Below are positions 1 to 64,000 of a stretch of 64,000 nucleotides of DNA, piece after piece (position 1 is the first letter of the stretch; each line of letters begins with the position of its first letter). Both the position numbers and the translations under genes were made by a program. Source of the stretch: Haloarcula salinisoli (GTDB lineage Archaea; Halobacteriota; Halobacteria; Halobacteriales; Haloarculaceae); NCBI RefSeq assembly GCF_019599405.1, contig NZ_RKLQ01000001.1, positions 1,116,001-1,180,000 on the forward strand, in the 5' to 3' direction. The notes below the pieces were generated by a model. It had not been told where the DNA came from. It searched no databases and saw nothing but the letters and a program-made list of their open reading frames with translations.

Positions 1-111
1 CAGGTGTTGCTGGGCCGGGACATCCTCAAGCACTACCAGGTCGACGTCAACCATCGGGCCGACGCCGAGCGCGAGGTCGACACCGAGGAAGAGGAAGACT
101 CCGAAGAGTAG
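1..111 (+). CDS. C-terminal end of a gene cut by the window edge; possible retropepsin-like ATP-dependent zinc protease (RimB/DUF785)
   Basis: Frame 1 is open from the window edge to a TAG stop and gives 36 residues. The readable part starts with a VLLGRDILKHYQVDVN segment and ends in a very acidic tail. The pattern L-[IL]-G-R-D-x-L followed by a short strand ending in VDV resembles the C-terminal end of the aspartyl-protease-fold family usually annotated as ATP-dependent zinc protease (DUF785/RimB). The acidic tail is typical of haloarchaeal proteins. The identification rests on one short motif only; the missing upstream sequence would settle it. Confidence 0.45.
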   Translation, partial: QVLLGRDILKHYQVDVNHRADAEREVDTEEEEDSEE

Positions 112-251
112 CGAGGAACGCGAGTTTCAGGAGCGTTCCTCGACGGAACGGTGAACGAAGCGAACCGTGGAGTAGCGAGGTATCGACCGGAGAGATAGCT
201 CGACACGAGCGAGCGGTGAGTGGAGCGAACCGCGAGCAGCGAAAACTCGTC
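112..251. repeat. Hairpin-rich intergenic spacer
   Basis: No gene is seen. The 140 bp between the zinc-protease-like tail and the glycosylase stop consist of short imperfect inverted repeats built from GAGCGA/GCGAAC words, for example GAGGAACGC with GCGTTCCTC near 113-151 and GCGGTGAG with GAGCGAACCGC near 211-235. The same word family recurs beside the tRNA genes and at 45905-46148. The converging genes on either side make a transcription-termination role possible, but this is inference. Confidence 0.5.
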
Positions 252-863
252 TCAGTCGGTCTGTACTTCCGCCACACTCTCTGCGATATCCTCCTCCGCC
301 CGCCAGAGGTATAGCGTCGCGTAACTCCGGTAGGGTGCCCAGCGCTTTGCGTACTCGACCATCTCCGACCGGCTATACCCCTCGCCCACGACGTTCGTGA
401 ATCCCTTTCGAACCCCGAGGTCGCCGACGGGGAACACGTCCTCGCGACCCAGCGAGAACAGGAGTTGCATATTGGCGGTCCACTCACCGACGCCGGTGAT
501 TGCCGTGAGTTCGTCCCGGACGGCGTCGTCGGCCAGCCCGTCGAAGTACTCGACCGAGTAGCCCTGTTCCTCGAATGCCGCTGCCACCTCGTTCACGTAG
601 CGCGTCTTCTGGCGCGAGAGGCCGGCCTCCTCGAGGAGCGTGTCGTCTGCTGCCAGAACGCCGGCTGGCGTCATCTCGACGGCCTCGAACAGCCGGTCGC
701 GGGTAGCCGCGGCCGACGCCATCGACACCTGCTGGCGACAGATAGAGACGACCAGTCGCCGAAAGAGGTCCTCTGCGGGGTCGAGCGTCAGTTCGCCGTG
801 GGCGTCGACGAGCGGGCCGATGTCTGGGTCCTCACGCAGGAATTCGTGGGGCGAATCCGTCAT
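252..863 (-). CDS. DNA-3-methyladenine glycosylase-type HhH-GPD DNA repair enzyme (AlkA family)
   Basis: The 203-residue protein should remove alkylated bases from DNA as the first step of base excision repair. The helix-hairpin-helix is visible as L-T-A-I-T-G-V-G-E-W-T-A at residues 119-130, and the catalytic aspartate is D148 in VGDLGVRKG, the spacing expected for HhH-GPD glycosylases. The FRRLVVSICRQQVS segment near residue 34 matches the usual entry helix. There are no iron-sulfur cysteines at the C-terminus, which argues against EndoIII/MutY. At about 200 residues it is the short archaeal form without the N-terminal AlkA domain. The substrate range cannot be read from sequence. Confidence 0.85.
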   Translation of the reverse strand: MTDSPHEFLREDPDIGPLVDAHGELTLDPAEDLFRRLVVSICRQQVSMASAAATRDRLFEAVEMTPAGVLAADDTLLEEAGLSRQKTRYVNEVAAAFEEQGYSVEYFDGLADDAVRDELTAITGVGEWTANMQLLFSLGREDVFPVGDLGVRKGFTNVVGEGYSRSEMVEYAKRWAPYRSYATLYLWRAEEDIAESVAEVQTD

Positions 864-950
864 CAGCGGGTGATAGCGACCAGTCGATGAAGAACCTATT
901 CCTCTGCTCCGTGGCTCCTACTGGTCGCCGCTTCGCTCCGAGACCTCCCG

Positions 951-1520
951 TCAGTCTGCCTCGCTACCGCTCCCGTCAGCGACTGCGGGGGATTGGGGTT
1001 CGGACGTATCGTCGTCGATGGGGCGTGCGGGGTTCCCGACGACCGTCGTCTCCGGGGGGACGTCGTCGACGACGACGGCGCCCGCACCGACCGTCGCGTT
1101 CTCGCCGATGGTGACGGGTCCGATGAGCGTGGCGTTGGCGCCTATCGTGACGCCGTCTTCGAGCGTGGGGTGGCGCTTCTCGCGACGCATGGACTTTCCG
1201 CCCAGCGTCACGCCGTGGTACAGTAACACGTCGTCGCCGACGACGGACGTCTCGCCGATGACGGTGGCCATCCCGTGGTCGATGAACAGTCGGTCGCCGA
1301 CCTCGGCGCCGGGATGTATCTCGACGCCGGTCAGGAGTCGGCTCAGATGTGAGACGAGCCGGGCCGCAAACTCGTGGTCGTTCGCCCACAGCGCGTGGGC
1401 GAGGCGGTACAGCCAGACGGCGTGCAGGCCAGGGTACGTGAGGACGACGGCCGCGGCACTGCTCGCCGCGGGGTCCTTGGCCAGTGCCGTGCGGACGTCG
1501 TCCCTGAGTGTTTCGAACAT
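951..1520 (-). CDS. cysE: Serine O-acetyltransferase
   Basis: This 189-residue enzyme transfers acetyl from acetyl-CoA to L-serine, giving O-acetylserine for cysteine synthesis in the cytoplasm. After a helical N-terminal domain (about 1-65), hexapeptide repeats form a left-handed beta-helix from about 66 to 168. The family signature is complete: HPGAEVGDRLFIDHG with the D81-H82 pair, VIGET at 88-92, YHGVTLGG at 101-108 and a C-terminal VVGNPAR. It is the short form, close in length to bacterial EpsC/CysE. No cysteine synthase gene lies next to it. It is transcribed away from the divergent neighbourhood and ends about 90 bp before the glycosylase start. Confidence 0.93.
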   Translation of the reverse strand: MFETLRDDVRTALAKDPAASSAAAVVLTYPGLHAVWLYRLAHALWANDHEFAARLVSHLSRLLTGVEIHPGAEVGDRLFIDHGMATVIGETSVVGDDVLLYHGVTLGGKSMRREKRHPTLEDGVTIGANATLIGPVTIGENATVGAGAVVVDDVPPETTVVGNPARPIDDDTSEPQSPAVADGSGSEAD

Positions 1521-1710
1521 TGTGGGGTCGGTGGGAGCAATCGACAGCTGTGCTATCGGGGAAAAGACCGACCCTCAACAACAGCGACGCGACTCCGAGC
1601 GGCGTCGCTGACTGCCGATTCGAACCGGCGAGAGATGGCACCCACCGTTCATACGAATATCTCACCGCCGGACGGGCTTAAAAACAGTGGGAACGTAATT
1701 CCCCCGAGAC

Positions 1711-2151
1711 TCACTCGATATCTATCTGGTGACCGCTGTCGAGCGGTTCGACCCTGGAGACGGTGATAGTCAACACCCCGTCGTCCATCGACGCGGAGAT
1801 GGTCTCGGTGTCGGCGTCGCTGGGAAGCGTGATGCGCCGTGACAATGACTGGTGCGTGCGCTCTTGCTGGATATAGTTCGCCTCCTCGGCCACCGTCTCG
1901 TCGCGCTGTTCGGCCTCGATGGCGAGCGTGTTATCGGTGACGTACACCTCGATGTCGTCTTTCCCGAAGCCGGGCATATCGGCGACGACTGTGTACTGCT
2001 CGTCGTCCTCGGCCATGTCGATGCGCGGCTGGCTCATCCCCTCCGACCACGGTTCAAGACCGGTCCCCCAGCGGTCCGCAGCTGTCTCGAACTGCTTGCT
2101 CATCTGTTCGAACCACGCTTCCATGCTGTCGAGTGGGGACTGTCGGTCCAT
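1711..2151 (-). CDS. Small heat shock protein, Hsp20 family
   Basis: This 146-residue ATP-independent holdase should bind unfolding proteins in the cytoplasm. An alpha-crystallin domain runs from about residue 45 to the end: PRIDMAEDDEQYTVVADMPG is followed by the GFGKDDIEVYVTDNTLAIEAE strand region and a closing DGVLTITVSR edge. The N-terminal arm (MDRQSPLDSMEAWFEQMSKQ) is short and amphipathic. A clear C-terminal I-x-I anchor is lacking, as the chain ends HQIDIE. It is divergently placed from the fatty-acid gene at 2353; the 200-bp space between carries both promoters, with no unambiguous TATA box seen. Confidence 0.92.
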   Translation of the reverse strand: MDRQSPLDSMEAWFEQMSKQFETAADRWGTGLEPWSEGMSQPRIDMAEDDEQYTVVADMPGFGKDDIEVYVTDNTLAIEAEQRDETVAEEANYIQQERTHQSLSRRITLPSDADTETISASMDDGVLTITVSRVEPLDSGHQIDIE

Positions 2152-2352
2152 GGTGGAGCGTGGACGCCAGCGCGCTTAGTTAGTCACTGGGTACGTCAGC
2201 GAGCGTGACGAGCACCCACATCGCTCAGCGCGGTAAGATGGTCTTTGTCCTCGATAGCGACTGCGTCGCGACGGTGCCGCCCTGATAAACTCGGGGGCGG
2301 TTTCTCGGGGAGAGAAACGTTGAAACGTCGGCCGCCAGTGGGGACACATGTC

Positions 2353-4317
2353 ATGGATTTCGAGGACATCGAGACGGTCGCGGTGCTCGGCGCGGGCAAC
2401 ATGGGCCACGGCATCGCCGAGGTCGCCGCGCTTGCGGGCTACGAGGTCAGGATGCGCGACATCAAAGAGGAGTTCGTTCAGGACGGGTACGACAACATCG
2501 AGTGGTCGCTGAACAAACTCGCCGAGAAGGACCAGCTCACCCAGGACGAGGCCGACGCCGCGCTCGAACGGGTCACAGCGCTTGTCGACGTCGAGGCGGC
2601 GGTCGGCGACGCCGACGTCGTCATCGAGGCCGTCCCGGAGAAGATGGAGATAAAGAAGGACGTCTATACCGATGTCGAACAGCACGCTCCAGAGGAGGCC
2701 ATCTTCGCTACCAACACCTCCAGTCTCTCTATCACCGAACTCTCGGAGGTGACCGAACGCCCCGAGCAGTTCTGCGGGATGCACTTCTTCAATCCACCGG
2801 TGCGGATGCAGCTCGTCGAGGTCATCACCGGTGCCCACACCAGCGACGAGACGCTGGACACCATCGAGGAACTCGCCGAGGACTTCGGCAAGAGCCCGGT
2901 TCGCGTCCGGAAGGATTCGCCGGGGTTCATCGTCAACCGCATACTGGTCCCGCTGATGAACGAGGCCTGCTGGCTCGTCCACGACGACGTGGCCACCATC
3001 GCCGAGGTCGACTCGACGACGAAGTTCGACATCGGGCTCCCGATGGGCGCGCTCGAACTCTCGGACCAGGTCGGTAACGACGTCGGACTCCACGTCCTGG
3101 AGTACATGCACGAGACGCTGGGCGAGGCCTACGACCCCTGCCCGCTGCTGGAAGCGAAAGTCGAAGACGAGAAGCTCGGCAAGAAGACCGGCGAGGGCTT
3201 CTACGACTACGAGGACGGCGGTGCTGACATCCCGCGCGACCAGGCCAGCGAAGAGGTCAAACACCGCCTGCTCGCCGTGATGGCAAACGAGACCGGCAAG
3301 CTCGTCGAGAACGACGTGGCTCCGGTCGCCGACATCGACGAGGCCGTGATGCTCGGCGGCGGCTTCCCCGATGGTCCCGCGAAGATGGCCGACAACGCCG
3401 GTCTCGAGGCGCTCGTCGAGACGCTAGAGGAAGTCTACGACCAGACCGGAGAGGAGCGCTACGAACTCTCTGACGGACTGACCGACGCCGCCGCCGAAGG
3501 TGGCTTCTACGGCGGCGACGACGAAAGTGCGGTCACCTACGACACGATCAACGTCGACGTACTCGACGGCCACGTGGGCCACATCGAACTCGACCGGCCA
3601 CACCGAATGAACACGGTCAGCGCGGAGATGCTGGACGAACTCGCCGACGCCATCGACCAGCTCGACGAGGACGACGACGTCCGCTCGATTCTACTGACAG
3701 GCGCAGGCGACCGAGCGTTCTCCGCGGGCGCGGACGTCCAGTCGGCCGCGACCAACGCGACGACGCTCGACGGCGTCGAGCTCTCGAAACAGGGTCAGGA
3801 GACCTTCGGCAAGTTCGAGGCATCTCCGATGCCCGTCGTCGCCGGCATCGACGGTTACACGCTCGGGGGCGGGATGGAACTGGCCACCGCCGCCGATATG
3901 CGCGTCGCCTCCGAGAGCTCACAGTTCGGCCAGCCCGAACACAATCTCGGGCTGTTGCCCGGCTGGGGCGGCACCCAGCGACTCGCAAACATCGTCGGCG
4001 AGGGCCGTGCCAAGGAGATTATCTTCACCGCCGAGCGCTACGACGCCGCGGAGATGGCCGACTACGGCTTCGTCAACGAGGTCACCAGCAGCGACGAGTT
4101 GCTGGACGCGGCCGAGGAACTGGCCCGTGACCTCGCCGCCGGCCCACCCATCGCGATGGACTTCACGAAGCGCGCGATGCACGCCGGCCGCGTCGACGAA
4201 GAGGCCGGTCTGGAGGTCGAGTCACAGGCCTTCGGGCACCTGTTCAACACGGAGGACCTCATGGAGGGGCTGACCGCCTTCACCGAGGACCGTGACCCCG
4301 AGTTCGAGGGCAAGTAA
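2353..4317 (+). CDS. Fused 3-hydroxyacyl-CoA dehydrogenase / enoyl-CoA hydratase
   Basis: The 654-residue bifunctional beta-oxidation enzyme has the dehydrogenase first and the crotonase second, the archaeal order and the reverse of bacterial FadB. The NAD site is VLGAGNMGHGIAEV (about 11-24), and HFFNPP near residue 140 is the dehydrogenase signature. The hydratase half begins near residue 396 and keeps the oxyanion loop FSAGAD and both catalytic glutamates, in GGGMEL and GQPE. Depending on pathway it may act on crotonyl-/3-hydroxybutyryl-CoA or longer chains. An open frame runs back to 2245, but the methionine at 2353 fits the family start. The crotonase at 21791 and acyl-CoA ligase at 29933 could feed the same pathway. 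Confidence 0.93.
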   Translation: MDFEDIETVAVLGAGNMGHGIAEVAALAGYEVRMRDIKEEFVQDGYDNIEWSLNKLAEKDQLTQDEADAALERVTALVDVEAAVGDADVVIEAVPEKMEIKKDVYTDVEQHAPEEAIFATNTSSLSITELSEVTERPEQFCGMHFFNPPVRMQLVEVITGAHTSDETLDTIEELAEDFGKSPVRVRKDSPGFIVNRILVPLMNEACWLVHDDVATIAEVDSTTKFDIGLPMGALELSDQVGNDVGLHVLEYMHETLGEAYDPCPLLEAKVEDEKLGKKTGEGFYDYEDGGADIPRDQASEEVKHRLLAVMANETGKLVENDVAPVADIDEAVMLGGGFPDGPAKMADNAGLEALVETLEEVYDQTGEERYELSDGLTDAAAEGGFYGGDDESAVTYDTINVDVLDGHVGHIELDRPHRMNTVSAEMLDELADAIDQLDEDDDVRSILLTGAGDRAFSAGADVQSAATNATTLDGVELSKQGQETFGKFEASPMPVVAGIDGYTLGGGMELATAADMRVASESSQFGQPEHNLGLLPGWGGTQRLANIVGEGRAKEIIFTAERYDAAEMADYGFVNEVTSSDELLDAAEELARDLAAGPPIAMDFTKRAMHAGRVDEEAGLEVESQAFGHLFNTEDLMEGLTAFTEDRDPEFEGK

Positions 4318-4404
4318 GTCAGCACCCGCCCCGGCTGACCCGCCCAGGGCACGGCCATCGGGTGCCGTGTCACCGCGCCACAGGTAGTGGAGATTTCGAT
4401 GGGG

Positions 4405-4410
4405 TTAAAT
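4405..4410 (+). promoter_or_regulatory. TATA box of tRNA-Glu(UUC)
   Basis: TTAAAT is centred about 28 nt before the first base of the tRNA, the normal archaeal box-A spacing. Confidence 0.6.
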
Positions 4411-4435
4411 TGGTGTACCCGAAATCCGGATGTAC

Positions 4436-4510
<75 letters not shown>

Positions 4511-4926
4511 CATTGCTGTCGCGAACAAACTCGTGAGCGACTGCTGTGCGGGGATTTGAACCCTATCAGTCCCAGCCCGGGAAGCGAACGAAGTGAGCGA
4601 CCCGGACCGTCTGAGTCCGGTTAAAATCCCTGACCGAGCACATTCCTGCGGCGAGCACGAGACGTGACCAACGGAACGTCTCGATAGAGCGAGCGGTGTA
4701 ACCGCGAGCAAATCCGCGAGCCGCGGCTGTGTAATGAAGGGATTTGAATCACGCGAGACGAACGCAGTGAGTCTCGCAATCGGGTTCAAATCCCTGACCG
4801 AGCATTTTGCTGCGAACAAACTCGTGAGCAACTGCTGTCCTTCTTTCAGCGCTCCGGCGTTCGGAAGAACATGAGAACAAATGGCATAGCGGTAGCTATT
4901 TTCCGGGGCCGTGAGTCCGACAACGT
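4511..4926. repeat. Non-coding tract with tRNA-Glu 3'-end copies and T-arm-bounded palindromes
   Basis: No gene is supported in these 416 bp. Copies of the tRNA 3' end stand at 4619-4640 (TCCCTGACCGAGCA with a changed T-loop) and at 4782-4804 (GGGTTCAAATCCC plus GACCGAGCA). The bases after the second copy (GCTGCGAACAAACTCGTGAG...) repeat those after the real tRNA, so a unit of about 60 bp is duplicated. Two palindromic modules start with GGGATTTGAA and end with GGTTCAAATCCC or a close variant: 4551-4630 and 4739-4794, the latter with an internal GCGAGAC/GTCTCGC hairpin. See the findings. Confidence 0.8.
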
Positions 4927-6108
4927 ATGCAAGCAGTCGTACTCGCCGCTGGCGAAGGGACGCGGATGCGTCCGCTAACGGAAAACACACCGAAACCGAT
5001 GCTCCCCGTGGCCGACCGGCCGCTGGTCGCCCACACTGCGGACACGGCCATCGCGGCCGGGGCGGAGGAGCTCATCTTCGTGGTCGGCTACGAGGCCGAC
5101 GCGGTTCGGGAGTTCTTCGGCGACAGCTACGGCGGCGTTCCGGTCGAGTTCGCCGTGCAGGAAGAGCAACTGGGAACCGCCGACGCCGTCGACGCCGCCC
5201 GCGAGTATCTGGACGGACCCTTCGCCGTCCTGAACGGGGACAACCTCTACGACGAGGCGAGCCTCTCCAGCCTCTTCGACGCGGCGCCGTCTATCGCCGC
5301 CTACCAGGTCCCGGACCCGTCGAACTACGGCGTCCTCTCGACGGACGGTGACAGGGTCACCGCCATCATCGAGAAGCCCGCTGACCCGCCCACGGAACTG
5401 GCCAACGCCGGCGCGTACGTCTTCCCCGCCGAGGCCCGCGAGTGGCTCGACGTCGAGATGAGCGAGCGGGGCGAACGGGAGATAACCGACGTCGTCACGC
5501 AGGTCATAGAGGCCTACGACGTCACCGCCGTCGAGGTCGACCGATGGCTCGACGTGGGCCGACCCTGGGAGCTGCTGGAAGCCAACGAGTGGAAAGTCGG
5601 CGAGCTCGACCGCCGAATCGACGGCGATATCCGCGGCGACGCCGACCTGCGCGGAGACGTGGTCGTCGAGGCGGGCGCAGTCATCGAGCCCGGCGTCGTC
5701 ATCGAGGGGCCGGCCCTCGTCCGTGCCGGTGCGACAGTCGGCCCGAACGCGTACGTCCGCGGCGCCACGGCACTCGGCGAGGACACCCACGTCGGCCACG
5801 GCGTCGAAATCAAGAACAGCGTCGTGATGGCCGACTCGAACGTCCCACACGTCTCATACGTCGGCGACAGCGTGCTCGGTACCGACGTGAACCTGGGCGC
5901 GAGCACACAGGTCGCGAACCTCCGCCACGACGGCGAGCCGGTGAAGATGACGGTCAAGGGCGACCGCGTCTCGACGGGTCGCCGGAAGTTCGGTGTGGTC
6001 GCCGGTGACGGCGTCCGGACCGCTATCAACACCAGTCTCGACGCCGGCGTCGTGCTCTCGGCGGGCGCGACGACGACACCCGGGGAGAGCGTGACCCGGG
6101 ACCGGTAG
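4927..6108 (+). CDS. Sugar-1-phosphate nucleotidylyltransferase with C-terminal hexapeptide (GlmU-like) domain
   Basis: The 393-residue enzyme probably activates a sugar-1-phosphate (glucose- or N-acetylglucosamine-1-phosphate) with a nucleoside triphosphate for glycan or N-glycosylation precursors. The pyrophosphorylase loop is LAAGEGTRMRPLTENTPKPMLP (about 6-27), with LNGDNLY near 100 and a metal-site VDRWLDVG near 205. From about 225 a left-handed beta-helix of hexapeptide repeats continues (IDGDIRGDADLRGDVVV...), including an acetyltransferase-type HVGHGVEIKNSV stretch. This architecture matches archaeal bifunctional GlmU/ST0452-like proteins, but the exact sugar and any acetyltransferase activity cannot be read. 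It starts 415 bp after the tRNA. Confidence 0.85.
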   Translation: MQAVVLAAGEGTRMRPLTENTPKPMLPVADRPLVAHTADTAIAAGAEELIFVVGYEADAVREFFGDSYGGVPVEFAVQEEQLGTADAVDAAREYLDGPFAVLNGDNLYDEASLSSLFDAAPSIAAYQVPDPSNYGVLSTDGDRVTAIIEKPADPPTELANAGAYVFPAEAREWLDVEMSERGEREITDVVTQVIEAYDVTAVEVDRWLDVGRPWELLEANEWKVGELDRRIDGDIRGDADLRGDVVVEAGAVIEPGVVIEGPALVRAGATVGPNAYVRGATALGEDTHVGHGVEIKNSVVMADSNVPHVSYVGDSVLGTDVNLGASTQVANLRHDGEPVKMTVKGDRVSTGRRKFGVVAGDGVRTAINTSLDAGVVLSAGATTTPGESVTRDR

Positions 6109-6329
6109 CGAGACACCGAACGGAGAGAGCTCTCGAAGCGGAGCGGCGACGGCGAGGCGCGAAGCGCCTCGGTGGTAAGCGGCTCAGCCCCCAGCCCGGA
6201 GCCCTAGAGCTAAGCGAGGTCGACCGGCGGGACGGCCCGACACGACGTTCCTGAAGCAGTAGCGGGGTTGACTGCTTCTCGGGGGCGAGTATGTGAGATT
6301 AAGTAGGGCGACGACCACGCTCCGGTAAG
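6109..6329. other. Intergenic spacer with hairpins and a TATA box
   Basis: No gene is seen. GAGGCGCGAAGCGCCTC at 6154-6170 is a perfect short hairpin 45 bp after the nucleotidyltransferase stop and may terminate it. TTAAGTA at 6299-6305 lies 28 nt (centre) before the next start. Confidence 0.5.
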
Positions 6330-6515
6330 ATGGTCGACCCAACATCGGATCACCACGAAGATATCGACGAGGAGGATGCCCCGAACTGCGCGGTGTGTGA
6401 CGCCGTCATAGCCAACGAGGTGACACACCGCGTGATAACGTGGGTGGAGGACGACGGTGTCGAGACGGCCCATTTCTGTGACGAGGACTGTCGCGAGTCG
6501 TGGGGCGGTGCCTGA
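6330..6515 (+). CDS. Small four-cysteine zinc-binding protein
   Basis: The 61-residue very acidic protein has C20-x2-C23 and C50-x3-C54 (FCDEDC), with H48 as a further possible ligand. It looks like a single treble-clef or zinc-ribbon-like unit, similar to the small zinc-finger proteins that are abundant in haloarchaea. No enzymatic residues are seen. A TATA-like TTAAGTA at 6299-6305 places the transcript start at about the ATG, so it is probably leaderless. Function is unknown; a role in nucleic-acid or protein binding is only a guess. Confidence 0.75.
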   Translation: MVDPTSDHHEDIDEEDAPNCAVCDAVIANEVTHRVITWVEDDGVETAHFCDEDCRESWGGA

Positions 6516-6599
6516 CCGCGGGTCGCTCTTTCTCTCTTCTCCTATCGGCTGTCTCAGTGCGGTCGAACTCGGCGCTCCGCGGACGGACAGCCGACAGTC

Positions 6600-7112
6600 T
6601 CACTGTACTTCGTCGTAGGTCTGCTCGATAGACTGCTGGCCCCCGATACTGTCCGACATGGTCCTGGTGAGCAGGTCGAAGACGACGACGACCGGATACA
6701 GCAGGAGGCTGACGTACCGCAGCGGCCGGATGACACGCAGCGCGAACGTCTGGGCGTGGCCCAGACCGTAGGACTTGGGGATGATTTCCCCGGCAATCAG
6801 GATGACCGTACTGGCGACGACCGTCGTGGCGAGGACGGCCAGCCCCGGGTCGAGCCGGTCGACCAGCACCGCGGTCAGGAGACTCGACAGCGTGATATTG
6901 ACGACGTTGTTCCCGACAAGCAGTGTGACCAGCAGTCTGTGTGGGTCCTCGAGGACGTCAGCGACGGCGGCCGCCCGCCGGTCGGTCTCGGCCGCGTCGG
7001 CCAACCACTCCCGAGAGAGCGAGAACAGCGCCGTCTCGCTGCTGGAAAAGAAGGCGCTACACCCGAGCAGAGCGACGATGGCGACGAGCGTCGGTGCGAG
7101 CGGAACAGACAT
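6600..7112 (-). CDS. DUF21 (CNNM-type) membrane protein without CBS domains
   Basis: The 170-residue integral membrane protein has about four hydrophobic segments and the CNNM/DUF21 signature: FFSSSETALFSLSREWL near residues 22-38, LLVGNNVVNI near 63 and the GEIIPKSYGLGHA motif near 107-119. Family members couple this transmembrane domain to paired CBS domains and a CorC/HlyC domain and are implicated in Mg2+ or other divalent-cation efflux. Here the chain stops right after the membrane domain, at about 40% of the usual length, and no CBS sequence follows downstream in any frame. It may be a naturally short form or a truncated remnant. Confidence 0.8.
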   Translation of the reverse strand: MSVPLAPTLVAIVALLGCSAFFSSSETALFSLSREWLADAAETDRRAAAVADVLEDPHRLLVTLLVGNNVVNITLSSLLTAVLVDRLDPGLAVLATTVVASTVILIAGEIIPKSYGLGHAQTFALRVIRPLRYVSLLLYPVVVVFDLLTRTMSDSIGGQQSIEQTYDEVQ

Positions 7113-7400
7113 ACCTGTCGGTCGGTGTCACCGGTGAAAGAACCGCCGCTCTGACTTTGCTCACTTGTCGAATAAACGACTACGAACGGCCCCGCTATCG
7201 CTCGCCACGTTACTGCTGAAGAATGCTCGGTCAGGGAGTGAGCAAACCTTCGGTTTGCGAACGCCGAGAGACTCGCGGGGCGAGTCTCTCGGGATTTGAA
7301 CCGGAATCAGACGTGCTCGCTCACGCTGTTCGCTGCGCGCGACTGATAGGGTTCAAATCCCTGGACACCATTTGCTGCTCACGGATTGTTCGCAGCAAAA
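7113..7400. repeat. Non-coding tract with tRNA fragments and hairpins 3' of tRNA-Glu(CUC)
   Basis: No gene is seen. 7224-7237 (TGCTCGGTCAGGGA) is the reverse complement of the last 14 bases of the UUC-type tRNA-Glu, not of the adjacent CUC gene. Two strong hairpins follow: GCAAACC TTC GGTTTGC near 7243-7259 and GAGAGACTCG...CGAGTCTCTC near 7266-7290. 7291-7361 is a palindromic module whose outer arms are GGGATTTGAACC and GGTTCAAATCCC and whose inner arms are TCAG and CTGA. It has the same layout as the modules at 4551-4630 and 4739-4794. Confidence 0.8.
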
Positions 7401-7475
7401 TGCTCCGGCAGGGATTTGAACCCTGGTCATCACCGTGAGAGGGTGATATGATTGGCCGGACTACACCACCAGAGC
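7401..7475 (-). tRNA. tRNA-Glu, anticodon CUC
   Basis: On the minus strand the acceptor GCTCTGG pairs with CCGGAGC (one T-G pair), the discriminator is A, the anticodon stem TCACC/GGTGA encloses CTCTCAC with anticodon CTC, and the T-arm is AGGG TTCAAAT CCCT. There is no intron and no encoded CCA. It is a near relative of the UUC isoacceptor at 4436 and points towards it. A TATA-like TTATAGG at about 7502-7509 is 30 nt upstream of the 5' end. Confidence 0.95.
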
Positions 7476-7542
7476 GTACATTGATTGCAAGGGCAGAGGT
7501 ACCTATAACGATTCCGTTTCGGAAGCGCCCTGTGTGGGTTTC

Positions 7543-8655
7543 TCACTCCTCGTCGAAGGGAGAGCCGGCCGCGTCTGGCTCCTCGCCGGCGAGGCTGATG
7601 ATGTTCTCACGGCCCACCCGGAGCTTGCTGATGTCGCCCTCCTCTTCCATATCTGAGAGGAGCATACTGACCTTGGATTTGGACCAGTCGGTCGTCTGGA
7701 CGATGTCGACCTGCTTCATCCGACCGCCGTTCTCCTCCAGGAGCTTGATTACGCGGTCGTCGTCGTTGAGCAGTTCTGGCTCTTCGACGGCGGTATCGGC
7801 TGTCGGTTCGCTTACCGACTCCGTCCCGGACCCGCCGTCCGCATCGTTACCCCCGAGGACCGCCCCTGCAGCCCCGGACCGCCAGGCCGCGGCGGCGACC
7901 ACGCCCAGCGCGACGACGGCCAGTACGAGCGCGAACTGCCACATACTCTCGCCGGCGCTCGCAGCGACGGTCGTCTCGTTCTCGGTCGGCGTACCCTGCG
8001 CTGACGAGGGGGGACCCAGCTCGACGTACGGGCGGTTGTCGTTGAACGACCGCTCGCCGACGTACGTTATCGACTGGCTGTCTGCCAGCGACTGGGGGGT
8101 ACCCAGGGAGTCCGGTTCTGGCTCGGCGGCGGTAAACACCATCGAGGTGTCGTGCTCGAACACCATCCGCTGTTGGGAACGCAGGTAGAACCCGTCCTCG
8201 AACACGTCACTGACGACCACCCGCTCGTCGTAGGTCTGGGCGAAGTTCTCCCACAGGAACGACATCTGGACCGTCCCCCGGTCCTGTGCCGGTTCGACAC
8301 CGGCCGACCGCTGGAAGTTCCGGGCGTCCATCTGCCGGCCGGTTTCGTTCGTCCCGACCCGCGTGAGCGCCTCGGCGTCGTCGACCAAATTCCGGTAGAG
8401 CTCCGTTTCGTTGTCCTCGAAGTTCGACGCGTAGGCCCGGAACTGCTCGGTCTCGTTTTGGGTCTCCAGGGGCTGGTAGTGTTCTATCGTCCAGGTCGCC
8501 GACCCGTTCTCGTAGAGCGTGACGCGGAACGTCGTCGTGTCGAACTGGTCCGGCGTCTGCAATCGGTCGGCGTTCGATGTGGCCACTGCCGGTGATGCGG
8601 CGAGGCTCCCAACAAGCAAGAGAACAGCGAGTGTGGCGACGACCGCGCGTGACAT
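7543..8655 (-). CDS. Exported, membrane-anchored protein with C-terminal winged-helix domain
   Basis: This 370-residue protein starts with a signal peptide (hydrophobic LAVLLLVGSLAASPAVA, residues 9-25). An extracellular region of about 200 residues rich in N-x-[ST] sites (ETQNETEQF, EDNETELY) follows, then one membrane helix (MWQFALVLAVVALGVVAAAA, about 236-257), a cytoplasmic linker and a winged helix (DDRVIKLLEENGGRMKQVDI, then WSKSKVSMLLSDMEEEGDI) near 300-350. The layout is of a one-component transmembrane regulator in which an outside signal could reach DNA directly. Many haloarchaea carry such membrane-tethered IclR/MarR-like wHTH proteins; the ligand is unknown. It lies 50 bp downstream of the lactate-dehydrogenase-type gene on the same strand. 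Confidence 0.78.
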   Translation of the reverse strand: MSRAVVATLAVLLLVGSLAASPAVATSNADRLQTPDQFDTTTFRVTLYENGSATWTIEHYQPLETQNETEQFRAYASNFEDNETELYRNLVDDAEALTRVGTNETGRQMDARNFQRSAGVEPAQDRGTVQMSFLWENFAQTYDERVVVSDVFEDGFYLRSQQRMVFEHDTSMVFTAAEPEPDSLGTPQSLADSQSITYVGERSFNDNRPYVELGPPSSAQGTPTENETTVAASAGESMWQFALVLAVVALGVVAAAAWRSGAAGAVLGGNDADGGSGTESVSEPTADTAVEEPELLNDDDRVIKLLEENGGRMKQVDIVQTTDWSKSKVSMLLSDMEEEGDISKLRVGRENIISLAGEEPDAAGSPFDEE

Positions 8656-8704
8656 CTACATCGTAAGACCCGAGGACAGCATAAAAACACTGTGAATGGA
8701 CCCC

Positions 8705-11700
8705 CTACTCGTCGGCTATCCGGGCTACGTCTGCCAGTTTCTGAACCGGATGGGGAACCGGGCCGTCGGTTGGACCGTCGCCGAGCTGTGTCCGGCAGGA
8801 GGCCCCGGGCGCGACGACTTCCGCACCGTCGCTCGACCGGACCTGGTCGAAGAGTATCTCTGCGATACGCTTGCTCATCGAGTAGTGTTCGGCTTCGTAG
8901 CCAAAGGAGCCGGCCATCCCACAGCAGCCCGAGTCGAGCGGGTCGACGTCGTAGCCGGCCCGGCGGAGGACGCCGACCGCGTGGTGGTCCTTCGTGACTG
9001 CCTTCTGGTGGCAGTGGCCGTGGTAGGTCAGCGATGTCTCGGGCCCTGCCCACGTGATTTCGCTATCGAGCGCGAACCGGTCGAGATACTCACAGACGCC
9101 GAAGGTCCCGTTCGCGAGGGTGGTCGTGTCCTCGTGGTCGTGGCCCAGCAGGTCCAGATAGTCGGACTGGACCATCACCGCGTCTGAGGGTTCGACGACC
9201 ACCAGGTCCCAGCCATCGGCCACGCGTGGGGCGAGAGCGTCGACGTTCGCCGCCGCCCGGTCGCGGGCCACGTCGAGAAAGCCCTTCGAGTGGGCGGCCC
9301 GGCCAGACGGCCCCACGTCGTCGGGAACCTGGACGTGGACGCCAGCGGCCTCGAGCACCTCGACGGCTGCCCGGAGCACCTCTGGGTGGCTGTAGTTGTT
9401 GTACGTGTCCGGAAAGAGGAGCGCCCGCCGGGTGGCCTCGCCGGCGGGGACGGCGGGGCCGCGGTCGGCCCACCACGCTTCGAAGGACTCGCGCTCGAAG
9501 GTCGGGAGGTCGCGTTCGCGGGCGATACCCAGCAGTTTCTCGCCGAGATAGTCGCTGCCGGGGAGCTTCGCGGCCCAGTTCGAGACCGGCGCGAGCGTAC
9601 TCCCGACCCGGGAGACGGTCTCGACGTTCGCGAAGAGGCGGTCCCGGAGCGTCGCGCCGTGCTCCTGGTGGTGGGCGTGCTCGACCTCGGCCTTGAGCTT
9701 CGCCATATCGACCTCGCTCGGGCAGTCCCGCGCACACCCCTTGCAGCCGATACAGAGGTCCATCACCTCCGAGACGAACTCCTCGTCGGTGGGGTCGTCT
9801 GGCAGGTCGCCGCTCATGGCCTGCCGAAGCATGTTTGCCCGACCGCGTGTCGCGGTGCTCTCCTCGTCGGCCGCTCGGTAGGTCGGACACATCACGCCGC
9901 CGGTGGTCTCCTGGGGACCGCGACAGCCGCCACAGCCGTTACAGAGTTCGACCATCCCGGCCATCCCGTTCTCGTTGGGCCAGTCCAGCGCCGGGGAAAA
10001 GCCCATCTCGAAGTCGTACTCCGGCGAGAAGCGGAGGTTCTCGGTCATATCGACGGTCCGGGCACGGGGCGGCGCGTCGCCGGCGGCGACGGCGGCCTCG
10101 TCGACACCGACGACCTGGCCTGGGTTCAGCAGCCAGTCGGGGTCGAAAGTCCGCTTGAGGTCCTGAAATAGGTCCCAGACGTCGTCACCGTACAGTTTAT
10201 GATTCCACTGGGTCCGTGCGCGGCCGTCGCCGTGCTCGCCGGAGACGCTCCCGCCGTATTTCTGGACGAGGTCGGTCGCGCCGTCGGCGATGGCCTCCAT
10301 GCGCGCTACCCCGTCGACGGTCTTGGTGTCGACGAGCGGCCGGATGTGGAGACAGCCCGGCCCGGCGTGGGCGTAGAAGGAGGCGAAGGTTCCCTGGTCG
10401 TCCAGGAGCTCCTGGAACTCCGCGACGTACTCGGGGAGGTTCTCCGGCGGGACCGCCGTGTCCTCGATGAAGCTGATGTGTTTGGCGTCGCTGGTCCGGC
10501 CAAGCAAGATAGGCAGGCCGGATTTCCGCAGTTTCCAGAAGCGCTTGCGTTCGTCGTCGCTGTGGGCCTCACGGCCCAGAAACGCGTGGGTCGGTGCGTC
10601 GGTCACTGTCGCGCCGTCGTCGCTGGGTTCGACGGCCGTATCGACGTCGCCGATGCGGTCGGCAAGCAGGTCCGCGACTTTCTGTTTTCCGGCCTCGTCG
10701 TCCTCGGCGTAGAACTCGACCAGCAGTATGGCACCCGTCCCGCCGGGGACGATGTCGTCGACGAGAGCACCGAACTCCTCGGTCTCGGCGGCCAGGCCGA
10801 GCAGGACGTCGTCGAGCACCTCGACGGCCGCGGGGTCGTGTGCGAGTATCGGCTCGACGTCCCGCATTGCGGTCACGAGGTCGTCGTAGGTCAACAGCGC
10901 GAGGGCCTTCGTCTCGGGGACCGGCTCCAGTGCCACGGTCGCCTCCGTGACGATGGCCAGCGTCCCCTCGCTGCCGGCCAGCAGTCGCGCGAGGTTGACG
11001 CTACCCGCCTCGCCGTACTCCCCGCGGGCCTCTGCCAGCAGGCGGTCGAGGTTGTACCCCGAGACGTTCCGTTTGAGCCGCGGGTACGATTCCTCGATGG
11101 CCTCGGCACCATCATCGAGGAGGTGGACCACCGCGTCGTAGATACGGGCTTCCAGGTCGCCGTCGGGGTCGCCGGCGGCCCGGAGCTGTTCTAGAGTACT
11201 CTCGCCGAAGGTGGTCACCGTCCCGTCGGCCAGAACTACCTCGCAGGACTCGATATAGTGGTCGGTCTTGCCGTACTGCAGCGAGTGGGCGCCGGTGGAG
11301 TTGTTCCCGATAGCGCCGCCCAGGGCCGATTTGTCGCCCCAGGCCGGGTCCGGAGCGAACTTCAGTCCCTCTGGCGCGAGCGCCGCGTTCAGGTCCCCGA
11401 GCGTCGTCCCAACCTGTGCCGTCGCCCGCCGGTCCGCGTGGTCGACCGACAGAAGCTCGTCCATGTGTCGTGTGAAATCGAGGACGACGGCCTCGTTGAC
11501 CGACTGGCCGGCGAGGCTGGTCCCGCCCCCGCGAGGGAGGACCGGGATCTCGCGTGTCGCACAGTAGTCCATCACGGCGGCCACGTCGGCGGTCGATGTG
11601 GGGTAGACGACACCGACGGGCGTCACCTCGTACGCGCTGGCGTCAGTCGCGTACAGCTGCCGGGAGTACTCGTCGAACCGGATGTCGCCCTCGACGCGTT

Positions 11701-11836
11701 CGCGAAGCTCCGCGACCATCGCCGGTCGGGCGACGCTCCCGCCCTGATAGTCGTAGTCGACACGAGCGTCACTGGCGGGGTCAGTTCTGCTGTCGGCCGC
11801 CGAGTCGTCGTTCGGTTCCCCCTCGGTAGCGCCCAT
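8705..11836 (-). CDS. FAD-linked oxidase / Fe-S (GlpC-type) fusion, probable D-lactate or related 2-hydroxyacid dehydrogenase
   Basis: The 1043-residue fusion joins a GlcD/Dld-type flavoprotein to a GlpC/GlcF-type Fe-S subunit. FAD-binding motifs are VLPRGGGTSLAGQ near 98-110 and GGAIGNNSTGAHSLQYGK near 172-189, and an HGDGR motif is the FAD-oxidase C-terminal signature. Two ferredoxin clusters follow, CNGCGGC...CPTYR near 630 and CIGCKGCARDCP near 700, then the cysteine-rich CCG domains ending in DSGCCGMAGSFGYE near 968. Electrons from D-lactate, glycolate or another 2-hydroxyacid probably pass through the clusters to the quinone pool at the membrane, fitting the menaquinone genes nearby. 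The acidic N-terminal 30 residues may be over-extended; downstream methionines are possible starts. Confidence 0.88.
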   Translation of the reverse strand: MGATEGEPNDDSAADSRTDPASDARVDYDYQGGSVARPAMVAELRERVEGDIRFDEYSRQLYATDASAYEVTPVGVVYPTSTADVAAVMDYCATREIPVLPRGGGTSLAGQSVNEAVVLDFTRHMDELLSVDHADRRATAQVGTTLGDLNAALAPEGLKFAPDPAWGDKSALGGAIGNNSTGAHSLQYGKTDHYIESCEVVLADGTVTTFGESTLEQLRAAGDPDGDLEARIYDAVVHLLDDGAEAIEESYPRLKRNVSGYNLDRLLAEARGEYGEAGSVNLARLLAGSEGTLAIVTEATVALEPVPETKALALLTYDDLVTAMRDVEPILAHDPAAVEVLDDVLLGLAAETEEFGALVDDIVPGGTGAILLVEFYAEDDEAGKQKVADLLADRIGDVDTAVEPSDDGATVTDAPTHAFLGREAHSDDERKRFWKLRKSGLPILLGRTSDAKHISFIEDTAVPPENLPEYVAEFQELLDDQGTFASFYAHAGPGCLHIRPLVDTKTVDGVARMEAIADGATDLVQKYGGSVSGEHGDGRARTQWNHKLYGDDVWDLFQDLKRTFDPDWLLNPGQVVGVDEAAVAAGDAPPRARTVDMTENLRFSPEYDFEMGFSPALDWPNENGMAGMVELCNGCGGCRGPQETTGGVMCPTYRAADEESTATRGRANMLRQAMSGDLPDDPTDEEFVSEVMDLCIGCKGCARDCPSEVDMAKLKAEVEHAHHQEHGATLRDRLFANVETVSRVGSTLAPVSNWAAKLPGSDYLGEKLLGIARERDLPTFERESFEAWWADRGPAVPAGEATRRALLFPDTYNNYSHPEVLRAAVEVLEAAGVHVQVPDDVGPSGRAAHSKGFLDVARDRAAANVDALAPRVADGWDLVVVEPSDAVMVQSDYLDLLGHDHEDTTTLANGTFGVCEYLDRFALDSEITWAGPETSLTYHGHCHQKAVTKDHHAVGVLRRAGYDVDPLDSGCCGMAGSFGYEAEHYSMSKRIAEILFDQVRSSDGAEVVAPGASCRTQLGDGPTDGPVPHPVQKLADVARIADE

Positions 11837-11934
11837 GGCTCAGGGTCTGGGCCGCCGGCACGTTAAGCTGGCGCACCCACGCCTCACCGGGGTAGCTCGG
11901 TTCGGAACAGAGATTGTCGGGCGGTGCGGACCGG

Positions 11935-12678
11935 CTACGGCGCGAGGCGGTTCTTCCGGTTTTTCATCTCGCGCTCGTAGTGGTCGAAGGTGATGGGACA
12001 CCAGTCGGCGGCGATATCGAGCAGGTCCTCGGTCAGCCCGCGAATCTCCCACTGGGCGTCCGCGGCGGCGCGCATATCGGCGACGTGCATCAGCATGCGA
12101 GCGTTCATCGACATCACCATGTTCACTTTCGTCCCGATGGGGAGGACGAAGCGGGCGTCCTCCGGTGGCATCCCCAGGTCCAGCAGTCGCTGATAGGACT
12201 CGACAGCGTCCTCGATGGTGTCTTTGAAAATCTCGGCTCGCTCTTCGACGGTCTCTTCGTCCACCTGACCGCTCTGCTGGTTCCGGCCCACCCAGTCCGG
12301 GTCCGTCGCCGACGGTGGGATGACCACCAGCTCGCCCTCGCGGACGTCGGCGGGGTCGACGTCGTCGAAGGCGACGTAGCGCATCGACTGGACGTCGAAG
12401 GAGACGTGTCGGTGGCGGGTAATCTGTGCCATACACGACCGGGAGACCCCCTCGACGGCGAACGTTATCTGGGGGTGCTCGAACGGGCCGAAGTGCCCGT
12501 GGTCCAGCAGGTGGCCGATGAGCGTCTCCTTCTTTGCTTCCAGCGTGTCGCCCTCGACCGTCTCCATCGTCGCCTCGAAGGACTGGCCGCCGACGAACTC
12601 GTCGCTGTAATCGTTGCGAGCTCCCTTGCAGATGAGTTCCTCCGGGTCCTCGGTGGCTTCCAGCAGCGTGACTTCCAT
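11935..12678 (-). CDS. thyX: FAD-dependent thymidylate synthase
   Basis: The 247-residue flavoenzyme makes dTMP from dUMP with methylenetetrahydrofolate and NAD(P)H. The ThyX signature R-H-R-x2-S-x4-S-x-R is intact at residues 88-100 (RHRHVSFDVQSMR), and the substrate-binding MVMSMNARMLMHV helix follows at about 190. Length is normal for ThyX. It stands alone, 98 bp after the start of the large oxidase (same strand) and about 50 bp after the stop of the RecA-like gene, so it may be co-transcribed with the signalling pair upstream. Confidence 0.96.
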   Translation of the reverse strand: MEVTLLEATEDPEELICKGARNDYSDEFVGGQSFEATMETVEGDTLEAKKETLIGHLLDHGHFGPFEHPQITFAVEGVSRSCMAQITRHRHVSFDVQSMRYVAFDDVDPADVREGELVVIPPSATDPDWVGRNQQSGQVDEETVEERAEIFKDTIEDAVESYQRLLDLGMPPEDARFVLPIGTKVNMVMSMNARMLMHVADMRAAADAQWEIRGLTEDLLDIAADWCPITFDHYEREMKNRKNRLAP

Positions 12679-12729
12679 ACGGGGTGGGACACCCGGAGGG
12701 TGAAAAATACTCCCCTCCGGTGGCGCCAG

Positions 12730-13389
12730 CTAGATTTTCTTCCAGTCGGTCGGCTCGTTGGCAAGTCCCAGCACGCGGGCCTCGCGGCCGCCGCCCTCGG
12801 CGTCGCGGATGTCGATGAGCCCGTCGAAGGCCTGTTTGATGACCTGGATGGTCTGTGTGTCGTGTGCCCCGGAGTCGATGGTGAACACGCCGATGTAGCC
12901 GGCGGCGTCGAGCCGGGACGACAGGACGTGACAGAACTTGAAGACGGTCTTCTTGTCGGTGTAGGTCAGCATCGTCGACAGCGAGACCAGCGCCAGACGG
13001 CCCCGTTCGCGTCCGGAGTCGTGCAGCCCCTCCAGCGCTTTGGTGATGCCGATACCGATGCCGGTCAGGTCGCCCGGCGAGGAGACCTGGTGGACGGACA
13101 CCCCTTCGATGAGTTCGGGGTCGGCACCGCCTTCGCCTCGGCAGTCCACGACGCCGAGCTGTGCTCCCTGGAGGTCCGGCACGCGGTCGCGAAACTCCTC
13201 GACGACGCTTGCCGCCTTGTCGCTCGTGGTGACGACCACGGCACCGTCGCCGTCTCTGGCCCCGTCGGCCAGGATGTCGTAGACGAGTTTCTCTTTCCCG
13301 GTCATCGCGGGTCCTGAGACGAGGATACTGGACCCGGGTCGGACCTCGGTCAGTGCGTCGAAATCGAGAACTGATGACAGATCGTACAT
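12730..13389 (-). CDS. RecA/KaiC-like ATPase, haloarchaeal HTR-like signalling partner
   Basis: This 219-residue single-domain RecA-superfamily protein carries a Walker A GPAMTGKE at about 26-33 and a hydrophobic Walker-B-like strand (RLALVSLSTML). It resembles the short RAD55/KaiC-like ATPases that accompany haloarchaeal two-component genes. The start at 13389 is preferred because a strong Shine-Dalgarno GGGGGTGA sits just upstream at 13395-13402, directly after the stop of the response regulator. The longer frame to 13431 would swallow that site. Expression is therefore likely coupled to the regulator 13 nt upstream. Its Walker B acid is not obvious, so ATP hydrolysis is uncertain. Confidence 0.75.
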   Translation of the reverse strand: MYDLSSVLDFDALTEVRPGSSILVSGPAMTGKEKLVYDILADGARDGDGAVVVTTSDKAASVVEEFRDRVPDLQGAQLGVVDCRGEGGADPELIEGVSVHQVSSPGDLTGIGIGITKALEGLHDSGRERGRLALVSLSTMLTYTDKKTVFKFCHVLSSRLDAAGYIGVFTIDSGAHDTQTIQVIKQAFDGLIDIRDAEGGGREARVLGLANEPTDWKKI

Positions 13390-13402
13390 GTGTTTCACCC
13401 CC

Positions 13403-13987
13403 TCATTCTTCTTCGCCATTGCTGAGCCCACGTAGCGTCGCGATGAAGTCGTCGTCGTCTTCGATACCCCCCAGCGTGTCGTCGAGCCCCTCTCGCATCT
13501 CGGCTATCTCCTCGGTCAGTGTGGCGTACTGGTCACTCTCGGCCAGTTCCGCGCTGGATTTCGTCGCCTCTAGCGTGGCCTGCTTCTCGACGAGCGCGTA
13601 GTACTCCTGCAGCATCGAATCGTACTCCGAACGCTCAAGCAGGTTCGTCACGGTGTCGTGGAGCTGTTCGCTCCGAATCGGCTTCGAGAGGTAGGCGTCG
13701 AAACCCATCTCCAGAATGTCGAAGTCCGGTTCGACGGCGGTGACCATCGCGACCCGACAGCCCAGGTCGCGCTTCCGAATCTCGCTGAGCACCTCGTCGC
13801 CCGACAGTCCCGGCATCATCCGGTCGAGCAGGACCACGTCGACGCTCTCGTCCAGTAGCTCGAGGCCTTCGTCCCCGTTTTGCCCCATTCGGACCTCGTA
13901 ATCACCCTGTAGCCACAGTTTGTACGTCTCGGCCACGTCCGGTTCATCCTCCACAATAAGTACGACAGGTGGGTCCGACTCAGACAT
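13403..13987 (-). CDS. HalX-domain response regulator
   Basis: The 194-residue protein has an N-terminal receiver: acidic pocket E13-D14, phospho-acceptor D55 (VVLLDRMMPGLSGDEVL) and switch lysine in AYLSKPI near 104. A C-terminal coiled helical HalX domain (about 125-190; LLERSEYDSMLQEYYALVEKQATLE) follows. HalX regulators have no DNA-binding domain and probably signal by protein contact. The start at MSESDPP (13987) puts the first strand at the usual distance; a frame to 14005 exists. It precedes the RecA-like gene in one operon. The kinase at 14752 is divergently oriented but close enough to be a candidate partner. Confidence 0.88.
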   Translation of the reverse strand: MSESDPPVVLIVEDEPDVAETYKLWLQGDYEVRMGQNGDEGLELLDESVDVVLLDRMMPGLSGDEVLSEIRKRDLGCRVAMVTAVEPDFDILEMGFDAYLSKPIRSEQLHDTVTNLLERSEYDSMLQEYYALVEKQATLEATKSSAELAESDQYATLTEEIAEMREGLDDTLGGIEDDDDFIATLRGLSNGEEE

Positions 13988-14133
13988 ACTATTCCTTACT
14001 ACCACAGTTTCTGTATCCTCCTACATAGCCCTGTGGGTGTTTGCACGCACACCGTCGGTACGTCTGACATATCCGTGGAACACTCCTCCGCCGGGAGCGA
14101 CACCGACATGGCTGGCCCGGTCGAAGCGGGTGT

Positions 14134-14709
14134 ATGATTCGGAACCTGGCTCGGCGAACTGACGCCTTCACCAGCAACGTCTTTCTCGTCACGGGCGACC
14201 GTCGCGTGCTCGTCGACGTCGGCAACGATTTCGACGTCGTCGGCGCCGCTCGGGAGCACGTCGACGACATCGACGCCGTCGTCCTGACACATACCCACTA
14301 CGACCACGTCGAGAACCTCCCCGCGGTCGTCGAGGCCTTCGACGCCGACGTCTGGGGGTACGACACGACACAGGATGGCGTCGACCACGCGCTCGAAGAC
14401 GGCGACACCGTCCAGATGGGCGACGACGAGTACACCGCACTCCACACGCCGGGTCACAAGAACGACCACCTCTGTCTGTTCTCCGCAGCGGCGAGCGTCC
14501 TGTTCGCGGGTGACCTGGTCTTTGCCAACGGCAGCTTCGGCCGGACAGACCTGGAAGAGGGTGACCGCGACCAGCTGGTCGAGAGCATCGACCGCGTACT
14601 GGACACGGTTCCGGAGGACCTCGCGGCGATGCACACCGGCCACGGCCCCAGCGTCGAGGACCGACCCTACCACGACATCGAGCTCGCCTGGCAGGCGGCG
14701 CGGTTCTAG
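14134..14709 (+). CDS. MBL-fold metallo-hydrolase
   Basis: The 191-residue metallo-beta-lactamase-fold hydrolase carries the metal motif HTHYDH at 53-58, a second histidine in HTPGHKNDH near 107-115, an aspartate in FAGDLVF near 133 and a final HTGHG near 168-172. All ligands for a dinuclear (Zn or Fe) site are therefore present. The size and sequence fit the glyoxalase-II-like/general hydrolase branch; the substrate is not predictable. It lies 42 bp upstream of the histidine kinase on the same strand. Confidence 0.85.
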   Translation: MIRNLARRTDAFTSNVFLVTGDRRVLVDVGNDFDVVGAAREHVDDIDAVVLTHTHYDHVENLPAVVEAFDADVWGYDTTQDGVDHALEDGDTVQMGDDEYTALHTPGHKNDHLCLFSAAASVLFAGDLVFANGSFGRTDLEEGDRDQLVESIDRVLDTVPEDLAAMHTGHGPSVEDRPYHDIELAWQAARF

Positions 14710-14751
14710 AACCCCACAAAGACATTTATCGGTTCGTCCATACCAACGAAT

Positions 14752-16278
14752 GTGAGTCGAGACGCGCCGTCGACGGATGCCTTCCACGCAGCGATACTCG
14801 ACCGCATCTCGGACGGCGTCGTCGCGCTGAACGACGATCTGCAATTTACCTACCTCAACGACCGTGCTGTGGAACTACTGGACGCCGACCGAGATGGGCT
14901 CCTCGGGCGTCCGGTTTGGGACTCGCTCTCCGATGAGGCGACAGCAGTGTTTCGCCCGCCGCTCGAACGGGCCGTCGAGACGGGGACCGAACAGTCCTGT
15001 GAGTGGGTCGGCCCGGAACGGGGCTTGAATCGGCTCGTCCGCTTCTACCCGGACGAGGACGGGCTGACCATCGTCGTCACGGAGACGACGGACCGGCGCA
15101 GTCACGAGGAGACGCTCGGACGGCTCCACGAAGCCACCCGACGGATGCTGCTGGCCAGGTCCCCCGAAGCGGTCGCCGACCTGGTCAGCCGTGCGGCGGT
15201 CGAGATTCTCGGACTCCCGCTCAACGCGGTCCACTACTACGACGAAGAGACCGATGCGTTACTCCCCGTCGTGCAGTCGCCCGCGTGTTACGACGTGCTG
15301 GGTGAGGCACCCGCACTGGACAGCGGCCTCGCCTGGGAGGCCTATCAGTCCGGCGACGTCGGCGTCTATACCGACGTGCGGGCCGCAGCCGGCGTCTTCG
15401 ACGTGGAGACGCCGTTCCGGAGCGAATTACTCGTTCCGCTGGGCGAGTACGGCGTGTTCATCGTCGCGGCACAGACGACCGACGAGTTCACCGACACCGA
15501 CGTGACGCTGGCGCAACTGCTGGCCGCGAACGCGACGGTGGCGCTGGAGCAGGTTACCACCGAGAGCCTCCTGGCCCAGCAGCGGGACAACCTCGAATTG
15601 CTCACCCGGATGATGAGCCACGACATCCGCAACGACCTCCAGGTGGTCGGCGCCGTCGCCGAGATTCTCGGCGAGAACGTCGACGGGCCCCAGCAGGAGT
15701 ACGTCGAGAAGATACGCCGGAACACGGCCGCCGCGGTGGACCTGACCACAAGCGCCCAGGAACTCGTCGAGGCGATGCTGCGCACCGAGACCGAGCCCTG
15801 CCCAGTGGCGCTCAGGGAGAGTCTGGGCGACCAGATCACGAGAGTCGCAGAGACGGCGACGGACGCGACGATAACCGTCGACGGCGAGATACCGGACGTG
15901 GCCGTCCTGGCCGACGAGATGCTGGGCTCGGTGTTCCGGAACGTCATCAAGAACGCCGTCCAGCACAACCGCGAGCCCGACCCCACGGTGACCGTCACCG
16001 TCGAGGCCGACGAGACGGCCGTCCGGATTCAGATTGCCGACAACGGCCCCGGCATCCCCGACGCCCGGAAAGAGAGTATCTTCGGCCGGGGCGAACGCGG
16101 GATGTCGAGTGACGGGACCGGTATCGGCCTGTATCTCGTCCAGACGCTCGTCGACCAGTACGGCGGCCACGTCTGGGTCGAAGACAGAGCGGAACGCAGT
16201 TCCGCAAGCAGTCGGCCGCCGGCCGACGATACCGACCCGACAGGTGCCGTCTTCGTCATCGAACTCCGGCGGGAGTAA
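14752..16278 (+). CDS. PAS-GAF sensor histidine kinase
   Basis: The 508-residue soluble kinase contains PAS (about 8-115), GAF (about 125-275), a histidine-containing dimerisation box (MMSHDIRNDLQVVG, about 286-299) and a complete HATPase: N-box NVIKNAVQHN near 402, DNGPGIPD near 430 and GTGIGLYLVQTLVDQYGG near 452. All catalytic elements are present, unlike the two kinase-like proteins at 18282 and 31620. Translation starts at GTG 14752, because the overlapping ATG at 14750 runs straight into TGA. The sensed signal is unknown. It could phosphorylate the HalX regulator encoded divergently about 760 bp upstream. Confidence 0.9.
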   Translation: MSRDAPSTDAFHAAILDRISDGVVALNDDLQFTYLNDRAVELLDADRDGLLGRPVWDSLSDEATAVFRPPLERAVETGTEQSCEWVGPERGLNRLVRFYPDEDGLTIVVTETTDRRSHEETLGRLHEATRRMLLARSPEAVADLVSRAAVEILGLPLNAVHYYDEETDALLPVVQSPACYDVLGEAPALDSGLAWEAYQSGDVGVYTDVRAAAGVFDVETPFRSELLVPLGEYGVFIVAAQTTDEFTDTDVTLAQLLAANATVALEQVTTESLLAQQRDNLELLTRMMSHDIRNDLQVVGAVAEILGENVDGPQQEYVEKIRRNTAAAVDLTTSAQELVEAMLRTETEPCPVALRESLGDQITRVAETATDATITVDGEIPDVAVLADEMLGSVFRNVIKNAVQHNREPDPTVTVTVEADETAVRIQIADNGPGIPDARKESIFGRGERGMSSDGTGIGLYLVQTLVDQYGGHVWVEDRAERSSASSRPPADDTDPTGAVFVIELRRE

Positions 16279-16301
16279 CGGCGAGCAGCGGGCAACCGGG
16301 T

Positions 16302-17120
16302 TCAGTCGAACGCCGTCGCCAGCAGGGCGTCGTAGGCGTGGTCGTACGCGTCAGCGACCGCCTGCGGGTCTTTCCGTGTCTCACTGTCCAGTGCCGGCAA
16401 CCGTACCGCGCCGGCCCGGTCGATGAGGTCGACGACGTTTGCGACGCGCTCCTCCAGTTGGCCCTCCTCTGGACCGCCACTGGCTATCTGGCAGGCCTTC
16501 GCGTAGCGGCGGCCGTCGTAGAAACGCGCTCTGCCGGGCTCGACGACGGCGACGGCGTCCGGTTTGAACCCGTCCAGTGGCCGCGCGATGTCGCCGTAGG
16601 ACTCGACGACGGCGCGGTCGGTCGCGAGAATCTCCTCGCGCAACTCGGCGAGCGCATCGGCGTGCATCACGCCCATCAGGTCGTTGAAATCGGGTAGCGA
16701 CGTGACCCGCGGGGCCCCGTCGAGCGGGAGCCGCTCGGTCGCCGAGTCGGGGACGTCGACGGTGCCGTTGACGACGAACTCGCCGACGCCCTCATCGTCC
16801 CCCACCCGGTCGACGACGAACTGGCGGGCCGACTGACCCAGGATACCCTTCGAGGGGCCTGGCGATGGGTGCCAGAGCCGGTGGATGGCGTTGATGGCTT
16901 CCGGGGACACATCCCCCGGCGAAGCGGCAGCCAGCCGACGGGCGTCCTTGCCGTAGAGGCGCCCCTGCTCGGTCGCACGCTGGTAGTCGTCGTGGTCGAA
17001 CCAGTAGTTGTTGCCGGCCCGGGGTTTGAACCCGCGGGCACCGGTGTGGGAAAGCAACCCCACGGAGAAGGTCGTCTTCCCGGCGTCGACCCGGTCGCCA
17101 CCGGCCACGAGCAGCTTCAT
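16302..17120 (-). CDS. P-loop NTPase of unknown role
   Basis: The 272-residue protein opens with GGDRVDAGKTTFS (residues 7-19), a BioD/MinD-type Walker A loop at the extreme N-terminus. A GFKPRAGNNYWFDHDDY stretch follows, comparable in placement to the switch region of dethiobiotin-synthetase-like enzymes. Later segments (VESYGDIARPL, DAVAVVEPGRARFYDGRRY) suggest a substrate pocket but no known family signature. The start at 17120 overlaps the stop of the 89-residue gene (ATGA), so the two are translationally coupled. It is typically annotated only as an ATPase; reaction unknown. Confidence 0.65.
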   Translation of the reverse strand: MKLLVAGGDRVDAGKTTFSVGLLSHTGARGFKPRAGNNYWFDHDDYQRATEQGRLYGKDARRLAAASPGDVSPEAINAIHRLWHPSPGPSKGILGQSARQFVVDRVGDDEGVGEFVVNGTVDVPDSATERLPLDGAPRVTSLPDFNDLMGVMHADALAELREEILATDRAVVESYGDIARPLDGFKPDAVAVVEPGRARFYDGRRYAKACQIASGGPEEGQLEERVANVVDLIDRAGAVRLPALDSETRKDPQAVADAYDHAYDALLATAFD

Positions 17121-17386
17121 TCGTCGGCGAGTCCGTAGAGGCCGACGACCTCGTCGTCGTCCGGCTCGGCGAAGACGAGTTCGTCCTGGTTGTATATCAT
17201 CCACGGGATTGCCCAGTCGATGAACACCGACTCGTTGAAATCTGAGAGTTCGGCGTCGGCAGGGAGGCCCTGCAGTAGCCGGGCCAGCTCGGGAATCGTG
17301 TACAGCAGCTCCGGGTCGAGCACGTCCGCGGGCTCGTAGAGGTCAAAGGAGCGGACGTCGTCGAACTCCGCTTTGGGTGCAGGCAT
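17117..17386 (-). CDS. Unknown 89-residue acidic protein coupled to the P-loop NTPase
   Basis: The true coding part is the last 89 residues of a longer open frame that overlaps the superoxide dismutase gene; the methionine of MPAPKAEFDD at 17386 is the natural start. The protein is acidic, with no cysteines and no signal or membrane segment. Its aromatic-rich centre (SVFIDWAIPWMIYNQDELVF) looks like a small folded domain. The 4-nt stop/start overlap with the NTPase gene indicates one operon and a probable joint function. No family is recognised. Confidence 0.65.
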   Translation of the reverse strand: MPAPKAEFDDVRSFDLYEPADVLDPELLYTIPELARLLQGLPADAELSDFNESVFIDWAIPWMIYNQDELVFAEPDDDEVVGLYGLADE

Positions 17387-17480
17387 GGGCGACGCTTGGC
17401 CGACCGCGCGTGTAAAGCTCTCGAAGTCGGAGCCACCGCTGGTCGGGCAGGCAGCGCGCAAAAAAGTGCGTGTTCGGGAG

Positions 17481-18092
17481 TTACTCGAAGTGACCGACTG
17501 CGGTGCTGTACTCCTCGGCGACCTCGTCCCAGTCGACGACCTCGAAGAAGGCGTCGATGAAGTCGCCCCGTGCCGGACCGTAGTCGTAGTAGTACGAGTG
17601 CTCCCAGACGTCGAGGGCCAGGATCGGGTGGGCACCCCAGAGTGCGCCCTGGTCGTGCTTGTCGACCGGGACGTTGCGAAGCTGCTTCGCGACCGGGTCG
17701 TAGACCAGAAGCGCCCAGCCGCCGGCAGCGGACGCGGCGGCTTCGAACTCGCCCTTCCAGCCTTCGTAGGAACCGAAGTCCTCCTCGATGCGGTCGGCGA
17801 GTTCACCCTCGGGCTCGCCGCCGCCGTTGGGGTCCATGTTGTTCCAGAACAGCGTGTGGAGATAGTGGCCACAGCCGTTGTGGGTGACGTTGCCCATCGC
17901 ACCGGCGGAGGAACCGAAGTCCCCCGACTCGCGGTTCTCGGCCAGCGTCGCTTCCGCCGACTCGAGCCCGTTTACGTACCCCTGATGGTGGGTGTCGTGG
18001 TGCCAGGTGAGCACCTGCTCGGAGATGTGGGGCTCCAGGGCGTCGTAGTCGTACGGGAGCGGTGGCAGTTCAGGTTCGGAGTGTTCGGACAT
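17481..18092 (-). CDS. sod: Superoxide dismutase, Fe/Mn type
   Basis: The 203-residue cytoplasmic enzyme dismutates superoxide. Metal ligands are visible: H31 of WHHDTHHQGYV, the histidine of GHYLHTLFWNN near 80, and the aspartate and histidine of LALDVWEHSYYYDY near 163-168. Length and spacing are normal and it is probably the Mn form found in haloarchaea. A strong GGAGGAG ribosome site stands just before the ATG, and a TTTAAA box lies 39-44 nt upstream. It is monocistronic. Confidence 0.96.
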   Translation of the reverse strand: MSEHSEPELPPLPYDYDALEPHISEQVLTWHHDTHHQGYVNGLESAEATLAENRESGDFGSSAGAMGNVTHNGCGHYLHTLFWNNMDPNGGGEPEGELADRIEEDFGSYEGWKGEFEAAASAAGGWALLVYDPVAKQLRNVPVDKHDQGALWGAHPILALDVWEHSYYYDYGPARGDFIDAFFEVVDWDEVAEEYSTAVGHFE

Positions 18093-18128
18093 ATGAAATC
18101 TCCTCCACGATAATTGTCGGGCGGATGC

Positions 18129-18137
18129 CTTTTAAAC
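18129..18137 (-). promoter_or_regulatory. TATA box of sod
   Basis: CGTTTAAAAG on the minus strand predicts a start of transcription near 18107 and a short leader that contains the GGAGGAG ribosome site. Confidence 0.65.
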
Positions 18138-18281
18138 GTTTAGAAGCCGTATGATACCAGTACACACGCAGTACGGGCCGGCGGGCAGTTTCACCGTGAC
18201 GCTTCTCGAAGGGAAGTTTGGAGTGCAACAGGTGCTCGATGTGTCAGATACCGCCCGCAGTGTCCCGGTCCAGCTGTTCCG

Positions 18282-19940
18282 TCAGTCGCCGTCCGTCCGC
18301 GGGAACGTGAGTTCGAGCGAGGTGTGTTCTCCGTCTTCTCCGATTCGGATGGTGCCGTCCGCCTGCTCTATCCCCCAGTTGACCAGCCAGCGGCTCATGT
18401 CGGCCTGGTCAGACGGCCGCGGCCGGGTCTCACCCCGGAGCACCGCTCGCTCGTGGTCCGTCAGTGGAGGGCCGCTGTCGCTGACGGAGACGGTGACGGC
18501 CTCCGGGCCGGCGTCGACCGAGATGCCGACGACAGGTTCCGCGACCTCCTGGAGTGACCGCTCGGCGGCTTGGCGTAGCGAGACCCGAAACACGGGTTCG
18601 AAGAGGCCGCTGCAGTACGCCCACTCCCCCAGCGTCGCGTCGAGGACGAACGACACTTCCGGCTTCCACTCCCGGGCCGCCTCGATCTCCTCGTGGATTA
18701 TCGGGACAATATCCGCTGGGGACTCGGCCTCCGGTTCGACCATCGCCGCCAAGTCGCCGGCGCGGTCGCTCACACCCAGCGCGACGGACGCCTGCTCGCG
18801 CAACACGTCGATATCGCTCACCTCGTCGTCGGCGTCCTCGACCGCCCGCTGGACGGTCGTCATCTCTTCCTGAATCGTCGCCCGGAGCACGTCGTTCAGC
18901 GCGTCCAGTCGCTGTTTGCGCTCGCGCCGGTCGGTCACGTCCCGCAGGGTCACCACAGTGCCGAACGTGTGGTCGCTGTCGCCGTCGATAGGAGTGCTCT
19001 GGGCGTCGTAGTAGGTCTTCTCCCCGTCACGCTCGACGGTGATTGTCGAACCGGCGGACTCCGGGTCGATACCAGCGAGCGGGGCGAGCGTCTCCCGCGG
19101 TGTTCCGACGAGTGACTCTCTATCCATCGCCACCAGCGAGTGCGCCGCCGGGTTCGCGTCCACGACGGTGTCGTTACTGTCGAGGACGAACGTGGGGTCC
19201 TCGATGGCCTCGACAGCCGTCTCGGTCGCGAGATGGGGGGCGACGGGGGCCTCGCTGAAGGCGTCGAACTCCAGGATAGCGACGGCGGCCAGCCCACTCG
19301 AGATTGCAAACGTCAGCGGGGTGAGGCTGAACACCACCGGACCGGCCAGCTCCGTCGTATTGAGAACGCTCGCTACCTGTGGCACGGCGCCGGCACCGAG
19401 CAGCGCTATCGCTCGGTTCTGATAGAGGGCACGCTGGTCCACGATGAACTCCACCAGCAGGACGAGGCTACTCGTGACGAGGAGCCACGCGTAGACCGCA
19501 AACAGCCAGTAGATGGGTCCGAAATCGGCGACTACGACGTTCAGTCCTGCGTAGTTCTGCACGACGAAATTCGGCCTGACGAGTCGCTCGAACGAACTGG
19601 CGACCGAGACGAGTGATAGCGCCGGTGGGATGGCTAGTCCAGCCACCCTGTCTCTGGTGATGTACTGCCCGCGGCCGGTGTACTCCACGACGAACAATGT
19701 CCAGAGCAACGGAATGAAGACGGCGCCCGCCCACTCTAAGCGGGCGAACACCTCCGTCAGCGCGACCGTCGGACTGAAAAGTTCCCCGGCGTAGCAGAGC
19801 AACCAGTAGAGTTCCAGGACCGAGGCGACCAGCAGTGATCTCGTACCGGGAATCGACTGGTTTTGCCCGATGAGAACGGTCACCATGAGGACGACGAGGA
19901 CCGACGCGAACAGTCCAATCAAAAAGACGGCTGCACTCAC
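18282..19940 (-). CDS. 7TM-PAS histidine-kinase-like protein with degenerate catalytic boxes
   Basis: The 552-residue protein has seven hydrophobic segments in residues 1-225 (histidine kinase N-terminal 7TM type), a PAS domain (about 235-345), then regions matching a dimerisation helix pair and an HATPase. The conserved histidine is missing: haloarchaeal kinases read L-x-R-V-L-R-H-N, but here it is LNDVLRATIQEEM. The N-box asparagine is absent (VFRVSLRQAAERS), and the ATP loop DNGPGI is DSGPPLTD. It is therefore unlikely to autophosphorylate by the usual route and may act as a membrane sensor scaffold or partner of another kinase. The frame is intact with no stop. Confidence 0.82.
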   Translation of the reverse strand: MSAAVFLIGLFASVLVVLMVTVLIGQNQSIPGTRSLLVASVLELYWLLCYAGELFSPTVALTEVFARLEWAGAVFIPLLWTLFVVEYTGRGQYITRDRVAGLAIPPALSLVSVASSFERLVRPNFVVQNYAGLNVVVADFGPIYWLFAVYAWLLVTSSLVLLVEFIVDQRALYQNRAIALLGAGAVPQVASVLNTTELAGPVVFSLTPLTFAISSGLAAVAILEFDAFSEAPVAPHLATETAVEAIEDPTFVLDSNDTVVDANPAAHSLVAMDRESLVGTPRETLAPLAGIDPESAGSTITVERDGEKTYYDAQSTPIDGDSDHTFGTVVTLRDVTDRRERKQRLDALNDVLRATIQEEMTTVQRAVEDADDEVSDIDVLREQASVALGVSDRAGDLAAMVEPEAESPADIVPIIHEEIEAAREWKPEVSFVLDATLGEWAYCSGLFEPVFRVSLRQAAERSLQEVAEPVVGISVDAGPEAVTVSVSDSGPPLTDHERAVLRGETRPRPSDQADMSRWLVNWGIEQADGTIRIGEDGEHTSLELTFPRTDGD

Positions 19941-20300
19941 GGTTCTGCCTCAGAGTTCATGTCTGCATGTTTAAATTTTTCGCGATTTGGGGAGATTCTA
20001 TCGGCGTCGCTCCTGCGCCTACTGGTGGCGCACCCAGTGGTTGCTTGTCGGCGGGTCGTACCGTTACGTCGCGCCTGCTCTGCGGTTCCCTGCTCTGCGG
20101 TTCCCTGCTCTGCGGTTCCCTGCGCTCCGGCTCCCTGCGCTCGCCGGTTCGCTTCGAGACCTCCGGCTGATCGGTCTCGCCACGCTCGCCGCTTCGCTTC
20201 GAGAGGTGACAGCTTTCCGACGGTCAGCTGTCACCCCTGGCTTGCTCCACGGCTCACTACCGTTCGCCGTTCCGCCGAGGGATGATTCGTTCGCTGGCGC
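19941..20300. repeat. Intergenic region with a 15-bp tandem repeat
   Basis: No gene is supported. TGCTCTGCGGTTCCC is repeated three times without change at 20076-20120 and followed by one diverged copy (TGCGCTCCGGCTCCC, 20121-20135). Further GC-rich short repeats related to GCTTCGAGA continue to about 20215. TTTAAAT at 19971-19977 lies about 30 bp upstream of the 7TM kinase-like start on the minus strand and is its likely TATA box. Confidence 0.75.
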
Positions 20301-21707
20301 TCACGAATCACCCCTCGCTACCTCGAACATCTCGATTGCCTCCTCCCGCCGCTCGCTGTGGTCGACGATGGGGTCCGGATAGTCGGGCGCCGCACTCCGC
20401 CGCTGGGTCAGCGAGGCCTCGTGCCATTCGTGGATTATCTCGGCGCCAGCGTCGCGCAGTTCGGGCACGTAGCGCTTGATGTACTCGGCGTCGGGGTCGT
20501 AGCGCTCCCCCTGTGTCATCGGGTTGAAGATGCGGAAGTACGGCTGTGCGTCGGTCCCGGTGGAGGCGGCCCACTGCCAGCCGCCGTTGTCGTTTCCGGT
20601 GTCGTGGTCGACCAGCTTCTCGCGGAACCAGTCGTACCCCTCCCGCCAGTCGATGAGCAGGTCCTTCGTGAGAAACGAGGCGACGATCATGCGCACACGG
20701 TTGTGCATGAACGCCTCTTCGCGGAGCTGGCGCATCCCGGCGTCGACGATGGGGTAGCCCGTCTCGCCGTCCTTCCAGGCCTGGAGGGCCTCTGGGTCGT
20801 CGTTCCACTGAATCGGGCGCTCGTAGGCCTTGTAGTTCTCGGTGACGACGTTCGGGTTCGCGAAGAGGACCTGGGTGTAGAACTCCCGCCAGGCGAGCTG
20901 GGACTGGAACTCCGCGACCGACTCGTCGCGCTCGCTGCCAGGCTCGACGGCGCTCCGTGCTTCGGCGGTCCCCTCGTACACCTCGCGGATACCGATGGTG
21001 CCGTATTTGAGGTGGGCCGACAGGCGCGAGGTGCACTCCTCGGCCGGGTAGTCCCGGCGGTCGTCGTAGCGGTAGATTCCGTCGTCGAGGAACGCATCGA
21101 GGAGTTCGCGAGCGGGTTCGGTCCCGGCCGGTGGGATATCGGCCTCGGGCTCGTCGAATCCCAGTTCCTCCAGCGTCGGGAGGGGAGTGTCGTCGTCGAC
21201 CTCGGCCAGCGCGCCGGCGGCGGGCGGGTCGTAGGGAACCTGCTTCTCTCGGTCCTGCCACTTCCGGCCGAAGTAGGTGAAGACGCTGTAGGGGTCGCCG
21301 TCGTTGGTCGTAATCTCGCCCGGCTCGTGGCAGACGGCGTTCTGGACGGCCTCGCGGGCCACGTCGGCCCCGTCCAGCGCCCGCCGGACCGCAGCGTCGC
21401 GCTCGCGTGCGAGTCCGGAGTAGTCCTTGCCCCAGGTGACCCGGTCGGCGCCGTACTCGGTCGCCAGGTCGGGCAGCACCTCGCGGGGGTCCCCGTGGGT
21501 GACGACGAGGTCGCTGTCGCGCTCGCGGTACCACGCTCGCAACCGTTCGAGGGCGTCTAGCATGAACGAGACCCGCGGCGGGCCGGCGTGGGCGAGCACG
21601 TCGCTGTCGAAGACGAACACCGGAAGTACGGGGTCGTCGGCGCTCGCGCGGGCCAGTCCCGCGTTGTCCGCCGCACGGAGGTCCCGCCGGTGCCAGTGCA
21701 GGTACAT
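20301..21707 (-). CDS. phr: Deoxyribodipyrimidine photolyase (class I CPD)
   Basis: The 468-residue flavoenzyme repairs UV-induced cyclobutane dimers with blue light. The N-terminal alpha/beta antenna domain (YLHWHRRDLRAADNAGL...) is followed by a helical FAD-binding domain with the signature DTGNDNGGWQWAASTGTDAQPYFRIFNP (about 374-401, seen as consecutive motifs), GYPIVDAGMRQL and MHNRVRMIVASFL. The last part is complete. The start at MYLHWHRR (21707) is chosen over an upstream in-frame codon at 21743 because the family begins directly with this strand. It faces the crotonase gene divergently across 83 bp. Confidence 0.95.
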   Translation of the reverse strand: MYLHWHRRDLRAADNAGLARASADDPVLPVFVFDSDVLAHAGPPRVSFMLDALERLRAWYRERDSDLVVTHGDPREVLPDLATEYGADRVTWGKDYSGLARERDAAVRRALDGADVAREAVQNAVCHEPGEITTNDGDPYSVFTYFGRKWQDREKQVPYDPPAAGALAEVDDDTPLPTLEELGFDEPEADIPPAGTEPARELLDAFLDDGIYRYDDRRDYPAEECTSRLSAHLKYGTIGIREVYEGTAEARSAVEPGSERDESVAEFQSQLAWREFYTQVLFANPNVVTENYKAYERPIQWNDDPEALQAWKDGETGYPIVDAGMRQLREEAFMHNRVRMIVASFLTKDLLIDWREGYDWFREKLVDHDTGNDNGGWQWAASTGTDAQPYFRIFNPMTQGERYDPDAEYIKRYVPELRDAGAEIIHEWHEASLTQRRSAAPDYPDPIVDHSERREEAIEMFEVARGDS

Positions 21708-21790
21708 ATCGGGTTCTGGGACTGGGCGCTGAAAAAGACGCACCCAACGCCGTCAGCAACGTTTTGGTCACGCGGGCAGACTTCGGTGGT

Positions 21791-22582
21791 ATGACCGAGG
21801 ACGCGGTACGGCTGACTATCGACGACGGGGTGGCTACGGTCACACTGAATCGGCCGGACGAGCGCAACGCCCTGGCCGAACCGACGGCCGCGCGGCTCGT
21901 CGAACGGTTCGAGGCCGTCGCCGACACCGACGCCCGCTGTGTCCTCGTCCGCGGGGCCGGCTCAGCGTTCTGTGCGGGCGGCGACGTGGCCGCGATGGTC
22001 GACGGCGTGGACAGCGACCGCCCGCCGACCGAGCGCGTGGGGACCATCGAGACCATCAACGAAGCCGTCGAAGCGGTTCACGACTGCCGGCTCCCGGTCG
22101 TCGCCGCCATCGACGGGCCGGCCTTTGGCGCCGGCGCGGGGCTGGCGCTGGCGTGTGATATCCAGCTGGCCAGCCCCGACGCGAAAATCGGCTTCGGGTC
22201 CCGTCGACTCGGGCTGCCGATCGACGCAGGCGTCTCCTACTTCCTGCCCAGAGTCGTCGGCCCGAACAAAGCCAAGGAGCTGGTGTTCACCGGCGAACTG
22301 CTCGACGCCGACACGGCCCGCGAACTGGGCGTCTTCACCCGGCTGTTCGAGCGCGACTCCTTCGAAGCGGGCGTCGAGAACCTCGTCGAGACCATCGCCG
22401 AAGGACCGACTGTGGCGCTCTCACAGGCCAAACAGCTCATCGACCGCGGCGCGACGTCGACCCTCGACGGGGCCATGGAGCGCGAAGCGGCCGCCCAGGG
22501 GCTGGCCGTGACCACCGACGACCACGCGGAGGGGGCGGCGGCGTTCATCGAGCAACGCGAACCGGACTTTTCGGGCCACTAG
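21791..22582 (+). CDS. Enoyl-CoA hydratase/isomerase family protein
   Basis: The 263-residue single-domain crotonase has the oxyanion loop (SAFCAGGDVAAM, about 58-69) and the second loop GPAFGAGAGLALACDIQLAS (about 109-128). At the position of the first catalytic glutamate (GGGxEL in true hydratases) this protein has AGLAL, while the region RRLGLPIDAGVSYFL also lacks a clear second glutamate. It may therefore be an isomerase, hydrolase or other crotonase reaction type rather than a standard hydratase. The start at 21791 follows GGTGGT. No operon partner is apparent. Confidence 0.8.
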   Translation: MTEDAVRLTIDDGVATVTLNRPDERNALAEPTAARLVERFEAVADTDARCVLVRGAGSAFCAGGDVAAMVDGVDSDRPPTERVGTIETINEAVEAVHDCRLPVVAAIDGPAFGAGAGLALACDIQLASPDAKIGFGSRRLGLPIDAGVSYFLPRVVGPNKAKELVFTGELLDADTARELGVFTRLFERDSFEAGVENLVETIAEGPTVALSQAKQLIDRGATSTLDGAMEREAAAQGLAVTTDDHAEGAAAFIEQREPDFSGH

Positions 22583-22625
22583 TGTGGCCACTGGGCGGCT
22601 GGGTAACCGGGAGAAGTCGATATAC

Positions 22626-22907
22626 CTACAGCTTGCTCTCGGCGTCCTCGGCCAGTTCCTTCATGCGCTTGCCGACCCGGCCCGCGTCCGAGAACTCGTC
22701 TTCGCTCATCGCCGTCGCCAGCGCGTTGCCGAGGACGAAGACTGCGTGTTTGTGCTCGCTCTTCGATTTGTGGACGTCCGAAGGACGGACGTCGAGTTCG
22801 CCGTAGGGGTCGAACAGCCCCGGGTCGACGGTGTCCATCTCGTCACGGAAGAACTCCATGATGGTCACCATCTGTTCGTGTAACTCGAGCAGCTCGTCTT
22901 TGTGCAT
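22626..22907 (-). CDS. UPF0058-type small helical protein
   Basis: The 93-residue protein begins MHKDELLELHEQMVTIMEFF and contains VHKSKSEHKHAVFVLGNALA, sequence characteristic of the UPF0058 family conserved in haloarchaea and methanogens. It is mostly helical and charged; its molecular role is not known. The start at 22907 is chosen because the upstream in-frame extension reads like non-coding sequence. It stands alone between two hairpin-rich or short spacers. Confidence 0.8.
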   Translation of the reverse strand: MHKDELLELHEQMVTIMEFFRDEMDTVDPGLFDPYGELDVRPSDVHKSKSEHKHAVFVLGNALATAMSEDEFSDAGRVGKRMKELAEDAESKL

Positions 22908-23084
22908 GGTTGTCCAAGCTATTCGGTCCGACCCGTATAAGAATTGCCCGAGACGGTGTACCAGACTGACAAGTCGGCGTGTTGTTCGCAACTACGCTGC
23001 CGTCGGGCGGCGCCCGACTGCCTGCGGGACCTGCGGTCCCGCACCGCTCGCAGTTCGAGGGAGCTCACGCAGTGCTCTCCTGTT
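22908..23084. other. Spacer with two strong hairpins
   Basis: No gene is seen. GTCGGGCG G CGCCCGAC at 23002-23018 and GCGGGACC TGC GGTCCCGC at 23024-23042 are perfect adjacent hairpins between two genes of the same strand. They could form a terminator for the ribbon-helix-helix gene or a processing signal. Confidence 0.55.
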
Positions 23085-23303
23085 TCAGAACACGTACTCG
23101 TCGTCGTGGCCCATCATCCCGTCTTCTTCTTCGAAGCCCGGTTCTTCGTCTTCGTCCGTCGGCCCGGAGGTCTTGTACGCCTTCAGACCGGTCGCCAGGA
23201 GGTCCTCGATGGCCTCCTCACGATTGAGGAACTCGCCCTGCTCGACCAGCTGAGCGATCTGCATTTCGAGGTGCTCAGGGATGTTGATCTCTACCTTTGG
23301 CAT
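23085..23303 (-). CDS. Ribbon-helix-helix (CopG-like) DNA-binding protein
   Basis: This 72-residue protein starts with the beta-strand MPKVEINIPEHLEMQIAQLV and continues LNREEAIEDLLATGLKAY, the strand-helix-helix plan of RHH regulators, which bind DNA as dimers. The C-terminus is an acidic tail (DEDEEPGFEEEDG). A TATA box (TTTAAATATA) ends about 26 nt upstream, so the mRNA is nearly leaderless and the start at 23303 is favoured over the extension to 23327. The target is unknown. Confidence 0.82.
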   Translation of the reverse strand: MPKVEINIPEHLEMQIAQLVEQGEFLNREEAIEDLLATGLKAYKTSGPTDEDEEPGFEEEDGMMGHDDEYVF

Positions 23304-23588
23304 CGCAACGTTGGCACCTTTGAGCAAGGTATATTTAAACCTGGCGGGGGTAGGCGCTGGTCGTTCGAACGGTAGATTCGGCCTGTCTGGCCGACCTACA
23401 CCGAAAGTCCCGGCTACTCCGACGGTTGCCGAGCCTGCCCCCGACGGCCACCCCGTCAGAGAGGGTTCATACCGGCAGTTGTCCCGGGTTCGGGAGTGCT
23501 GTCGACATCGACCCCGGCGCTGTCTCCAGCCGACCTACAACGACACTGATAGTCAGGCTCAAAGGGGCCCACTCCTAAAGGCGAGGTG
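23304..23588. other. Divergent regulatory spacer upstream of menF
   Basis: No gene is seen. It holds the RHH promoter at one end and, immediately before menF, GAGGTG as ribosome site. The TATA box for menF is not evident. Confidence 0.4.
23329..23338 (-). promoter_or_regulatory. TATA box of the ribbon-helix-helix gene
   Basis: GTTTAAATATA on the minus strand is centred about 30 nt upstream of the ATG at 23303. Confidence 0.65.
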
Positions 23589-24929
23589 ATGGAACCACTG
23601 CGTGGTGCGCAGTCGACGGTCGGTGAGACGACGGTCGTCACGCGCGGGTGCCGACTCGGTTCGGGCGCGGTCCGGACTGTCCTGGAAGCCGAGAGACGAC
23701 CACGCTTTGGCTGGTCGACACCGACGGAATCGATAGCGGCCGCCGGTGCCGCCGCGACCGTGACCGCCGAAGGTGCCTCGCGGTTCGACGACGTGCGCGG
23801 GGCGGCCGCGGCGCTTTTCGACACGTGTGAGACGCCGACCGGCGGGCTCCCGAGCGTGGCCCGACCGCGGCTGTACGGCGGGTTCGCGTTCCACGACGGG
23901 GACCACGACGGCGAGGATTCGCCGTGGGACGAGTTCCCGGGTGCGGCCTTCTTCCTCCCGGAGGTCCAGGTAACCGAACGTGACGGCAGCCGCTGGCTCA
24001 CGACCGCGGCGGCCGGCGACGACGCGGCCGACCGGGCCGAGGCTCGGCTCGCCACGTGGAAAGACCGGCTGGCCGACGAGCCGGCGGTCAACGCCAAACG
24101 CAGACCCGGTATCGTCGCCCGCGAGCGAGAGCCCTCCCAGGGGGCCTGGCGCGACCAGGTCGGCCGGGCGCTCGAAAGCGTCGAGGCGGGGACCCTCCAG
24201 AAGGTCGTCCTCGCGCAGGCGCTCCGGGTCAGTCTCCAGTCCGAGCTCTCGGTGCCGGACGTCTTCGCCCGGCTGGCCGACACCTACCCGGACTGCTACC
24301 GGTTCATGTTCTCCCCGACCGACGGCGCCACGTTCTACGGTGCGACGCCCGAGCGGCTCGTCTCCCTTCGCGGTCGCACCGTCAGGACCGAAGCCCTCGC
24401 CGGCTCGACCGGTCGGGGAGACACCCCAGCTGAGGACGAGTGGCTGGCCACGGAGCTGCTCGACAGCACCAAGGACATCCACGAACACGAAATTGTCGCG
24501 GAGGCCATCCGCGACCAGCTGGAACCCTTTGCCGCCTCGGTCCGCATCGGCGACCGTACCATTCGACGGCTGGCGACGGTCCAGCATCTGCGGACCTCGA
24601 TAACGGCCGAACTCGCAGACGACGAGCACGTCCTCTCGCTCGTGGACGCCCTGCATCCGACGCCCGCCGTCGGCGGCCTGCCGCCCGACGAGGCCTTGCG
24701 GACCATCCGCGAGACGGAGGCGTTCGACCGTGGCTGGTACGCCGCGCCCATCGGGTGGCTGGACGCGGCCGGCAACGGGACCTTCGCCGTCGGCATCCGG
24801 TCCGCGGTGGCTACCGGACGGACGGCGACGCTCTTTGCCGGCGCGGGGATCGTCGCCGACAGCGACCCCGACCGCGAGTGGGACGAAGTGCAACTGAAAT
24901 ACCGGCCGATGCTCGACGAACTCGAATGA
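23589..24929 (+). CDS. menF: Isochorismate synthase
   Basis: The 446-residue enzyme converts chorismate to isochorismate, the entry step of menaquinone synthesis. The chorismate-binding fold is shown by VLAQALRVSL, the EALAGSTGRG motif near 266-275, TKDIHEHEIV with the catalytic glutamate near 297-305, and the C-terminal GAGIVADSDPDREWDEVQLK. The partner is certain: its stop overlaps the menD start by 4 nt (ATGA). ATG 23589 directly follows GAGGTG and is preferred over GTG 23586. A salicylate or anthranilate function is made unlikely by the neighbour. Confidence 0.94.
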   Translation: MEPLRGAQSTVGETTVVTRGCRLGSGAVRTVLEAERRPRFGWSTPTESIAAAGAAATVTAEGASRFDDVRGAAAALFDTCETPTGGLPSVARPRLYGGFAFHDGDHDGEDSPWDEFPGAAFFLPEVQVTERDGSRWLTTAAAGDDAADRAEARLATWKDRLADEPAVNAKRRPGIVAREREPSQGAWRDQVGRALESVEAGTLQKVVLAQALRVSLQSELSVPDVFARLADTYPDCYRFMFSPTDGATFYGATPERLVSLRGRTVRTEALAGSTGRGDTPAEDEWLATELLDSTKDIHEHEIVAEAIRDQLEPFAASVRIGDRTIRRLATVQHLRTSITAELADDEHVLSLVDALHPTPAVGGLPPDEALRTIRETEAFDRGWYAAPIGWLDAAGNGTFAVGIRSAVATGRTATLFAGAGIVADSDPDREWDEVQLKYRPMLDELE

Positions 24930-26689
24930 GCTACCCGAACGTCAACACTCTCTGGGCCGAGACGCTGGTAGAAGAACTGGTCGCCGGCGGGGTCGAAGCG
25001 GTGTGTGTCTCGCCGGGCAGTCGCTCGACGCCGCTCACCGTTGCCTGTGCCGAACACACCGACCTGCGCGTCTATTCACACCTCGACGAACGCTCTTCGG
25101 CCTTCTTCGCACTGGGGCGGGCGAAACGGACTGGCGAGCCGACGCCGCTCGTCTGTACCTCGGGGACTGCGGCCGCGAACTTCCACCCCGCAGTCATCGA
25201 GGCCAGCCAGTCCGGGGTGCCGATGCTCGTCCTCACCGCAGACCGGCCGCCGGAACTCACCGATAGCGGGGCCAACCAGACTATCGATCAGGAGAAACTG
25301 TACGGCGACGCCGTCCGCTGGTACCGCGATATGCCCGAGCCGGCGGCCGAGCCGCGCAAGGTGCGGATGTTGCGAACCACTGTCGCGCGGGCGCTCGCCA
25401 ACAGTACCGGCAGCGACCCCGGTCCGGTCCATCTGAACTGTCGGTTCCGCAAGCCGCTGGAGCCGACGCCGGTACCCGACGACCACCCCGAGGGCGTCCC
25501 CGAGAACTGGGCCGGCGGCGACCCGCTCGCCGCCGAGGGCCGCGACGGCCCGTTCGTCACGACCGCCCAGGGCGCCGGCCGACTCGACGACGCCGACCTG
25601 TCACGCGTCGTTTCGCCGGTCGAGGCCGCCGACCGCGGCCTCGTCGTCGCAGGGCCGGCGGACGGGGGGCTGGGGTCCGACGCGCTGGGGGCGCTGGCCG
25701 ACGCGACGGGGTTCCCCGTCCTCGCGGACCCCCTCTCGAATCTCCGCTCTGGCTCCCACGTCGCCGACCACCCCGTCCTCGGCGGCTACGACGCGTATCT
25801 GGGGACCGACGCCGTCGCCGACTGGCCCGACCCCGACGTAGTACTGCGCTTTGGCGCCTCGCCGACCTCGAAGCCCCTGCGCCAGTACCTCCGAGACGCC
25901 GACTGTCGGCAGTTCGTCGTCGCCCCCAGCGGCCGCTGGACGGAGGCGACCTTCACCGCCAGCGACCTGCTGGTCGCGGACCCTGACGAGACGGCGAGAG
26001 ATATCGCCGAGCGGGTGGCCGAACCGGGTGACCCCGCGTGGGCCGACCGCTTCCGGCGTGCCGACCAGACTCACTGGGACACAGTCACGGACGCACTGGA
26101 CGGGGCCTACTGGGAGGGCGGTGTGCTGGCCGACGTGACACGGCTGGCCCCCGACCCGGCGACGCTGTTCGTCTCGAACAGTATGCCCGTCCGCGACCTG
26201 GACCGCTTTGGCGAGCCGCGGACGGCCGACCACACGGTGCTAGGGAACCGCGGCGCGAGCGGTATCGACGGCATCACGTCGACGGCACTGGGGGCGGGCA
26301 GTGCCACCGAGGACCCGCTCGTGCTCGTCACCGGTGACCTGGCGTACTACCACGACATGAACGGGTTGCTCGCGCTCGCTCGCTGTGGCGTCGACGCCAC
26401 TATCGTCCTCGTCGACAACGACGGCGGCGGCATCTTCCATATGCTCCCCATCGAGGACCACGAGACCTTCGAGTCCCAGTTCAAGACGCCACACGGGCTG
26501 GACTTCGAGCCCACCGGCGAGCTCTATGGGCTGGCGTTCGAACGCCTCGAGAGTCGCGAGGCGTTCGTCGACGCGTTCGAGCGCTCCGCGGGCAGCGGTG
26601 GGACCCAGGTGCTGTCGGTCGCCTTCGACGCCGCGGACAGCCACGCCCGACGTGACGCACTCCAGGACCGACTCGTCGACGCGTTCTAG
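24926..26689 (+). CDS. menD: 2-succinyl-5-enolpyruvyl-6-hydroxy-3-cyclohexene-1-carboxylate synthase
   Basis: The 587-residue thiamin-diphosphate enzyme joins isochorismate with 2-oxoglutarate-derived succinic semialdehyde. Seen are CVSPGSRSTPLTVA (about 27-40), TSGTAAANFHPAVIEA (about 76-91), GNRGASGIDG near 439-448 and the ThDP/Mg2+ loop LVTGDLAYYHDMNG then VLVDNDGGGIFHMLP near 495-510. Its length is typical. The start at 24926 shares the ATGA with the menF stop; the longer open frame to 24440 lies inside menF and is not real. The gene converges on, and overlaps by 4 nt, the DnaJ-like gene. Confidence 0.96.
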   Translation: MSYPNVNTLWAETLVEELVAGGVEAVCVSPGSRSTPLTVACAEHTDLRVYSHLDERSSAFFALGRAKRTGEPTPLVCTSGTAAANFHPAVIEASQSGVPMLVLTADRPPELTDSGANQTIDQEKLYGDAVRWYRDMPEPAAEPRKVRMLRTTVARALANSTGSDPGPVHLNCRFRKPLEPTPVPDDHPEGVPENWAGGDPLAAEGRDGPFVTTAQGAGRLDDADLSRVVSPVEAADRGLVVAGPADGGLGSDALGALADATGFPVLADPLSNLRSGSHVADHPVLGGYDAYLGTDAVADWPDPDVVLRFGASPTSKPLRQYLRDADCRQFVVAPSGRWTEATFTASDLLVADPDETARDIAERVAEPGDPAWADRFRRADQTHWDTVTDALDGAYWEGGVLADVTRLAPDPATLFVSNSMPVRDLDRFGEPRTADHTVLGNRGASGIDGITSTALGAGSATEDPLVLVTGDLAYYHDMNGLLALARCGVDATIVLVDNDGGGIFHMLPIEDHETFESQFKTPHGLDFEPTGELYGLAFERLESREAFVDAFERSAGSGGTQVLSVAFDAADSHARRDALQDRLVDAF

Positions 26690-27627
26690 TACCGCAGGGC
26701 CGCAGCCGTCAGTACCGAGAAGCCAAAGGGGAGGACGGTGCCTAACAGTACGACGAGCCCGACGGGCGAGACGTAACCGACACCGAACAGCCCCAGCCCG
26801 ACGATACTAATGGCGCTCCAGCCGCCAAAGAGCAACACCGCCACGCGTGGCATCGACTGGAGATACATTATCGTCAACAGCGTACACGCGCTGAGTATCA
26901 CGTTGACAAATGGCGGGAACGCGGGGAGGAGGGCCGAAAACAACAGCACGGGGTAGAGCGCGAAGAAGAGACCAAGTAGTGTGAGTTGTCGGCCCTGGGG
27001 CAACAGGGGCCCGTGGCTGGTCGACGTGGAGACGTTCTCGCGGACGCTGTAGGTGCTGCCACTCGCCGTTGCGCTGGTCGTGTCGGTGGCCGCTGTCCGG
27101 CGTCCGCCGGTCGGTGTCGTCTCGTAGTCGCTGGTACTCCTGGTCGTACTCGTCGAGGCAGACGCCGACGCGGTGTCTGCGTCGTCGGTCCCGGTCCGCC
27201 CTTCCTGGGCGGTCTCACGACGCCGCTGTCGGGCGTCCCGGGCCTTTCGGCGCTCCTGGCTGACGCGCTCGCTGGCCCGCTGTTCCCGTCGAGCGCGGCT
27301 CTGGCTCGTACCACCGCTGGTCCCGGTGTCGCTCGAACGGGCGTCGCTGTCAGTGTCGCGACCGCTCGTCTCGGTCGCCGCGTCCCTCGCAGCAGCCGCG
27401 CCGTCCCCGACGTAGGCCTCGTGACCCAGGCGGTCGTAGCGCGCCCGCTCGTCCTCGTCGACGAGCACGTCGCGGGCTTCGATGAGCGTCTTCGTGGCCT
27501 GGCCCGCGTCGTCGTCGTCGCTGACGTCGGGATGGGTCTCCTTGAGCCGCTCCCGGTAGGCGGACTCTATCTCGTCGGTCGTCGCGTCCTCGGCGACGCC
27601 GAGCACGTCGTAGAAGCTCTCGGTCAT
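26686..27627 (-). CDS. J-domain protein with C-terminal membrane segments
   Basis: The 313-residue protein has an N-terminal J domain (1-68) with the essential HPD at 32-34 (LKETHPDVSDDD), so it can stimulate an Hsp70 ATPase. A long low-complexity Ser/Thr/Arg/Glu linker (about 75-205) follows, then three to four hydrophobic helices (LTLLGLFFALYPVLLFSALL..., VGLVVLLGTVLPFGFSVLTAAAL) to the C-terminus. No zinc-finger or DnaJ C-terminal domain is present. The design suggests a membrane-tethered co-chaperone with a cytoplasmic J domain. It converges with menD. Confidence 0.85.
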   Translation of the reverse strand: MTESFYDVLGVAEDATTDEIESAYRERLKETHPDVSDDDDAGQATKTLIEARDVLVDEDERARYDRLGHEAYVGDGAAAARDAATETSGRDTDSDARSSDTGTSGGTSQSRARREQRASERVSQERRKARDARQRRRETAQEGRTGTDDADTASASASTSTTRSTSDYETTPTGGRRTAATDTTSATASGSTYSVRENVSTSTSHGPLLPQGRQLTLLGLFFALYPVLLFSALLPAFPPFVNVILSACTLLTIMYLQSMPRVAVLLFGGWSAISIVGLGLFGVGYVSPVGLVVLLGTVLPFGFSVLTAAALRY

Positions 27628-27686
27628 GAGGGGCGGCGTTGGTACGTAGTCGGCAACATCTCAGTATAAAACCTCGTGACCAATTA

Positions 27687-27932
27687 TCAGTCCCTGGTGA
27701 ACTCGTCTCTCGTCGGTCCGTCGGTACTCCGGTCGGCCATCAGCTCCAGCGCCGTCGCGATTCGGCCCAGCCGCACGACGGCGAGGTAAAACAGATAGAA
27801 GAACCAGAACCCGAGGACGAGGAGGAGGCCAAGCAGTATCTGCTGGAGGATAAACACGCTGTACAGCAACACGAGAACGGAGACCAGCGCGAGCGCGGCC
27901 ATCGGACCGGGGCGCTTGAGCGGGGCGGACAT
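27687..27932 (-). CDS. Small two-helix membrane protein
   Basis: This 81-residue protein has two closely spaced hydrophobic helices (MAALALVSVLVLLYSVFIL and LLGLLLVLGFWFFYLFYLAVV), then a short charged tail. The start at 27932 (MSAPLKRPG) gives a clean topology; the longer frame reads through the menB promoter area. It is divergent from menB across 73 bp. Family and role unknown. Confidence 0.65.
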   Translation of the reverse strand: MSAPLKRPGPMAALALVSVLVLLYSVFILQQILLGLLLVLGFWFFYLFYLAVVRLGRIATALELMADRSTDGPTRDEFTRD

Positions 27933-28005
27933 AGTTTCATATATGGAACAGGTAGACAAAACATTTCTGACAACGCTTTTCCCGTTCTCGGCCCGCAACG
28001 GAGGT

Positions 28006-28908
28006 ATGGTCTCAGAGATTTTCGACCCGGAGCGCTGGGACGCCGTCGACCGATTTGACTTCACCGACATCACCTACCACCGCTCGACAGAGACAGGCGT
28101 GGTGCGCATCGCCTTCGACCGGCCGGAAAAGCGCAACGCCTTCCGCCCCGAGACGGTGGACGAACTTTCGACGGCACTGGACCACGCCAAGCGGCTCACC
28201 GACGTGGGCTGTGTCATCATCACCGGCAACGGCCCCTCCGAGAAGGACGGCGGCTGGGCGTTTTGCTCGGGCGGCGACCAGTCGATTCGGGGCGAGAGCG
28301 GGTACGAGTACGAGGCAGATGCCGATATCGGTGACCCAGATGCGCCGGAGAACGTCGGTCGCCTCCACATCCTGGAGGTCCAGCGCCAGATTCGCCACAT
28401 TCCCAAACCAGTCGTCGCCGTCGTCCCGGGGTGGGCCGTCGGCGGCGGCCACTCGCTGCACGTGGTCTGTGACCTGACGCTGGCCAGCGAGGAACACGCG
28501 AAGTTCCTCCAGACCGACCCCGACGTGGGGAGTTTCGACGGTGGCTTTGGCTCGGCGTATCTCGCCCGCCAGATCGGCCAGAAGAAGGCCCGCGAGGTGT
28601 TCTTCCTCGGGAAGACGTATTCGGCCGAGGAGGCTGCGGACATGGGGATGGTCAACGAAGTCGTCCCCCACGAGGAACTCGAAGCGACGGCCATCGAGTG
28701 GGCCGAGCGGATGATGGAGAAATCGCCCACGGCGATGCGGATGCTGAAGTACGCCTTCAACCTCGACTCGGACGGGATGGTCGGCCAGCAGGTCTTCGCC
28801 GGGGAGGCGACCCGACTCGCCTACATGACCGAGGAGGCCCAGGAAGGTCGGGACGCGTTCAACGAGGGACGAGAGCCGGATTTCAGCGACGAACCCTGGC
28901 ACTACTGA
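28006..28908 (+). CDS. menB: 1,4-dihydroxy-2-naphthoyl-CoA synthase
   Basis: The 300-residue crotonase-fold enzyme closes the second ring of the naphthoquinone from o-succinylbenzoyl-CoA. MenB-specific sequence is plain: FDRPEKRNAFRPETVDEL, SGGDQSIRG, GWAVGGGHSLHVVCDLTLAS, and PDVGSFDGGFGSAYLARQIGQ with the characteristic aspartate and serine. A GGAGGT ribosome site directly abuts ATG 28006, which fixes the start against an open frame to 27916. It stands 1.3 kb from menD and is separately transcribed. Confidence 0.95.
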   Translation: MVSEIFDPERWDAVDRFDFTDITYHRSTETGVVRIAFDRPEKRNAFRPETVDELSTALDHAKRLTDVGCVIITGNGPSEKDGGWAFCSGGDQSIRGESGYEYEADADIGDPDAPENVGRLHILEVQRQIRHIPKPVVAVVPGWAVGGGHSLHVVCDLTLASEEHAKFLQTDPDVGSFDGGFGSAYLARQIGQKKAREVFFLGKTYSAEEAADMGMVNEVVPHEELEATAIEWAERMMEKSPTAMRMLKYAFNLDSDGMVGQQVFAGEATRLAYMTEEAQEGRDAFNEGREPDFSDEPWHY

Positions 28909-29107
28909 TACTGGTGGCTGTATGGACGTGGGGATAACGAGCTCAGAGTAGTACCCTGGGCGTGGACGATTCCAGACCCGCTTGACTGTAGCTGCCTCTC
29001 TGGAGCTTTCTTTCGTGAAAAACTATGGCATTTATCCTCCTCACACTGTCTCGTGCTACTGTGTTCCAAATGACCGACTCCAGTAAACGAGCAACTGCGG
29101 GCGAACA
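28909..29107. other. Lower-GC spacer upstream of the SDR gene
   Basis: No gene is seen. The stretch is visibly richer in A+T than its surroundings (CTTTCTTTCGTGAAAAACTATGGC...). GCATTTATCC near 29029-29038 is a TATA-like site but lies about 75 nt before the next ATG. Confidence 0.4.
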
Positions 29108-29890
29108 ATGAGTCAACTACTCACAGACGAGACGGCCATCGTGACGGGCGGGGCAAGTGGCATCGGCCGGAACATCGCGTTGACGTTTGCCGATAACGGA
29201 GCCGATGTCGTCGTCGCCGACGTCCGGGAAACGCCACGAGAAGGTGGCGAGCCGACACACGAGCAAATTACGACCGAGACCGACCGAACGGCGGTCTTCG
29301 TCGAGTGCGATGTGACCGAGCGAGCGGATGTAGAAGCCGCTGTCGACGCTGCCGACAAGCTCGGCGGCCTCGACATCATGGTCAACAACGCAGGCATTCA
29401 CAGTGAGACCCCGTTCCTCGAGATTACGGAAGCGGAATACGACCAGCTCATGGACGTTAACGTCAAAGGCACCTTTTTCGGGGCGCAGGTCGCTGGCGAA
29501 CGACTAATCGAAAACGACGAGGGCGGGACGATCATCAACATGGCGAGCCTCGCGGCAGATAGCGGGGCCGCTTACCAGACGATATACAGTGCTTCGAAAG
29601 GGGCAGTGAAATCACTGACCTACGCGCTGGCTGACTACTTCGGTGGCCACGGGGTTCGCGTCAACGCTATCAAACCAAGTTTCACCGAGACACAGATGTT
29701 AGCTCAGGGGGGAATGGGAGAAGGTGAAGCCGGCAAACGACTCCAGGAGGCAATGCTGGGTGGGACACCCGCCGGTCGCTTCGGCCAACCCGATGAAATC
29801 GCGGATGTGGCGCTGTTTCTCGCCAGTGATATGAGTTCCTACGTCAACGGTGAGTCGATCCTGGTCGATGGGGGTCTCGGGAATACCTAG
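29108..29890 (+). CDS. Short-chain dehydrogenase/reductase
   Basis: The 260-residue NAD(P)-dependent oxidoreductase has a TGGASGIG cofactor loop (14-21), NNAG near 94-97, a serine in INMASLAAD and the catalytic YSASK near 160-164. The C-terminal end (YVNGESILVDGGLGNT) is typical of the classical FabG/glucose-dehydrogenase-like branch. D in VVADVRE after strand 2 suggests NAD preference. Its base composition is lower in GC and its codons are less biased than in neighbouring genes, hinting at recent transfer. It breaks the menaquinone region between menB and menACE. Substrate unknown. Confidence 0.88.
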   Translation: MSQLLTDETAIVTGGASGIGRNIALTFADNGADVVVADVRETPREGGEPTHEQITTETDRTAVFVECDVTERADVEAAVDAADKLGGLDIMVNNAGIHSETPFLEITEAEYDQLMDVNVKGTFFGAQVAGERLIENDEGGTIINMASLAADSGAAYQTIYSASKGAVKSLTYALADYFGGHGVRVNAIKPSFTETQMLAQGGMGEGEAGKRLQEAMLGGTPAGRFGQPDEIADVALFLASDMSSYVNGESILVDGGLGNT

Positions 29891-29932
29891 TCGCCGTCAG
29901 TCTGATTGGGGCAGGCCCGGCCCTGCTATAGC

Positions 29933-31543
29933 TCACCCCTCCCCTATCATCCGGTCTTCCTCGTCCCACTCGCGCTGGCGCAGTTCGTACTTCTGGACCT
30001 TTCCGGTGGCCGTCGTCGGGAGCGACTCGACGAACTCGACCTTGCTGACCGCCTTGTAGGTCGCCAGATGCGCACGGGTGAACGAGACGAGTTCGTCCAC
30101 GTCGGTCCCCGGCTCGTCGGGGTCGCCCGAGGTCGGGACGACGAACGCCTTCGGGGTCTCGCCCCACTCGCTGCTGGGGGCCGGGATGACCGCCACGTCC
30201 GCGACGGCGTCGTGTTCGTACAGCGTGTCCTCCAGCTCGATGCTGGAGATGTTCTCGCCGCCGGAGATGATGATGTCCTTCTTGCGGTCGCGGATAGCTA
30301 TCATCCCGTTCTCGTCGACCGTCGCGAGGTCGCCGGTGTGGTAGTACCCCTCGATGCGGTCGGTGAACGCTTCCTCGGTCGCCTCGGGCTTGTTCCAGTA
30401 GCGGTCCATCACCTGGTTGCCCCGGACGACGACCTCGCCGAGCGTCGCGTCGTCTTCGGGGACGTCCGTCCCGTCTTCGTCGACAACGCGAACCTCCGTG
30501 CCGAGATAGCCCAGTCCCTGGCGCTTCTTCACGGCAAAGCGGGCGTCGCTCCCGTCCTCGAAGAACCGGCGCGCATCCGAGGTGGTGATGAGCGGTCCCG
30601 TCTCGGTCGCCCCGTAGACGTGTTTGAGATACCAGCCGAAGTCGTCCTCCACGGCGCGGATGACCGCCTCGGGCGGGGCGCTGCCGGCGGTGGCGATACG
30701 GACGTCACGGTCGCCGGTCGTCGCCACGTCGTGGCGCTCGTAGTAGTCGACCAGCATGTTGAGCACTGTCGGCGCGCCACAGAGGTACGTGACGTCTTCT
30801 GTGCGGATGGCCTCGAAGATGCCGCCGGCGTCCACCCCGCGCGTACAGACGTGTGTCGCGCCCATCCCCGTCACCGCGAAGATGTGTCCCCAGCCGTTGA
30901 CGTGGAACATCGGGAGCGTCCAGAGGTAGACGTCGTCGTCGCGTATCTCCTGGTGGAGGCTCACGATGTAGGCGTGGAGCGTCTCGGTCCGGTGGGTCCG
31001 ACAGACGCCTTTGGGGTCGCCCGTCGTCCCGGAGGTGTAGTTGATAGTGATGACGTCGTTCTCGTCCATCTTGGGTCGCTCGAACGTCTCGTCGGTGTCG
31101 ACGAGTTCGTCGAAGGACTCCCAGTCGCCGTCGACGGCGTCGGTGTCGTTCGTCACGAACGTCTCCGTCGGGACCTCGTCTCGTACGGCTTCGATTTTCT
31201 CGGCGTGTTCGTAGTCGGCGTAGATGGCGTCGACGCCGGCGTCTTCGAGGATGTACTCGAAGTCGTCCGGGACCAGCCGGTAGTTCAGCGGCGTGTGGAC
31301 CGCCCCGAGTTGCATGATGCCGTAGGCCGCTTCGAGGTGGTAGTGGGTGTTCGGGTCCAGCACGGCCACCCGGTCCCCCTTCTCGATGCCGCGGTCCGCG
31401 AGGGCCGCGGCGAACCCGTCGGCGCGGGCACCGAACTCGTCGTACGTGTACCGGTCGCCGGTCGTCGCGACGATGGCCTCCCTGTCGCCGTAGTATCGTC
31501 GCGCACGGTCGAGAAAGTCGGTCACGAGGAGTGGCTTTTCCAT
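29933..31543 (-). CDS. Acyl-CoA synthetase (AMP-forming)
   Basis: The 536-residue ANL-superfamily ligase adenylates a carboxylic acid and transfers it to CoA. Signatures: INYTSGTTGDPKGV (about 169-182), the YGATETGP motif near 314-321, YHTGDLATVDENG near 406-418, RKKDIIISGGENIS near 424-437 and the C-terminal lysine of TATGKVQKYELR. This branch is usually annotated medium/long-chain fatty-acid-CoA ligase. It could load substrates for the beta-oxidation fusion at 2353, but that link is only inferred. A palindromic ATTATATAAT box gives a leaderless transcript. Confidence 0.9.
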   Translation of the reverse strand: MEKPLLVTDFLDRARRYYGDREAIVATTGDRYTYDEFGARADGFAAALADRGIEKGDRVAVLDPNTHYHLEAAYGIMQLGAVHTPLNYRLVPDDFEYILEDAGVDAIYADYEHAEKIEAVRDEVPTETFVTNDTDAVDGDWESFDELVDTDETFERPKMDENDVITINYTSGTTGDPKGVCRTHRTETLHAYIVSLHQEIRDDDVYLWTLPMFHVNGWGHIFAVTGMGATHVCTRGVDAGGIFEAIRTEDVTYLCGAPTVLNMLVDYYERHDVATTGDRDVRIATAGSAPPEAVIRAVEDDFGWYLKHVYGATETGPLITTSDARRFFEDGSDARFAVKKRQGLGYLGTEVRVVDEDGTDVPEDDATLGEVVVRGNQVMDRYWNKPEATEEAFTDRIEGYYHTGDLATVDENGMIAIRDRKKDIIISGGENISSIELEDTLYEHDAVADVAVIPAPSSEWGETPKAFVVPTSGDPDEPGTDVDELVSFTRAHLATYKAVSKVEFVESLPTTATGKVQKYELRQREWDEEDRMIGEG

Positions 31544-31566
31544 TGCAGAGATACGTACGAATAATC

Positions 31567-31576
31567 ATTATATAAT
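31567..31576 (-). promoter_or_regulatory. TATA box of the acyl-CoA synthetase gene
   Basis: ATTATATAAT is centred 28 nt before the ATG at 31543, so transcription should begin at or next to the start codon. Confidence 0.7.
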
Positions 31577-31619
31577 CTCTTTGTCTCGTCGGAGCGGCGG
31601 TGACGACTGCGGTCTGGCG

Positions 31620-33410
31620 TTACTCCGACGGCACCTCGGCGAGCGGCAGCGTCAGTTCGACTTCGGTCCCGCGGTCGGTCTCGCTGATACTGAACGTCCC
31701 GCCGCTGTTTGTCGCCATCCACCGGACGAACCACAGTCCGAGCCCCTGGGTGTGCTGGAGCTCGTCTTCGATGCCCGAGTTGAGCGCGTCCAGCTCCACC
31801 GCTTCCAGCCGGTCGCCGTCGTGGCAGACATAGATACTGACGGTCCCGTCCTCGGTATCGGCGGCCATCTCGACAACCACCTCGACGTCGGCCCCAGCAG
31901 TCGCGGCACGCTTAAGCAGCTCGCCCATTGCCAGCTCGTAGGAGTCGTGAGCCCTCGCCCACAGGGACTCGGGGATGTCGGCGACGATACGGACACCGTC
32001 GTGTTCAATACGGACCTCTTCGACTGCGTGCCCGGTCTCCTCGCCAACGTCGACTGGGCCGACGGCATCGTCCTCGGCCGGGTCTATGGTCCGCTTGAAC
32101 CCGCGGGCCGTCTCGGCCAGTTCGAGCAGTTCCTCGCCGGCGCGCTCGATGGTCGTCGCCGCGTCGACGATTTCACCGTCCTCGCTCCGCTCGTTTATCC
32201 GGTCGACCTGTGCCAGCATCACCAGCAGCTTGTTTCGGAGGTTGTGTCGCAGGACGCGGTCGAGCACGGAGAGGCGCGACTCGCGCTCCCGGTCTTCGGT
32301 GATGTCACGACTCACGCAGACGACACCCTCGAACTCGGCCGTCGGCAGGACCGCCACCGTGGTCTGGAAGCGCCGGTGGCGGCCATCCTCGTCCTCGACT
32401 ACGGTGCCGATGGTCATCTCCTCCCTGCCGGACTCCGCGAGATTCAGCACCGCGGCACCGAGCACTTCGGCGTGGTCCTCGCCGAACACCGTCTCCACGT
32501 GACTGCCCAGTATCTCGGCTTCCGTCTGTTGGCTGAACGCCGTGACCGCTTCGTTCACCAGGGTAAACTGGAGGTCGCTGTCGAGCGCGTAGATGGGGTC
32601 TCCGGCGGCATTGACGATCTCCTCGTAACGCTGGAGCGTCTGCGTCCGTTCGACGCGCTCGGTGACGTCCTCCTGAAATCCGACGAAGTGGGTCACCTCC
32701 CCCTCGCCGTACACCGGCGATATCTCCAGCGCGTTCCAGAACATCTCGCCGTTCTTTCGGTAATTCCGTAGCAGGACAGCCACGGGCCGTTCCTCGTCGA
32801 TGGCTCTCCGTATCTCCCGGACGGGCTCGTCCTCGGTATCGGGCCCCTGCAGGAACCGGCAGTTCCGCCCGAGGGTCTCTGAGCGGTCGTAGCCCGTCAT
32901 CTCGAGAAAGGCGTCGTTGACGTACCGGAGCTCCTGGTCGCCGTCGGCGTCGGCGATACTGATGCCAGTCTTCGCGTCGTCCATCGCGCGGGCGAAAAGC
33001 GCCAGCTGCTCGGACTGAGTGCGGGACCTGAGCAACGTCGAGATGCGGTGGCGGAATATCTGCTTCGAGGTGGGGACCGCGAGCACGTCGTCGATACTGT
33101 CCCAGTACGGCCGTGCGGCCTGTTCGGAGTCGCTCGGGCCCAGCACGAGCAGGACGGGGAGTCGGACCGAGCCGAGTTCGCTGCGTCGCTCCTCGATTGT
33201 GTCGACTATCCTCGGGAAGGAGGTCGTGTCTGCGACACAGAGGTCGAACTGTGGGAGCGGCTCCGACTGTTCGACGGTAACGACCTCGAGGTCCACCGAG
33301 TGCAGTTGCTCACTCAGCAGCGCCTGGTCGCGGGGGTTCCCGACATGCAACAGGACGCGGGGCGAACTGTTGAGCAGGCTCTCCGGCCCTTGGAACGACG
33401 AGTCGAACAT
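31620..33410 (-). CDS. LOV-PAS sensor protein of the histidine-kinase type
   Basis: The 596-residue protein has a receiver-like N-terminal domain without a clear phospho-acceptor (about 15-125), a LOV domain (about 135-250), a second PAS (about 255-370), a histidine box (VLRHNLRNKLL, about 384-394) and an HATPase-like end. The LOV domain holds all flavin-site residues: the adduct cysteine C184 in GRNCRFLQ, both asparagines in NYRKNGEMFWN, and the glutamine of FVGFQEDVT, so blue-light sensing is likely. The ATPase part is odd: the N-box asparagine is missing (ELLKRAATA) and DNGPGI is replaced by HDGDRL, while GLGLWFVR remains. Its ATG overlaps the stop of the KaiC-like gene, so the two are translationally coupled. 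Confidence 0.88.
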   Translation of the reverse strand: MFDSSFQGPESLLNSSPRVLLHVGNPRDQALLSEQLHSVDLEVVTVEQSEPLPQFDLCVADTTSFPRIVDTIEERRSELGSVRLPVLLVLGPSDSEQAARPYWDSIDDVLAVPTSKQIFRHRISTLLRSRTQSEQLALFARAMDDAKTGISIADADGDQELRYVNDAFLEMTGYDRSETLGRNCRFLQGPDTEDEPVREIRRAIDEERPVAVLLRNYRKNGEMFWNALEISPVYGEGEVTHFVGFQEDVTERVERTQTLQRYEEIVNAAGDPIYALDSDLQFTLVNEAVTAFSQQTEAEILGSHVETVFGEDHAEVLGAAVLNLAESGREEMTIGTVVEDEDGRHRRFQTTVAVLPTAEFEGVVCVSRDITEDRERESRLSVLDRVLRHNLRNKLLVMLAQVDRINERSEDGEIVDAATTIERAGEELLELAETARGFKRTIDPAEDDAVGPVDVGEETGHAVEEVRIEHDGVRIVADIPESLWARAHDSYELAMGELLKRAATAGADVEVVVEMAADTEDGTVSIYVCHDGDRLEAVELDALNSGIEDELQHTQGLGLWFVRWMATNSGGTFSISETDRGTEVELTLPLAEVPSE

Positions 33411-34864
33411 CAGTCGGCCTGTTGTGTCGGGGTCCCGGTCAGCACCCCTCTGAGTTCCGAGAGCGTCTCCCCGATGTGGATGCCGTCGTCTTCGATACTG
33501 AACGCCCGAAGCGTGGCTTCGAACCCACCGAAGCGCTTCTTGAGGACGCCGATAGCCTTCCGTATCTCGCCACCGACCTCGATGTAGCGGATAAAGACGA
33601 CGGTATCGGCGAGGTAGCTCACCTGCGAGTCCGACGCCTGGAAGGTTCCGGTCACCGACGAGAGCTCGTCAGTGAGCGCGACGGTGACGCCCATGTTCCG
33701 GAGATAGCGACAGAGCTTGTGGAGCTCCTCGCGCAGCTCCGCCTCGGGGTTCTGGAGGGCGAGCCTGTAGCCGGCGGTGCCATCGAGCAGGACGAACTCG
33801 ACCCCTCGCTCTTCGACGCTCTCGCGGACCCGGTGGGCGAACTCGTCGGCGGAGATGCTCAGTGGCTCCACCTCGTGTACCTCCAGCGCCCCCTCCTCGA
33901 TGAGAGCGGACACATCGAGGCCGATGGCGTTCGAGCGATGGCTGAAACTGTGTCGGGACTCCTCGAACAGGAACGCCGCCGCCGTCTCGCCGCGGCGGGC
34001 GCTCGCACGCGCCAGGGCTGTCCCGGTCGTGGATTTCCCGACGCCGGATGGCCCGCTGACCAGCGTGATGCTGCCGCGCTCGATGCCGCCCCCCAGCAGA
34101 GTGTCGAGGGCGTCGATGTCGGTCGAGAGCTGCTCGTAGCTGAACACCTGTTCGTGGTCGTCGGGGGCGAGGCTCGGGAACACTGACAGCCCGCGACCGC
34201 CGTCTATTCGCAGGCCGTGGCTGCCGCTCCGGAACCCAGACCCACGGAACTTTTCGACCTCGAGTTCACGGCCCCGGTCGGTACGGCGCATCGTTATCGA
34301 GCCGTCGGCCAGATACTGGAGGTCCTCGTCGGAGTGATCCGCAGTCGATTGGGTGGTAAAGAGCGTCGTGCTCCCGCGCTCTTTCATGTAGCTCATCATC
34401 GACGCCGCGGTCCGCTTGAACTGGAAGTCGTCGGGTGAGAGGTGGCGAAGCAGCGTGAGCGGGTCGATGAACACGCGGTCGGGGTCGTGGGTCTCGACGG
34501 TGTCCCCGATGCGGGAGACTATCTCGCTCGCCTCGACCTCGCCTGGTCCGAACACCGTGTAGTTGCCGTCGTCCATGAACTCGGTGGCCGAGGGACTCAT
34601 ATCCTCGATGATTACGTCGTCGAGGTCGAAACCGAGCGTGGCGGCGTTGGCCGCGATGTCTTTCGCCGTCTCCTCGAACGCAAAGTAGACGCTGGTCTCG
34701 TCGGCGTCGGTCCCGGCTGTCAGGAAGTGGTACCCGAGAATCGTCTTGCCCGTCCCGGAGTCGCCGCGGATACTGTAGGTACGCTCGTCGATGAACCCGC
34801 CGTCGAGAATCGCGTCGAGTCCGGATATCCCGGACGAGACCCGGGGGGACTGTCCCGAATTCAT
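33410..34864 (-). CDS. KaiC-family double-domain ATPase
   Basis: The 484-residue protein has two RecA/KaiC domains, as in cyanobacterial KaiC. Domain 1 (about 8-235) has Walker A GDSGTGKT at 34-41, the paired catalytic glutamates in FAFEET and Walker B RVFIDPLT. Domain 2 (about 240-470) has GPSGVGKST near 268-276, FLFEES and VEFVLLDGTAG. Both ATP sites look intact. In haloarchaea such KaiC homologues occur without KaiA or KaiB. Here the gene is first in an operon with the LOV-PAS protein (4-nt ATGA overlap), suggesting light or redox input to the ATPase or the reverse. The serine/threonine autophosphorylation pair of KaiC-CII cannot be confirmed. Confidence 0.92.
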   Translation of the reverse strand: MNSGQSPRVSSGISGLDAILDGGFIDERTYSIRGDSGTGKTILGYHFLTAGTDADETSVYFAFEETAKDIAANAATLGFDLDDVIIEDMSPSATEFMDDGNYTVFGPGEVEASEIVSRIGDTVETHDPDRVFIDPLTLLRHLSPDDFQFKRTAASMMSYMKERGSTTLFTTQSTADHSDEDLQYLADGSITMRRTDRGRELEVEKFRGSGFRSGSHGLRIDGGRGLSVFPSLAPDDHEQVFSYEQLSTDIDALDTLLGGGIERGSITLVSGPSGVGKSTTGTALARASARRGETAAAFLFEESRHSFSHRSNAIGLDVSALIEEGALEVHEVEPLSISADEFAHRVRESVEERGVEFVLLDGTAGYRLALQNPEAELREELHKLCRYLRNMGVTVALTDELSSVTGTFQASDSQVSYLADTVVFIRYIEVGGEIRKAIGVLKKRFGGFEATLRAFSIEDDGIHIGETLSELRGVLTGTPTQQAD

Positions 34865-34900
34865 AGCCCTATTTCAGTATGATACGACAAAAGTGTAGTT

Positions 34901-34909
34901 CTTATATTA
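34901..34909 (-). promoter_or_regulatory. TATA box of the KaiC-LOV operon
   Basis: TAATATAAG on the minus strand is centred about 41 nt upstream of the KaiC start, predicting a leader of roughly 15 nt. It lies in an AT-rich island within the divergent menA spacer (34865-35000). Confidence 0.6.
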
Positions 34910-35000
34910 CGTCAGAATACTGTGAACGTATCTGGCCCGCACGGCCTATCTCCCGGGTCGAACCACAGTCGATTTGAGGCACGGAACCTAATTTCGGCCA

Positions 35001-35954
35001 ATGAGTACCGCGACGGTCTCGAAACGCAAGGCCTGGCTCATGGCCGCCAGGCCACAGACGCTGCCCGCCGGTGCCGCACCAGTCGTCGTCGGTGCGGGGC
35101 TGGCCGTCCACGCGGGGGTGTTCGAACCGCTCGTGGCGCTGGCGGCGCTGGTCGGGGCGCTGCTCATCCAGGTCGGGACGAACTTTGCGAACGACTACTA
35201 CGACGCCGTCAAGGGTGCCGATACGGACGAGCGCGAGGGCTTCACCCGCGTCACCGCCGGCGGCCTCATCGAACCGGCGGCGGTCAAGCGGGCAATGGTA
35301 CTGACCTACGCGCTGGCGGTCGTCGTCGGCGTCGCGCTCGTGGCCATCGGCGGTGTTCCCATCGTGGTCGTCGGCCTCTCGGGCATCGCCGCCGGTATCC
35401 TCTACACCGGTGGTCCGCTCCCGTACGGCTACCGCGGCCTGGGTGACCTCTTCGTGTTCGTCTACTTCGGACTGGTCGCCGTCACCGGCACCTACTACGT
35501 GCAGGCCGTGGCCAGCAACCCCGCGATCGGGACGTTCCCGACCACGCTACCACCCGGTACTGTCCCGGTAGACGCCGTGGTCGCGAGCCTCCCGGCCGCG
35601 GGGCTCTCGACGGCTATCCTCGTCGTCAACAACGTCCGGGACCGCGAGACGGACATGGCGGCGGGCAAGAAGACCCTCGCGGTGTATCTGGGCTATGGCC
35701 CGAGTCGCGTCGAGTTCCTCGCCCTCGTCGGGATGGCTTACGTCGTTCCGGTCCTGTTCGCGCTGGACCCGGCCTACGGTCTGGCGGCGCTGGCCCCGCT
35801 GCTGACGCTACCGCTCGCACTCGGAATCAGTCGGACCGTCCTCACCCGGACCGACGGCGAGGCGCTGAACCCGACACTCGAACGGGTCGGCCAGACGCTC
35901 TTTGCCCACTCGCTGCTGTTTGCCGCCGGGCTGGCACTCCCACAGTTGCTATGA
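35001..35954 (+). CDS. menA: 1,4-dihydroxy-2-naphthoate polyprenyltransferase
   Basis: The 317-residue integral membrane UbiA-family enzyme attaches the prenyl chain to dihydroxynaphthoate. The first aspartate motif is [15 protein letters not shown] (about 55-69) and the second is [19 protein letters not shown] (about 209-227). [16 protein letters not shown] near the N-terminus is typical of MenA. About eight to nine hydrophobic helices are visible. It is the first gene of the menA-menC-menE operon, overlapping menC by 4 nt. The longest chain made cannot be read; haloarchaea commonly use MK-8. Confidence 0.95.
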
Positions 35955-36997
35955 AGACGACGCCGTTCTCGCTCCCGCTGTCCAGCCCACTCGCGACTGC
36001 CAGCGGGACTATCGAGGCTCGCGAGGGGGTCCTGGTCCGGTACGACCACCGAGGGGAGACCGGTATCGGCGAGGCGACACCGCTGCCCGGGTGGACCGAA
36101 TCCCTGACTGACTGCCGCGCCGCTCTCGACACGGCCGCCGCCGCCGAAACCCAGGGCGGCCACACCGCCGCGATGCTCGAACTCGCGGCCGACAGCGTCC
36201 CCGCGGCGCGGCACGGCTTCGCGACCGCGCTGCTGGACGCCGACGCACGGGCCGACGGCGTCCCGCTCTATCGGTGGTTCGACGCCGACCGCCACTGCGA
36301 GACCGTCCCGGTCAACGCAACCGTCGGCGATAGCGACCCGGCAGACACGGCCGACGCGGTCGCCCGCGCGGTCGACCAGGGCTTTGACTGCTGCAAGCTG
36401 AAAGTCGGCGCCCGGAGCGTCGCGGCCGACGTCGAGCGGGTTCGCGCGGTCCGCGACCGAGTCGGCGACCACGTCAGGCTGCGGGCCGACGCCAACGGCG
36501 CGTGGAGCCGCGAGCAGGCGACACGGGCCTTCGACGCCGTCGCCGACCTCGGTGTCGACTACGTCGAACAGCCCCTCGCGGCCGAGGACCTTTCGGGACA
36601 CGCCGACCTGCGGGGCGGGCCAGTCGGTGTCGCGCTGGACGAATCGCTGATACACCGGCGGGCCGACGCCGTCCTCTCGGCAGACGCCGCGGACGTGCTG
36701 ATACTGAAACCGATGGTACTGGGCGGGCCTGGCAACGCCCACACGCTGGCGCTGCGGGCCCGCGAGCAGGGCATCGAGCCGGTCGTGACGACCACCATCG
36801 ACGGGGTCGTCGCCCGGCTGGCGGCGCTGCACGTCGCCGCCGCCGTCCCCGATATCGGTCCCTGCGGGCTGACCACGGGCGACCGGCTGGCGCGTGACCT
36901 CGCACCGGATCCGACGACGGTCGCCGACGGCGAGATGACTGTCCCCCAGCGTGACGGACTCGGAGTCGACCCGGACGAGGTGACGCCGGATGCGTGA
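35951..36997 (+). CDS. menC: o-Succinylbenzoate synthase
   Basis: The 348-residue enolase-superfamily enzyme dehydrates SHCHC to o-succinylbenzoate. The catalytic KxK is in CKLKVGA near 141-147, metal ligands are in RADANGAW near 177-184, VEQPL near 202 and ALDESL near 222, and a second lysine is in LILKPMVLGG near 246. It begins [10 protein letters not shown] with a GEATPLPGW substrate loop. Overlaps of 4 nt with menA and 8 nt with menE mark a tight operon. A muconate or N-acylamino acid racemase activity is possible in this family, but the context favours MenC. Confidence 0.93.
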   Translation: MKTTPFSLPLSSPLATASGTIEAREGVLVRYDHRGETGIGEATPLPGWTESLTDCRAALDTAAAAETQGGHTAAMLELAADSVPAARHGFATALLDADARADGVPLYRWFDADRHCETVPVNATVGDSDPADTADAVARAVDQGFDCCKLKVGARSVAADVERVRAVRDRVGDHVRLRADANGAWSREQATRAFDAVADLGVDYVEQPLAAEDLSGHADLRGGPVGVALDESLIHRRADAVLSADAADVLILKPMVLGGPGNAHTLALRAREQGIEPVVTTTIDGVVARLAALHVAAAVPDIGPCGLTTGDRLARDLAPDPTTVADGEMTVPQRDGLGVDPDEVTPDA

Positions 36998-38495
36998 GCC
37001 GGTCGACTGGCCGACCCAGGACCTGGTGGCCCACCGCGCCGGGACGACGCCAGAGCGAACGGCTATCGTGGACGCCGACAGCGGTGGCGAGCGAACCTAC
37101 CGCGAACTCGATGCCGCCGTCGACTCGGTCGCGGCCGCGTTCGACGCCGTCTGTGCGTCCGCTGGCGGCCGCGTCGCCGCACTGGTCGACACCCGGCCGG
37201 CGGTCGCGGAGCTGCTCTACGCCGCGTTGCGCACCGGACGGACCTTCGTGCCACTGAACGTCGACCTCGACGCCGATACGCTCGCGGCGCAGCTCGACCG
37301 CGTCGACGCCGGCCTGCTGGTGTGTGAGCGCGAGACCGAGTCGCTGGCGGACGAAATCGCCGACTGTTCGGTCGTCTCAGTCGACGAGCCCGCCTCGGCG
37401 GCCGTCGAGCCGCTCGACCACCAGGCCCCGACGGCCGACGTGACGCCGGCGGAGCTATCGCGTGAGACGACCGCGCTGATGCTGTTCACCAGCGGAACGA
37501 CGAGCGAGCCGAAAGGCGTCCGCCTGACGCTGGGGAATCTCGTCGCGAGCGCGACGGCCTCGGCGTTCCGGCTCGGCGTGCTCCCGTCGGACCGGTGGCT
37601 GGTCTGTCTCCCGACCTACCACATGGGTGGCCTGGCACCGTTTCTCCGGTCGGCGCTGTACGGGACGGCGGTCGTCGTCCAGCGACAGTTCGAGCCGGCC
37701 GAGACGGCCCGCGTCGTTGACGAGCACGACGTCACCGGTGTCTCGCTCGTCCCGACGATGGGCAAGCGACTCGTCGACACCGGCTGGGCCCCCCACGACG
37801 GGCTCCGGGCCGTCCTGCTGGGCGGTGGGCCGGCGGACCCCGACCTCATCGAGCGTGCACTGGCCCGGGATATCCCGGTCTGTCCGACCTACGGGATGAC
37901 CGAGACCGCCTCGCAGATTGCGACCGCCTTGCCGGCCACGGCGGGCGAGTACCGCGACACGGTCGGCCAGCCCCTCGTCAACACGACCGTGACCGTCGTG
38001 GCCGACGGCGAGCCCTGTGGGCCGGGCGAAATCGGCGAACTGGTAGTCGAGGGCCCGACGGTGACGCCGGGGTATCTCGACGCCGACGCGACCGAAGCCG
38101 CGTTCGGCGAGTACGGCTTCCACACCGGCGACCGCGGCTACCGCGATGAGGACGGTCGACTCTGGGTCGTCGGCCGCGCGGACGACCGCATCGTCACCGG
38201 CGGCGAGAACGTCGAGGCCGGGGTCGTTGCAGCCACAATCAGGGACTTTCCTGGCGTCGAGGACGCCGCCGTCGTCGGGCTGCCCGACGAGGAGTGGGGC
38301 CAGCGCGTCGTGGCACTGGTGGCCGGCGACACCGACCCGGAGGAAGTCAGGGCCCACTGCCGGGCCGAACTCGCCCCTTACGAGGTCCCGAAAACAGTTC
38401 GGGTGGTCGACGCCCTGCCGCGAACGCCCTCGGGGACCGTCGACCGGGACGCGGTGCGTAATCGACTACAGGAGCGCTATGACTCGGGGTCGTAG
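36990..38495 (+). CDS. menE: o-Succinylbenzoate-CoA ligase
   Basis: The 501-residue ANL ligase activates o-succinylbenzoate with ATP and CoA for MenB. Motifs: MLFTSGTTSEPKGVRLT (about 163-179), LPTYHMGGLAPFLRS near 208, CPTYGMTETASQ near 294-305, FHTGDRGYRDEDG near 374-386, RADDRIVTGGENVEAG near 391-406 and the final PRTPSGTVDRDA, where the usual catalytic lysine (G-K) is replaced by threonine-valine (SGTVDR). That lysine loss could slow the adenylation half-reaction or be compensated. Its 3' end overlaps the converging XRE gene by 19 nt. Confidence 0.9.
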   Translation: MREPVDWPTQDLVAHRAGTTPERTAIVDADSGGERTYRELDAAVDSVAAAFDAVCASAGGRVAALVDTRPAVAELLYAALRTGRTFVPLNVDLDADTLAAQLDRVDAGLLVCERETESLADEIADCSVVSVDEPASAAVEPLDHQAPTADVTPAELSRETTALMLFTSGTTSEPKGVRLTLGNLVASATASAFRLGVLPSDRWLVCLPTYHMGGLAPFLRSALYGTAVVVQRQFEPAETARVVDEHDVTGVSLVPTMGKRLVDTGWAPHDGLRAVLLGGGPADPDLIERALARDIPVCPTYGMTETASQIATALPATAGEYRDTVGQPLVNTTVTVVADGEPCGPGEIGELVVEGPTVTPGYLDADATEAAFGEYGFHTGDRGYRDEDGRLWVVGRADDRIVTGGENVEAGVVAATIRDFPGVEDAAVVGLPDEEWGQRVVALVAGDTDPEEVRAHCRAELAPYEVPKTVRVVDALPRTPSGTVDRDAVRNRLQERYDSGS

Positions 38496-38677
38496 CTGAA
38501 GATGTCCTCTATCGAGCAGTCGAAGTAGTGTGCCAGCTTGAAGCCGAGTTCCATGCTCGGGTCGTAACGCCCGCGTTCGATGGCGTTGATGGTCTGTCTG
38601 GCCACGTCTATCTCGTCGGCGAGCTCCTGCTGGGTGACACCAGCTTTCGCCCGCCACACTTTGAGGTCGTTGTCCAT
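38477..38677 (-). CDS. XRE-family helix-turn-helix regulator
   Basis: The 66-residue single-domain DNA-binding protein has the Cro/C1 fold: VWRAKAGVTQQELADEIDVARQTINAIERGRYDPSMELGFKLAHYF, read here as its consecutive helices, with the recognition helix VARQTINAIERG. It is very close in type to small regulators paired with membrane proteins in many prokaryotes. It follows the membrane protein by 1 bp and so is the second gene of a two-gene operon; autoregulation is likely but inferred. Confidence 0.9.
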   Translation of the reverse strand: MDNDLKVWRAKAGVTQQELADEIDVARQTINAIERGRYDPSMELGFKLAHYFDCSIEDIFSYDPES

Positions 38678-38678
38678 C

Positions 38679-39077
38679 TCACATCCGGGATTCGTACAGT
38701 CCCAGCGAGGTCACCAGGGTGATTGTGCCGACGAGCGTCACCGCTATCGCGATCACGTTCCCAGTCGGCTCCCAGGGCCGGTACTGTGACGAAATGAGGA
38801 AAATTACGAGAAGGGGAAGCACGGCGAACCAGGCGTTTCGTGCAGCCTTCGCCTCAATCTCTCTCGCCCGTTCGTCGACGCGGCCCAGTCCCCACACGCT
38901 GAACGTTCCGTCGGAGCGGACATACATGAGAAGTATCGGTCCGAAGATCAGGCCGATACCTCCGGTCGTCACCGCGAGTGCGAGTTCCCAGGGCCGGAGC
39001 GTCGCCGACCAGATGGTCACCACCACACCCAGCATCGAGAGGCCGAGCAGCGCGTTCTGTGACCTGTCGTCGGTCAT
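38679..39077 (-). CDS. Four-helix membrane protein paired with the XRE regulator (DUF2178-like)
   Basis: The 132-residue protein has four hydrophobic segments in two hairpins (ALLGLSMLGVVVTIWSATL, ELALAVTTGGIGLIFGPILLMYV, NAWFAVLPLLVIFLISS, VIAIAVTLVGTITLVTSLGLY). Membrane proteins of the DUF2178 type are often encoded next to small XRE regulators, as here. The start at MTDDRSQN (39077) is chosen; an extension to 39227 would add a basic non-haloarchaeal N-terminus. Function unknown. Confidence 0.7.
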   Translation of the reverse strand: MTDDRSQNALLGLSMLGVVVTIWSATLRPWELALAVTTGGIGLIFGPILLMYVRSDGTFSVWGLGRVDERAREIEAKAARNAWFAVLPLLVIFLISSQYRPWEPTGNVIAIAVTLVGTITLVTSLGLYESRM

Positions 39078-39260
39078 GGTTCGAGCAGTCGAGTCGTCGG
39101 CTCGCCGCCGAACAGGTGTTGCTGTACGTTCATATCGACACATGGTGATACACAGACAGAATGTAAAAAGGCTTTTCCATAATGTCGTCTTTTGCAGACA
39201 TACCGGTCGCTGTCGGTGTCTCACCACACGGTTTTTGCCCCCGAGCGCCTACCCCGTTCC

Positions 39261-39998
39261 GTGTGTACCATCGTCCTCGCCTGGCAGGTGTTCGACGACG
39301 CGCCGGTCGCGTTCGCGGCCAACCGTGACGAACTGCTCGACCGACCGTCCGAGCCACCCGAGCGCCGCCAGTGGGGCGCCGAGGTCGTCGCGCCGGCCGA
39401 CGCCGAGGCGGAGGGGACCTGGGAGGGATACAACGAACACGGCCTGCTCGTCGCCGTCACCAACCGCTGGGTCGACGCCGACCTCGCCGGCGAGCGCTCG
39501 CGCGGTCTGCTCGTCCGGGACTGCCTGAGTCACGAGAGCGCCGAGGACGCCGCCCGCGCCGTCGAGGGTGCGGTCCGCGAAGCGGAGTACGCCGGCTTCA
39601 ACCTCCTGCTGGCCGACGAGAACGCCGCCGTCCTGCTGGAGTGGGACGGCCAGCTCGCGGTGCGGAACCTCCAGCCCGGCGTCCACGTGGTCGTCAACGT
39701 CGGTGCCGACGGCGACTACCGGATTCCGCAGTTCCGCGCCGACGCTGCCGAGGGGCAGGCGACCAACGCCGACCGCCTGCGCGAAGTAATGCAGGTCGAA
39801 CCCGGCGAGGGCGTCGACTCGTGGCTCGACCGTGCGGGCGAGACTATCGCCGACCACGACTACGGCGTCTGTGTCCACGGCGACGGGTTCGGGACCCGGT
39901 CGTCCTCGCTCATCACAGTCAGTGAGACCTCCTGCTACGAGTTCGCCGACGGTCCGCCCTGCAAGACCGACTATCGTGCAGTGGAAGGCCAGATTTAA
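39261..39998 (+). CDS. NRDE (TANGO2-like) family protein
   Basis: The 245-residue protein is in the NRDE/TANGO2 family, named for AANRDELLDRPSEPP (about 20-34). The natural start is GTG 39261 (M-C-T-I-V-L-A-W), which puts a cysteine at position 2. After methionine removal this would be an N-terminal nucleophile as in Ntn hydrolases. Other family blocks are GTWEGYNEHGLLVAVTNR and RGLLVRDCL. The biochemical activity of the family is unresolved; eukaryotic TANGO2 is linked to lipid or heme handling. The longer frame to 39192 is rejected. Confidence 0.85.
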   Translation: MCTIVLAWQVFDDAPVAFAANRDELLDRPSEPPERRQWGAEVVAPADAEAEGTWEGYNEHGLLVAVTNRWVDADLAGERSRGLLVRDCLSHESAEDAARAVEGAVREAEYAGFNLLLADENAAVLLEWDGQLAVRNLQPGVHVVVNVGADGDYRIPQFRADAAEGQATNADRLREVMQVEPGEGVDSWLDRAGETIADHDYGVCVHGDGFGTRSSSLITVSETSCYEFADGPPCKTDYRAVEGQI

Positions 39999-40025
39999 GC
40001 GGCCGACCGGCGGACGTAGTAGTAT

Positions 40026-40379
40026 ATGAGTTCGGCAACGTCGGAGGCGGACCTCTCTGAGGACGAACGGGCCGGATTGGAGCTTATCCGCGAGTCCGGC
40101 GGCATCCATCAGAGCGACTTCTGGAAGGACCTGGACGTCTCCTCCCGGAAGGGCAGTCGTATCGTCGAGTCCCTCTTCGAGAAGGGGCTCATCCAGCGCG
40201 AGGACACGGTCTACGAGGGCCACAACACCTACTTCCTCACGCCCGCGGCCCGGGACCTCGACTTCTCGCTTTTGATGGCCGGCGACCAGCTCTCCCCCTT
40301 TATCGGCGACGAGGAGGTCGATCCACACGACGACACCTTCTCCCAGTGGGTCATGACGCTGGCCTACGAAGACGGATAA
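40026..40379 (+). CDS. Winged-helix transcriptional regulator (MarR/Lrs14-like)
   Basis: This 117-residue protein contains one winged helix: ERAGLELIRESGGIHQSDFWKDL followed by SSRKGSRIVESLFEKGLIQRE and a wing VYEGHNTYFLTP. The rest is short and acidic. TTTAAG at 39994-39999 is centred about 29 nt upstream, overlapping the NRDE stop codon, so it probably has its own leaderless mRNA. Target genes unknown. Confidence 0.8.
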   Translation: MSSATSEADLSEDERAGLELIRESGGIHQSDFWKDLDVSSRKGSRIVESLFEKGLIQREDTVYEGHNTYFLTPAARDLDFSLLMAGDQLSPFIGDEEVDPHDDTFSQWVMTLAYEDG

Positions 40380-40488
40380 CGGCGTACTCCCCGACACCGC
40401 GATTCGCGTCGCTTACTCGCCGCTTCGGACAGTCACTCGTCCCAGTACAGCCGCTCGACTCGCAGAAAGGGAAAAAGCCGCCGTGGAA

Positions 40489-40902
40489 TCAGTCTTCGAG
40501 CGCGTCGGCGATACGGTCCAGCGTCCGTCGCATATCGTGGACCTCGTCGCGGAGCTTCCGCATCTCTCGGACCATCTCCTCGTTGTCGCTGCCGCCTTCC
40601 TGTGCCTGACCGGGGCCAGCGCCGGGACCCCCACCCATGCCGCCGGGGCCGCCGCCCATCATACCGCCCATCATCTGGGCGAAGGGGTTGCCGCCGCCGC
40701 CGCCCATGCCGCCGGGGCCGCCACCGCCGCCCATCATCTCTTCCATGCGCTCTTCGCGGCTCATCCCCTCGCCGTCACCCTCGCCTTCCTCGGCGCGCTT
40801 CTGTCGGATCTCCTCGACGCGCTCGCGGAAGGACTTCTCTTCCTCGCCGTTCTCGCTCGATTCGGCCGACTCGTCCGCGTTCTCAGATTCGTCGTCTGCC
40901 AT
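40489..40902 (-). CDS. Gly/Met-rich low-complexity protein with flanking coiled coils
   Basis: The 137-residue protein has three parts: an acidic, charged helix (about 1-55; SFRERVEEIRQKRAEEGEG), a core of GGM/GPGGM repeats (about 56-105; EMMGGGGGPGGMGGGGGNPF and more), and a C-terminal coiled coil (EEMVREMRKLRDEVHDMRRTLDRIADAL). The GGM repeats recall chaperonin C-terminal tails, but no chaperonin domain is present. Composition and ends fit a real acidic haloarchaeal protein; the opposite-strand frames look like shadows. Role unknown; oligomerisation through the coiled coil is likely. Confidence 0.65.
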   Translation of the reverse strand: MADDESENADESAESSENGEEEKSFRERVEEIRQKRAEEGEGDGEGMSREERMEEMMGGGGGPGGMGGGGGNPFAQMMGGMMGGGPGGMGGGPGAGPGQAQEGGSDNEEMVREMRKLRDEVHDMRRTLDRIADALED

Positions 40903-40942
40903 GTGCCCGGGTTCGACTGGCCGGATGAAAAGGGTTGTCGTG

Positions 40943-41245
40943 TCAGGTCAGGCGGCGGACCAGTCCGGAGAGTCCGATAACACAGGAGAGCAACACGGCG
41001 AGGTTGAACGCGGCCATGAACAGCGGCTGGTAGCGGTGAGTGATGAAGGTCTCGACAGTCGCCGACACGGCGATGTAGAGCCGCACCGTCGCGAGCAGCG
41101 CCACGAGGACGAGCAGCGCGAACGCCGTCCACTGCGCGTAGCGGACCATCCGCCTGGCGGTGTCCGCGCTGTCCTCGTCGGTCCACGAGGTCGCGGACTG
41201 TTCGTCTACCGGTTCGTCGGTCGTGGCGGTTGGGTCGTCGGTCAT
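40943..41245 (-). CDS. Two-helix membrane protein downstream of a PGF-CTERM gene
   Basis: The 100-residue protein has an acidic N-terminal tail of about 30 residues and two hydrophobic helices (WTAFALLVLVALLATVRLYIAV and PLFMAAFNLAVLLSCVIGLSGL). Its ATG overlaps the stop of the surface-protein gene (4 nt), so the two are co-translated. No family recognised; it may help anchor or localise its partner. Confidence 0.7.
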   Translation of the reverse strand: MTDDPTATTDEPVDEQSATSWTDEDSADTARRMVRYAQWTAFALLVLVALLATVRLYIAVSATVETFITHRYQPLFMAAFNLAVLLSCVIGLSGLVRRLT

Positions 41246-42285
41246 GTCTGTCTCCGGATGCCTACGAGTGCGGCGAGCGCCAGCGCGACGAGCGCGACAC
41301 CGACGGTGAACCCGGGGCCGCTGCCGCCGACCGCCGTCGCTTCCTCGTCGCCGCGGTCCCGTCGGTCCGCGTCCTCGGTGCGCTGGACGAAATCGTCCGA
41401 CTGGAAGCCGGTCTCGGTCGTGGTCCGGTTCTCACCGATTGTCTCGGTCGGGTCGAGGTCGGCGGCCGACTGCTCGGTCTCGACGATGACGCCGTCGGCG
41501 CTGAGGATGCCGACGAGCCAGTAGTCGTAGCCGTCCGGCACGGTGAGCTCGGTGCTAACGGTCCGGGTGCGGCCGGAACGTATCTCACCGACCGTGACGG
41601 TCGCCGAGTCGGCGATGACGTTCGAATCGGCCTGTCTGGCTCGAATCCGAAGGTCGACGCCGCCGGTTGTCTCGTCGCCGGTGTTGGTGAGGTCGGTGGT
41701 GACGTTGAGCGTCGACTCGTTGTCCCGCACGTCGACGATGCGGTAGGTAATCGCCTCCAGCTCCGCGCCGCTGTCACCGAAGTCGTGGAATCCGATCGAC
41801 GAGCGAGCCGACTGGGGCACGAGCGCGTCGAGATTCGAGACCGTCCCGGTGTGGGTCGTCTCCCGGCGCCCGTCCGCGTACACTTCGGTCTCGATTCGGT
41901 AGCTGCCCTCGCGTGCCACGGTGAGGTTCGTCGTGTACGGCACGTCCCGGTCGCCGTCGATATTGCCGAGCGAGAGCTGCTCGGTCGTTTCCACGAGCCC
42001 GGTCTCGGTGTCGATGGCCCGCGTCTCGACGGTGACGTTCTCGGCCGTCCCGCCGCGGTGTGCCAGCCGCGCTGACAGCGAGAGCGTGACGCTCTCGCCG
42101 CCCACGTCGGTGGCTTCGATGTACGGCTGTTGCATCGTCAGCCGGCTGTCTCGCAGGTCTTCGGGCGGACCGGCCAGGGCGCCCGGGACCGCGACGGCAC
42201 CGACCACCATCGTCAGGGCAACGGCACAGACGGCTGCACCGAGGAGGGATTCACGTCGCACACCCCTGAGGGCGACGGCGCCCAA
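41242..42285 (-). CDS. PGF-CTERM surface protein with CARDB-like beta domains
   Basis: The 347-residue exported protein has a signal peptide (ESLLGAAVCAVALTMVVGAVAVPGALA, about 12-38), two beta-sandwich repeats of CARDB/DUF7490 character (strand pattern VTLSLSARLAHRGGTAENVTVETR; then LNVTTDLTNTGDETTGGVDLRIR), N-glycosylation sequons (NVT, NLT, NES, NRT), an acidic stalk and a C-terminal tripartite sorting signal: PGF, a hydrophobic helix and a short basic end (RRQT). This is the PGF-CTERM signal processed by archaeosortase A, after which the protein is lipid-attached to the membrane and faces the S-layer. Ligand unknown. Confidence 0.82.
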   Translation of the reverse strand: MGAVALRGVRRESLLGAAVCAVALTMVVGAVAVPGALAGPPEDLRDSRLTMQQPYIEATDVGGESVTLSLSARLAHRGGTAENVTVETRAIDTETGLVETTEQLSLGNIDGDRDVPYTTNLTVAREGSYRIETEVYADGRRETTHTGTVSNLDALVPQSARSSIGFHDFGDSGAELEAITYRIVDVRDNESTLNVTTDLTNTGDETTGGVDLRIRARQADSNVIADSATVTVGEIRSGRTRTVSTELTVPDGYDYWLVGILSADGVIVETEQSAADLDPTETIGENRTTTETGFQSDDFVQRTEDADRRDRGDEEATAVGGSGPGFTVGVALVALALAALVGIRRQT

Positions 42286-42320
42286 TAAATGTCTTGTGCC
42301 TGAAACGTGGTGGGTTGAAT

Positions 42321-43115
42321 TTACCCGAACGCGCCCAGGCTGGACTGGAGCTCCCGCTCCGTGGTGCCCTCGTCGAGTTCGTACCCCACCAGGTCCCGCA
42401 GGTCGACGGCGTAGACGCTGCCGCCGTTCTCCAGGACGGCGACGCGCCCCTTGGTCCCGACCACCGTGCCGGTCGCGAGCGTCTCGGCGATGGGCCGGTC
42501 AGCGATAGCCAGCCCGTAGTCGAAGTCGTAGGTCGAAAGCGGGTCGTACTCGGCACAGAGGCTCGTCCAGAACGCCTCCTCGACGGTGTCGGCGAGACCG
42601 GCTATCTTCGTCGGCACGCGGACGCGGTCACCGAGCTCGGCGGCGATGTCGGCCTCGACCTGCCGGGCGATGCGGCCGTCGGCGACGGTCCGGAGGTGGG
42701 CCGCCCGGTCGGCCCCCTGTTCCCGGAGCCGCGTCTCCAGGCGCCACGAGCGCGTGACGCCGACCTTCACGGTGTCGGGCGCGAAGGCCGCCAGATAGAC
42801 GGCGTGTTCCTCGTCGCAGGCCTCGATGGGTTTCCCGCAGTCGCCGGTACAGCGCGCACAGGGCCACCGGCTGGTGTGTTCGGCACAATAGGGCGCGTCG
42901 GCGGCGGCACAGTCGTGGTGGACCAGCGATTCCTCGCTGTCGCCGGCCTCGGAGCCGGCGTCGACGCGCTCGAGGGCACCGGCACAGCGGCGCTCGCCGA
43001 GGCGATAGGCGAGCGACGTTTCCGGGTCCAGCCGCTCGACGGTGACCGCGCCGTCCTCGGCCAGCAGGAGAGCAGCGTGGTCCTCGACCCGTGCGCGATA
43101 GCCGACGACTTGCAC
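42321..43115 (-). CDS. DUF2797 family protein
   Basis: The 264-residue protein matches the DUF2797 plan: an N-terminal strand region (VQVVGYRARVEDHAALLL), a cysteine/histidine cluster that could bind zinc (HHDCAAADAPYCAEHTSRWPCARCTGDCGKPIEACDEEH, read as separate motifs), and a GIY-YIG-like segment HAVYLAAFAPDTVKVGVTR followed by arginines (SWRLETRLREQGAD). The central part therefore may be a relative of GIY-YIG nuclease folds. The start is taken at GTG 43115; a TTG at 43142 would add nine residues. The function of the family is unknown. Confidence 0.72.
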   Translation of the reverse strand: MQVVGYRARVEDHAALLLAEDGAVTVERLDPETSLAYRLGERRCAGALERVDAGSEAGDSEESLVHHDCAAADAPYCAEHTSRWPCARCTGDCGKPIEACDEEHAVYLAAFAPDTVKVGVTRSWRLETRLREQGADRAAHLRTVADGRIARQVEADIAAELGDRVRVPTKIAGLADTVEEAFWTSLCAEYDPLSTYDFDYGLAIADRPIAETLATGTVVGTKGRVAVLENGGSVYAVDLRDLVGYELDEGTTERELQSSLGAFG

Positions 43116-43189
43116 GCGCTGGCGTTGGCGGTCGACGGGCAAATGGGTACCGGGACGGAGCTTTTGCCCGTGGCGCGTGAAGTGGTACC

Positions 43190-43645
43190 ATGGCCGACCT
43201 CCAGCTGTCTAGTCCGGCGTTCGACGACGGCGAGCGAATCCCCACCGAGCACGGCTACACGGCGGACAACACCAGTCCGCCCCTGGAGATAGACGACGTG
43301 CCGTCGGCGGCCGAGTCACTCCTGCTCGTCGTCGACGACCCCGACGCGAAAGAACCCGCCGGCAGAGTGTGGGACCACTGGCTCTGCTGGTCGATTCCGC
43401 CGGAGACGGAGTCGATTCCGGCAGGCACGACCCCCGAGGGCGCCACCGAGGGACAGAACGATTACGGCGAGACCGGCTGGGGCGGGCCGAACCCGCCGGA
43501 CCGGGAACACACCTACCGGTTCCTGCTGTACGCGCTGGATACGGACCTGGACCTGGGACCGGACGCGACGAAAGACGACCTCTACGACGCAGCCAGCGGT
43601 CACATGGTCGGGAAAGCGGAGCTGACCGGGACCTATCCGAGCTAG
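43190..43645 (+). CDS. YbhB/YbcL (PEBP, Raf-kinase-inhibitor-like) family protein
   Basis: The 151-residue protein has the phosphatidylethanolamine-binding fold: LSSPAFDDGERIPTEHGYTADNTSPPLEI near the N-terminus, LLLVVDDPDA (about 45-54), VWDHWLCWSIPPE and GETGWGGPNPPDREHTYRF with the conserved HxYxFxLYALD. Bacterial YbhB homologues have no settled function; some inhibit kinases or proteases. Its stop overlaps the stop of the converging membrane-protein gene. Confidence 0.9.
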   Translation: MADLQLSSPAFDDGERIPTEHGYTADNTSPPLEIDDVPSAAESLLLVVDDPDAKEPAGRVWDHWLCWSIPPETESIPAGTTPEGATEGQNDYGETGWGGPNPPDREHTYRFLLYALDTDLDLGPDATKDDLYDAASGHMVGKAELTGTYPS

Positions 43646-43959
43646 AAGAGATTGAACATCGCCGCGATAGCGCCGATGATGAACAGGTAGGGGAGCCCGG
43701 AGCTGATGCCCATGATGATAGCGACGATGCCGACGCCGCCCAGCGCTATCGCCCCCGTGCGCTTGTACTGGGTCACGTTGTCCCTGATAGCGGGGGTCGC
43801 GGCCCCGCCGAGATAGATGGAGAAGGCGGCAAAGAGCGCGCCCTGGTCCTGGTTGCCACTGCGGAAGACGAGCACCGTCAGTACGCCCGTGATGATTGCG
43901 CCGAGAGCAAAGAGGCCCCGTTCGGTCTGGATAGCCGAGAGCCGTGAACGTATATCCAT
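43642..43959 (-). CDS. Small multi-helix membrane protein
   Basis: The 105-residue protein has three to four hydrophobic segments (RGLFALGAIITGVLTVLVF, GALFAAFSIYLGGAATPAI, TGAIALGGVGIVAIIMGIS, GLPYLFIIGAIAAMFNLF). There is no signal peptide and no polar motif. It converges on the PEBP gene with overlapping stop codons. No family recognised. Confidence 0.7.
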   Translation of the reverse strand: MDIRSRLSAIQTERGLFALGAIITGVLTVLVFRSGNQDQGALFAAFSIYLGGAATPAIRDNVTQYKRTGAIALGGVGIVAIIMGISSGLPYLFIIGAIAAMFNLF

Positions 43960-44021
43960 GTCACTCCCTGTGGTACCGCCCGTATAATAGCCACCGGTCG
44001 TCGGTCAGTGCAGCTGCCCGC

Positions 44022-44391
44022 TCAGAGTTCCTCGAGTAGCTCGCGAGCCGACTGGCGGACCGCGTCGCCGCTTGACTGTTCTGGCTCCCAGCCCAGCATG
44101 GCCAGCTTCTCGATGGAGAGGCGCATCCGCGGGGCGTGTCCGTGTCCACGAGCTTCGAAGCCGCCAGGTGGACGACGAGGTCGGTCTCGGCGGTGATGGC
44201 GTCGGCCACGACCGCCTCGTCGTGAGGTCCCCGCCGAGAAAGTCGGCGTCCTCGTGGACCCACTCGCGCTCGCCGTTGGACCCGTCGTCGACGACCAGCA
44301 CGTCGTTGTCTGTTACCAGTCGGTCGACCAGGTGCGAACCAATGAAGCCGGCACCCCCGGTGACGACGATTCGCTCGTCCTGCAGGTTCAG
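44022..44391 (-). pseudogene. Remnant of an NAD-dependent epimerase/dehydratase
   Basis: The first frame gives IVVTGGAGFIGSHLVDRLV, the classic dinucleotide-binding start of UDP-glucose 4-epimerase-like enzymes, and continues to GGDLT near 44230. A single missing base there shifts the frame, after which EAVVADAITAETDLVVHLAA continues in another frame. Near 44130-44140 the middle of the protein is lost, and a C-terminal-like helix ending SARELLEEL runs to a stop at 44022. About 370 bp remain of an expected 900 or more, and no start codon is found. The gene is therefore clearly dead. Confidence 0.85.
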
Positions 44392-44447
44392 AGCGCAACT
44401 GCAGCGCCGTCCTCGAAAGCCGTTGGGATACCGGGATGACAGTGTTG

Positions 44448-44454
44448 TTAAATA
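44448..44454 (+). promoter_or_regulatory. TATA box of the DsbA-like lipoprotein operon
   Basis: TTAAATA is centred 26 nt before ATG 44477, so the transcript is probably leaderless. Confidence 0.65.
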
Positions 44455-44476
44455 CTGTCACCGGCCAGCGTACGAT

Positions 44477-45142
44477 ATGCAACGGTTCAGCCGCCGGACG
44501 TTCATCGCGGGGGGTGTCGCGCTGGCCACTGGTAGCGCCGGGTGTCTCTCGGGCGGGGACGAATCGACTCCGTCACCTGGCATCGGCACAATCGCCGAGT
44601 CGACCACACCGGGCCCGGAGCGACCGCTTCCCTCGCCGGTCGCCGGCAACCCCGACGCTGACGTGACCATCACCGCCTTCGAGGACTACGCCTGCCCACA
44701 CTGTGCGACCTACGCGCTCGACGTGTTCCCCAGGCTGGCGAGTGAGTACCTCCAGTCGGAGACAGTCCGCTACGAGTTCCACGACTTCCCAATCCCCGTC
44801 GACGAAACGGTCTCCTGGCAGGCCGCCAACGCCGCCCGCGCGGTCCAGGCCGAGGCCGGCCCGCAGGCGTATTTCGAGTACAGCGAGGCCCTCTTTCGCG
44901 ACCAGTCCAGCCTCGGACCGGACTCCTACGCCTCGCTGGCCGAAGACATCGGCGTCGACGGCGCGACGGTTCGAGCCGCCGCGACCGACAGCGAATACGA
45001 CCCCACTATCCGCGCCGACAGACAGGGCGGGCAGGACCGCGGCGTCTCCGGGACACCGACGGTGTTCGTCGACGGGAGCGAAGTGAGCGAACCGACCTAC
45101 GACGCTATCAGCGCCGCCATCGACTCGGCGGTGGACCAATGA
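44477..45142 (+). CDS. Tat-exported DsbA-family thiol oxidoreductase, probable lipoprotein
   Basis: The 221-residue protein starts with a twin-arginine signal (SRRTFIAGGVALATG) ending in a lipobox-like SAGC (cysteine near 23), so it is exported folded and probably lipid-anchored outside. A thioredoxin-fold domain follows with the active site CPHC in FEDYACPHCATYAL near 73-76 and a cis-proline in GVSGTPTVFVDG near 197. It would form or shuffle disulfides in surface proteins. The longer open frame to 44072 reads through the epimerase remnant and is not real. Its stop overlaps aTrm56 by 4 nt. Confidence 0.9.
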   Translation: MQRFSRRTFIAGGVALATGSAGCLSGGDESTPSPGIGTIAESTTPGPERPLPSPVAGNPDADVTITAFEDYACPHCATYALDVFPRLASEYLQSETVRYEFHDFPIPVDETVSWQAANAARAVQAEAGPQAYFEYSEALFRDQSSLGPDSYASLAEDIGVDGATVRAAATDSEYDPTIRADRQGGQDRGVSGTPTVFVDGSEVSEPTYDAISAAIDSAVDQ

Positions 45143-45693
45143 GGTCGGCACAGGACGTAACGGTGCTCCGGCTCGGTCACCGGCCGGGCCGCGACGAGCG
45201 TATCACCACCCACGTCGGACTGACCGCGCGAGCGCTGGGGGCTGACGGTGTGGTGCTCGCCGGGGCGGCACGCAGCCGCGCCGACACCGTCGTCGACATC
45301 ACGGACCGCTTTGGCGGCCCGTTCGACGTGGAGACGACCGAGGAACCCAAGCGGCGCATCCGAGAGTTCGAGGGCACGGTGGTCCACCTGACGATGTACG
45401 GCGAGCCGATTCAGGACGTCGAGGACGACATCCGGACTCACCACGAGACAGAGCCGCTGCTGGTCGTCGTCGGGGCAGAGAAGGTCCCCTTCGAAGTGTA
45501 CGAGCGAGCCGACTACAACGTCGGCGTAACGAACCAGCCCCACTCGGAAATCGCTTCGCTGGCGGTCTTTCTGGACCGGCTCTACGAGGGCGCACAACTC
45601 GACCGCGAGTGGGACGACCCCGACCAGGTCGTCGTTCCCATGGAGACCGGCAAGAAGGTCGTCGACCCGGAGGACCTCGAGGATGCCGACTGA
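45139..45693 (+). CDS. trm56: tRNA (cytidine(56)-2'-O)-methyltransferase
   Basis: The 184-residue SPOUT-class RNA methylase adds a 2'-O-methyl group to C56 in the T-loop of archaeal tRNAs. Recognisable aTrm56 blocks are VLRLGHRPGRDERITTHVGLTARALGA at the start, TVVHLTMYGEP, LLVVVGAEKVPFEVYERADYNVGVTNQPHSE with the SAM-binding knot, and SLAVFLDRL. Length is typical. It is coupled to the DsbA-like gene by a 4-nt overlap and followed by a small membrane protein 22 bp downstream. Confidence 0.92.
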   Translation: MRSAQDVTVLRLGHRPGRDERITTHVGLTARALGADGVVLAGAARSRADTVVDITDRFGGPFDVETTEEPKRRIREFEGTVVHLTMYGEPIQDVEDDIRTHHETEPLLVVVGAEKVPFEVYERADYNVGVTNQPHSEIASLAVFLDRLYEGAQLDREWDDPDQVVVPMETGKKVVDPEDLEDAD

Positions 45694-45715
45694 ATCGCCC
45701 GCACGGACCACGTAG

Positions 45716-45904
45716 ATGTCACTGCTCGATACACTCTCGTCGTCGCGGCTGGTCCCCGTCCTGGGCACCGTCTATCTCGTCTATCTGGCCAGCCAGCCGC
45801 CGCCGGCCCGGTGGGTCGGACTGGGCTGTCTTGTCATCATCGCCCCCTTCGCGGTCGGCTGGCTGCTCGGCCGGTTCGCCGGCGTGGGGCCGTGGGCGGA
45901 GTAG
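45716..45904 (+). CDS. Small two-helix membrane protein
   Basis: This 62-residue protein has two hydrophobic helices (LVPVLGTVYLVYLA and VGLGCLVIIAPFAVGWLLGRF). It follows aTrm56 closely and is probably in the same operon. No family recognised. Confidence 0.6.
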   Translation: MSLLDTLSSSRLVPVLGTVYLVYLASQPPPARWVGLGCLVIIAPFAVGWLLGRFAGVGPWAE

Positions 45905-46148
45905 CGGCGGGAAGCGTCGAGAGAGCGACCCGATGGTGAGCGAACGCGGTTTGTTCGCGAATCACGCCTCGCGAGTGTACGCGAGCGGAGGCGGAGGTGA
46001 GCGAACGTGGTTTGTTCGCGAATCTCGGGGCACGACCACCCGGGAGTGACCCGGAGGTGAGCAGACACGGAGTGTCTGCGAGCCCCGGAGCGAGAGTGAA
46101 ACGAACGCTCCGATGGTTTTAACCACGTGACCCACCGATGACCCGATA
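45905..46148. repeat. Tandem hairpin repeats upstream of tfe
   Basis: There is no gene. Three units share the frame G-[AG]-GGTGAGC-hairpin-GCGAATC or close variants: at 45939-45963 GCGAAC GCGGTTT GTTCGC, at 45996-46023 GCGAAC GTGGTTT GTTCGC, and at 46053-46082 GCAGACAC GGA GTGTCTGC. The stem of the third unit differs on both sides in a compensating way, so the pairing itself is kept. TTTTAA at 46117-46122, about 30 nt before the tfe ATG, is the probable tfe TATA box. Confidence 0.75.
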
Positions 46149-46673
46149 ATGGCTTTTGAGGATCTGCTGGAGGACCCCGTCATACAGAAGTACCTCCACG
46201 AGCTGGTCGGACCGAAAGGGATGCCGGTCGCCGCCGCGCCGCCGGACGGCGAAGTGACCGACGAGGAGCTGGCCGAGGAGCTGGGCCTCGAACTGAACGA
46301 CGTGCGCCGCGCGCTCTTTATTCTCTACGAGAACGACCTGGCGGCCTACCGCCGGCTCCGCGACGAGGATTCGGGGTGGCTCACCTATCTCTGGACGTTC
46401 CAGTACGACGAGGTTCCCGAGCAGCTGGAAGAGGAGATGTACCGCCTGCTGGAGGGGCTCGAAGAGCGCCGGGAGTACGAGCGCAACAACGAGTTCTACC
46501 TCTGTGAGCACTGTGGTATCCGCTTCGAGTTCGGCGAAGCGATGGAGTTCGGCTTCGAGTGCCCCGAGTGTGGCAACCAGGTCGAAGCGATGGAGAACAC
46601 CCGCCTCGTGACAGCGATGGAGAGCCGCATCGACGAGCTGCGGTCGGAACTGAACGTGGACGCCGAGGCCTGA
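46149..46673 (+). CDS. tfe: Transcription factor E (TFIIE-alpha homologue)
   Basis: The 174-residue general transcription factor stabilises open promoter complexes with RNA polymerase. An N-terminal winged helix (about 10-90; VTDEELAEELGLELNDVRRALFILYENDLA) is followed by a zinc ribbon with CEHC and CPEC (about 119-122 and 137-140) and a charged helical end. All four zinc cysteines are present. Its stop shares one base with the next gene's ATG (TGATG). Confidence 0.95.
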   Translation: MAFEDLLEDPVIQKYLHELVGPKGMPVAAAPPDGEVTDEELAEELGLELNDVRRALFILYENDLAAYRRLRDEDSGWLTYLWTFQYDEVPEQLEEEMYRLLEGLEERREYERNNEFYLCEHCGIRFEFGEAMEFGFECPECGNQVEAMENTRLVTAMESRIDELRSELNVDAEA

Positions 46674-47356
46674 TGGTCGTCCTTGGTTCCAAAGTGTACG
46701 TGACGGGCGAGGCCCGGGAGCGTGCACTCGACGGTCTACGCGGGCTGGTGAACAACCGCTTTGGTGACCTCGACGTCGAGTTCGAAATCGGCCACCGCGA
46801 GGACGACTTCCCCGTGGTCACGGTGTCGGGTCCGGACGAAGTCGTGGCGCGAAATATCCTGCGCGAGGAGTTCGGCGAGGTCGTCCCGAGTCACGAGGCC
46901 GGCGAAACCTACGTCGGCACCCTCGATTCGTGGGACGACGACGGTTTCGTCCTCGATGCCGGGCCCGCCGGTGACGTGCGGATTCCGGCCGAGAACCTCG
47001 AACTCGGGCAGGGGACGCCACACCAGATTCGCAAGCGGTTCGGGCTGGTCCAGCACCTCCCGCTCCGCTTTGTCGCCGGTCCCGAACCCCGGCTGGCCGA
47101 CGAGGAGGTCGACCGACTGTACGACTGGAAACGCGGCGGCGACCACGGCAACGGCCGCGTCAACACCAACAGCGCCACCCGCTCGGAGGTCCGCGCGACG
47201 GTCAACAAGTCGGGCCACGCCCAGGACATCGTCACCGTCGAGCGGCTCGGGCTGCTGGAGATGAGTATCATCTGTAACCCCGACACCGACGCACCGGGGC
47301 TACTGGCCGATATCGGCCGGTTCATGCCGTCGGAACTACTCGCCGTCGTCCCCTGA
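46673..47356 (+). CDS. DUF2110 family protein
   Basis: The 227-residue archaeal protein begins MVVLGSKVYVTGEARERALDGL and contains an OB/S1-like stretch, ETYVGTLDSWDDDGFVLDAG, followed by VRIPAENLELGQGTPHQIRKRFGLVQHLP. This suggests an RNA- or protein-binding beta-barrel. The family is usually found next to tfe, as here, and is assumed to be linked to transcription or translation, but no function is established. ATG 46673 overlaps the tfe stop; the longer frame to 46559 lies inside tfe. Confidence 0.85.
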   Translation: MVVLGSKVYVTGEARERALDGLRGLVNNRFGDLDVEFEIGHREDDFPVVTVSGPDEVVARNILREEFGEVVPSHEAGETYVGTLDSWDDDGFVLDAGPAGDVRIPAENLELGQGTPHQIRKRFGLVQHLPLRFVAGPEPRLADEEVDRLYDWKRGGDHGNGRVNTNSATRSEVRATVNKSGHAQDIVTVERLGLLEMSIICNPDTDAPGLLADIGRFMPSELLAVVP

Positions 47357-47359
47357 GTC

Positions 47360-48151
47360 ATGCAACGTCGCCACCTCGCTCTGTTGTCCGTGCTCGCGCT
47401 GGTCGCACTGGCCGGCTGTACCGGTCTCTTCGGCCCCGAAGAGGTCGACGAGGGGAAACTGAACGAGAACGCCACCTACGACTGGGAGACCGAAACCAAC
47501 GCCTCGATAACGCTCAATCGGACCTCCTACCGGGCGGTGTACGATATCCCGAACAACTCCTCGTACACTATCTACAACCGGGACGACCTCGGCCGTGAGG
47601 AGGGCGTCCCCGTCAGAGCGTTGCGATTCCGCTTCGACAACGGGACCGTCATCAGCGCCGCGAACTCCTCGCTGACGGCCCGACAGACGGGACGCTCGAC
47701 CGTCATCGACCTCCCGAACAACAGCAGCGGCCAGGTCGCGTACACCGCGGAGCGTATGGGGAAATCGTTCGCGACGCCGGTGTACACGAACGGCTACACC
47801 TACGCAGTGACGCTCCCGCCGGGTCGCCGTGTCGGCATCCCGCTGCTGTCACAGGCCACGCCGGGGAACTACGAGACGGACACCAACGAGGCGACAAACC
47901 GGATGACCGTCACCTGGTCGGAGCCGGTCGACCAGCGGGCGATACGGGTCCGCTTCTACCTAGAGCGTGACCTCTACATCTTCGGTGGCCTCGCGCTGGT
48001 CGCCATCGTCATCGGGAGCGTCGGCACGGTGTACTACTGGCGCCAGCTCCAGGAGGTGCGACGCCGTCGACAGGAGGCCGGCATCGACTTAGAAGAGGAG
48101 TACGAGGACGACGACTTCGGTGACGACGGGCCGCCGCCGGGGATGCGCTGA
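47360..48151 (+). CDS. Membrane-anchored lipoprotein (DUF5803-like)
   Basis: The 263-residue protein has a lipoprotein signal (ALLSVLALVALAGC, lipobox cysteine near 20), an extracellular beta-rich domain with many sequons (NASI, NRTS, NNSS), a membrane helix (YIFGGLALVAIVIGSVGTVYYW, about 206-227) and a cytoplasmic coiled, acidic tail (RRRRQEAGIDLEEEYEDDDFGDD). It is three bases after DUF2110 and thus the third gene of the tfe operon. Haloarchaeal proteins of this type are annotated DUF5803; function unknown. Confidence 0.75.
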   Translation: MQRRHLALLSVLALVALAGCTGLFGPEEVDEGKLNENATYDWETETNASITLNRTSYRAVYDIPNNSSYTIYNRDDLGREEGVPVRALRFRFDNGTVISAANSSLTARQTGRSTVIDLPNNSSGQVAYTAERMGKSFATPVYTNGYTYAVTLPPGRRVGIPLLSQATPGNYETDTNEATNRMTVTWSEPVDQRAIRVRFYLERDLYIFGGLALVAIVIGSVGTVYYWRQLQEVRRRRQEAGIDLEEEYEDDDFGDDGPPPGMR

Positions 48152-48216
48152 CGCTCGGTCGGTTTCGGCTTCGCTGGTCGGCGATGAATTATGTCACTCG
48201 AAATACTAGTTCCGGT

Positions 48217-48681
48217 ATGCCTACTGAAACCTACGGCCAGTGGATGGGCACGCCGATGGACAGCCGCGACATCGACCGGCTCCTGACCGACACCGGCTGG
48301 GGCGTCCTCTCGCTGGCCGAGGACGACGAACCGTACAGCATCCCCGTTTCCTTCGGTTACGACGGCGAGGACGTCTTCCTCGCGCTCATCAGGGACAGCC
48401 CCGAGAACACCAAGTTCGAGTTCGTCGACGACGGCCAGCGGGCGCGCCTGCTCGTGACCGACATCGGCGGGCGATTCGACTGGCAGTCCATCGCCGTCAC
48501 CGGGACCTCGCGGGCGCTCTCGCGGGACAGCGGCGAGTGGGACAACGCCGTCGAGACGCTCGACGACAACGCCTGGTTCTCGACGGACTTCGAGCGCGCC
48601 GAGGGTATCGAGGAGATAACCGTCTGGCGGCTGGAGACCGACGAGATTCGCGGCCTGGAAGTGAAAGAAGACGAGAACTGA
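48217..48681 (+). CDS. Pyridoxamine 5'-phosphate oxidase-like flavin-binding protein
   Basis: The 154-residue split-barrel protein has the usual opening helix (MDSRDIDRLLTDTGWGVLSLAED), the cofactor strand EPYSIPVSFGYDGEDVFLA, and KFEFVDDGQRARLLVTDI. It probably binds FMN, F420 or heme as a dimer and may detoxify or reduce small molecules. The start at 48217 is chosen over 48184. It has no close operon partner. Confidence 0.85.
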   Translation: MPTETYGQWMGTPMDSRDIDRLLTDTGWGVLSLAEDDEPYSIPVSFGYDGEDVFLALIRDSPENTKFEFVDDGQRARLLVTDIGGRFDWQSIAVTGTSRALSRDSGEWDNAVETLDDNAWFSTDFERAEGIEEITVWRLETDEIRGLEVKEDEN

Positions 48682-48743
48682 GTGGTCGCCGCTGGCCCGA
48701 GAGAGTCGGTGATAGTGTATTGTTCCCCGCCCTGCCGCCAATG

Positions 48744-48750
48744 TTTAAAT
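48744..48750 (+). promoter_or_regulatory. TATA box of the 48.8-51.2 kb operon
   Basis: TTTAAAT is centred 27 nt before ATG 48774, which would be the first codon of a leaderless transcript. Confidence 0.65.
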
Positions 48751-48773
48751 CCGATGGGGAATCCAAGGTCGGC

Positions 48774-48839
48774 ATGCAACCGGTTATCTCGTCACCTGCA
48801 AGCGCCCCCGGACAGCGACCACGTACAGGGGGGCGGTGA
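48774..48839 (+). CDS. Possible 21-residue leader peptide coupled to the downstream membrane-protein gene
   Basis: The ATG lies where transcription should start from the TATA box at 48744-48750. The 21 codons (MQPVISSPAS, then APGQRPRTGGR) end in a TGA that overlaps the GTG start of the next gene by 4 nt (GTGA). This is the arrangement of translational coupling seen between real genes here. No family or composition bias is seen. It could be a regulatory leader or simply a way of delivering ribosomes to the GTG, which has GGGGGGCG just upstream. Confidence 0.45.
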   Translation: MQPVISSPASAPGQRPRTGGR

Positions 48840-50035
48840 CAGTGGCACCGCTCCCGGTCGAGGTCCTGCTGGGCATCTCTCACGGACTCCTGATGAGCCT
48901 CGTGCCGGTGGTCGGCGTCGGGGCCATCGCGTTCGCATACCAGTACGTCGAGGGCACGGAACTCGACCCACCCGTGGTCGTCGCGTGTGCCCTCCCACTG
49001 GGCTTTGCCGGCGGTATCGGTACGGGACTCATCAGCCTGCCGGCCGTCACGGCGGGGCCAGTGACCGTGCTCCCACGACTGCTGACCGCCGCGCTCGTCA
49101 TCGGGCTTGTCTCGATGTACGCCAACAGTCAGGCGTCGAAGCTGGCCCAGCGCCTGCCACGCGACCGCTCCCAGCCGACGAGTCGGGAGCGACCGCTGGC
49201 GCCGGCGGCTCTGGAGGCCGTCGACGGCAAGGGTCACGTGACCATCTCTGTCGTCGGCGACGTTCGCGACGTCGACGGCTACTCCCCGCTGCAGGCGGAC
49301 CTGCGCGCGGAGCTGGCAGACCAGAGCTGGCAGTTGCCGGCAGACATCCCCATCGTCGAGATGGAGGCCCGGCTGGAGGACCGACTCAAGAGCACCTACG
49401 ACCTCCCGACGGTCGACGTGTCGGTCGACGCCCGGGGGACCGCGACCATCGCCGCGGCACCACCATCACGGAACCTCGCTGGGAACATCCCGGACGGGTG
49501 GCGAGCGGTGTCGGTCGAGACGCTGCTGCCGACCGGACTGTCGGTCGGTGACGAGGTGACCGTCACGGCCGGCGAGGAGACCGTCGACGGGGTCGTACTG
49601 GGTACGACCGACGACGTCGCCGGCGACCAGTGGGACGGTGCCACGGCGCAGACGCCGTCGACTGGCGGTCGGGGACTGGCGACCGTGGCGGTCCCGACTA
49701 TCGACGCGAGCACCCTACTGGAGTCCGATGAACTGACACTCTCGGTGAACCCGGCCGGTGCCCGCGACGAGTTCCGCGCGTTCTCGCTGCTGGTGCGGGC
49801 GGGCCACTCCATCCGGAAGGTGCTGCTGGACGACCCGACCCGGAAGCAACTCCAGGCCACCGACGAACCGATAGAGGTGCTCGCGCTCCGTGCGGCGGAC
49901 GAGGGCGGCGCTGCCGACAGCAACTGGACGTTCTCGCCGGGCCACCTGAACGGCGACGCCGCGTACGTCCTCGGTGAGGGGCCGGTTCTCGACAGTGTCG
50001 TCCCCGGCGATGAGACCGTGGGGGTGGGTCAATGA
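48836..50035 (+). CDS. Membrane protein with TrkA-C/RCK-C-like domains, first of a pair
   Basis: The 399-residue protein has about three N-terminal membrane helices (LMSLVPVVGVGAIAFAYQY, VVVACALPLGFAGGIGTGLIS, LPRLLTAALVIGLVSMYA), then a long cytoplasmic part. This ends with a segment (FSLLVRAGHSIRKVLL ... LEVLAL-like strands ... HLNGDAAYVLGEGPVLDSV) resembling the RCK C-terminal ligand-binding domain of potassium-channel regulators. Haloarchaeal proteins like this are annotated potassium transporter TrkA, but no channel pore filter (TxGYGD) is present. GTG 48836 is the start; its 3' end overlaps the paralogous next gene by 4 nt. Confidence 0.7.
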   Translation: MTVAPLPVEVLLGISHGLLMSLVPVVGVGAIAFAYQYVEGTELDPPVVVACALPLGFAGGIGTGLISLPAVTAGPVTVLPRLLTAALVIGLVSMYANSQASKLAQRLPRDRSQPTSRERPLAPAALEAVDGKGHVTISVVGDVRDVDGYSPLQADLRAELADQSWQLPADIPIVEMEARLEDRLKSTYDLPTVDVSVDARGTATIAAAPPSRNLAGNIPDGWRAVSVETLLPTGLSVGDEVTVTAGEETVDGVVLGTTDDVAGDQWDGATAQTPSTGGRGLATVAVPTIDASTLLESDELTLSVNPAGARDEFRAFSLLVRAGHSIRKVLLDDPTRKQLQATDEPIEVLALRAADEGGAADSNWTFSPGHLNGDAAYVLGEGPVLDSVVPGDETVGVGQ

Positions 50036-51234
50036 CCGGCCCCGTCGTGCTCCAGATCGTCACCAGTTGGACCCAGACAGCGATACTGAGCATCCTCGGC
50101 TTCGGGCTGCTCGCCCTGGTCACCGCGTCGGCGCTGGCCTTCGTCTTCCGGCAGTACACCACCAGACAGCTCCCCGCCGGTGCCGGGATGTTGCTGGGCG
50201 TCTCCTTTGTCGCCGTCTGGCTCGCCGTCGACAGCGCGCTGACGGGGACCCTCGTCGGTGACACCGGACTGGCCCACTACGGGACCGGTGCGTTCCTCCT
50301 CGGAACGTTCGTCGTCAGCGCCGGCGCCGCCGAGACCGGTCGTCGAATCGGTGACCGTATCGGCTGTGACGTCTTCGACATCACGCATCTGGACGCACAG
50401 ACGGACGCCGTCGACCTGCTCCAGTCCGCCCGACTCGTCGTCGAACTCCGGGTGCCGACCCAGATAGCGGACGCTGACGGCTATCTGTCCGCCGACGACG
50501 ACGTGAAGTCCGAACTCGCTGGCCGGCGGTTTCGGTTCCCGCGGCGGCTCGATATCGACGACCTCGAATCGCGGTTCGAGACCCGTATCCAACAGGACTT
50601 CGGCCTCGATTACGTCGACGTCTCCCTCGCCGAGGACGGGACCGTCGAACGGGTCAGCGTCGGTGTGAAGCCCTCCGGCCTGGGCGCCTCGCTGCCGCCG
50701 AACACGGCCGGTATCGCAGTCCGCGCGACGCCGCTCCCGGAGGCCGGCGTCGGCGACCCGGTCGAGGTCTGGACGACCGGCGAGACCGAGCAGTTCGTCA
50801 CCAAAGGCGAGTTCCGCTCGACGGACGGCGAGACGACGACGCTGCTCGTCGACGAGAGCGACGTGGCCCAGCTCGACCAGGGTGAGCAGTATCGCCTGGT
50901 GACCCATCCGGACACGTCGAGCGATCTGGCGGAGTTCATCCCCGTCATCCGCGATGTCGAGGAGACGATGACGCGGGTCACAGTCGAGGCCGGCGGCCCG
51001 CTCGAAGGCGAGTTCGCGGGCTGGCTGCCCGTCAGTGTGCCTGTCATCGACCGCGCGGGGACCGCTATCCCGTTCCCGGCCGAGCGCGAGACGCTGCAGG
51101 CGGGCGACGTCGCGTACGTCATCGGGACTCCCGCCGATATCGCTCGCCTCGACCAGTACGAGGCGGACAGGGAACGTGCCCGTGAGAAGGCCGACGGGTC
51201 GACAGAGCAGGTCGAGGCCGTCGGCGACGACTGA
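50032..51234 (+). CDS. Membrane protein with TrkA-C/RCK-C-like domain, second of a pair
   Basis: The 400-residue paralogue-like partner of the previous gene has N-terminal helices ILSILGFGLLALVTASALAF, LPAGAGMLLGVSFVAVWLAV and GAFLLGTFVVSAGAAETG. A soluble region follows, and the terminal strand LQAGDVAYVIGTPADIARLDQYE is a clear RCK-C/TrkA-C signature. Two similar subunits in one operon suggest a hetero-oligomeric membrane sensor or transporter gate, possibly for K+ or c-di-nucleotides (both known RCK-C ligands in other systems). No ion-selectivity motif is seen. The final 20 residues are charged and disordered. Confidence 0.72.
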   Translation: MTGPVVLQIVTSWTQTAILSILGFGLLALVTASALAFVFRQYTTRQLPAGAGMLLGVSFVAVWLAVDSALTGTLVGDTGLAHYGTGAFLLGTFVVSAGAAETGRRIGDRIGCDVFDITHLDAQTDAVDLLQSARLVVELRVPTQIADADGYLSADDDVKSELAGRRFRFPRRLDIDDLESRFETRIQQDFGLDYVDVSLAEDGTVERVSVGVKPSGLGASLPPNTAGIAVRATPLPEAGVGDPVEVWTTGETEQFVTKGEFRSTDGETTTLLVDESDVAQLDQGEQYRLVTHPDTSSDLAEFIPVIRDVEETMTRVTVEAGGPLEGEFAGWLPVSVPVIDRAGTAIPFPAERETLQAGDVAYVIGTPADIARLDQYEADRERAREKADGSTEQVEAVGDD

Positions 51235-51254
51235 GCGTCGCGGGCGTGTTGACC

Positions 51255-51260
51255 TTTTTA
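51255..51260 (+). promoter_or_regulatory. TATA-like box of the MinD operon
   Basis: TTTTTA is centred about 28 nt before ATG 51285, consistent with a leaderless transcript separate from the TrkA-C pair. Confidence 0.5.
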
Positions 51261-51284
51261 TCGGAAGACGAGGCGAGATACCGT

Positions 51285-51653
51285 ATGGTTAGAGTCGAAA
51301 CGTCTACCGACCGGCGGGCCGGCGTGACCTTCGTGACCGCACAGATCACGAACACGCGGTCGACGCCACAGACGGTCAGGATGCGCGCCAACGTGGACGG
51401 GCCGATGTGGGAGCCTCGGTCCGGAAGCGGCCGGTCGCCCGAATGGGGAGAGGAGACGTGGGAGACGACGATACTGCCCGGACAGACCCGCGGGATGGGC
51501 TTTGCGACGCCGGTCGAACCGACCGATTCGATGACGAAACTCGTCTCGGTGACCAGAGAGGAAGACGCCGGCACTGCCACACGTACGGAGGAGGTGTTGG
51601 CAGAACTGGACGAGTGGTCACCCCCGTCCGACATCATGACCGAAGAGCAATGA
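51285..51653 (+). CDS. Small beta-rich protein coupled to a MinD-like ATPase
   Basis: The 122-residue soluble protein has a beta-sandwich-like pattern (AGVTFVTAQITNTRSTPQTVRMRANVDGPMW, then WETTILPGQTRGMGFATP) similar to small haloarchaeal domains that look like CARDB or arrestin halves. There is no signal peptide. Its stop overlaps the ATG of the ATPase by 4 nt, and that tight pairing is the best hint of function: it may be a partner or cargo of the ATPase. No named family is recognised with confidence. Confidence 0.65.
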   Translation: MVRVETSTDRRAGVTFVTAQITNTRSTPQTVRMRANVDGPMWEPRSGSGRSPEWGEETWETTILPGQTRGMGFATPVEPTDSMTKLVSVTREEDAGTATRTEEVLAELDEWSPPSDIMTEEQ

Positions 51654-52357
51654 TAATCACAGTCACCGGCGGGAAAGGCGGCGTCGGCAAGTCCACGACC
51701 ACGCTCAACCTGGCCCGCGAACTGGACGGCGTCGCGGTCGACGCGGACCTGGCGACCTCGGACCTCCCGCGGGGTCGAGGGCCGGATATCCACGACGTGC
51801 TGGCCGGCCGCGCCGCACCGATGGACGCAGTCGAGTGGCTCGGCTCGGTCCGGGTGCTCTCCTGTGGGCGCACCCTCGAGGGGGCTCGGGCCGCCGAACT
51901 CGAAGAGTTGCCCCGCACGCTCGACCTCCTCGACCGGAAATACAAACACGTCGTCGTGGACACCCCGGCCGGGCTGGCGCGTGACGTCGGCGTCCCCGTG
52001 GCCAGCGCCGACGTCGTCCTGCTGGTCACGACGCCAAAGAAGCCGGCGTTGCTGAACGCGCTCCAGACCCGCGAACTCGCACTGGACCTCGATACGCCGG
52101 TGGCGGCCATCGCGCTCAACAGGGTCGGGCCCGACAGCGATATGCCCGACCGACTGGAAGACGAGTTCGGCATTCCGACGACCGCTATTCCGGAGAGCGA
52201 GGCCGTGGCTGCGGCCCAGGAGACCGGGGCGCCCGTGCGGCAGGCTGACCAGGAATCCGAGGCCCTCGCACGATACACTGAGCTGGCACGCACGATACAG
52301 GAGTGCGAACAGCGTGGCCGTGGCGCGCGAAACTCGGTCGGTAACGCCGGGCGCTGA
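51650..52357 (+). CDS. MinD/ParA-like P-loop ATPase
   Basis: The 235-residue SIMIBI-class ATPase starts directly with the deviant Walker A VTGGKGGVGKST (5-16), including the signature lysine. It has a switch-type aspartate pair VAVDADLATSDLP, Walker B HVVVDTPAGLARDV near 101-114 and LLVTTPKKPALLNAL. There is no C-terminal amphipathic membrane helix like bacterial MinD. Proteins like this position other molecules or act in polarity. The long frame back to 51407 lies over the previous gene and is discarded. Confidence 0.87.
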   Translation: MIITVTGGKGGVGKSTTTLNLARELDGVAVDADLATSDLPRGRGPDIHDVLAGRAAPMDAVEWLGSVRVLSCGRTLEGARAAELEELPRTLDLLDRKYKHVVVDTPAGLARDVGVPVASADVVLLVTTPKKPALLNALQTRELALDLDTPVAAIALNRVGPDSDMPDRLEDEFGIPTTAIPESEAVAAAQETGAPVRQADQESEALARYTELARTIQECEQRGRGARNSVGNAGR

Positions 52358-52475
52358 CTGCCCGGACGTCGAGCTTTCTGTGGACCACAGTTGTCTGTTC
52401 GAACGGGTAGCAACCGGTGGGTGACCTGCGGATACAGTGTGTAGGTTCAAAAAGGAAGAGGCGGCGACTCCCAGT

Positions 52476-53744
52476 ATGATTGCTATCGCCGGTGCGAAGG
52501 GGGGTTGTGGAAAGACCACCGCTGCGCTTGGTATTACCGAAGCGTTCGCACGAGACGGAACGCCGACGCTGGCAGTGGACGCTGACCGCCAGCTGCCCGA
52601 CCTGCACGTGACTGCCGGACTGCAACCGGAACCGACCATCGCCGCCGTCGAGAACCACGACTCGCCGACCGACGTCGCACAGACGAGCGTCCGTGCGGAG
52701 GACGCGATGGTGCTTCCGGCGCCGCGGTCGTCCCAGAGCGTCGACCTCCAGTCGACGCTGGAGACGCTCAGACACGCAAAACCGCAGTTGGTCGTCGACT
52801 GCCCGTCGGGCGCCGGACCCGACGTGGTCGAACCCATGTCGGTCGCAGACGAGATTCTCGTCGTCACGGACGGCACGAACCGGAGTGTGAGCGCCGCCAA
52901 GACGACCATCGACATCGCGCGGCGTCTGGACGTCCCGGTTGTCGGCGTCCTGTTGAACCGCTGTGAGACGGTTCCGGACGAAGTCGAGGCGTCGCTGGAC
53001 GTCCCGGTACTCGGGATGGTTCCGGACCGGAGCCGCCCGCTACAGTCGTCTGATGTACAGCGCGCGTACGACGAGCTCGTCGGGCGCATCAAGACCACAG
53101 ATGGCAACAAGGGTCAGGTCATGGGGGACCAGCCGGTCGAACGGCTGCCGACCGGCGTCGAGACCATCGACAGTTCGCTCGGCGGCGGGCTGCTCCCGGG
53201 AACCGTCGTCGCACTGACCGCCGACCCGAACGGGCAGTCGGAGTTCCTGCTCTACGAGCTGACGACCACGCGGGGGACGCTGTATCTCACGACGGAGCGG
53301 TCGGAGTCCGTCGTCCAGCACGCCATCGACTCCACCATCGCGTCGGCGGGGAAACCGACTATCAGGACGCTCGACCCGACGAACCCGCTGCCCGAGGCGA
53401 CGCGACTCGTCCAACAGTTGCCAGAGGGGGCGAACCTCATCATCGACTCGATGCGGTTGCTCGAACAGCAAGAGCCCCAGCGGTACAACGAGTTCCTCAA
53501 CACCGTGACCGAGGTGATGCAGGAGACGGACGGTCTCGCGATACTTCACTGTCTGGACCGGCCGGAGAACACCAACAACCGGGGTACGACGGAGTACTTC
53601 GCGGACGTGGTGTTCGACCTCGATGTCTCGACGGGGACCGACGCTGTCGACCACCGGCTCACGATTCCCAAGTCCCGCCGTGAGCGAGCCCCGTCGGAAT
53701 CGATAGCCCTCGACGTCTCGACACAGGAGATCGTCGGGGACTGA
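52476..53744 (+). CDS. Fusion of a MinD-like ATPase with a KaiC/RAD55-like domain
   Basis: The 422-residue fusion has residues 1-215 as MinD-like (Walker A IAGAKGGCGKTT at 4-15, LAVDADRQLPDLHV, QLVVDCPSGAGPD). From about 220 a KaiC/RAD55-like domain follows (ERLPTGVETIDSSLGGGLLPGTVVALTAD). In this second domain the expected phosphate loop GxxGxGK[ST] is replaced by ADPNGQSEFLL, so it is unlikely to bind ATP normally, though the Walker-B-like ANLIIDSMRLL is kept. TTCAAAA at 52446-52452 may be its TATA box. It starts 118 bp after the MinD-like gene and probably belongs to the same system. Confidence 0.83.
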   Translation: MIAIAGAKGGCGKTTAALGITEAFARDGTPTLAVDADRQLPDLHVTAGLQPEPTIAAVENHDSPTDVAQTSVRAEDAMVLPAPRSSQSVDLQSTLETLRHAKPQLVVDCPSGAGPDVVEPMSVADEILVVTDGTNRSVSAAKTTIDIARRLDVPVVGVLLNRCETVPDEVEASLDVPVLGMVPDRSRPLQSSDVQRAYDELVGRIKTTDGNKGQVMGDQPVERLPTGVETIDSSLGGGLLPGTVVALTADPNGQSEFLLYELTTTRGTLYLTTERSESVVQHAIDSTIASAGKPTIRTLDPTNPLPEATRLVQQLPEGANLIIDSMRLLEQQEPQRYNEFLNTVTEVMQETDGLAILHCLDRPENTNNRGTTEYFADVVFDLDVSTGTDAVDHRLTIPKSRRERAPSESIALDVSTQEIVGD

Positions 53745-53860
53745 GACGGACGGCCACTCGTTTTGGGTCAAGAAAGACGTAGCGGGACCGATTATGACTG
53801 GCCGTCCGACGGCTGAGCGGGAGAAACTATCACGCCGGTATTCTCGACGTGTCGGCCACT

Positions 53861-54733
53861 TCAGACGGTTCGTTTCAGGTCTTTCACCGTCGAGCGAATC
53901 GTCATCCGTGAGACGTTCGCGAGGTCGCCGGCCGCACTCTGGGTGAGGTCGACTCCCTCGTCGTAGGCCGCTTTGTAGAGGCAGGCGGCGGCCACGCCAC
54001 TGGGGTTTTTACCGCCGATTTGGCCGTTCTCGGAGAGGATAACGGCGTACTCGCGGGCCAGACTCTCTACGTCGCTGTCTAAGTCCAGCTCCGAGGCGTA
54101 CCGTGGGAGATACTCCGTCGGTTTGATTGGGCCGACGGGCAGGCCCAGATCCCGGTTGAGCGCGTCGTAGGCGGCTTTCAGCTCCGTCCGTTTGGCTCGT
54201 GAGACCTCGATTATCTCCTCCATCGTCCGGGAGATAGACTGGGTCCGGCAAGTCGCGTAGACGGCGGCTGCAGCGAACCCTTCCAGCGAGCGACCACAGA
54301 GCAGTTCCTCGTTCTGTGCGGAGTCAAAGAGCGCACAGGACTGGTCCCGAACAGATTCCGGGAGAGAGAGCGACGAGACGAGCCGACGAATCTCGGTGTA
54401 GGCGTACATCTTGTTTCGCTCGCTTTTCGAGGAGAGGCGCGCCTGATTGTGCTGGCGGCGCATCCTGACGAGCTGGCGCTGCCGTGGGCCCGACACCTCC
54501 GAGCCGGTCCCGAACCCGATCTCGGTCGAGAGGCCGCGGTCGTGTCGGGACCGTGTCAGTGGGGCGCCGGTTCGACGTTTCTCCGACTCCTCCTCCGTCG
54601 ACCGCCAGTCCGGCCCACGGTCTATATTGTCCTCGCTGCAGACGAGTCCACACTCGGTACAGATACGCTCGTTCTCTCTGGACTTGACGTCCCCACCACA
54701 CTCAGTGCAGCTTGTTAGATTTACGTGCCCCAT
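53861..54733 (-). CDS. tfb: Transcription initiation factor B (TFB, TFIIB-like)
   Basis: The 290-residue general factor bridges TBP and RNA polymerase. A zinc ribbon has C9-x2-C12 and C25-x2-C28, a B-reader/linker follows (PLTRSRHDRGLSTEIG), and two cyclin-like repeats come next (about 105-190 and 200-290), the second ending in the helix-turn-helix SQSAAGDLANVSRMTIRSTVKDLKR that contacts the BRE. Haloarchaea carry several TFBs with different promoter sets; this is one of them. Its promoter lies in a strikingly AT-rich island and gives a leaderless message. Confidence 0.93.
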   Translation of the reverse strand: MGHVNLTSCTECGGDVKSRENERICTECGLVCSEDNIDRGPDWRSTEEESEKRRTGAPLTRSRHDRGLSTEIGFGTGSEVSGPRQRQLVRMRRQHNQARLSSKSERNKMYAYTEIRRLVSSLSLPESVRDQSCALFDSAQNEELLCGRSLEGFAAAAVYATCRTQSISRTMEEIIEVSRAKRTELKAAYDALNRDLGLPVGPIKPTEYLPRYASELDLDSDVESLAREYAVILSENGQIGGKNPSGVAAACLYKAAYDEGVDLTQSAAGDLANVSRMTIRSTVKDLKRTV

Positions 54734-54753
54734 TTTTTACACCCATTCAGACG

Positions 54754-54760
54754 ATATAAT
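54754..54760 (-). promoter_or_regulatory. TATA box of tfb
   Basis: ATTATAT on the minus strand is centred 24 nt before the ATG at 54733. The surrounding 54730-54835 is the most AT-rich stretch of the window and has several further TATA-like words (TAATATCA, GGTATAAATAAAT). Confidence 0.6.
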
Positions 54761-54799
54761 AGTAATATCAGATAGATTAAAAAGTTCCGGTATAAATAA

Positions 54800-55255
<456 letters not shown>

Positions 55256-55293
55256 CAGGAAACGCAGGGTTCCGGTACGTCGCTGGTATGTAG

Positions 55294-55300
55294 ATTTATT
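55294..55300 (+). promoter_or_regulatory. TATA-like box of the etf operon
   Basis: TTTATTA lies 33-39 nt upstream of the etfB ATG at 55333, between the ferredoxin stop and the etf genes. Confidence 0.5.
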
Positions 55301-55332
55301 AACATTAGCGGATGACCCTTCGACCGAGGGTC

Positions 55333-56196
55333 ATGACAGCAATACACACGGTCGTTCTGACGAAAGGGGTCCCGGACTTCCGCGAGGGGCAGGTCTCGTT
55401 CGACGAGGACGGCCACCTCGAACGCGGCAAGACGCCGACGGTGATGAACCCGAACGACAGGCCGGCCCTGCGGGCGGCGCTGCAGGCGAAGGTGCGAACG
55501 GGCGGCACCGTCTCGCTGATGAGCATGGGGCCGCCGGGGTACGAGGACGTGCTCCGGGAGGGAATGGAAGCCGTCTACGCCGACGATTGCTATCTCCTCT
55601 CGGACCGTGAGATGGGCGCCGCGGACACCTGGGCGACGGCGATGACCGTCGCCACGGGCATCCAGCGGCTCGCAGACACGCCTGACCTCGTCGTCGCGGG
55701 GTTCAAGACCGCCGACGGGGAGACGGGCCACACCGGGCCCCAGACGGCGTACTGTCTGGGCTGGCCGCTCGTTACGCACGTCACTTCGCTCGACGTCGAT
55801 GCAGGGGCCGGTCGGCTCCGGGCGGAGCGGCTCGTCGACGGGGACGCGAGCGAAGTGGAGACCGTCGAGGCGCCGCTCCCGTGTTTCGTCGTCGCGGACC
55901 CGGAGTTCGAGCCGAGATATCGAACGGCCAGTCATCGCCTGGTTCACAAGGACCTCCGGGAAGCGACACAGCAGCGGGCCGAGAACCTCGAGGACCACCT
56001 GACGGTGTGGGACCACGAGGAGCTGAACCTCGACCCGGACTACATCGGGCTTGACGGCTCGCCCACCATCGTCGCCGGGGTGGACCCTATCCCGAAGGCG
56101 CCCGCCGAGCGCGACGCCACGGTGGTCGACGGCTCGCGAGCGAGCGAGCTCGAACCGGTCCTTTCCGAACTTACGCCGTACGCGGCGGGTGACTGA
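55333..56196 (+). CDS. etfB: Electron transfer flavoprotein beta subunit (FixA-like)
   Basis: The 287-residue EtfB has the strand VVLTKGVPDF at the start, VMNPNDRPALRAALQAK, VSLMSMGPPGYEDVLREGMEAVYADDCYLLSD, and a loop DLVVAGFKTADGETGHTGPQTAYCLGWPLVTHVTSLD that binds the flavin or AMP. About 25 extra C-terminal residues are seen. With EtfA it accepts electrons from dehydrogenases and passes them on through FixCX. The start at 55333 is preferred over 55312. EtfA follows after 2 bp. Confidence 0.9.
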   Translation: MTAIHTVVLTKGVPDFREGQVSFDEDGHLERGKTPTVMNPNDRPALRAALQAKVRTGGTVSLMSMGPPGYEDVLREGMEAVYADDCYLLSDREMGAADTWATAMTVATGIQRLADTPDLVVAGFKTADGETGHTGPQTAYCLGWPLVTHVTSLDVDAGAGRLRAERLVDGDASEVETVEAPLPCFVVADPEFEPRYRTASHRLVHKDLREATQQRAENLEDHLTVWDHEELNLDPDYIGLDGSPTIVAGVDPIPKAPAERDATVVDGSRASELEPVLSELTPYAAGD

Positions 56197-56198
56197 CG

Positions 56199-57851
56199 AT
56201 GGTCGAGCTAGACCCCCGTGAGTACGAGATTGCCGAACTGGGACCGACGCTGAAGGAAATCGAGGACCCCGAGGAACTCCAAGCGATGCTTGAACTCGAA
56301 CGGGATGGCGACGGTCGGCCGCCGGTCGAGACGCTCATCGAGGACCGTATCGAGAAGGTGTCCGGGGACGATGGCGAGGACCTGGACCCGACGAGCGTCG
56401 ACCTCTCGGCGCTCTCTATCGCCGACGTCGCCAACATGGTCAGGGGCATAGACGACGCGGACGTGTTGCGCGATATCCTCGAACGGGAGCGGGCGGGCCC
56501 GGACCGTTCCAGTGCGATTACGCAAATCGAGAACCGCATCGACTCCGTCGAGGGCAGCGAGGAGCGCTCCGAACCCGTCGAGACCGTCCCGCCCGAGGAG
56601 AAGTATCCCGAACTCGACCACCCGACCAACGAGAAGCAGTGGGTCGAGGGGACCGTCGGCGGCGACTACCGCGATATGTGGGTGTGCTGTGAGACGCAGG
56701 CCGGCGACCTCGTCGACGTCTCACGCGAGATGCTGGGGAAGGCCCGCGAGCTGATGGACGAGTACAACGAGGCACACGACTCGTCTGAGCGGGTCGTGGC
56801 GGTCCTCGTCGGCGCCGACGCGAGCGACCACGTCGACGAGGTCATCGCCTGCGGCGCGGACCTGGTGGTCTACCACGAAGACAGGCGACTGGAGCGGTTC
56901 CGGCACACCCCATACACAGAAATCGTGGTCGATATGATGCGTGCCGGCGGGGAACTGGCAAGCGAGGGTCACGAGGACGTAGCGTGGAAAGACTACCACG
57001 AACCTCGCTACACGCTGTTCCCGGCGACCAACAACGGCCGGGACCTCTCGGCGCTCGTCCAGGGAGCGCTGGACTCCGGGCTGGCCTCGGACTGTTCCGG
57101 ACTGTACATCGAGAGCGAGGTCATCTCGAACCCGGCGAAGGTCGGACAGGCGGGCGAGAAAAAGGAGTTCGACCGCGTGCTACACATGAAGCGGCCCGAC
57201 TTCTCCGGGTTCGAGTACTCGACGATTCTCTGTATCGACAAGCCCGACCGGGACTTCCACCCGCAGGGCGCGAGCGTCATCCCGGGAAGTTTCCCGGTGC
57301 CAGACCCCGACCCCGACCGCGAGGCCGAGGTCGTCGAGTACGAGATGGAACTGGACGACGACTGGTTCTCCGTCGACGTGACCGACGTCGAGCGGCTGAC
57401 GGGCGGCGTCGACCTCAGGGGCAACGACGTGGTCGTCGCGGTCGGCCGCGGCATCGGGGACGACCCGACCCGGGGTATCGAGCTGGCGCTCGACCTCGTG
57501 GACGCGTTCGAGGACGCCGACCTCGGGCTTTCCAGGGGCGTCATCACCTCATCCTACGCCTTCGACAGTCACGTCGCGGACTACGTCACCGAGGAGCGCC
57601 AGATTGGGGAATCTGGACAGGCCGTCGAGCCGGATATCTACGTCGCCGCCGGTATCTCGGGAGCCGTCCAGCACAAGGTCGGCTGCGACGAGGCGGACAC
57701 CATCGTCGCGGTCAACACCGACCCCGAGGCCGACATCCGTGACTTCTCGGACTACGTCGTCGAGGGCGACCTCTTCGAAGTGTTGCCCAGACTCACCGAG
57801 GCCGTGGAATCTGGGCGACTGGCCCCGGTCATGGAGGCCAGCGATGACTGA
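56199..57851 (+). CDS. etfA: Electron transfer flavoprotein alpha subunit (FixB-like) with N-terminal helical extension
   Basis: The 550-residue protein has an ETF-alpha core from about 145 to 540: WVCCETQAGDLVDVSREMLGKA, DLVVYHEDRRLERF, and the FAD-binding C-terminus (VAVGRGIGDDP, SGQAVEPDIYVAAGISGAVQHKVG, IVAVNTDPEADI). Usual EtfA is 310-340 residues. The extra N-terminal 135 residues contain two similar acidic helix pairs (EEL-QAMLELERDG...TLIEDRIEKV; ADVLRDILERERAG...ITQIENRIDSV), a duplicated helical module. Stop and FixCX start overlap by 8 nt. Confidence 0.9.
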   Translation: MVELDPREYEIAELGPTLKEIEDPEELQAMLELERDGDGRPPVETLIEDRIEKVSGDDGEDLDPTSVDLSALSIADVANMVRGIDDADVLRDILERERAGPDRSSAITQIENRIDSVEGSEERSEPVETVPPEEKYPELDHPTNEKQWVEGTVGGDYRDMWVCCETQAGDLVDVSREMLGKARELMDEYNEAHDSSERVVAVLVGADASDHVDEVIACGADLVVYHEDRRLERFRHTPYTEIVVDMMRAGGELASEGHEDVAWKDYHEPRYTLFPATNNGRDLSALVQGALDSGLASDCSGLYIESEVISNPAKVGQAGEKKEFDRVLHMKRPDFSGFEYSTILCIDKPDRDFHPQGASVIPGSFPVPDPDPDREAEVVEYEMELDDDWFSVDVTDVERLTGGVDLRGNDVVVAVGRGIGDDPTRGIELALDLVDAFEDADLGLSRGVITSSYAFDSHVADYVTEERQIGESGQAVEPDIYVAAGISGAVQHKVGCDEADTIVAVNTDPEADIRDFSDYVVEGDLFEVLPRLTEAVESGRLAPVMEASDD

Positions 57852-59502
57852 ACACGAGCGATACGAGGCTGTCGTCGTGGGCTGTGGACCCGGCGGTGCC
57901 GCTGCGGCAGCTGCGCTGGCCCGAAACGGCGTCGAGACCCTGGTTCTGGAGCGCGGTGTCGACGCCGGCTCGAAGAACGTTTCAGGCGGACTAATCTACG
58001 CCGAGGAGTCGGCACCGTACACCATCGAGAGTCTCTTCCCCGGCTTCCGCGAGCAGGCCACCGAACGACCGGTCACGGACAACTACATCCACAACGTCGC
58101 CGGCGACCGGGTGAAGACGTTCGACATCGGCGAGCTCCACCACCACGACACCGCCTGGGCCGATTCGGTGCTCCGGCGGCCCATGGACTCGTGGCTGGCC
58201 GAGCGCGTCCACGAGCGCACCCGCGAGACCGGCGGCGGGCTCCTGACCGAGATACACGTCACTGGGCTCCTGCGAGAGGACGGCGAAATCGTCGGCGTCC
58301 GGACCGAGGAGCTAGAGCCCATCGAGGCGGACCTCGTCGTCGCCGCCGACGGCGTCAACTCGGAGCTGGCCAGGGACGCCGGGCTGATGGACTGGGACGA
58401 CCCTTCGGAGTGGTTCCAGGGCGTCAAGGCCGTCGTCGACATGGACCCGGCCGTCCTCGACGACCGGTTCGACATCGCCCCCGACGAGGGTGAGGCCCAC
58501 CTGTTCTCGGGGGACCTCTTCGAGGGGGTGCGGGGCGGCGGGTTCCTGTACACCAACCGGGACTCCCTCTCTGTCGGCACGGTGTTCCACCTCGACTCGC
58601 TGGCCGACGAGCGCGCCGAACCGCAGGAACTGCTGGATGCCCTGCTCACGCACCCGCTGCTGGCCCAGTGGCTCGGCGACGACTATCGCGAACGGGAGTA
58701 CAGCGCCAAACTCGTCCCGGACTCGAAGAAGGTGGCCCACGAATCACCCCACCGAGACCGGCTCGTCCTGGTGGGCGACGCCGCCGGCCAGATGCAGGCA
58801 CAGGGCCCCATCATCAAGGGGATGAACCACGCCGTCACCGCCGGGGCGCTCGCCGCCGAAGGGTTCGCGGACGCCCGTTCCCGGGGCGACCCGCACCGCG
58901 CAGGGGAGTTCTACGAGCGAAAACTCCGCGAGGAGGGCGTCATGGCCAAGCTACGGCCCCGGAGCTACGACCTGGTCGGCCGTCTCGGCGAGGTCGACCT
59001 CGTCGACAGGGCAACCACCGCAGTCGCTGACTCCGCGCTGGGGCGACTCGGCGTGCGGGCGGCGCCAGGGCTTCTCGAACGAGCGTACAACTCACCCCGG
59101 CTCGTGGCGATGATTCCCGACACCGGACTGCCCTACGTGACGCTCCCGACCGTCATCGCCGAAGAGCTGGGCGAGGCCGTCGACGCGGAGAACCGCGTCG
59201 ACCCGCCCGAACTGGACGAGCGCATCGGCGACCTGACCTACGACGTTGGCGAGCCCCACATCCGGCTGGTCGACAACTCCTTTACAGCTTCTGGGACGGC
59301 CGTCACCGCCTGCCCGGTCAGCGCCGAAGACTTCGGCGGCGGCTGTTACCGCGACGAGCGGGTCCGGACCAAAGGCCACGAGGAACATCTCGTCAGTCTC
59401 GACACCCAGCCCTGCGTCGAGTGTGGCACCTGCGCCATCGTCGCCGACACCGAGTGGGAACACCCCGCCGGAGGGAAAGGCGTGGACTTCGACCAGGGGT
59501 GA
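57844..59502 (+). CDS. fixC: FixC-FixX fusion, ETF:quinone oxidoreductase-type flavoprotein
   Basis: The 552-residue protein has an N-terminal FAD domain (VVVGCGPGGAAAAAALARNG near 9-28; KNVSGGLIY near 44; LVVAADGVNS near 160; DRLVLVGDAAGQMQAQGP near 302) of the FixC/ETF-QO type and a C-terminal ferredoxin-like domain with CYRDER and the cluster motif CVECGTCAIV (FixX). FixC and FixX are separate genes in many organisms; here they are one chain. It delivers electrons from EtfAB to the quinone pool and could take part in bifurcation together with the neighbouring ferredoxin. The overlap with etfA shows coupling. Confidence 0.92.
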   Translation: MTEHERYEAVVVGCGPGGAAAAAALARNGVETLVLERGVDAGSKNVSGGLIYAEESAPYTIESLFPGFREQATERPVTDNYIHNVAGDRVKTFDIGELHHHDTAWADSVLRRPMDSWLAERVHERTRETGGGLLTEIHVTGLLREDGEIVGVRTEELEPIEADLVVAADGVNSELARDAGLMDWDDPSEWFQGVKAVVDMDPAVLDDRFDIAPDEGEAHLFSGDLFEGVRGGGFLYTNRDSLSVGTVFHLDSLADERAEPQELLDALLTHPLLAQWLGDDYREREYSAKLVPDSKKVAHESPHRDRLVLVGDAAGQMQAQGPIIKGMNHAVTAGALAAEGFADARSRGDPHRAGEFYERKLREEGVMAKLRPRSYDLVGRLGEVDLVDRATTAVADSALGRLGVRAAPGLLERAYNSPRLVAMIPDTGLPYVTLPTVIAEELGEAVDAENRVDPPELDERIGDLTYDVGEPHIRLVDNSFTASGTAVTACPVSAEDFGGGCYRDERVRTKGHEEHLVSLDTQPCVECGTCAIVADTEWEHPAGGKGVDFDQG

Positions 59503-59508
59503 CCGCTC

Positions 59509-59868
59509 GTGAGCAAGGCAATCTCTGTCCGGATTCGGCAACTCGGACGCAGGGCGGAGCGGACCGCCGACGGCTTCGACCCGGACCCGCCCGACGAGGC
59601 CCGCGCCGAGGAGCTACTCCGCCAGGGCGTCGGCCCGACGGTCGCCCTCTACTGCGAGGCCCGAACTGGCGACGCCTGGCACCGCTTCGACGAGGCGGAG
59701 TTCGAACGACTCGAAGCGACCCTGGACCGCTGGCTCTCGCTGTACGCCGCCTGTTACGGCGTCGACATCGACGGGACCTACCCGGTTCGGACCGCCGCGG
59801 AGCTACTGGTCGACACCCACGATATCGGCGACGTGGCTACGGTACTCACCGGCGTCCCGGACCGATAG
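59509..59868 (+). CDS. Unknown 119-residue protein at the end of the etf-fix operon
   Basis: This GTG-started protein follows fixCX by 6 bp. It is acidic and helical with no cluster cysteines or membrane segment. The central ALYCEARTGDAWHRFDEAEFERLEATLDRWLSLYAACYGVDIDG looks like a compact helical domain. Its constant place at the operon end makes an accessory or regulatory role in electron transfer likely, but no family is recognised. Confidence 0.7.
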   Translation: MSKAISVRIRQLGRRAERTADGFDPDPPDEARAEELLRQGVGPTVALYCEARTGDAWHRFDEAEFERLEATLDRWLSLYAACYGVDIDGTYPVRTAAELLVDTHDIGDVATVLTGVPDR

Positions 59869-59946
59869 CGGGGGGAGCCACCTGGGAACAACCTCGCACG
59901 GTGTCCGCGATAACCTTTGACGTGTTGGGGCGTGGTACCGTGTAGC

Positions 59947-60678
59947 ATGGAACTCACCGAGCCACTGCAGTTCGACCACCCGGACAGGCGGGAAATATAC
60001 GAGTACGTCGAGTCCCGCGGGACCGTCTCCGCCGAGCAGGTTCGCCAGGCGCTGGGCATGGAACAGCATCCCTTCGGCCACCACCTCGTCATTCTCAGAC
60101 GCAAGGGGATGGTGTCACGCACTGGCGACGAACTTCGCATCGCCTACGAGGACACGGAGAGCCACTCCTACGAGACGGCGGAGGCGGAAATCACCATCCG
60201 ACAGGCCCGCCAGGAGGACCTCGACGGGCTGGTCGGAGCGATTCGAGCCGCCATCGGCAGCGGGGAGTACGTCGACGCCGAGACGGTCGCGGACATCGTC
60301 GACAGCGAGGGCGTCATCATGCGCCACAACGACGTGGAGTCGCGCATCTTCTTCGTCGCCACCGTGGACGGTGACGTGGTGGGCTGGGTCCATCTGGAAC
60401 GCCCCGAGACGGCGAAGCTCAGCCACACGGCCGAACTCACGGTGGGTGTCCTCGCCCAGTACCGCGGTCAGGGTATCGGTAGCCGATTGCTAGAGCGTGG
60501 CACGGAGTGGGCGGCCCAGCGGGGCACCGAGAAGCTCTACAACTCCGTTCCCTCGACGAACGATGCGGCAATCGAATTTCTGGAGGCCCACGGCTGGGAG
60601 ACCGAAGCGGTCCGGGCGGACCACTACAAACTCGGCGACGAGTACGCCGACGAGGTGATGCTGGCCCGGGCGCTGTAG
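59947..60678 (+). CDS. Winged-helix / GNAT acetyltransferase fusion
   Basis: The 243-residue protein has an N-terminal winged helix (about 8-68; PDRREIYEYVESRGTVSAEQVRQAL, HHLVILRRKGMVSR) fused to a GNAT acetyltransferase (about 82-243). The acetyl-CoA loop is VGVLAQYRGQGIGSRLLERG near 168-187, and NSVPSTNDAAIEFLEAHGWETE is the usual motif B. It may acetylate a protein or small molecule under control of its DNA-binding part, or be a regulator whose ligand site is a GNAT fold. Start ATG 59947. Confidence 0.88.
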   Translation: MELTEPLQFDHPDRREIYEYVESRGTVSAEQVRQALGMEQHPFGHHLVILRRKGMVSRTGDELRIAYEDTESHSYETAEAEITIRQARQEDLDGLVGAIRAAIGSGEYVDAETVADIVDSEGVIMRHNDVESRIFFVATVDGDVVGWVHLERPETAKLSHTAELTVGVLAQYRGQGIGSRLLERGTEWAAQRGTEKLYNSVPSTNDAAIEFLEAHGWETEAVRADHYKLGDEYADEVMLARAL

Positions 60679-60715
60679 CGGCCTCACTGGCAGGTCAGCC
60701 CGCGACCCGGCCGAC

Positions 60716-60880
60716 TCAGGGCCACTCGCCCTCGCGGCCAGGCAGGGGCTCCGGGACCACGCCGTCCTCGGTCGCGGGACCGCGCGCGTGAGCCGGGCAG
60801 ACCTGCCTGTCGTCGGCCCACGGAATCCGGAGTCGCACCGCCGCGGTGCGCTCACAGCCGTCTGCGTCACAGGTCGTCAT
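60716..60880 (-). CDS. Small zinc-finger protein of 54 residues
   Basis: The frame opens with ATG 60880 and gives MTTCDADGCERTAAVRLRIP followed by WADDRQVCPAHARGPATEDG and a short Pro-rich end to TGA. C4-x4-C9 and C28-x2-H31 are a plausible zinc site, as in many short haloarchaeal CxxC proteins. Third-codon positions are strongly G/C. An AATAAT-type box at about 60896-60903 lies 16-23 nt upstream. A longer antisense-frame ORF here (arginine-rich) does not look real. The gene is easy to miss because it is short. Confidence 0.6.
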   Translation of the reverse strand: MTTCDADGCERTAAVRLRIPWADDRQVCPAHARGPATEDGVVPEPLPGREGEWP

Positions 60881-60959
60881 ACGGAAGGCTGTAGATTATT
60901 TTCGAGTAGCGCCGACCACTGGGTCGTCGCGTACTGGGAAATCACTCCGGAAATCCGTA

Positions 60960-61448
60960 TCATAGCAACGCGACGCCAAACATCGCAAGCAGTATCGACC
61001 CGGTCAGCAGCGCCTGCGCGACGCTCGAGGCCAGCATCCCGGCGGTCGTGACGAGGGCGGCCTTCAGTCCCTGCCGGGCGTCCTGCTGCCGGTAGAACTC
61101 CACGGCAAAGACGGTCGCGGCGACCCCGAGGATGATACCCAGCGGGCCGGTGACGAAGAACAGCACCAGCGCGACGACGCCCGCGAGCAGCGCCGTCGTA
61201 TTCGAGGCCCCGCCGGCTCGGGCCGCGATGGCCCCGCCGAACCAGTCAACGACCAAGGTCAGGACGCCGACGATGACGAGCGCGACCAGGAGACCGAGCC
61301 CCGGCTCTCCGGTCGCGTACCAGTGGGTGAACACGCCTGCGAGCGAGAGCAGGGCGCCCGGGACCTGCGGGACCAGACTGCCGACGACCCCGCCCACGAG
61401 CAACAGGAAGGCCAGCACCACCAGCCCGGTCTCGATGGTGAGAAACAT
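60960..61448 (-). CDS. DUF456 family membrane protein
   Basis: The 162-residue protein has about five hydrophobic helices (TGLVVLAFLLLVGGVVGSLVPQVPG at the start; GLLVALVIVGVLTLVVDWFGG; NTTALLAGVVALVLFFVTGPLGIILG; ...LLTGSILLAMFGVALL). The Pro/Gly-rich VPQVPGALLSLAG and GPLGIILG loops are typical of DUF456 (UPF0-type small membrane proteins). Function of the family is unknown. It lies 7 bp downstream of tmcA and may be co-transcribed with it. Confidence 0.85.
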   Translation of the reverse strand: MFLTIETGLVVLAFLLLVGGVVGSLVPQVPGALLSLAGVFTHWYATGEPGLGLLVALVIVGVLTLVVDWFGGAIAARAGGASNTTALLAGVVALVLFFVTGPLGIILGVAATVFAVEFYRQQDARQGLKAALVTTAGMLASSVAQALLTGSILLAMFGVALL

Positions 61449-61455
61449 CAGGTGT

Positions 61456-63735
61456 CTACGGATGTTCGCGGTAGAGGCGTGTCAACGTTTCGACCGCACC
61501 CCCGACGGCCCGTTTGCACTCGCGCTCGGAGACAAACTCCATCTCGGTGGCGACCTCTGTCCAGGGGCGAGCCTGCAACACCTTCCGGACGAGCAGCCGC
61601 TCCTCGCGGGTGGACAGGGCGTCCGGGTCGGCCGGGGCCACGAAGTGCCGGAGTGCGAGCCGTCGGAACGGGGCCGGATTCGTATCGAGGATAGACGCGC
61701 CAGTGGGGAGGCCGGCGACGAGGCGCCACTCCCACGCCGAAAGGTCGGAACTGGGCTCGGCGTCGGCGGCCGCGAGCGCGCCACGGACCACGTCGGGGGC
61801 TGCGTCGTCGAGGGCGTCGGTCAGCGTGGCGCCGATTCGGTCACAGAACCAGCCGCTGTGACGGGCCGAAAGCTCGCGGCCGGCGTCGCTGCAGGGGTCT
61901 ATCATCACGGCCGAGTACTCCCCGCTGCGGTCGTTTCGCGACGTCGAGAGGTGGAGTATCCGGTAGCCGTTGGTCCGCCAGAAATCGAGGAGTTCGGGCG
62001 TGGCGCCAAAGCCGACGCCAAGCCAGTCCACGTCGTCGGCGAACTCCCGTCGTATCTCCGAGAGCAGCTTCGAGCCCAGCCCCCGCGAGCGGACGGCGCC
62101 GTGGGTGGCGATGCGGAGGACGCGCTGGCCGACGGGGACCCCCGCCTCCCGGTCACGGAGCTGGGTCGTCAGCACGTCCGGAAGCATGTTGCCACGGATT
62201 CGTCCGCCCTCGTACATCCGCTCGCGCGTCTCGCTGTCGAGAGCGCCCTCCCGGGCCAGCAGCGCCACGGCGACGACGTGACCGCCGTCAGAACTCCGTT
62301 CTGACGAGGATCGCCTCGCGTCGCTCGGCTCACCGTCCTGTGTCAGCGCCCGCACGGTGAGATTCGGCGCGTCCAGCAACCGCGCGAGGTCGGTCGGCTC
62401 CGTCCGGTAGTGGGCCAGCACGAGCAGCCCGAACGCTTCCCGGAGTAGCTGCTCGTCGGCCAGCAGCTCCGACGACGTGAGCTGCCGGTAAGTGGCGGTC
62501 TCGGGGGTCGCGTCGCCGACGACTTGTGCGACTGGCGGCCGCGCGTCCAGCAGGAGCGCCCGGAACGCCCACACCTCCACGGGGTCGGCCTCGGCGTACC
62601 GTATCGGTTCGGTCATCGAAACCTCGGTGACTACGTGCTCGGCGTCGTCGAGCCGGTCGCGAAAGCGAACCGAGAACCCCCGGCCAGCGCCCTCGTAGCC
62701 GTGGACGGTCGTGGTGAAGGCCACCGACGGGGCCGAAAGCAGCGCTTCGAGCCGCCGGACCGGCAACGCGGCGGCCTCGTCGACGAGCACGACGTCCGGC
62801 TCCTCGGGCAGGTCGACCGCCTGGGACGGCGGCTCGTATCGGATGTAACCCTCGTCGCCGCTTGCAGTTCTGACGGTCAATCGCTGGGGGGCGTCATCCT
62901 GGTCGCCCTCGACCGACACCCCCAGCGTCTCTAGCAGCGCCGCGGCGCGATTGAACACTTCTCCGGCGCTGCGATACTGTGGGGCGGTCACCAGCACGTC
63001 AAGCCCTTCTCGGGCGAGGTTCGCGGCGGCCAGCCCCGCGGCGCTGGATTTCCCGCGACCACGGTCCGCTTCGACGACGACGGCGTGGCCGGGCTCGAGG
63101 AGCGCTTCGAGAGCGTGGACCGCGTCACGCTGGTCGGCACTCTGACAGGCCCCGTAGGTCGCCTCTGGGAAGGCGTGGTCGGCCGGTGGGTCGGCCGCTC
63201 GCCGGGGGCGACGCGGCGGCGGGTCGGTCAGCCCCGATTGCTCGACGGTGTCACCATCGCTGTCGACGGCGACGACGCCGATACCGCGGTGGGCTCGGAT
63301 AGTCTCGACCAGCCGACGCCGGAAGTGACCGGTCACCTGGTCTCGGTCGAAGGGCGGAACCGCGAGCGAGTCGTCGAACGCGTCCCGGCGCGCCGGCCAG
63401 TCGTCGAGGGGCGGCATCAACAGGAGGACCAGTCCGCCGCCGTCGACGGCGCCCACGGCGGTCCCGAGTGCGTTCGGTCGGCACGCCTCGTGGGCGTCCA
63501 CGACGACGGCCGACTGGGTCCGCCCCAGGAGTTCGGCGGCGCGTCGCTGGCCGTGGCGCTCGCAATCGAGGACCGGTTCGGGACCGAGGACAGTCGTCTC
63601 CTCGGCCGGAATGTCGGTCCCAGCTAGCGCCGTGGCCGCCCGCTCGCGGGTCAGTCGGGGGTCGCCGGCCAGCACGAGCACCCGCCGTTCGTCGGCTCGC
63701 TGGGCCTCGGCACGCAGCGCCCGCGCCAGTTCCAT
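61456..63735 (-). CDS. tmcA: tRNA(Met) cytidine acetyltransferase
   Basis: The 759-residue enzyme acetylates cytidines in RNA (ac4C), using ATP and acetyl-CoA. Domains are an N-terminal DUF1726-like region (about 1-190), an RecA-like helicase/ATPase (Walker A VEADRGRGKSSAAGLAA near 230, VVLVDEAAALPV near 335), and a GNAT domain (VLRIATHGAVRSRGLGSKLLSEIR near 547-570). The C-terminal tRNA-binding helical tail is also present. The start at MELARALRAE (63735) fits the family; a longer frame to 63840 adds a basic non-homologous stretch. TmcA in archaea modifies many RNAs, not only tRNA-Met. Confidence 0.95.
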   Translation of the reverse strand: MELARALRAEAQRADERRVLVLAGDPRLTRERAATALAGTDIPAEETTVLGPEPVLDCERHGQRRAAELLGRTQSAVVVDAHEACRPNALGTAVGAVDGGGLVLLLMPPLDDWPARRDAFDDSLAVPPFDRDQVTGHFRRRLVETIRAHRGIGVVAVDSDGDTVEQSGLTDPPPRRPRRAADPPADHAFPEATYGACQSADQRDAVHALEALLEPGHAVVVEADRGRGKSSAAGLAAANLAREGLDVLVTAPQYRSAGEVFNRAAALLETLGVSVEGDQDDAPQRLTVRTASGDEGYIRYEPPSQAVDLPEEPDVVLVDEAAALPVRRLEALLSAPSVAFTTTVHGYEGAGRGFSVRFRDRLDDAEHVVTEVSMTEPIRYAEADPVEVWAFRALLLDARPPVAQVVGDATPETATYRQLTSSELLADEQLLREAFGLLVLAHYRTEPTDLARLLDAPNLTVRALTQDGEPSDARRSSSERSSDGGHVVAVALLAREGALDSETRERMYEGGRIRGNMLPDVLTTQLRDREAGVPVGQRVLRIATHGAVRSRGLGSKLLSEIRREFADDVDWLGVGFGATPELLDFWRTNGYRILHLSTSRNDRSGEYSAVMIDPCSDAGRELSARHSGWFCDRIGATLTDALDDAAPDVVRGALAAADAEPSSDLSAWEWRLVAGLPTGASILDTNPAPFRRLALRHFVAPADPDALSTREERLLVRKVLQARPWTEVATEMEFVSERECKRAVGGAVETLTRLYREHP

Positions 63736-63889
63736 ACCGACTCTGCGAGACGGGCGGCCATGGAACTGACGGAACGCCCGTGGGGCCCACTGGTCGGCCA
63801 GTGTCCACGGTCTCGGTGGGTCCTGTGGAGCCCTCCCCACTCGCTCGGTTCACCTGCGATACCCAGGATTGATAGCTGGGACGCTAGGG

Positions 63890-63894
63890 TTTTA
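63890..63894 (+). promoter_or_regulatory. TATA-like box of the last gene
   Basis: TTTTA is centred 28 nt before ATG 63920, consistent with a leaderless transcript. Confidence 0.45.
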
Positions 63895-63919
63895 CCCCCC
63901 GACAGCGTTGGTGATTCCA

Positions 63920-64000
63920 ATGCCACAGGTCGTGGTCCCGGTCCGCTATCCGCTGACGAAAGACTCCAGACGGACGCTGGCCGAGGCAATCAAAATCGCC
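63920..64000 (+). CDS. N-terminal start of a probable universal-stress-type protein, cut by the window
   Basis: Twenty-seven codons are present: MPQVVVPVRYPLTKDSRRTL, then AEAIKIA. The pattern VVVPVRYPLT followed by S-R-R-T-L-A-E-A resembles haloarchaeal UspA-like proteins (first strand then helix). It is divergent from tmcA and has a TATA-like box at 63890-63894. Too little is visible for a firm call. Confidence 0.5.
   Translation, partial: MPQVVVPVRYPLTKDSRRTLAEAIKIA

Follow-up and report, generated by a model that had tools for sequence, protein, structure and literature searches.

Does light input reach the KaiC proteins of archaea and, if so, via what? This question is raised by two adjoining genes on the minus strand of a 64,000-nucleotide stretch of the Haloarcula salinisoli genome (hereafter the window, whose numbering we use for all coordinates). 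Archaeal KaiC-like ATPases have reportedly been portrayed, by Makarova, Galperin and Koonin in 2017, as signalling hubs fed by sensor domains. The cyanobacterial input and output partners of KaiC are largely absent from archaea (PMC5520375). A review from 2025 was aware of no published work on what archaeal pseudo-receivers do (PMC12632262). The gene pair described here recurs across salt-loving archaea, where it is marked by a degenerate receiver, and thus represents a possible, testable route for light to KaiC outside cyanobacteria. It also defines a concrete, widespread and testable family of KaiC partners and points to a candidate KaiC-touching domain, most likely the pseudo-receiver.

The gene pair and its products

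Both open reading frames lie where the original prediction had placed them, at 33410-34864 and 31620-33410 on the minus strand. The leading gene (33410..34864) encodes a KaiC homologue of 484 aa, in which Pfam finds two stretches of PF06745 (KaiC) and whose best PDB match is the KaiC structure 8zn5 (E 1.2e-60). These stretches correspond to two RecA-type domains, CI (approximately residues 9-231; 34172..34840, minus strand) and CII (approximately residues 242-466; 33467..34141, minus strand), each with a Walker A motif (GDSGTGKT and GPSGVGKS, respectively), a catalytic Glu pair and a Walker B motif. The double-domain architecture that had been predicted is thus borne out, and both ATPase sites are conserved. 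When aligned with Synechococcus KaiC, S416-Y417 (33614..33619, minus strand) are the equivalents of S431/T432, the Thr of T432 being replaced by a Tyr. Among haloarchaeal KaiC homologues, the first position is a Ser in 71/71 and the second a Tyr in 69/71, and some KaiC3 proteins also have a Tyr at the second phosphosite (PMC5520375). The C-terminal A-loop and KaiA-binding tail are absent; the protein terminates a few residues after TGTPT, and short C-terminal tails are found in most KaiC homologues as well. A search of the genome for KaiB (PF07689, E 1e-3) returned no match.

A TATA-like TAATATAAG located 5' of the KaiC gene (34901..34909, minus strand), in a block conserved in several Haloarcula-clade genomes, is a probable promoter. 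At the other end of the gene, the stop codon TGA (33412-33410) shares one base with the start codon ATG of the downstream gene (33410-33408), and the junction is consequently a 1-nt overlap of sequence TGATG (33408..33412, minus strand), not the ATGA originally proposed. In most relatives, the spacing between the two genes is -4, -1, +2 or +3.

The second gene (31620..33410, minus strand) encodes a LOV protein of 596 aa in which Pfam detects PAS twice and HATPase_c weakly (30.9 bits, for a cut-off of 26.4). Together with an AlphaFold2 model of mean pLDDT 82, this delineates a pseudo-receiver, a LOV domain, a PAS domain, DHp helices and a degenerate HATPase. The LOV domain (approximately residues 138-258; 32637..32999, minus strand), a PAS domain in Pfam, has LOV domains and LOV kinases as its top PDB matches. 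As had been noted from the sequence, its tetrad is full, with the adduct cysteine C184 (GRNCRFLQ; 32859..32861, minus strand) and N216, N226 and Q246, which would be the flavin-contact residues. For one other archaeal LOV, a photocycle has been demonstrated at high salt (PMC12202551). The second PAS domain (approximately residues 262-378; 32277..32627, minus strand), supported by both Pfam and the model, is followed by DHp helices (32088..32273, minus strand) that display the H-box RVLRHNLRNK, with the phospho-acceptor His389 at 32244-32246, and by the HATPase (approximately residues 450-590; 31641..32063, minus strand). This LOV-PAS-DHp-HATPase order is that of Brucella abortus LOV-HK (PDB 6ph4), the structure that the predicted model matches best. 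In contrast to the Brucella protein, however, the Haloarcula protein has an additional N-terminal pseudo-receiver, a KaiC gene directly upstream, and a HATPase without the N-box Asn and the G1 Asp.

The pseudo-receiver and its genomic association with KaiC

The N-terminal domain of the LOV protein (approximately residues 17-132; 33015..33362, minus strand), on which the original prediction was silent, is predicted by the model to adopt a receiver fold. It has neither the acidic pair after strand 1 nor the Lys at strand 5, which qualifies it as a pseudo-receiver, and has kept the phospho-acceptor Asp after strand 3 (in VADT). This form is general, since the acidic pair and the Lys are absent in 70/70 aligned KaiC-linked kinases, 64/70 of which have the Asp. 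At the sequence level, the best match of the pseudo-receiver profile is PleD, not KaiA or CikA.

The search for the gene pair in haloarchaeal genomes that had been suggested at the outset reveals wide conservation, with 39 non-redundant KaiC-linked LOV kinases across haloarchaeal genera, all with the full LOV tetrad, and a pairing far above chance expectation. Across 59 genomes, 50/58 pseudo-receiver matches have a two-domain KaiC gene no more than 2.5 kb away, and 43/46 two-domain KaiC genes have a pseudo-receiver neighbor within that distance. Pseudo-receiver and KaiC are both present in 38 of these genomes and both missing from 17, with four exceptions (Fisher p 7e-11), for a profile that was built largely from KaiC-linked sequences and whose matches nevertheless end at E 3.6e-18, well clear of the 1e-8 cut-off. 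When loci were instead retrieved with a LOV/kinase query, those near KaiC were 29/36 with a pseudo-receiver, 0/32 with no receiver and 0/2 with a real receiver. The pseudo-receiver adjoins KaiC outside Halobacteria as well. Finally, distance matrices correlate better between KaiC and the pseudo-receiver (r 0.72) than between KaiC and the histidine kinase (0.65), or between pseudo-receiver and histidine kinase of one and the same chain (0.60), the first value exceeding the last in 99.7% of cluster bootstraps. KaiC presence is thus tracked by the N-terminal pseudo-receiver, not by a dead kinase. This co-occurrence could stem from co-inheritance or operon membership instead of contact.

The reading that we prefer, with a probability of about one half, is that a light/redox sensor docks on KaiC via its pseudo-receiver and that, in the Haloarcula clade with dead kinases, it acts by contact alone. 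The pair would be the blue-light form of a signalling cassette that haloarchaea encode as two genes; in it, a double-domain KaiC ATPase would be co-translated with a dimeric sensor made of pseudo-receiver, PAS/LOV and histidine kinase. The part that docks on KaiC would likely be the pseudo-receiver. The LOV domain may sense light or the redox state of its flavin, and the signal would run through the PAS domain and the DHp helices, altering the sensor's hold on KaiC and thereby shifting the state of the KaiC ATPase and autokinase. What the sequences show is the pairing of the genes, the domain composition, the conserved residues of LOV and KaiC, the co-occurrence of pseudo-receiver and KaiC, and a shared loss of ATP-site residues under purifying selection; the contact between sensor and KaiC, its direction, its control by light, its effect on KaiC and any timekeeping are inference.

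Loss of the ATP pocket

Much as predicted, the HATPase of the LOV protein has lost the N-box Asn and the DNGPGI loop. The former is replaced by Arg501 (31908-31910), while the G1 loop has His530 (31821-31823) for the Asp, Asp533 for the Pro and Arg534 for the second Gly, and reads H530-D-G-D-R534 where DxGxG is expected. No change affects His389 (RHNLRN) or the G2 box (GLGLWF), and the domain ranks 39 among the 40 HATPase matches of the genome. The N>R and D>H replacements are common to five Haloarcula-clade genomes, in which the H-box RVLRHNLRNK with its His389 is identical and G2 is retained. A decaying pseudogene is not favored, considering the lack of stops and frameshifts, the substitutions common to five genomes and a HATPase dN/dS of approximately 0.25-0.5, well below 1 and indicative of purifying selection; the HATPase-to-LOV rate ratio of the dead kinases is near the value of an intact pair. 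With the ATP pocket lost and the rest maintained, the protein of this clade is most likely a light-dependent pseudokinase adaptor, which would act by contact.

That a degenerate kinase belongs to the pair, as originally proposed, holds for this protein and its four close relatives, but not as a general rule, most relatives being intact. A dead kinase as the hallmark of KaiC partnership was rejected, partial or full pocket loss being no commoner beside KaiC (13/39 linked vs 10/35 unlinked LOV kinases). Loss arose at least three times. Within the orthologous set of eight genomes, 5/5 dead kinases have KaiC and 2/2 members without KaiC have an intact pocket. The orthologue of H. rubra (G368) has an intact pocket. 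Two observations count against the preferred reading: G392 has a dead kinase with no adjoining KaiC, and in G396, a MAG that is 80% complete, the LOV domain of a dead-kinase relative has a Tyr where the adduct Cys would be.

The flow of information might also be the reverse. KaiC would then be upstream and the sensor a read-out, with KaiC state and light together controlling a histidine kinase that phosphorylates unlinked response regulators, in the manner of SasA/CikA; the dead-kinase Haloarcula clade would be a derived case. We consider this possible but somewhat unlikely. It is consistent with the majority of KaiC-linked LOV kinases, which have all the tested ATP-pocket residues and the His, with the KaiC tree, on which a live kinase is ancestral, and with the intact kinases of the KaiC-less receptors in G299, G228 and G037. 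However, read-out by autophosphorylation is impossible in the five genomes where the N and D of the pocket are replaced and the gene is nonetheless under purifying selection. In the preferred docking reading, too, the sensor of most species would additionally signal as an ordinary histidine kinase.

A phosphorelay might even persist despite a dead HATPase, with His389 phosphorylated in trans by a different histidine kinase within a heterodimer, or with the protein serving as phosphatase or phosphate acceptor, and KaiC modulated only indirectly. We view this possibility as improbable. The H-box is identical in 5/5 dead-kinase genomes with G2 retained, and wherever the H-box of a degenerate relative was scored, the His is kept; dimerization and signal passage alone would also conserve the DHp helices, however, and no partner kinase was identified. 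Natural experiments for testing the proposed partnership are provided by relatives whose kinase is intact, by those whose kinase is dead, by LOV domains without the Cys and by species that deleted KaiC and retained the sensor.

Known systems and species without KaiC

One of the closest known systems is that of Synechococcus, where a double-domain KaiC like that of Haloarcula works with KaiA and CikA, partners with pseudo-receivers and redox/light input (PMC12632262). Haloarcula differs by having no KaiB that we could find with PF07689, a KaiC that lacks the KaiA-binding tail and has S-Y at the phosphosite where Synechococcus has S-T, and a pseudo-receiver carried by a LOV kinase. The KaiB-like thioredoxin-fold sensor domain of SasA is absent too, the N-terminal domain of the LOV protein having a receiver fold. 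It is a long shot that the pseudo-receiver/LOV pseudokinase is the archaeal counterpart of KaiA/CikA, light-driven, binding the KaiC ring through its pseudo-receiver without phosphotransfer and setting the activity or phase of a haloarchaeal timer that relies on KaiC alone. In Haloferax volcanii, according to the available portion of one report (PMC3941300), the two-domain cirC adjoins a PAS-type sensor kinase, 'fixL', and cir genes are expressed in a light/dark-dependent manner. The neighbor is described there as an oxygen-sensor FixL, that portion offering no analysis of its domains and reporting neither a LOV link nor a pseudo-receiver. As for Bat of halobacteria, which combines a receiver with a LOV-type flavin domain having a Pro for the Cys (PMC4682037), it resembles the Pro-LOV relatives found in our survey. 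Unlike the KaiC-linked kinases, however, Bat contains GAF and HTH and is a regulator that binds DNA, and the Haloarcula LOV has the Cys.

An obligate partnership between KaiC and sensor was rejected, since several species have lost KaiC and retained the sensor. In H. pellucida, KaiC was deleted, leaving a scar, while Natronomonas G037 and Halosegnis rubeus have KaiC remnants. That the LOV kinase outlives KaiC in these species indicates that KaiC is not its sole client everywhere and that it has other uses. Such survival, along with the menaquinone genes that surround the Haloarcula cassette, would also fit simple operon companions, KaiC and receptor being co-expressed for a light/redox regulon without touching, and the receptor having its targets elsewhere. 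We deem this very unlikely, because KaiC is tracked much more closely by the pseudo-receiver than by LOV kinases in general (none of the 32 loci without a receiver is near KaiC), and because the adjacency extends beyond Halobacteria. A functional link to the menaquinone genes is attractive since KaiA/CikA pseudo-receivers bind quinones (PMC12632262), but this placement is seen only in the Haloarcula clade and we therefore leave it as a lead.

The KaiC-sensor gene pair

The window encodes, on the minus strand, a two-domain KaiC of 484 aa (33410-34864) followed by a 596-aa sensor protein (31620-33410), whose closest named relative at this locus is that of Haloarcula rara SHR3 (90% identity); the genus group also includes Halomicroarcula rubra and Haloarcula pellucida. 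The original prediction that the two genes overlap holds, although the junction reads TGATG rather than ATGA, with stop and start sharing a single base. Each KaiC domain carries a Walker A motif, a catalytic Glu pair, and a Walker B motif, and the protein is without a KaiA-binding tail. In an alignment of 71 haloarchaeal homologues, the position of S431 is always occupied by Ser, and that of T432 by Tyr in 69.

As delineated by sequence and an AlphaFold2 model (mean pLDDT 82), the sensor consists of a receiver-fold domain (about residues 17-132), a LOV domain (138-258), a PAS domain (262-378), DHp helices (380-441), and a HATPase (450-590), with a Brucella LOV-PAS-HK as best structural match. 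The LOV tetrad is complete (C184, N216, N226, and Q246), as had been read from the sequence.

KaiC is found at E ≤ 1e-50 in 244 of 391 genomes of the class Halobacteria, to which this genome belongs, and the sensor at E ≤ 1e-60 in 44. In 78 KaiC loci, picked by similarity to the window KaiC, the next gene on the same strand is receiver-like in 63, and in 55 of these it also has a detectable kinase domain. Of these genes, 28 encode a full LOV tetrad, the others displaying ordinary PAS domains or a LOV domain with Pro for Cys. Once other loci are added, there are 39 nonredundant KaiC-linked LOV kinases, and the pair is thus conserved outside this genome. Spacings cluster at -4, -1, +2, and +3; in five loci (L120, L125, L138, L146, and L212), the two genes are head to head on opposite strands. 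In the KaiC-linked kinases of L082, L083, L084, L087, L088, L089, L092, L095, L113, and L131, nearly all of which appear intact, the second PAS-type domain is a LOV domain with Pro for the adduct Cys and Asn/Asn/Gln kept, while L086 additionally has one Asn changed. Halobacterial Bat likewise has a Cys-less LOV domain with Pro (PMC4682037).

A pseudo-receiver associated with KaiC

Modeled separately, the receiver-fold domain (pLDDT 94) structurally matches receivers, and its sequence profile best matches PleD. Since the acidic pair and Lys are absent, with the strand-3 Asp kept, we class it as a pseudo-receiver, a form present in all 70 aligned KaiC-linked kinases. Among loci found with a LOV/kinase query, 29 of 36 pseudo-receiver kinases lie <3 kb from a two-domain KaiC; none of 32 kinases lacking a receiver, and neither of two with a true receiver, is near KaiC. 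Independent searches of 59 whole genomes, one with a pseudo-receiver profile and one for KaiC, placed 50 of 58 pseudo-receivers <2.5 kb from KaiC and gave 43 of 46 KaiC genes a pseudo-receiver neighbor. This result is partially circular because most of the sequences behind the profile were KaiC-linked, although the matches end at 3.6e-18, well clear of the 1e-8 cutoff. Presence is concordant in 55 of the 59 genomes (Fisher p 7e-11, a value not for independent events because the genomes are related). The link may predate the class Halobacteria, since in three loci among those read from another lineage of the phylum (L302, L304, and L306) a pseudo-receiver is encoded in the gene after a one- or two-domain KaiC gene. 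Moreover, distances correlate better between KaiC and pseudo-receiver (r 0.72) than between pseudo-receiver and the kinase domain of its own chain (0.60; cluster bootstrap 0.003 for the reverse order). From this co-occurrence and these correlations, we infer that the pseudo-receiver is the part of the sensor facing KaiC.

KaiC-like proteins have reportedly been proposed as archaeal signaling hubs (by Makarova, in 2017). Earlier studies have listed archaeal LOV kinases that also contain receiver and PAS domains (PMC4844311) and have characterized one archaeal LOV (PMC12202551). One report describes Haloferax volcanii cirC, a two-domain KaiC gene adjoining a gene annotated fixL, and a light/dark response of cir expression (PMC3941300). 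A 2025 review is aware of no study on archaeal pseudo-receiver function (PMC12632262). Our literature search found no report tying LOV to KaiC in archaea, and the new aspect is therefore the pseudo-receiver as a testable marker domain of KaiC-linked sensors.

The degenerate kinase end and a possible mechanism

The HATPase is degenerate, as originally predicted: Arg501 replaces the N-box Asn, and in the G1 box His530 replaces the Asp and Arg534 the second Gly, with His389, the H-box, and the G2 box retained. The first two changes are common to five genomes (G000, G394, G395, G384, and G396), all with KaiC upstream; the kinase is intact in H. rubra, where it is KaiC-linked, and in H. pellucida and genome G228, which have no KaiC beside the sensor. 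Between the dead members, HATPase dN/dS is ~0.25-0.5 and the HATPase/LOV rate resembles that of an intact pair, which points to maintenance of the domain. At least three changes from a live ancestor are needed to account for the dead state on the KaiC tree, and no enrichment of degeneracy beside KaiC was seen among the LOV kinases compared. Action by contact instead of phosphotransfer is thus plausible for the dead-kinase clade but is not a rule for the family. In one dead-clade sensor (G396, MAG QS_6_64_34; L159 3155-4948), the adduct Cys is a Tyr (GRNYWFLQ).

In the reading we favor, with a probability of about 0.5, the sensor would dock onto KaiC via its pseudo-receiver, and a light or flavin redox change sensed by LOV would travel via PAS and DHp and thereby modify KaiC. 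Kinase signaling would additionally be available in most species. Control in the opposite direction, from KaiC to the kinase, would be natural for the intact relatives, and is possible if doubtful. In the dead-kinase clade, kinase signaling would require that the retained His389 be phosphorylated in trans, which we think unlikely. Co-expression of KaiC and sensor without contact is the least probable explanation. The analysis establishes the gene pairing, the residues, the co-occurrence, and the selection, from which contact, its direction, and an effect of light are inferred. None of these results supports a timekeeping role; docking with a light or redox input to KaiC remains our preferred reading.

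KaiC loss and locus context

In H. pellucida, a short open frame at the KaiC position (L148, about 6780-6980, minus strand), immediately preceding the gene of an intact LOV kinase, fuses residues resembling the start of KaiC (VSSGVPSLGEIL) to residues resembling its end (GITVGERSGDCRGSLTGAPT). It is probably the scar of an in-frame KaiC deletion, the end piece matching by itself at E 8e-4 and the start piece resting on position; this genome has no two-domain KaiC match at E 1e-30. In a Natronomonas (L290 8792-9031) and Halosegnis rubeus (L172 2653-2940), all that is left of KaiC is its last 80-96 residues, in frame and ahead of the LOV kinase gene. Retention of the sensor after KaiC loss in these three genomes indicates that it serves purposes apart from the neighboring KaiC.

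In Haloarcula-clade genomes, the cassette is enclosed by a menaquinone cluster (menF-menD-menB, acyl-CoA ligase, sensor, KaiC, menA-menC-menE; window 23994-38495), a placement that persists where KaiC is absent and that was not seen in the other genera checked. Between the window and G394 (L157), KaiC dS is 0.83, whereas that of the adjacent sensor gene is 0.09-0.42 depending on the domain, which suggests recombination inside the pair.
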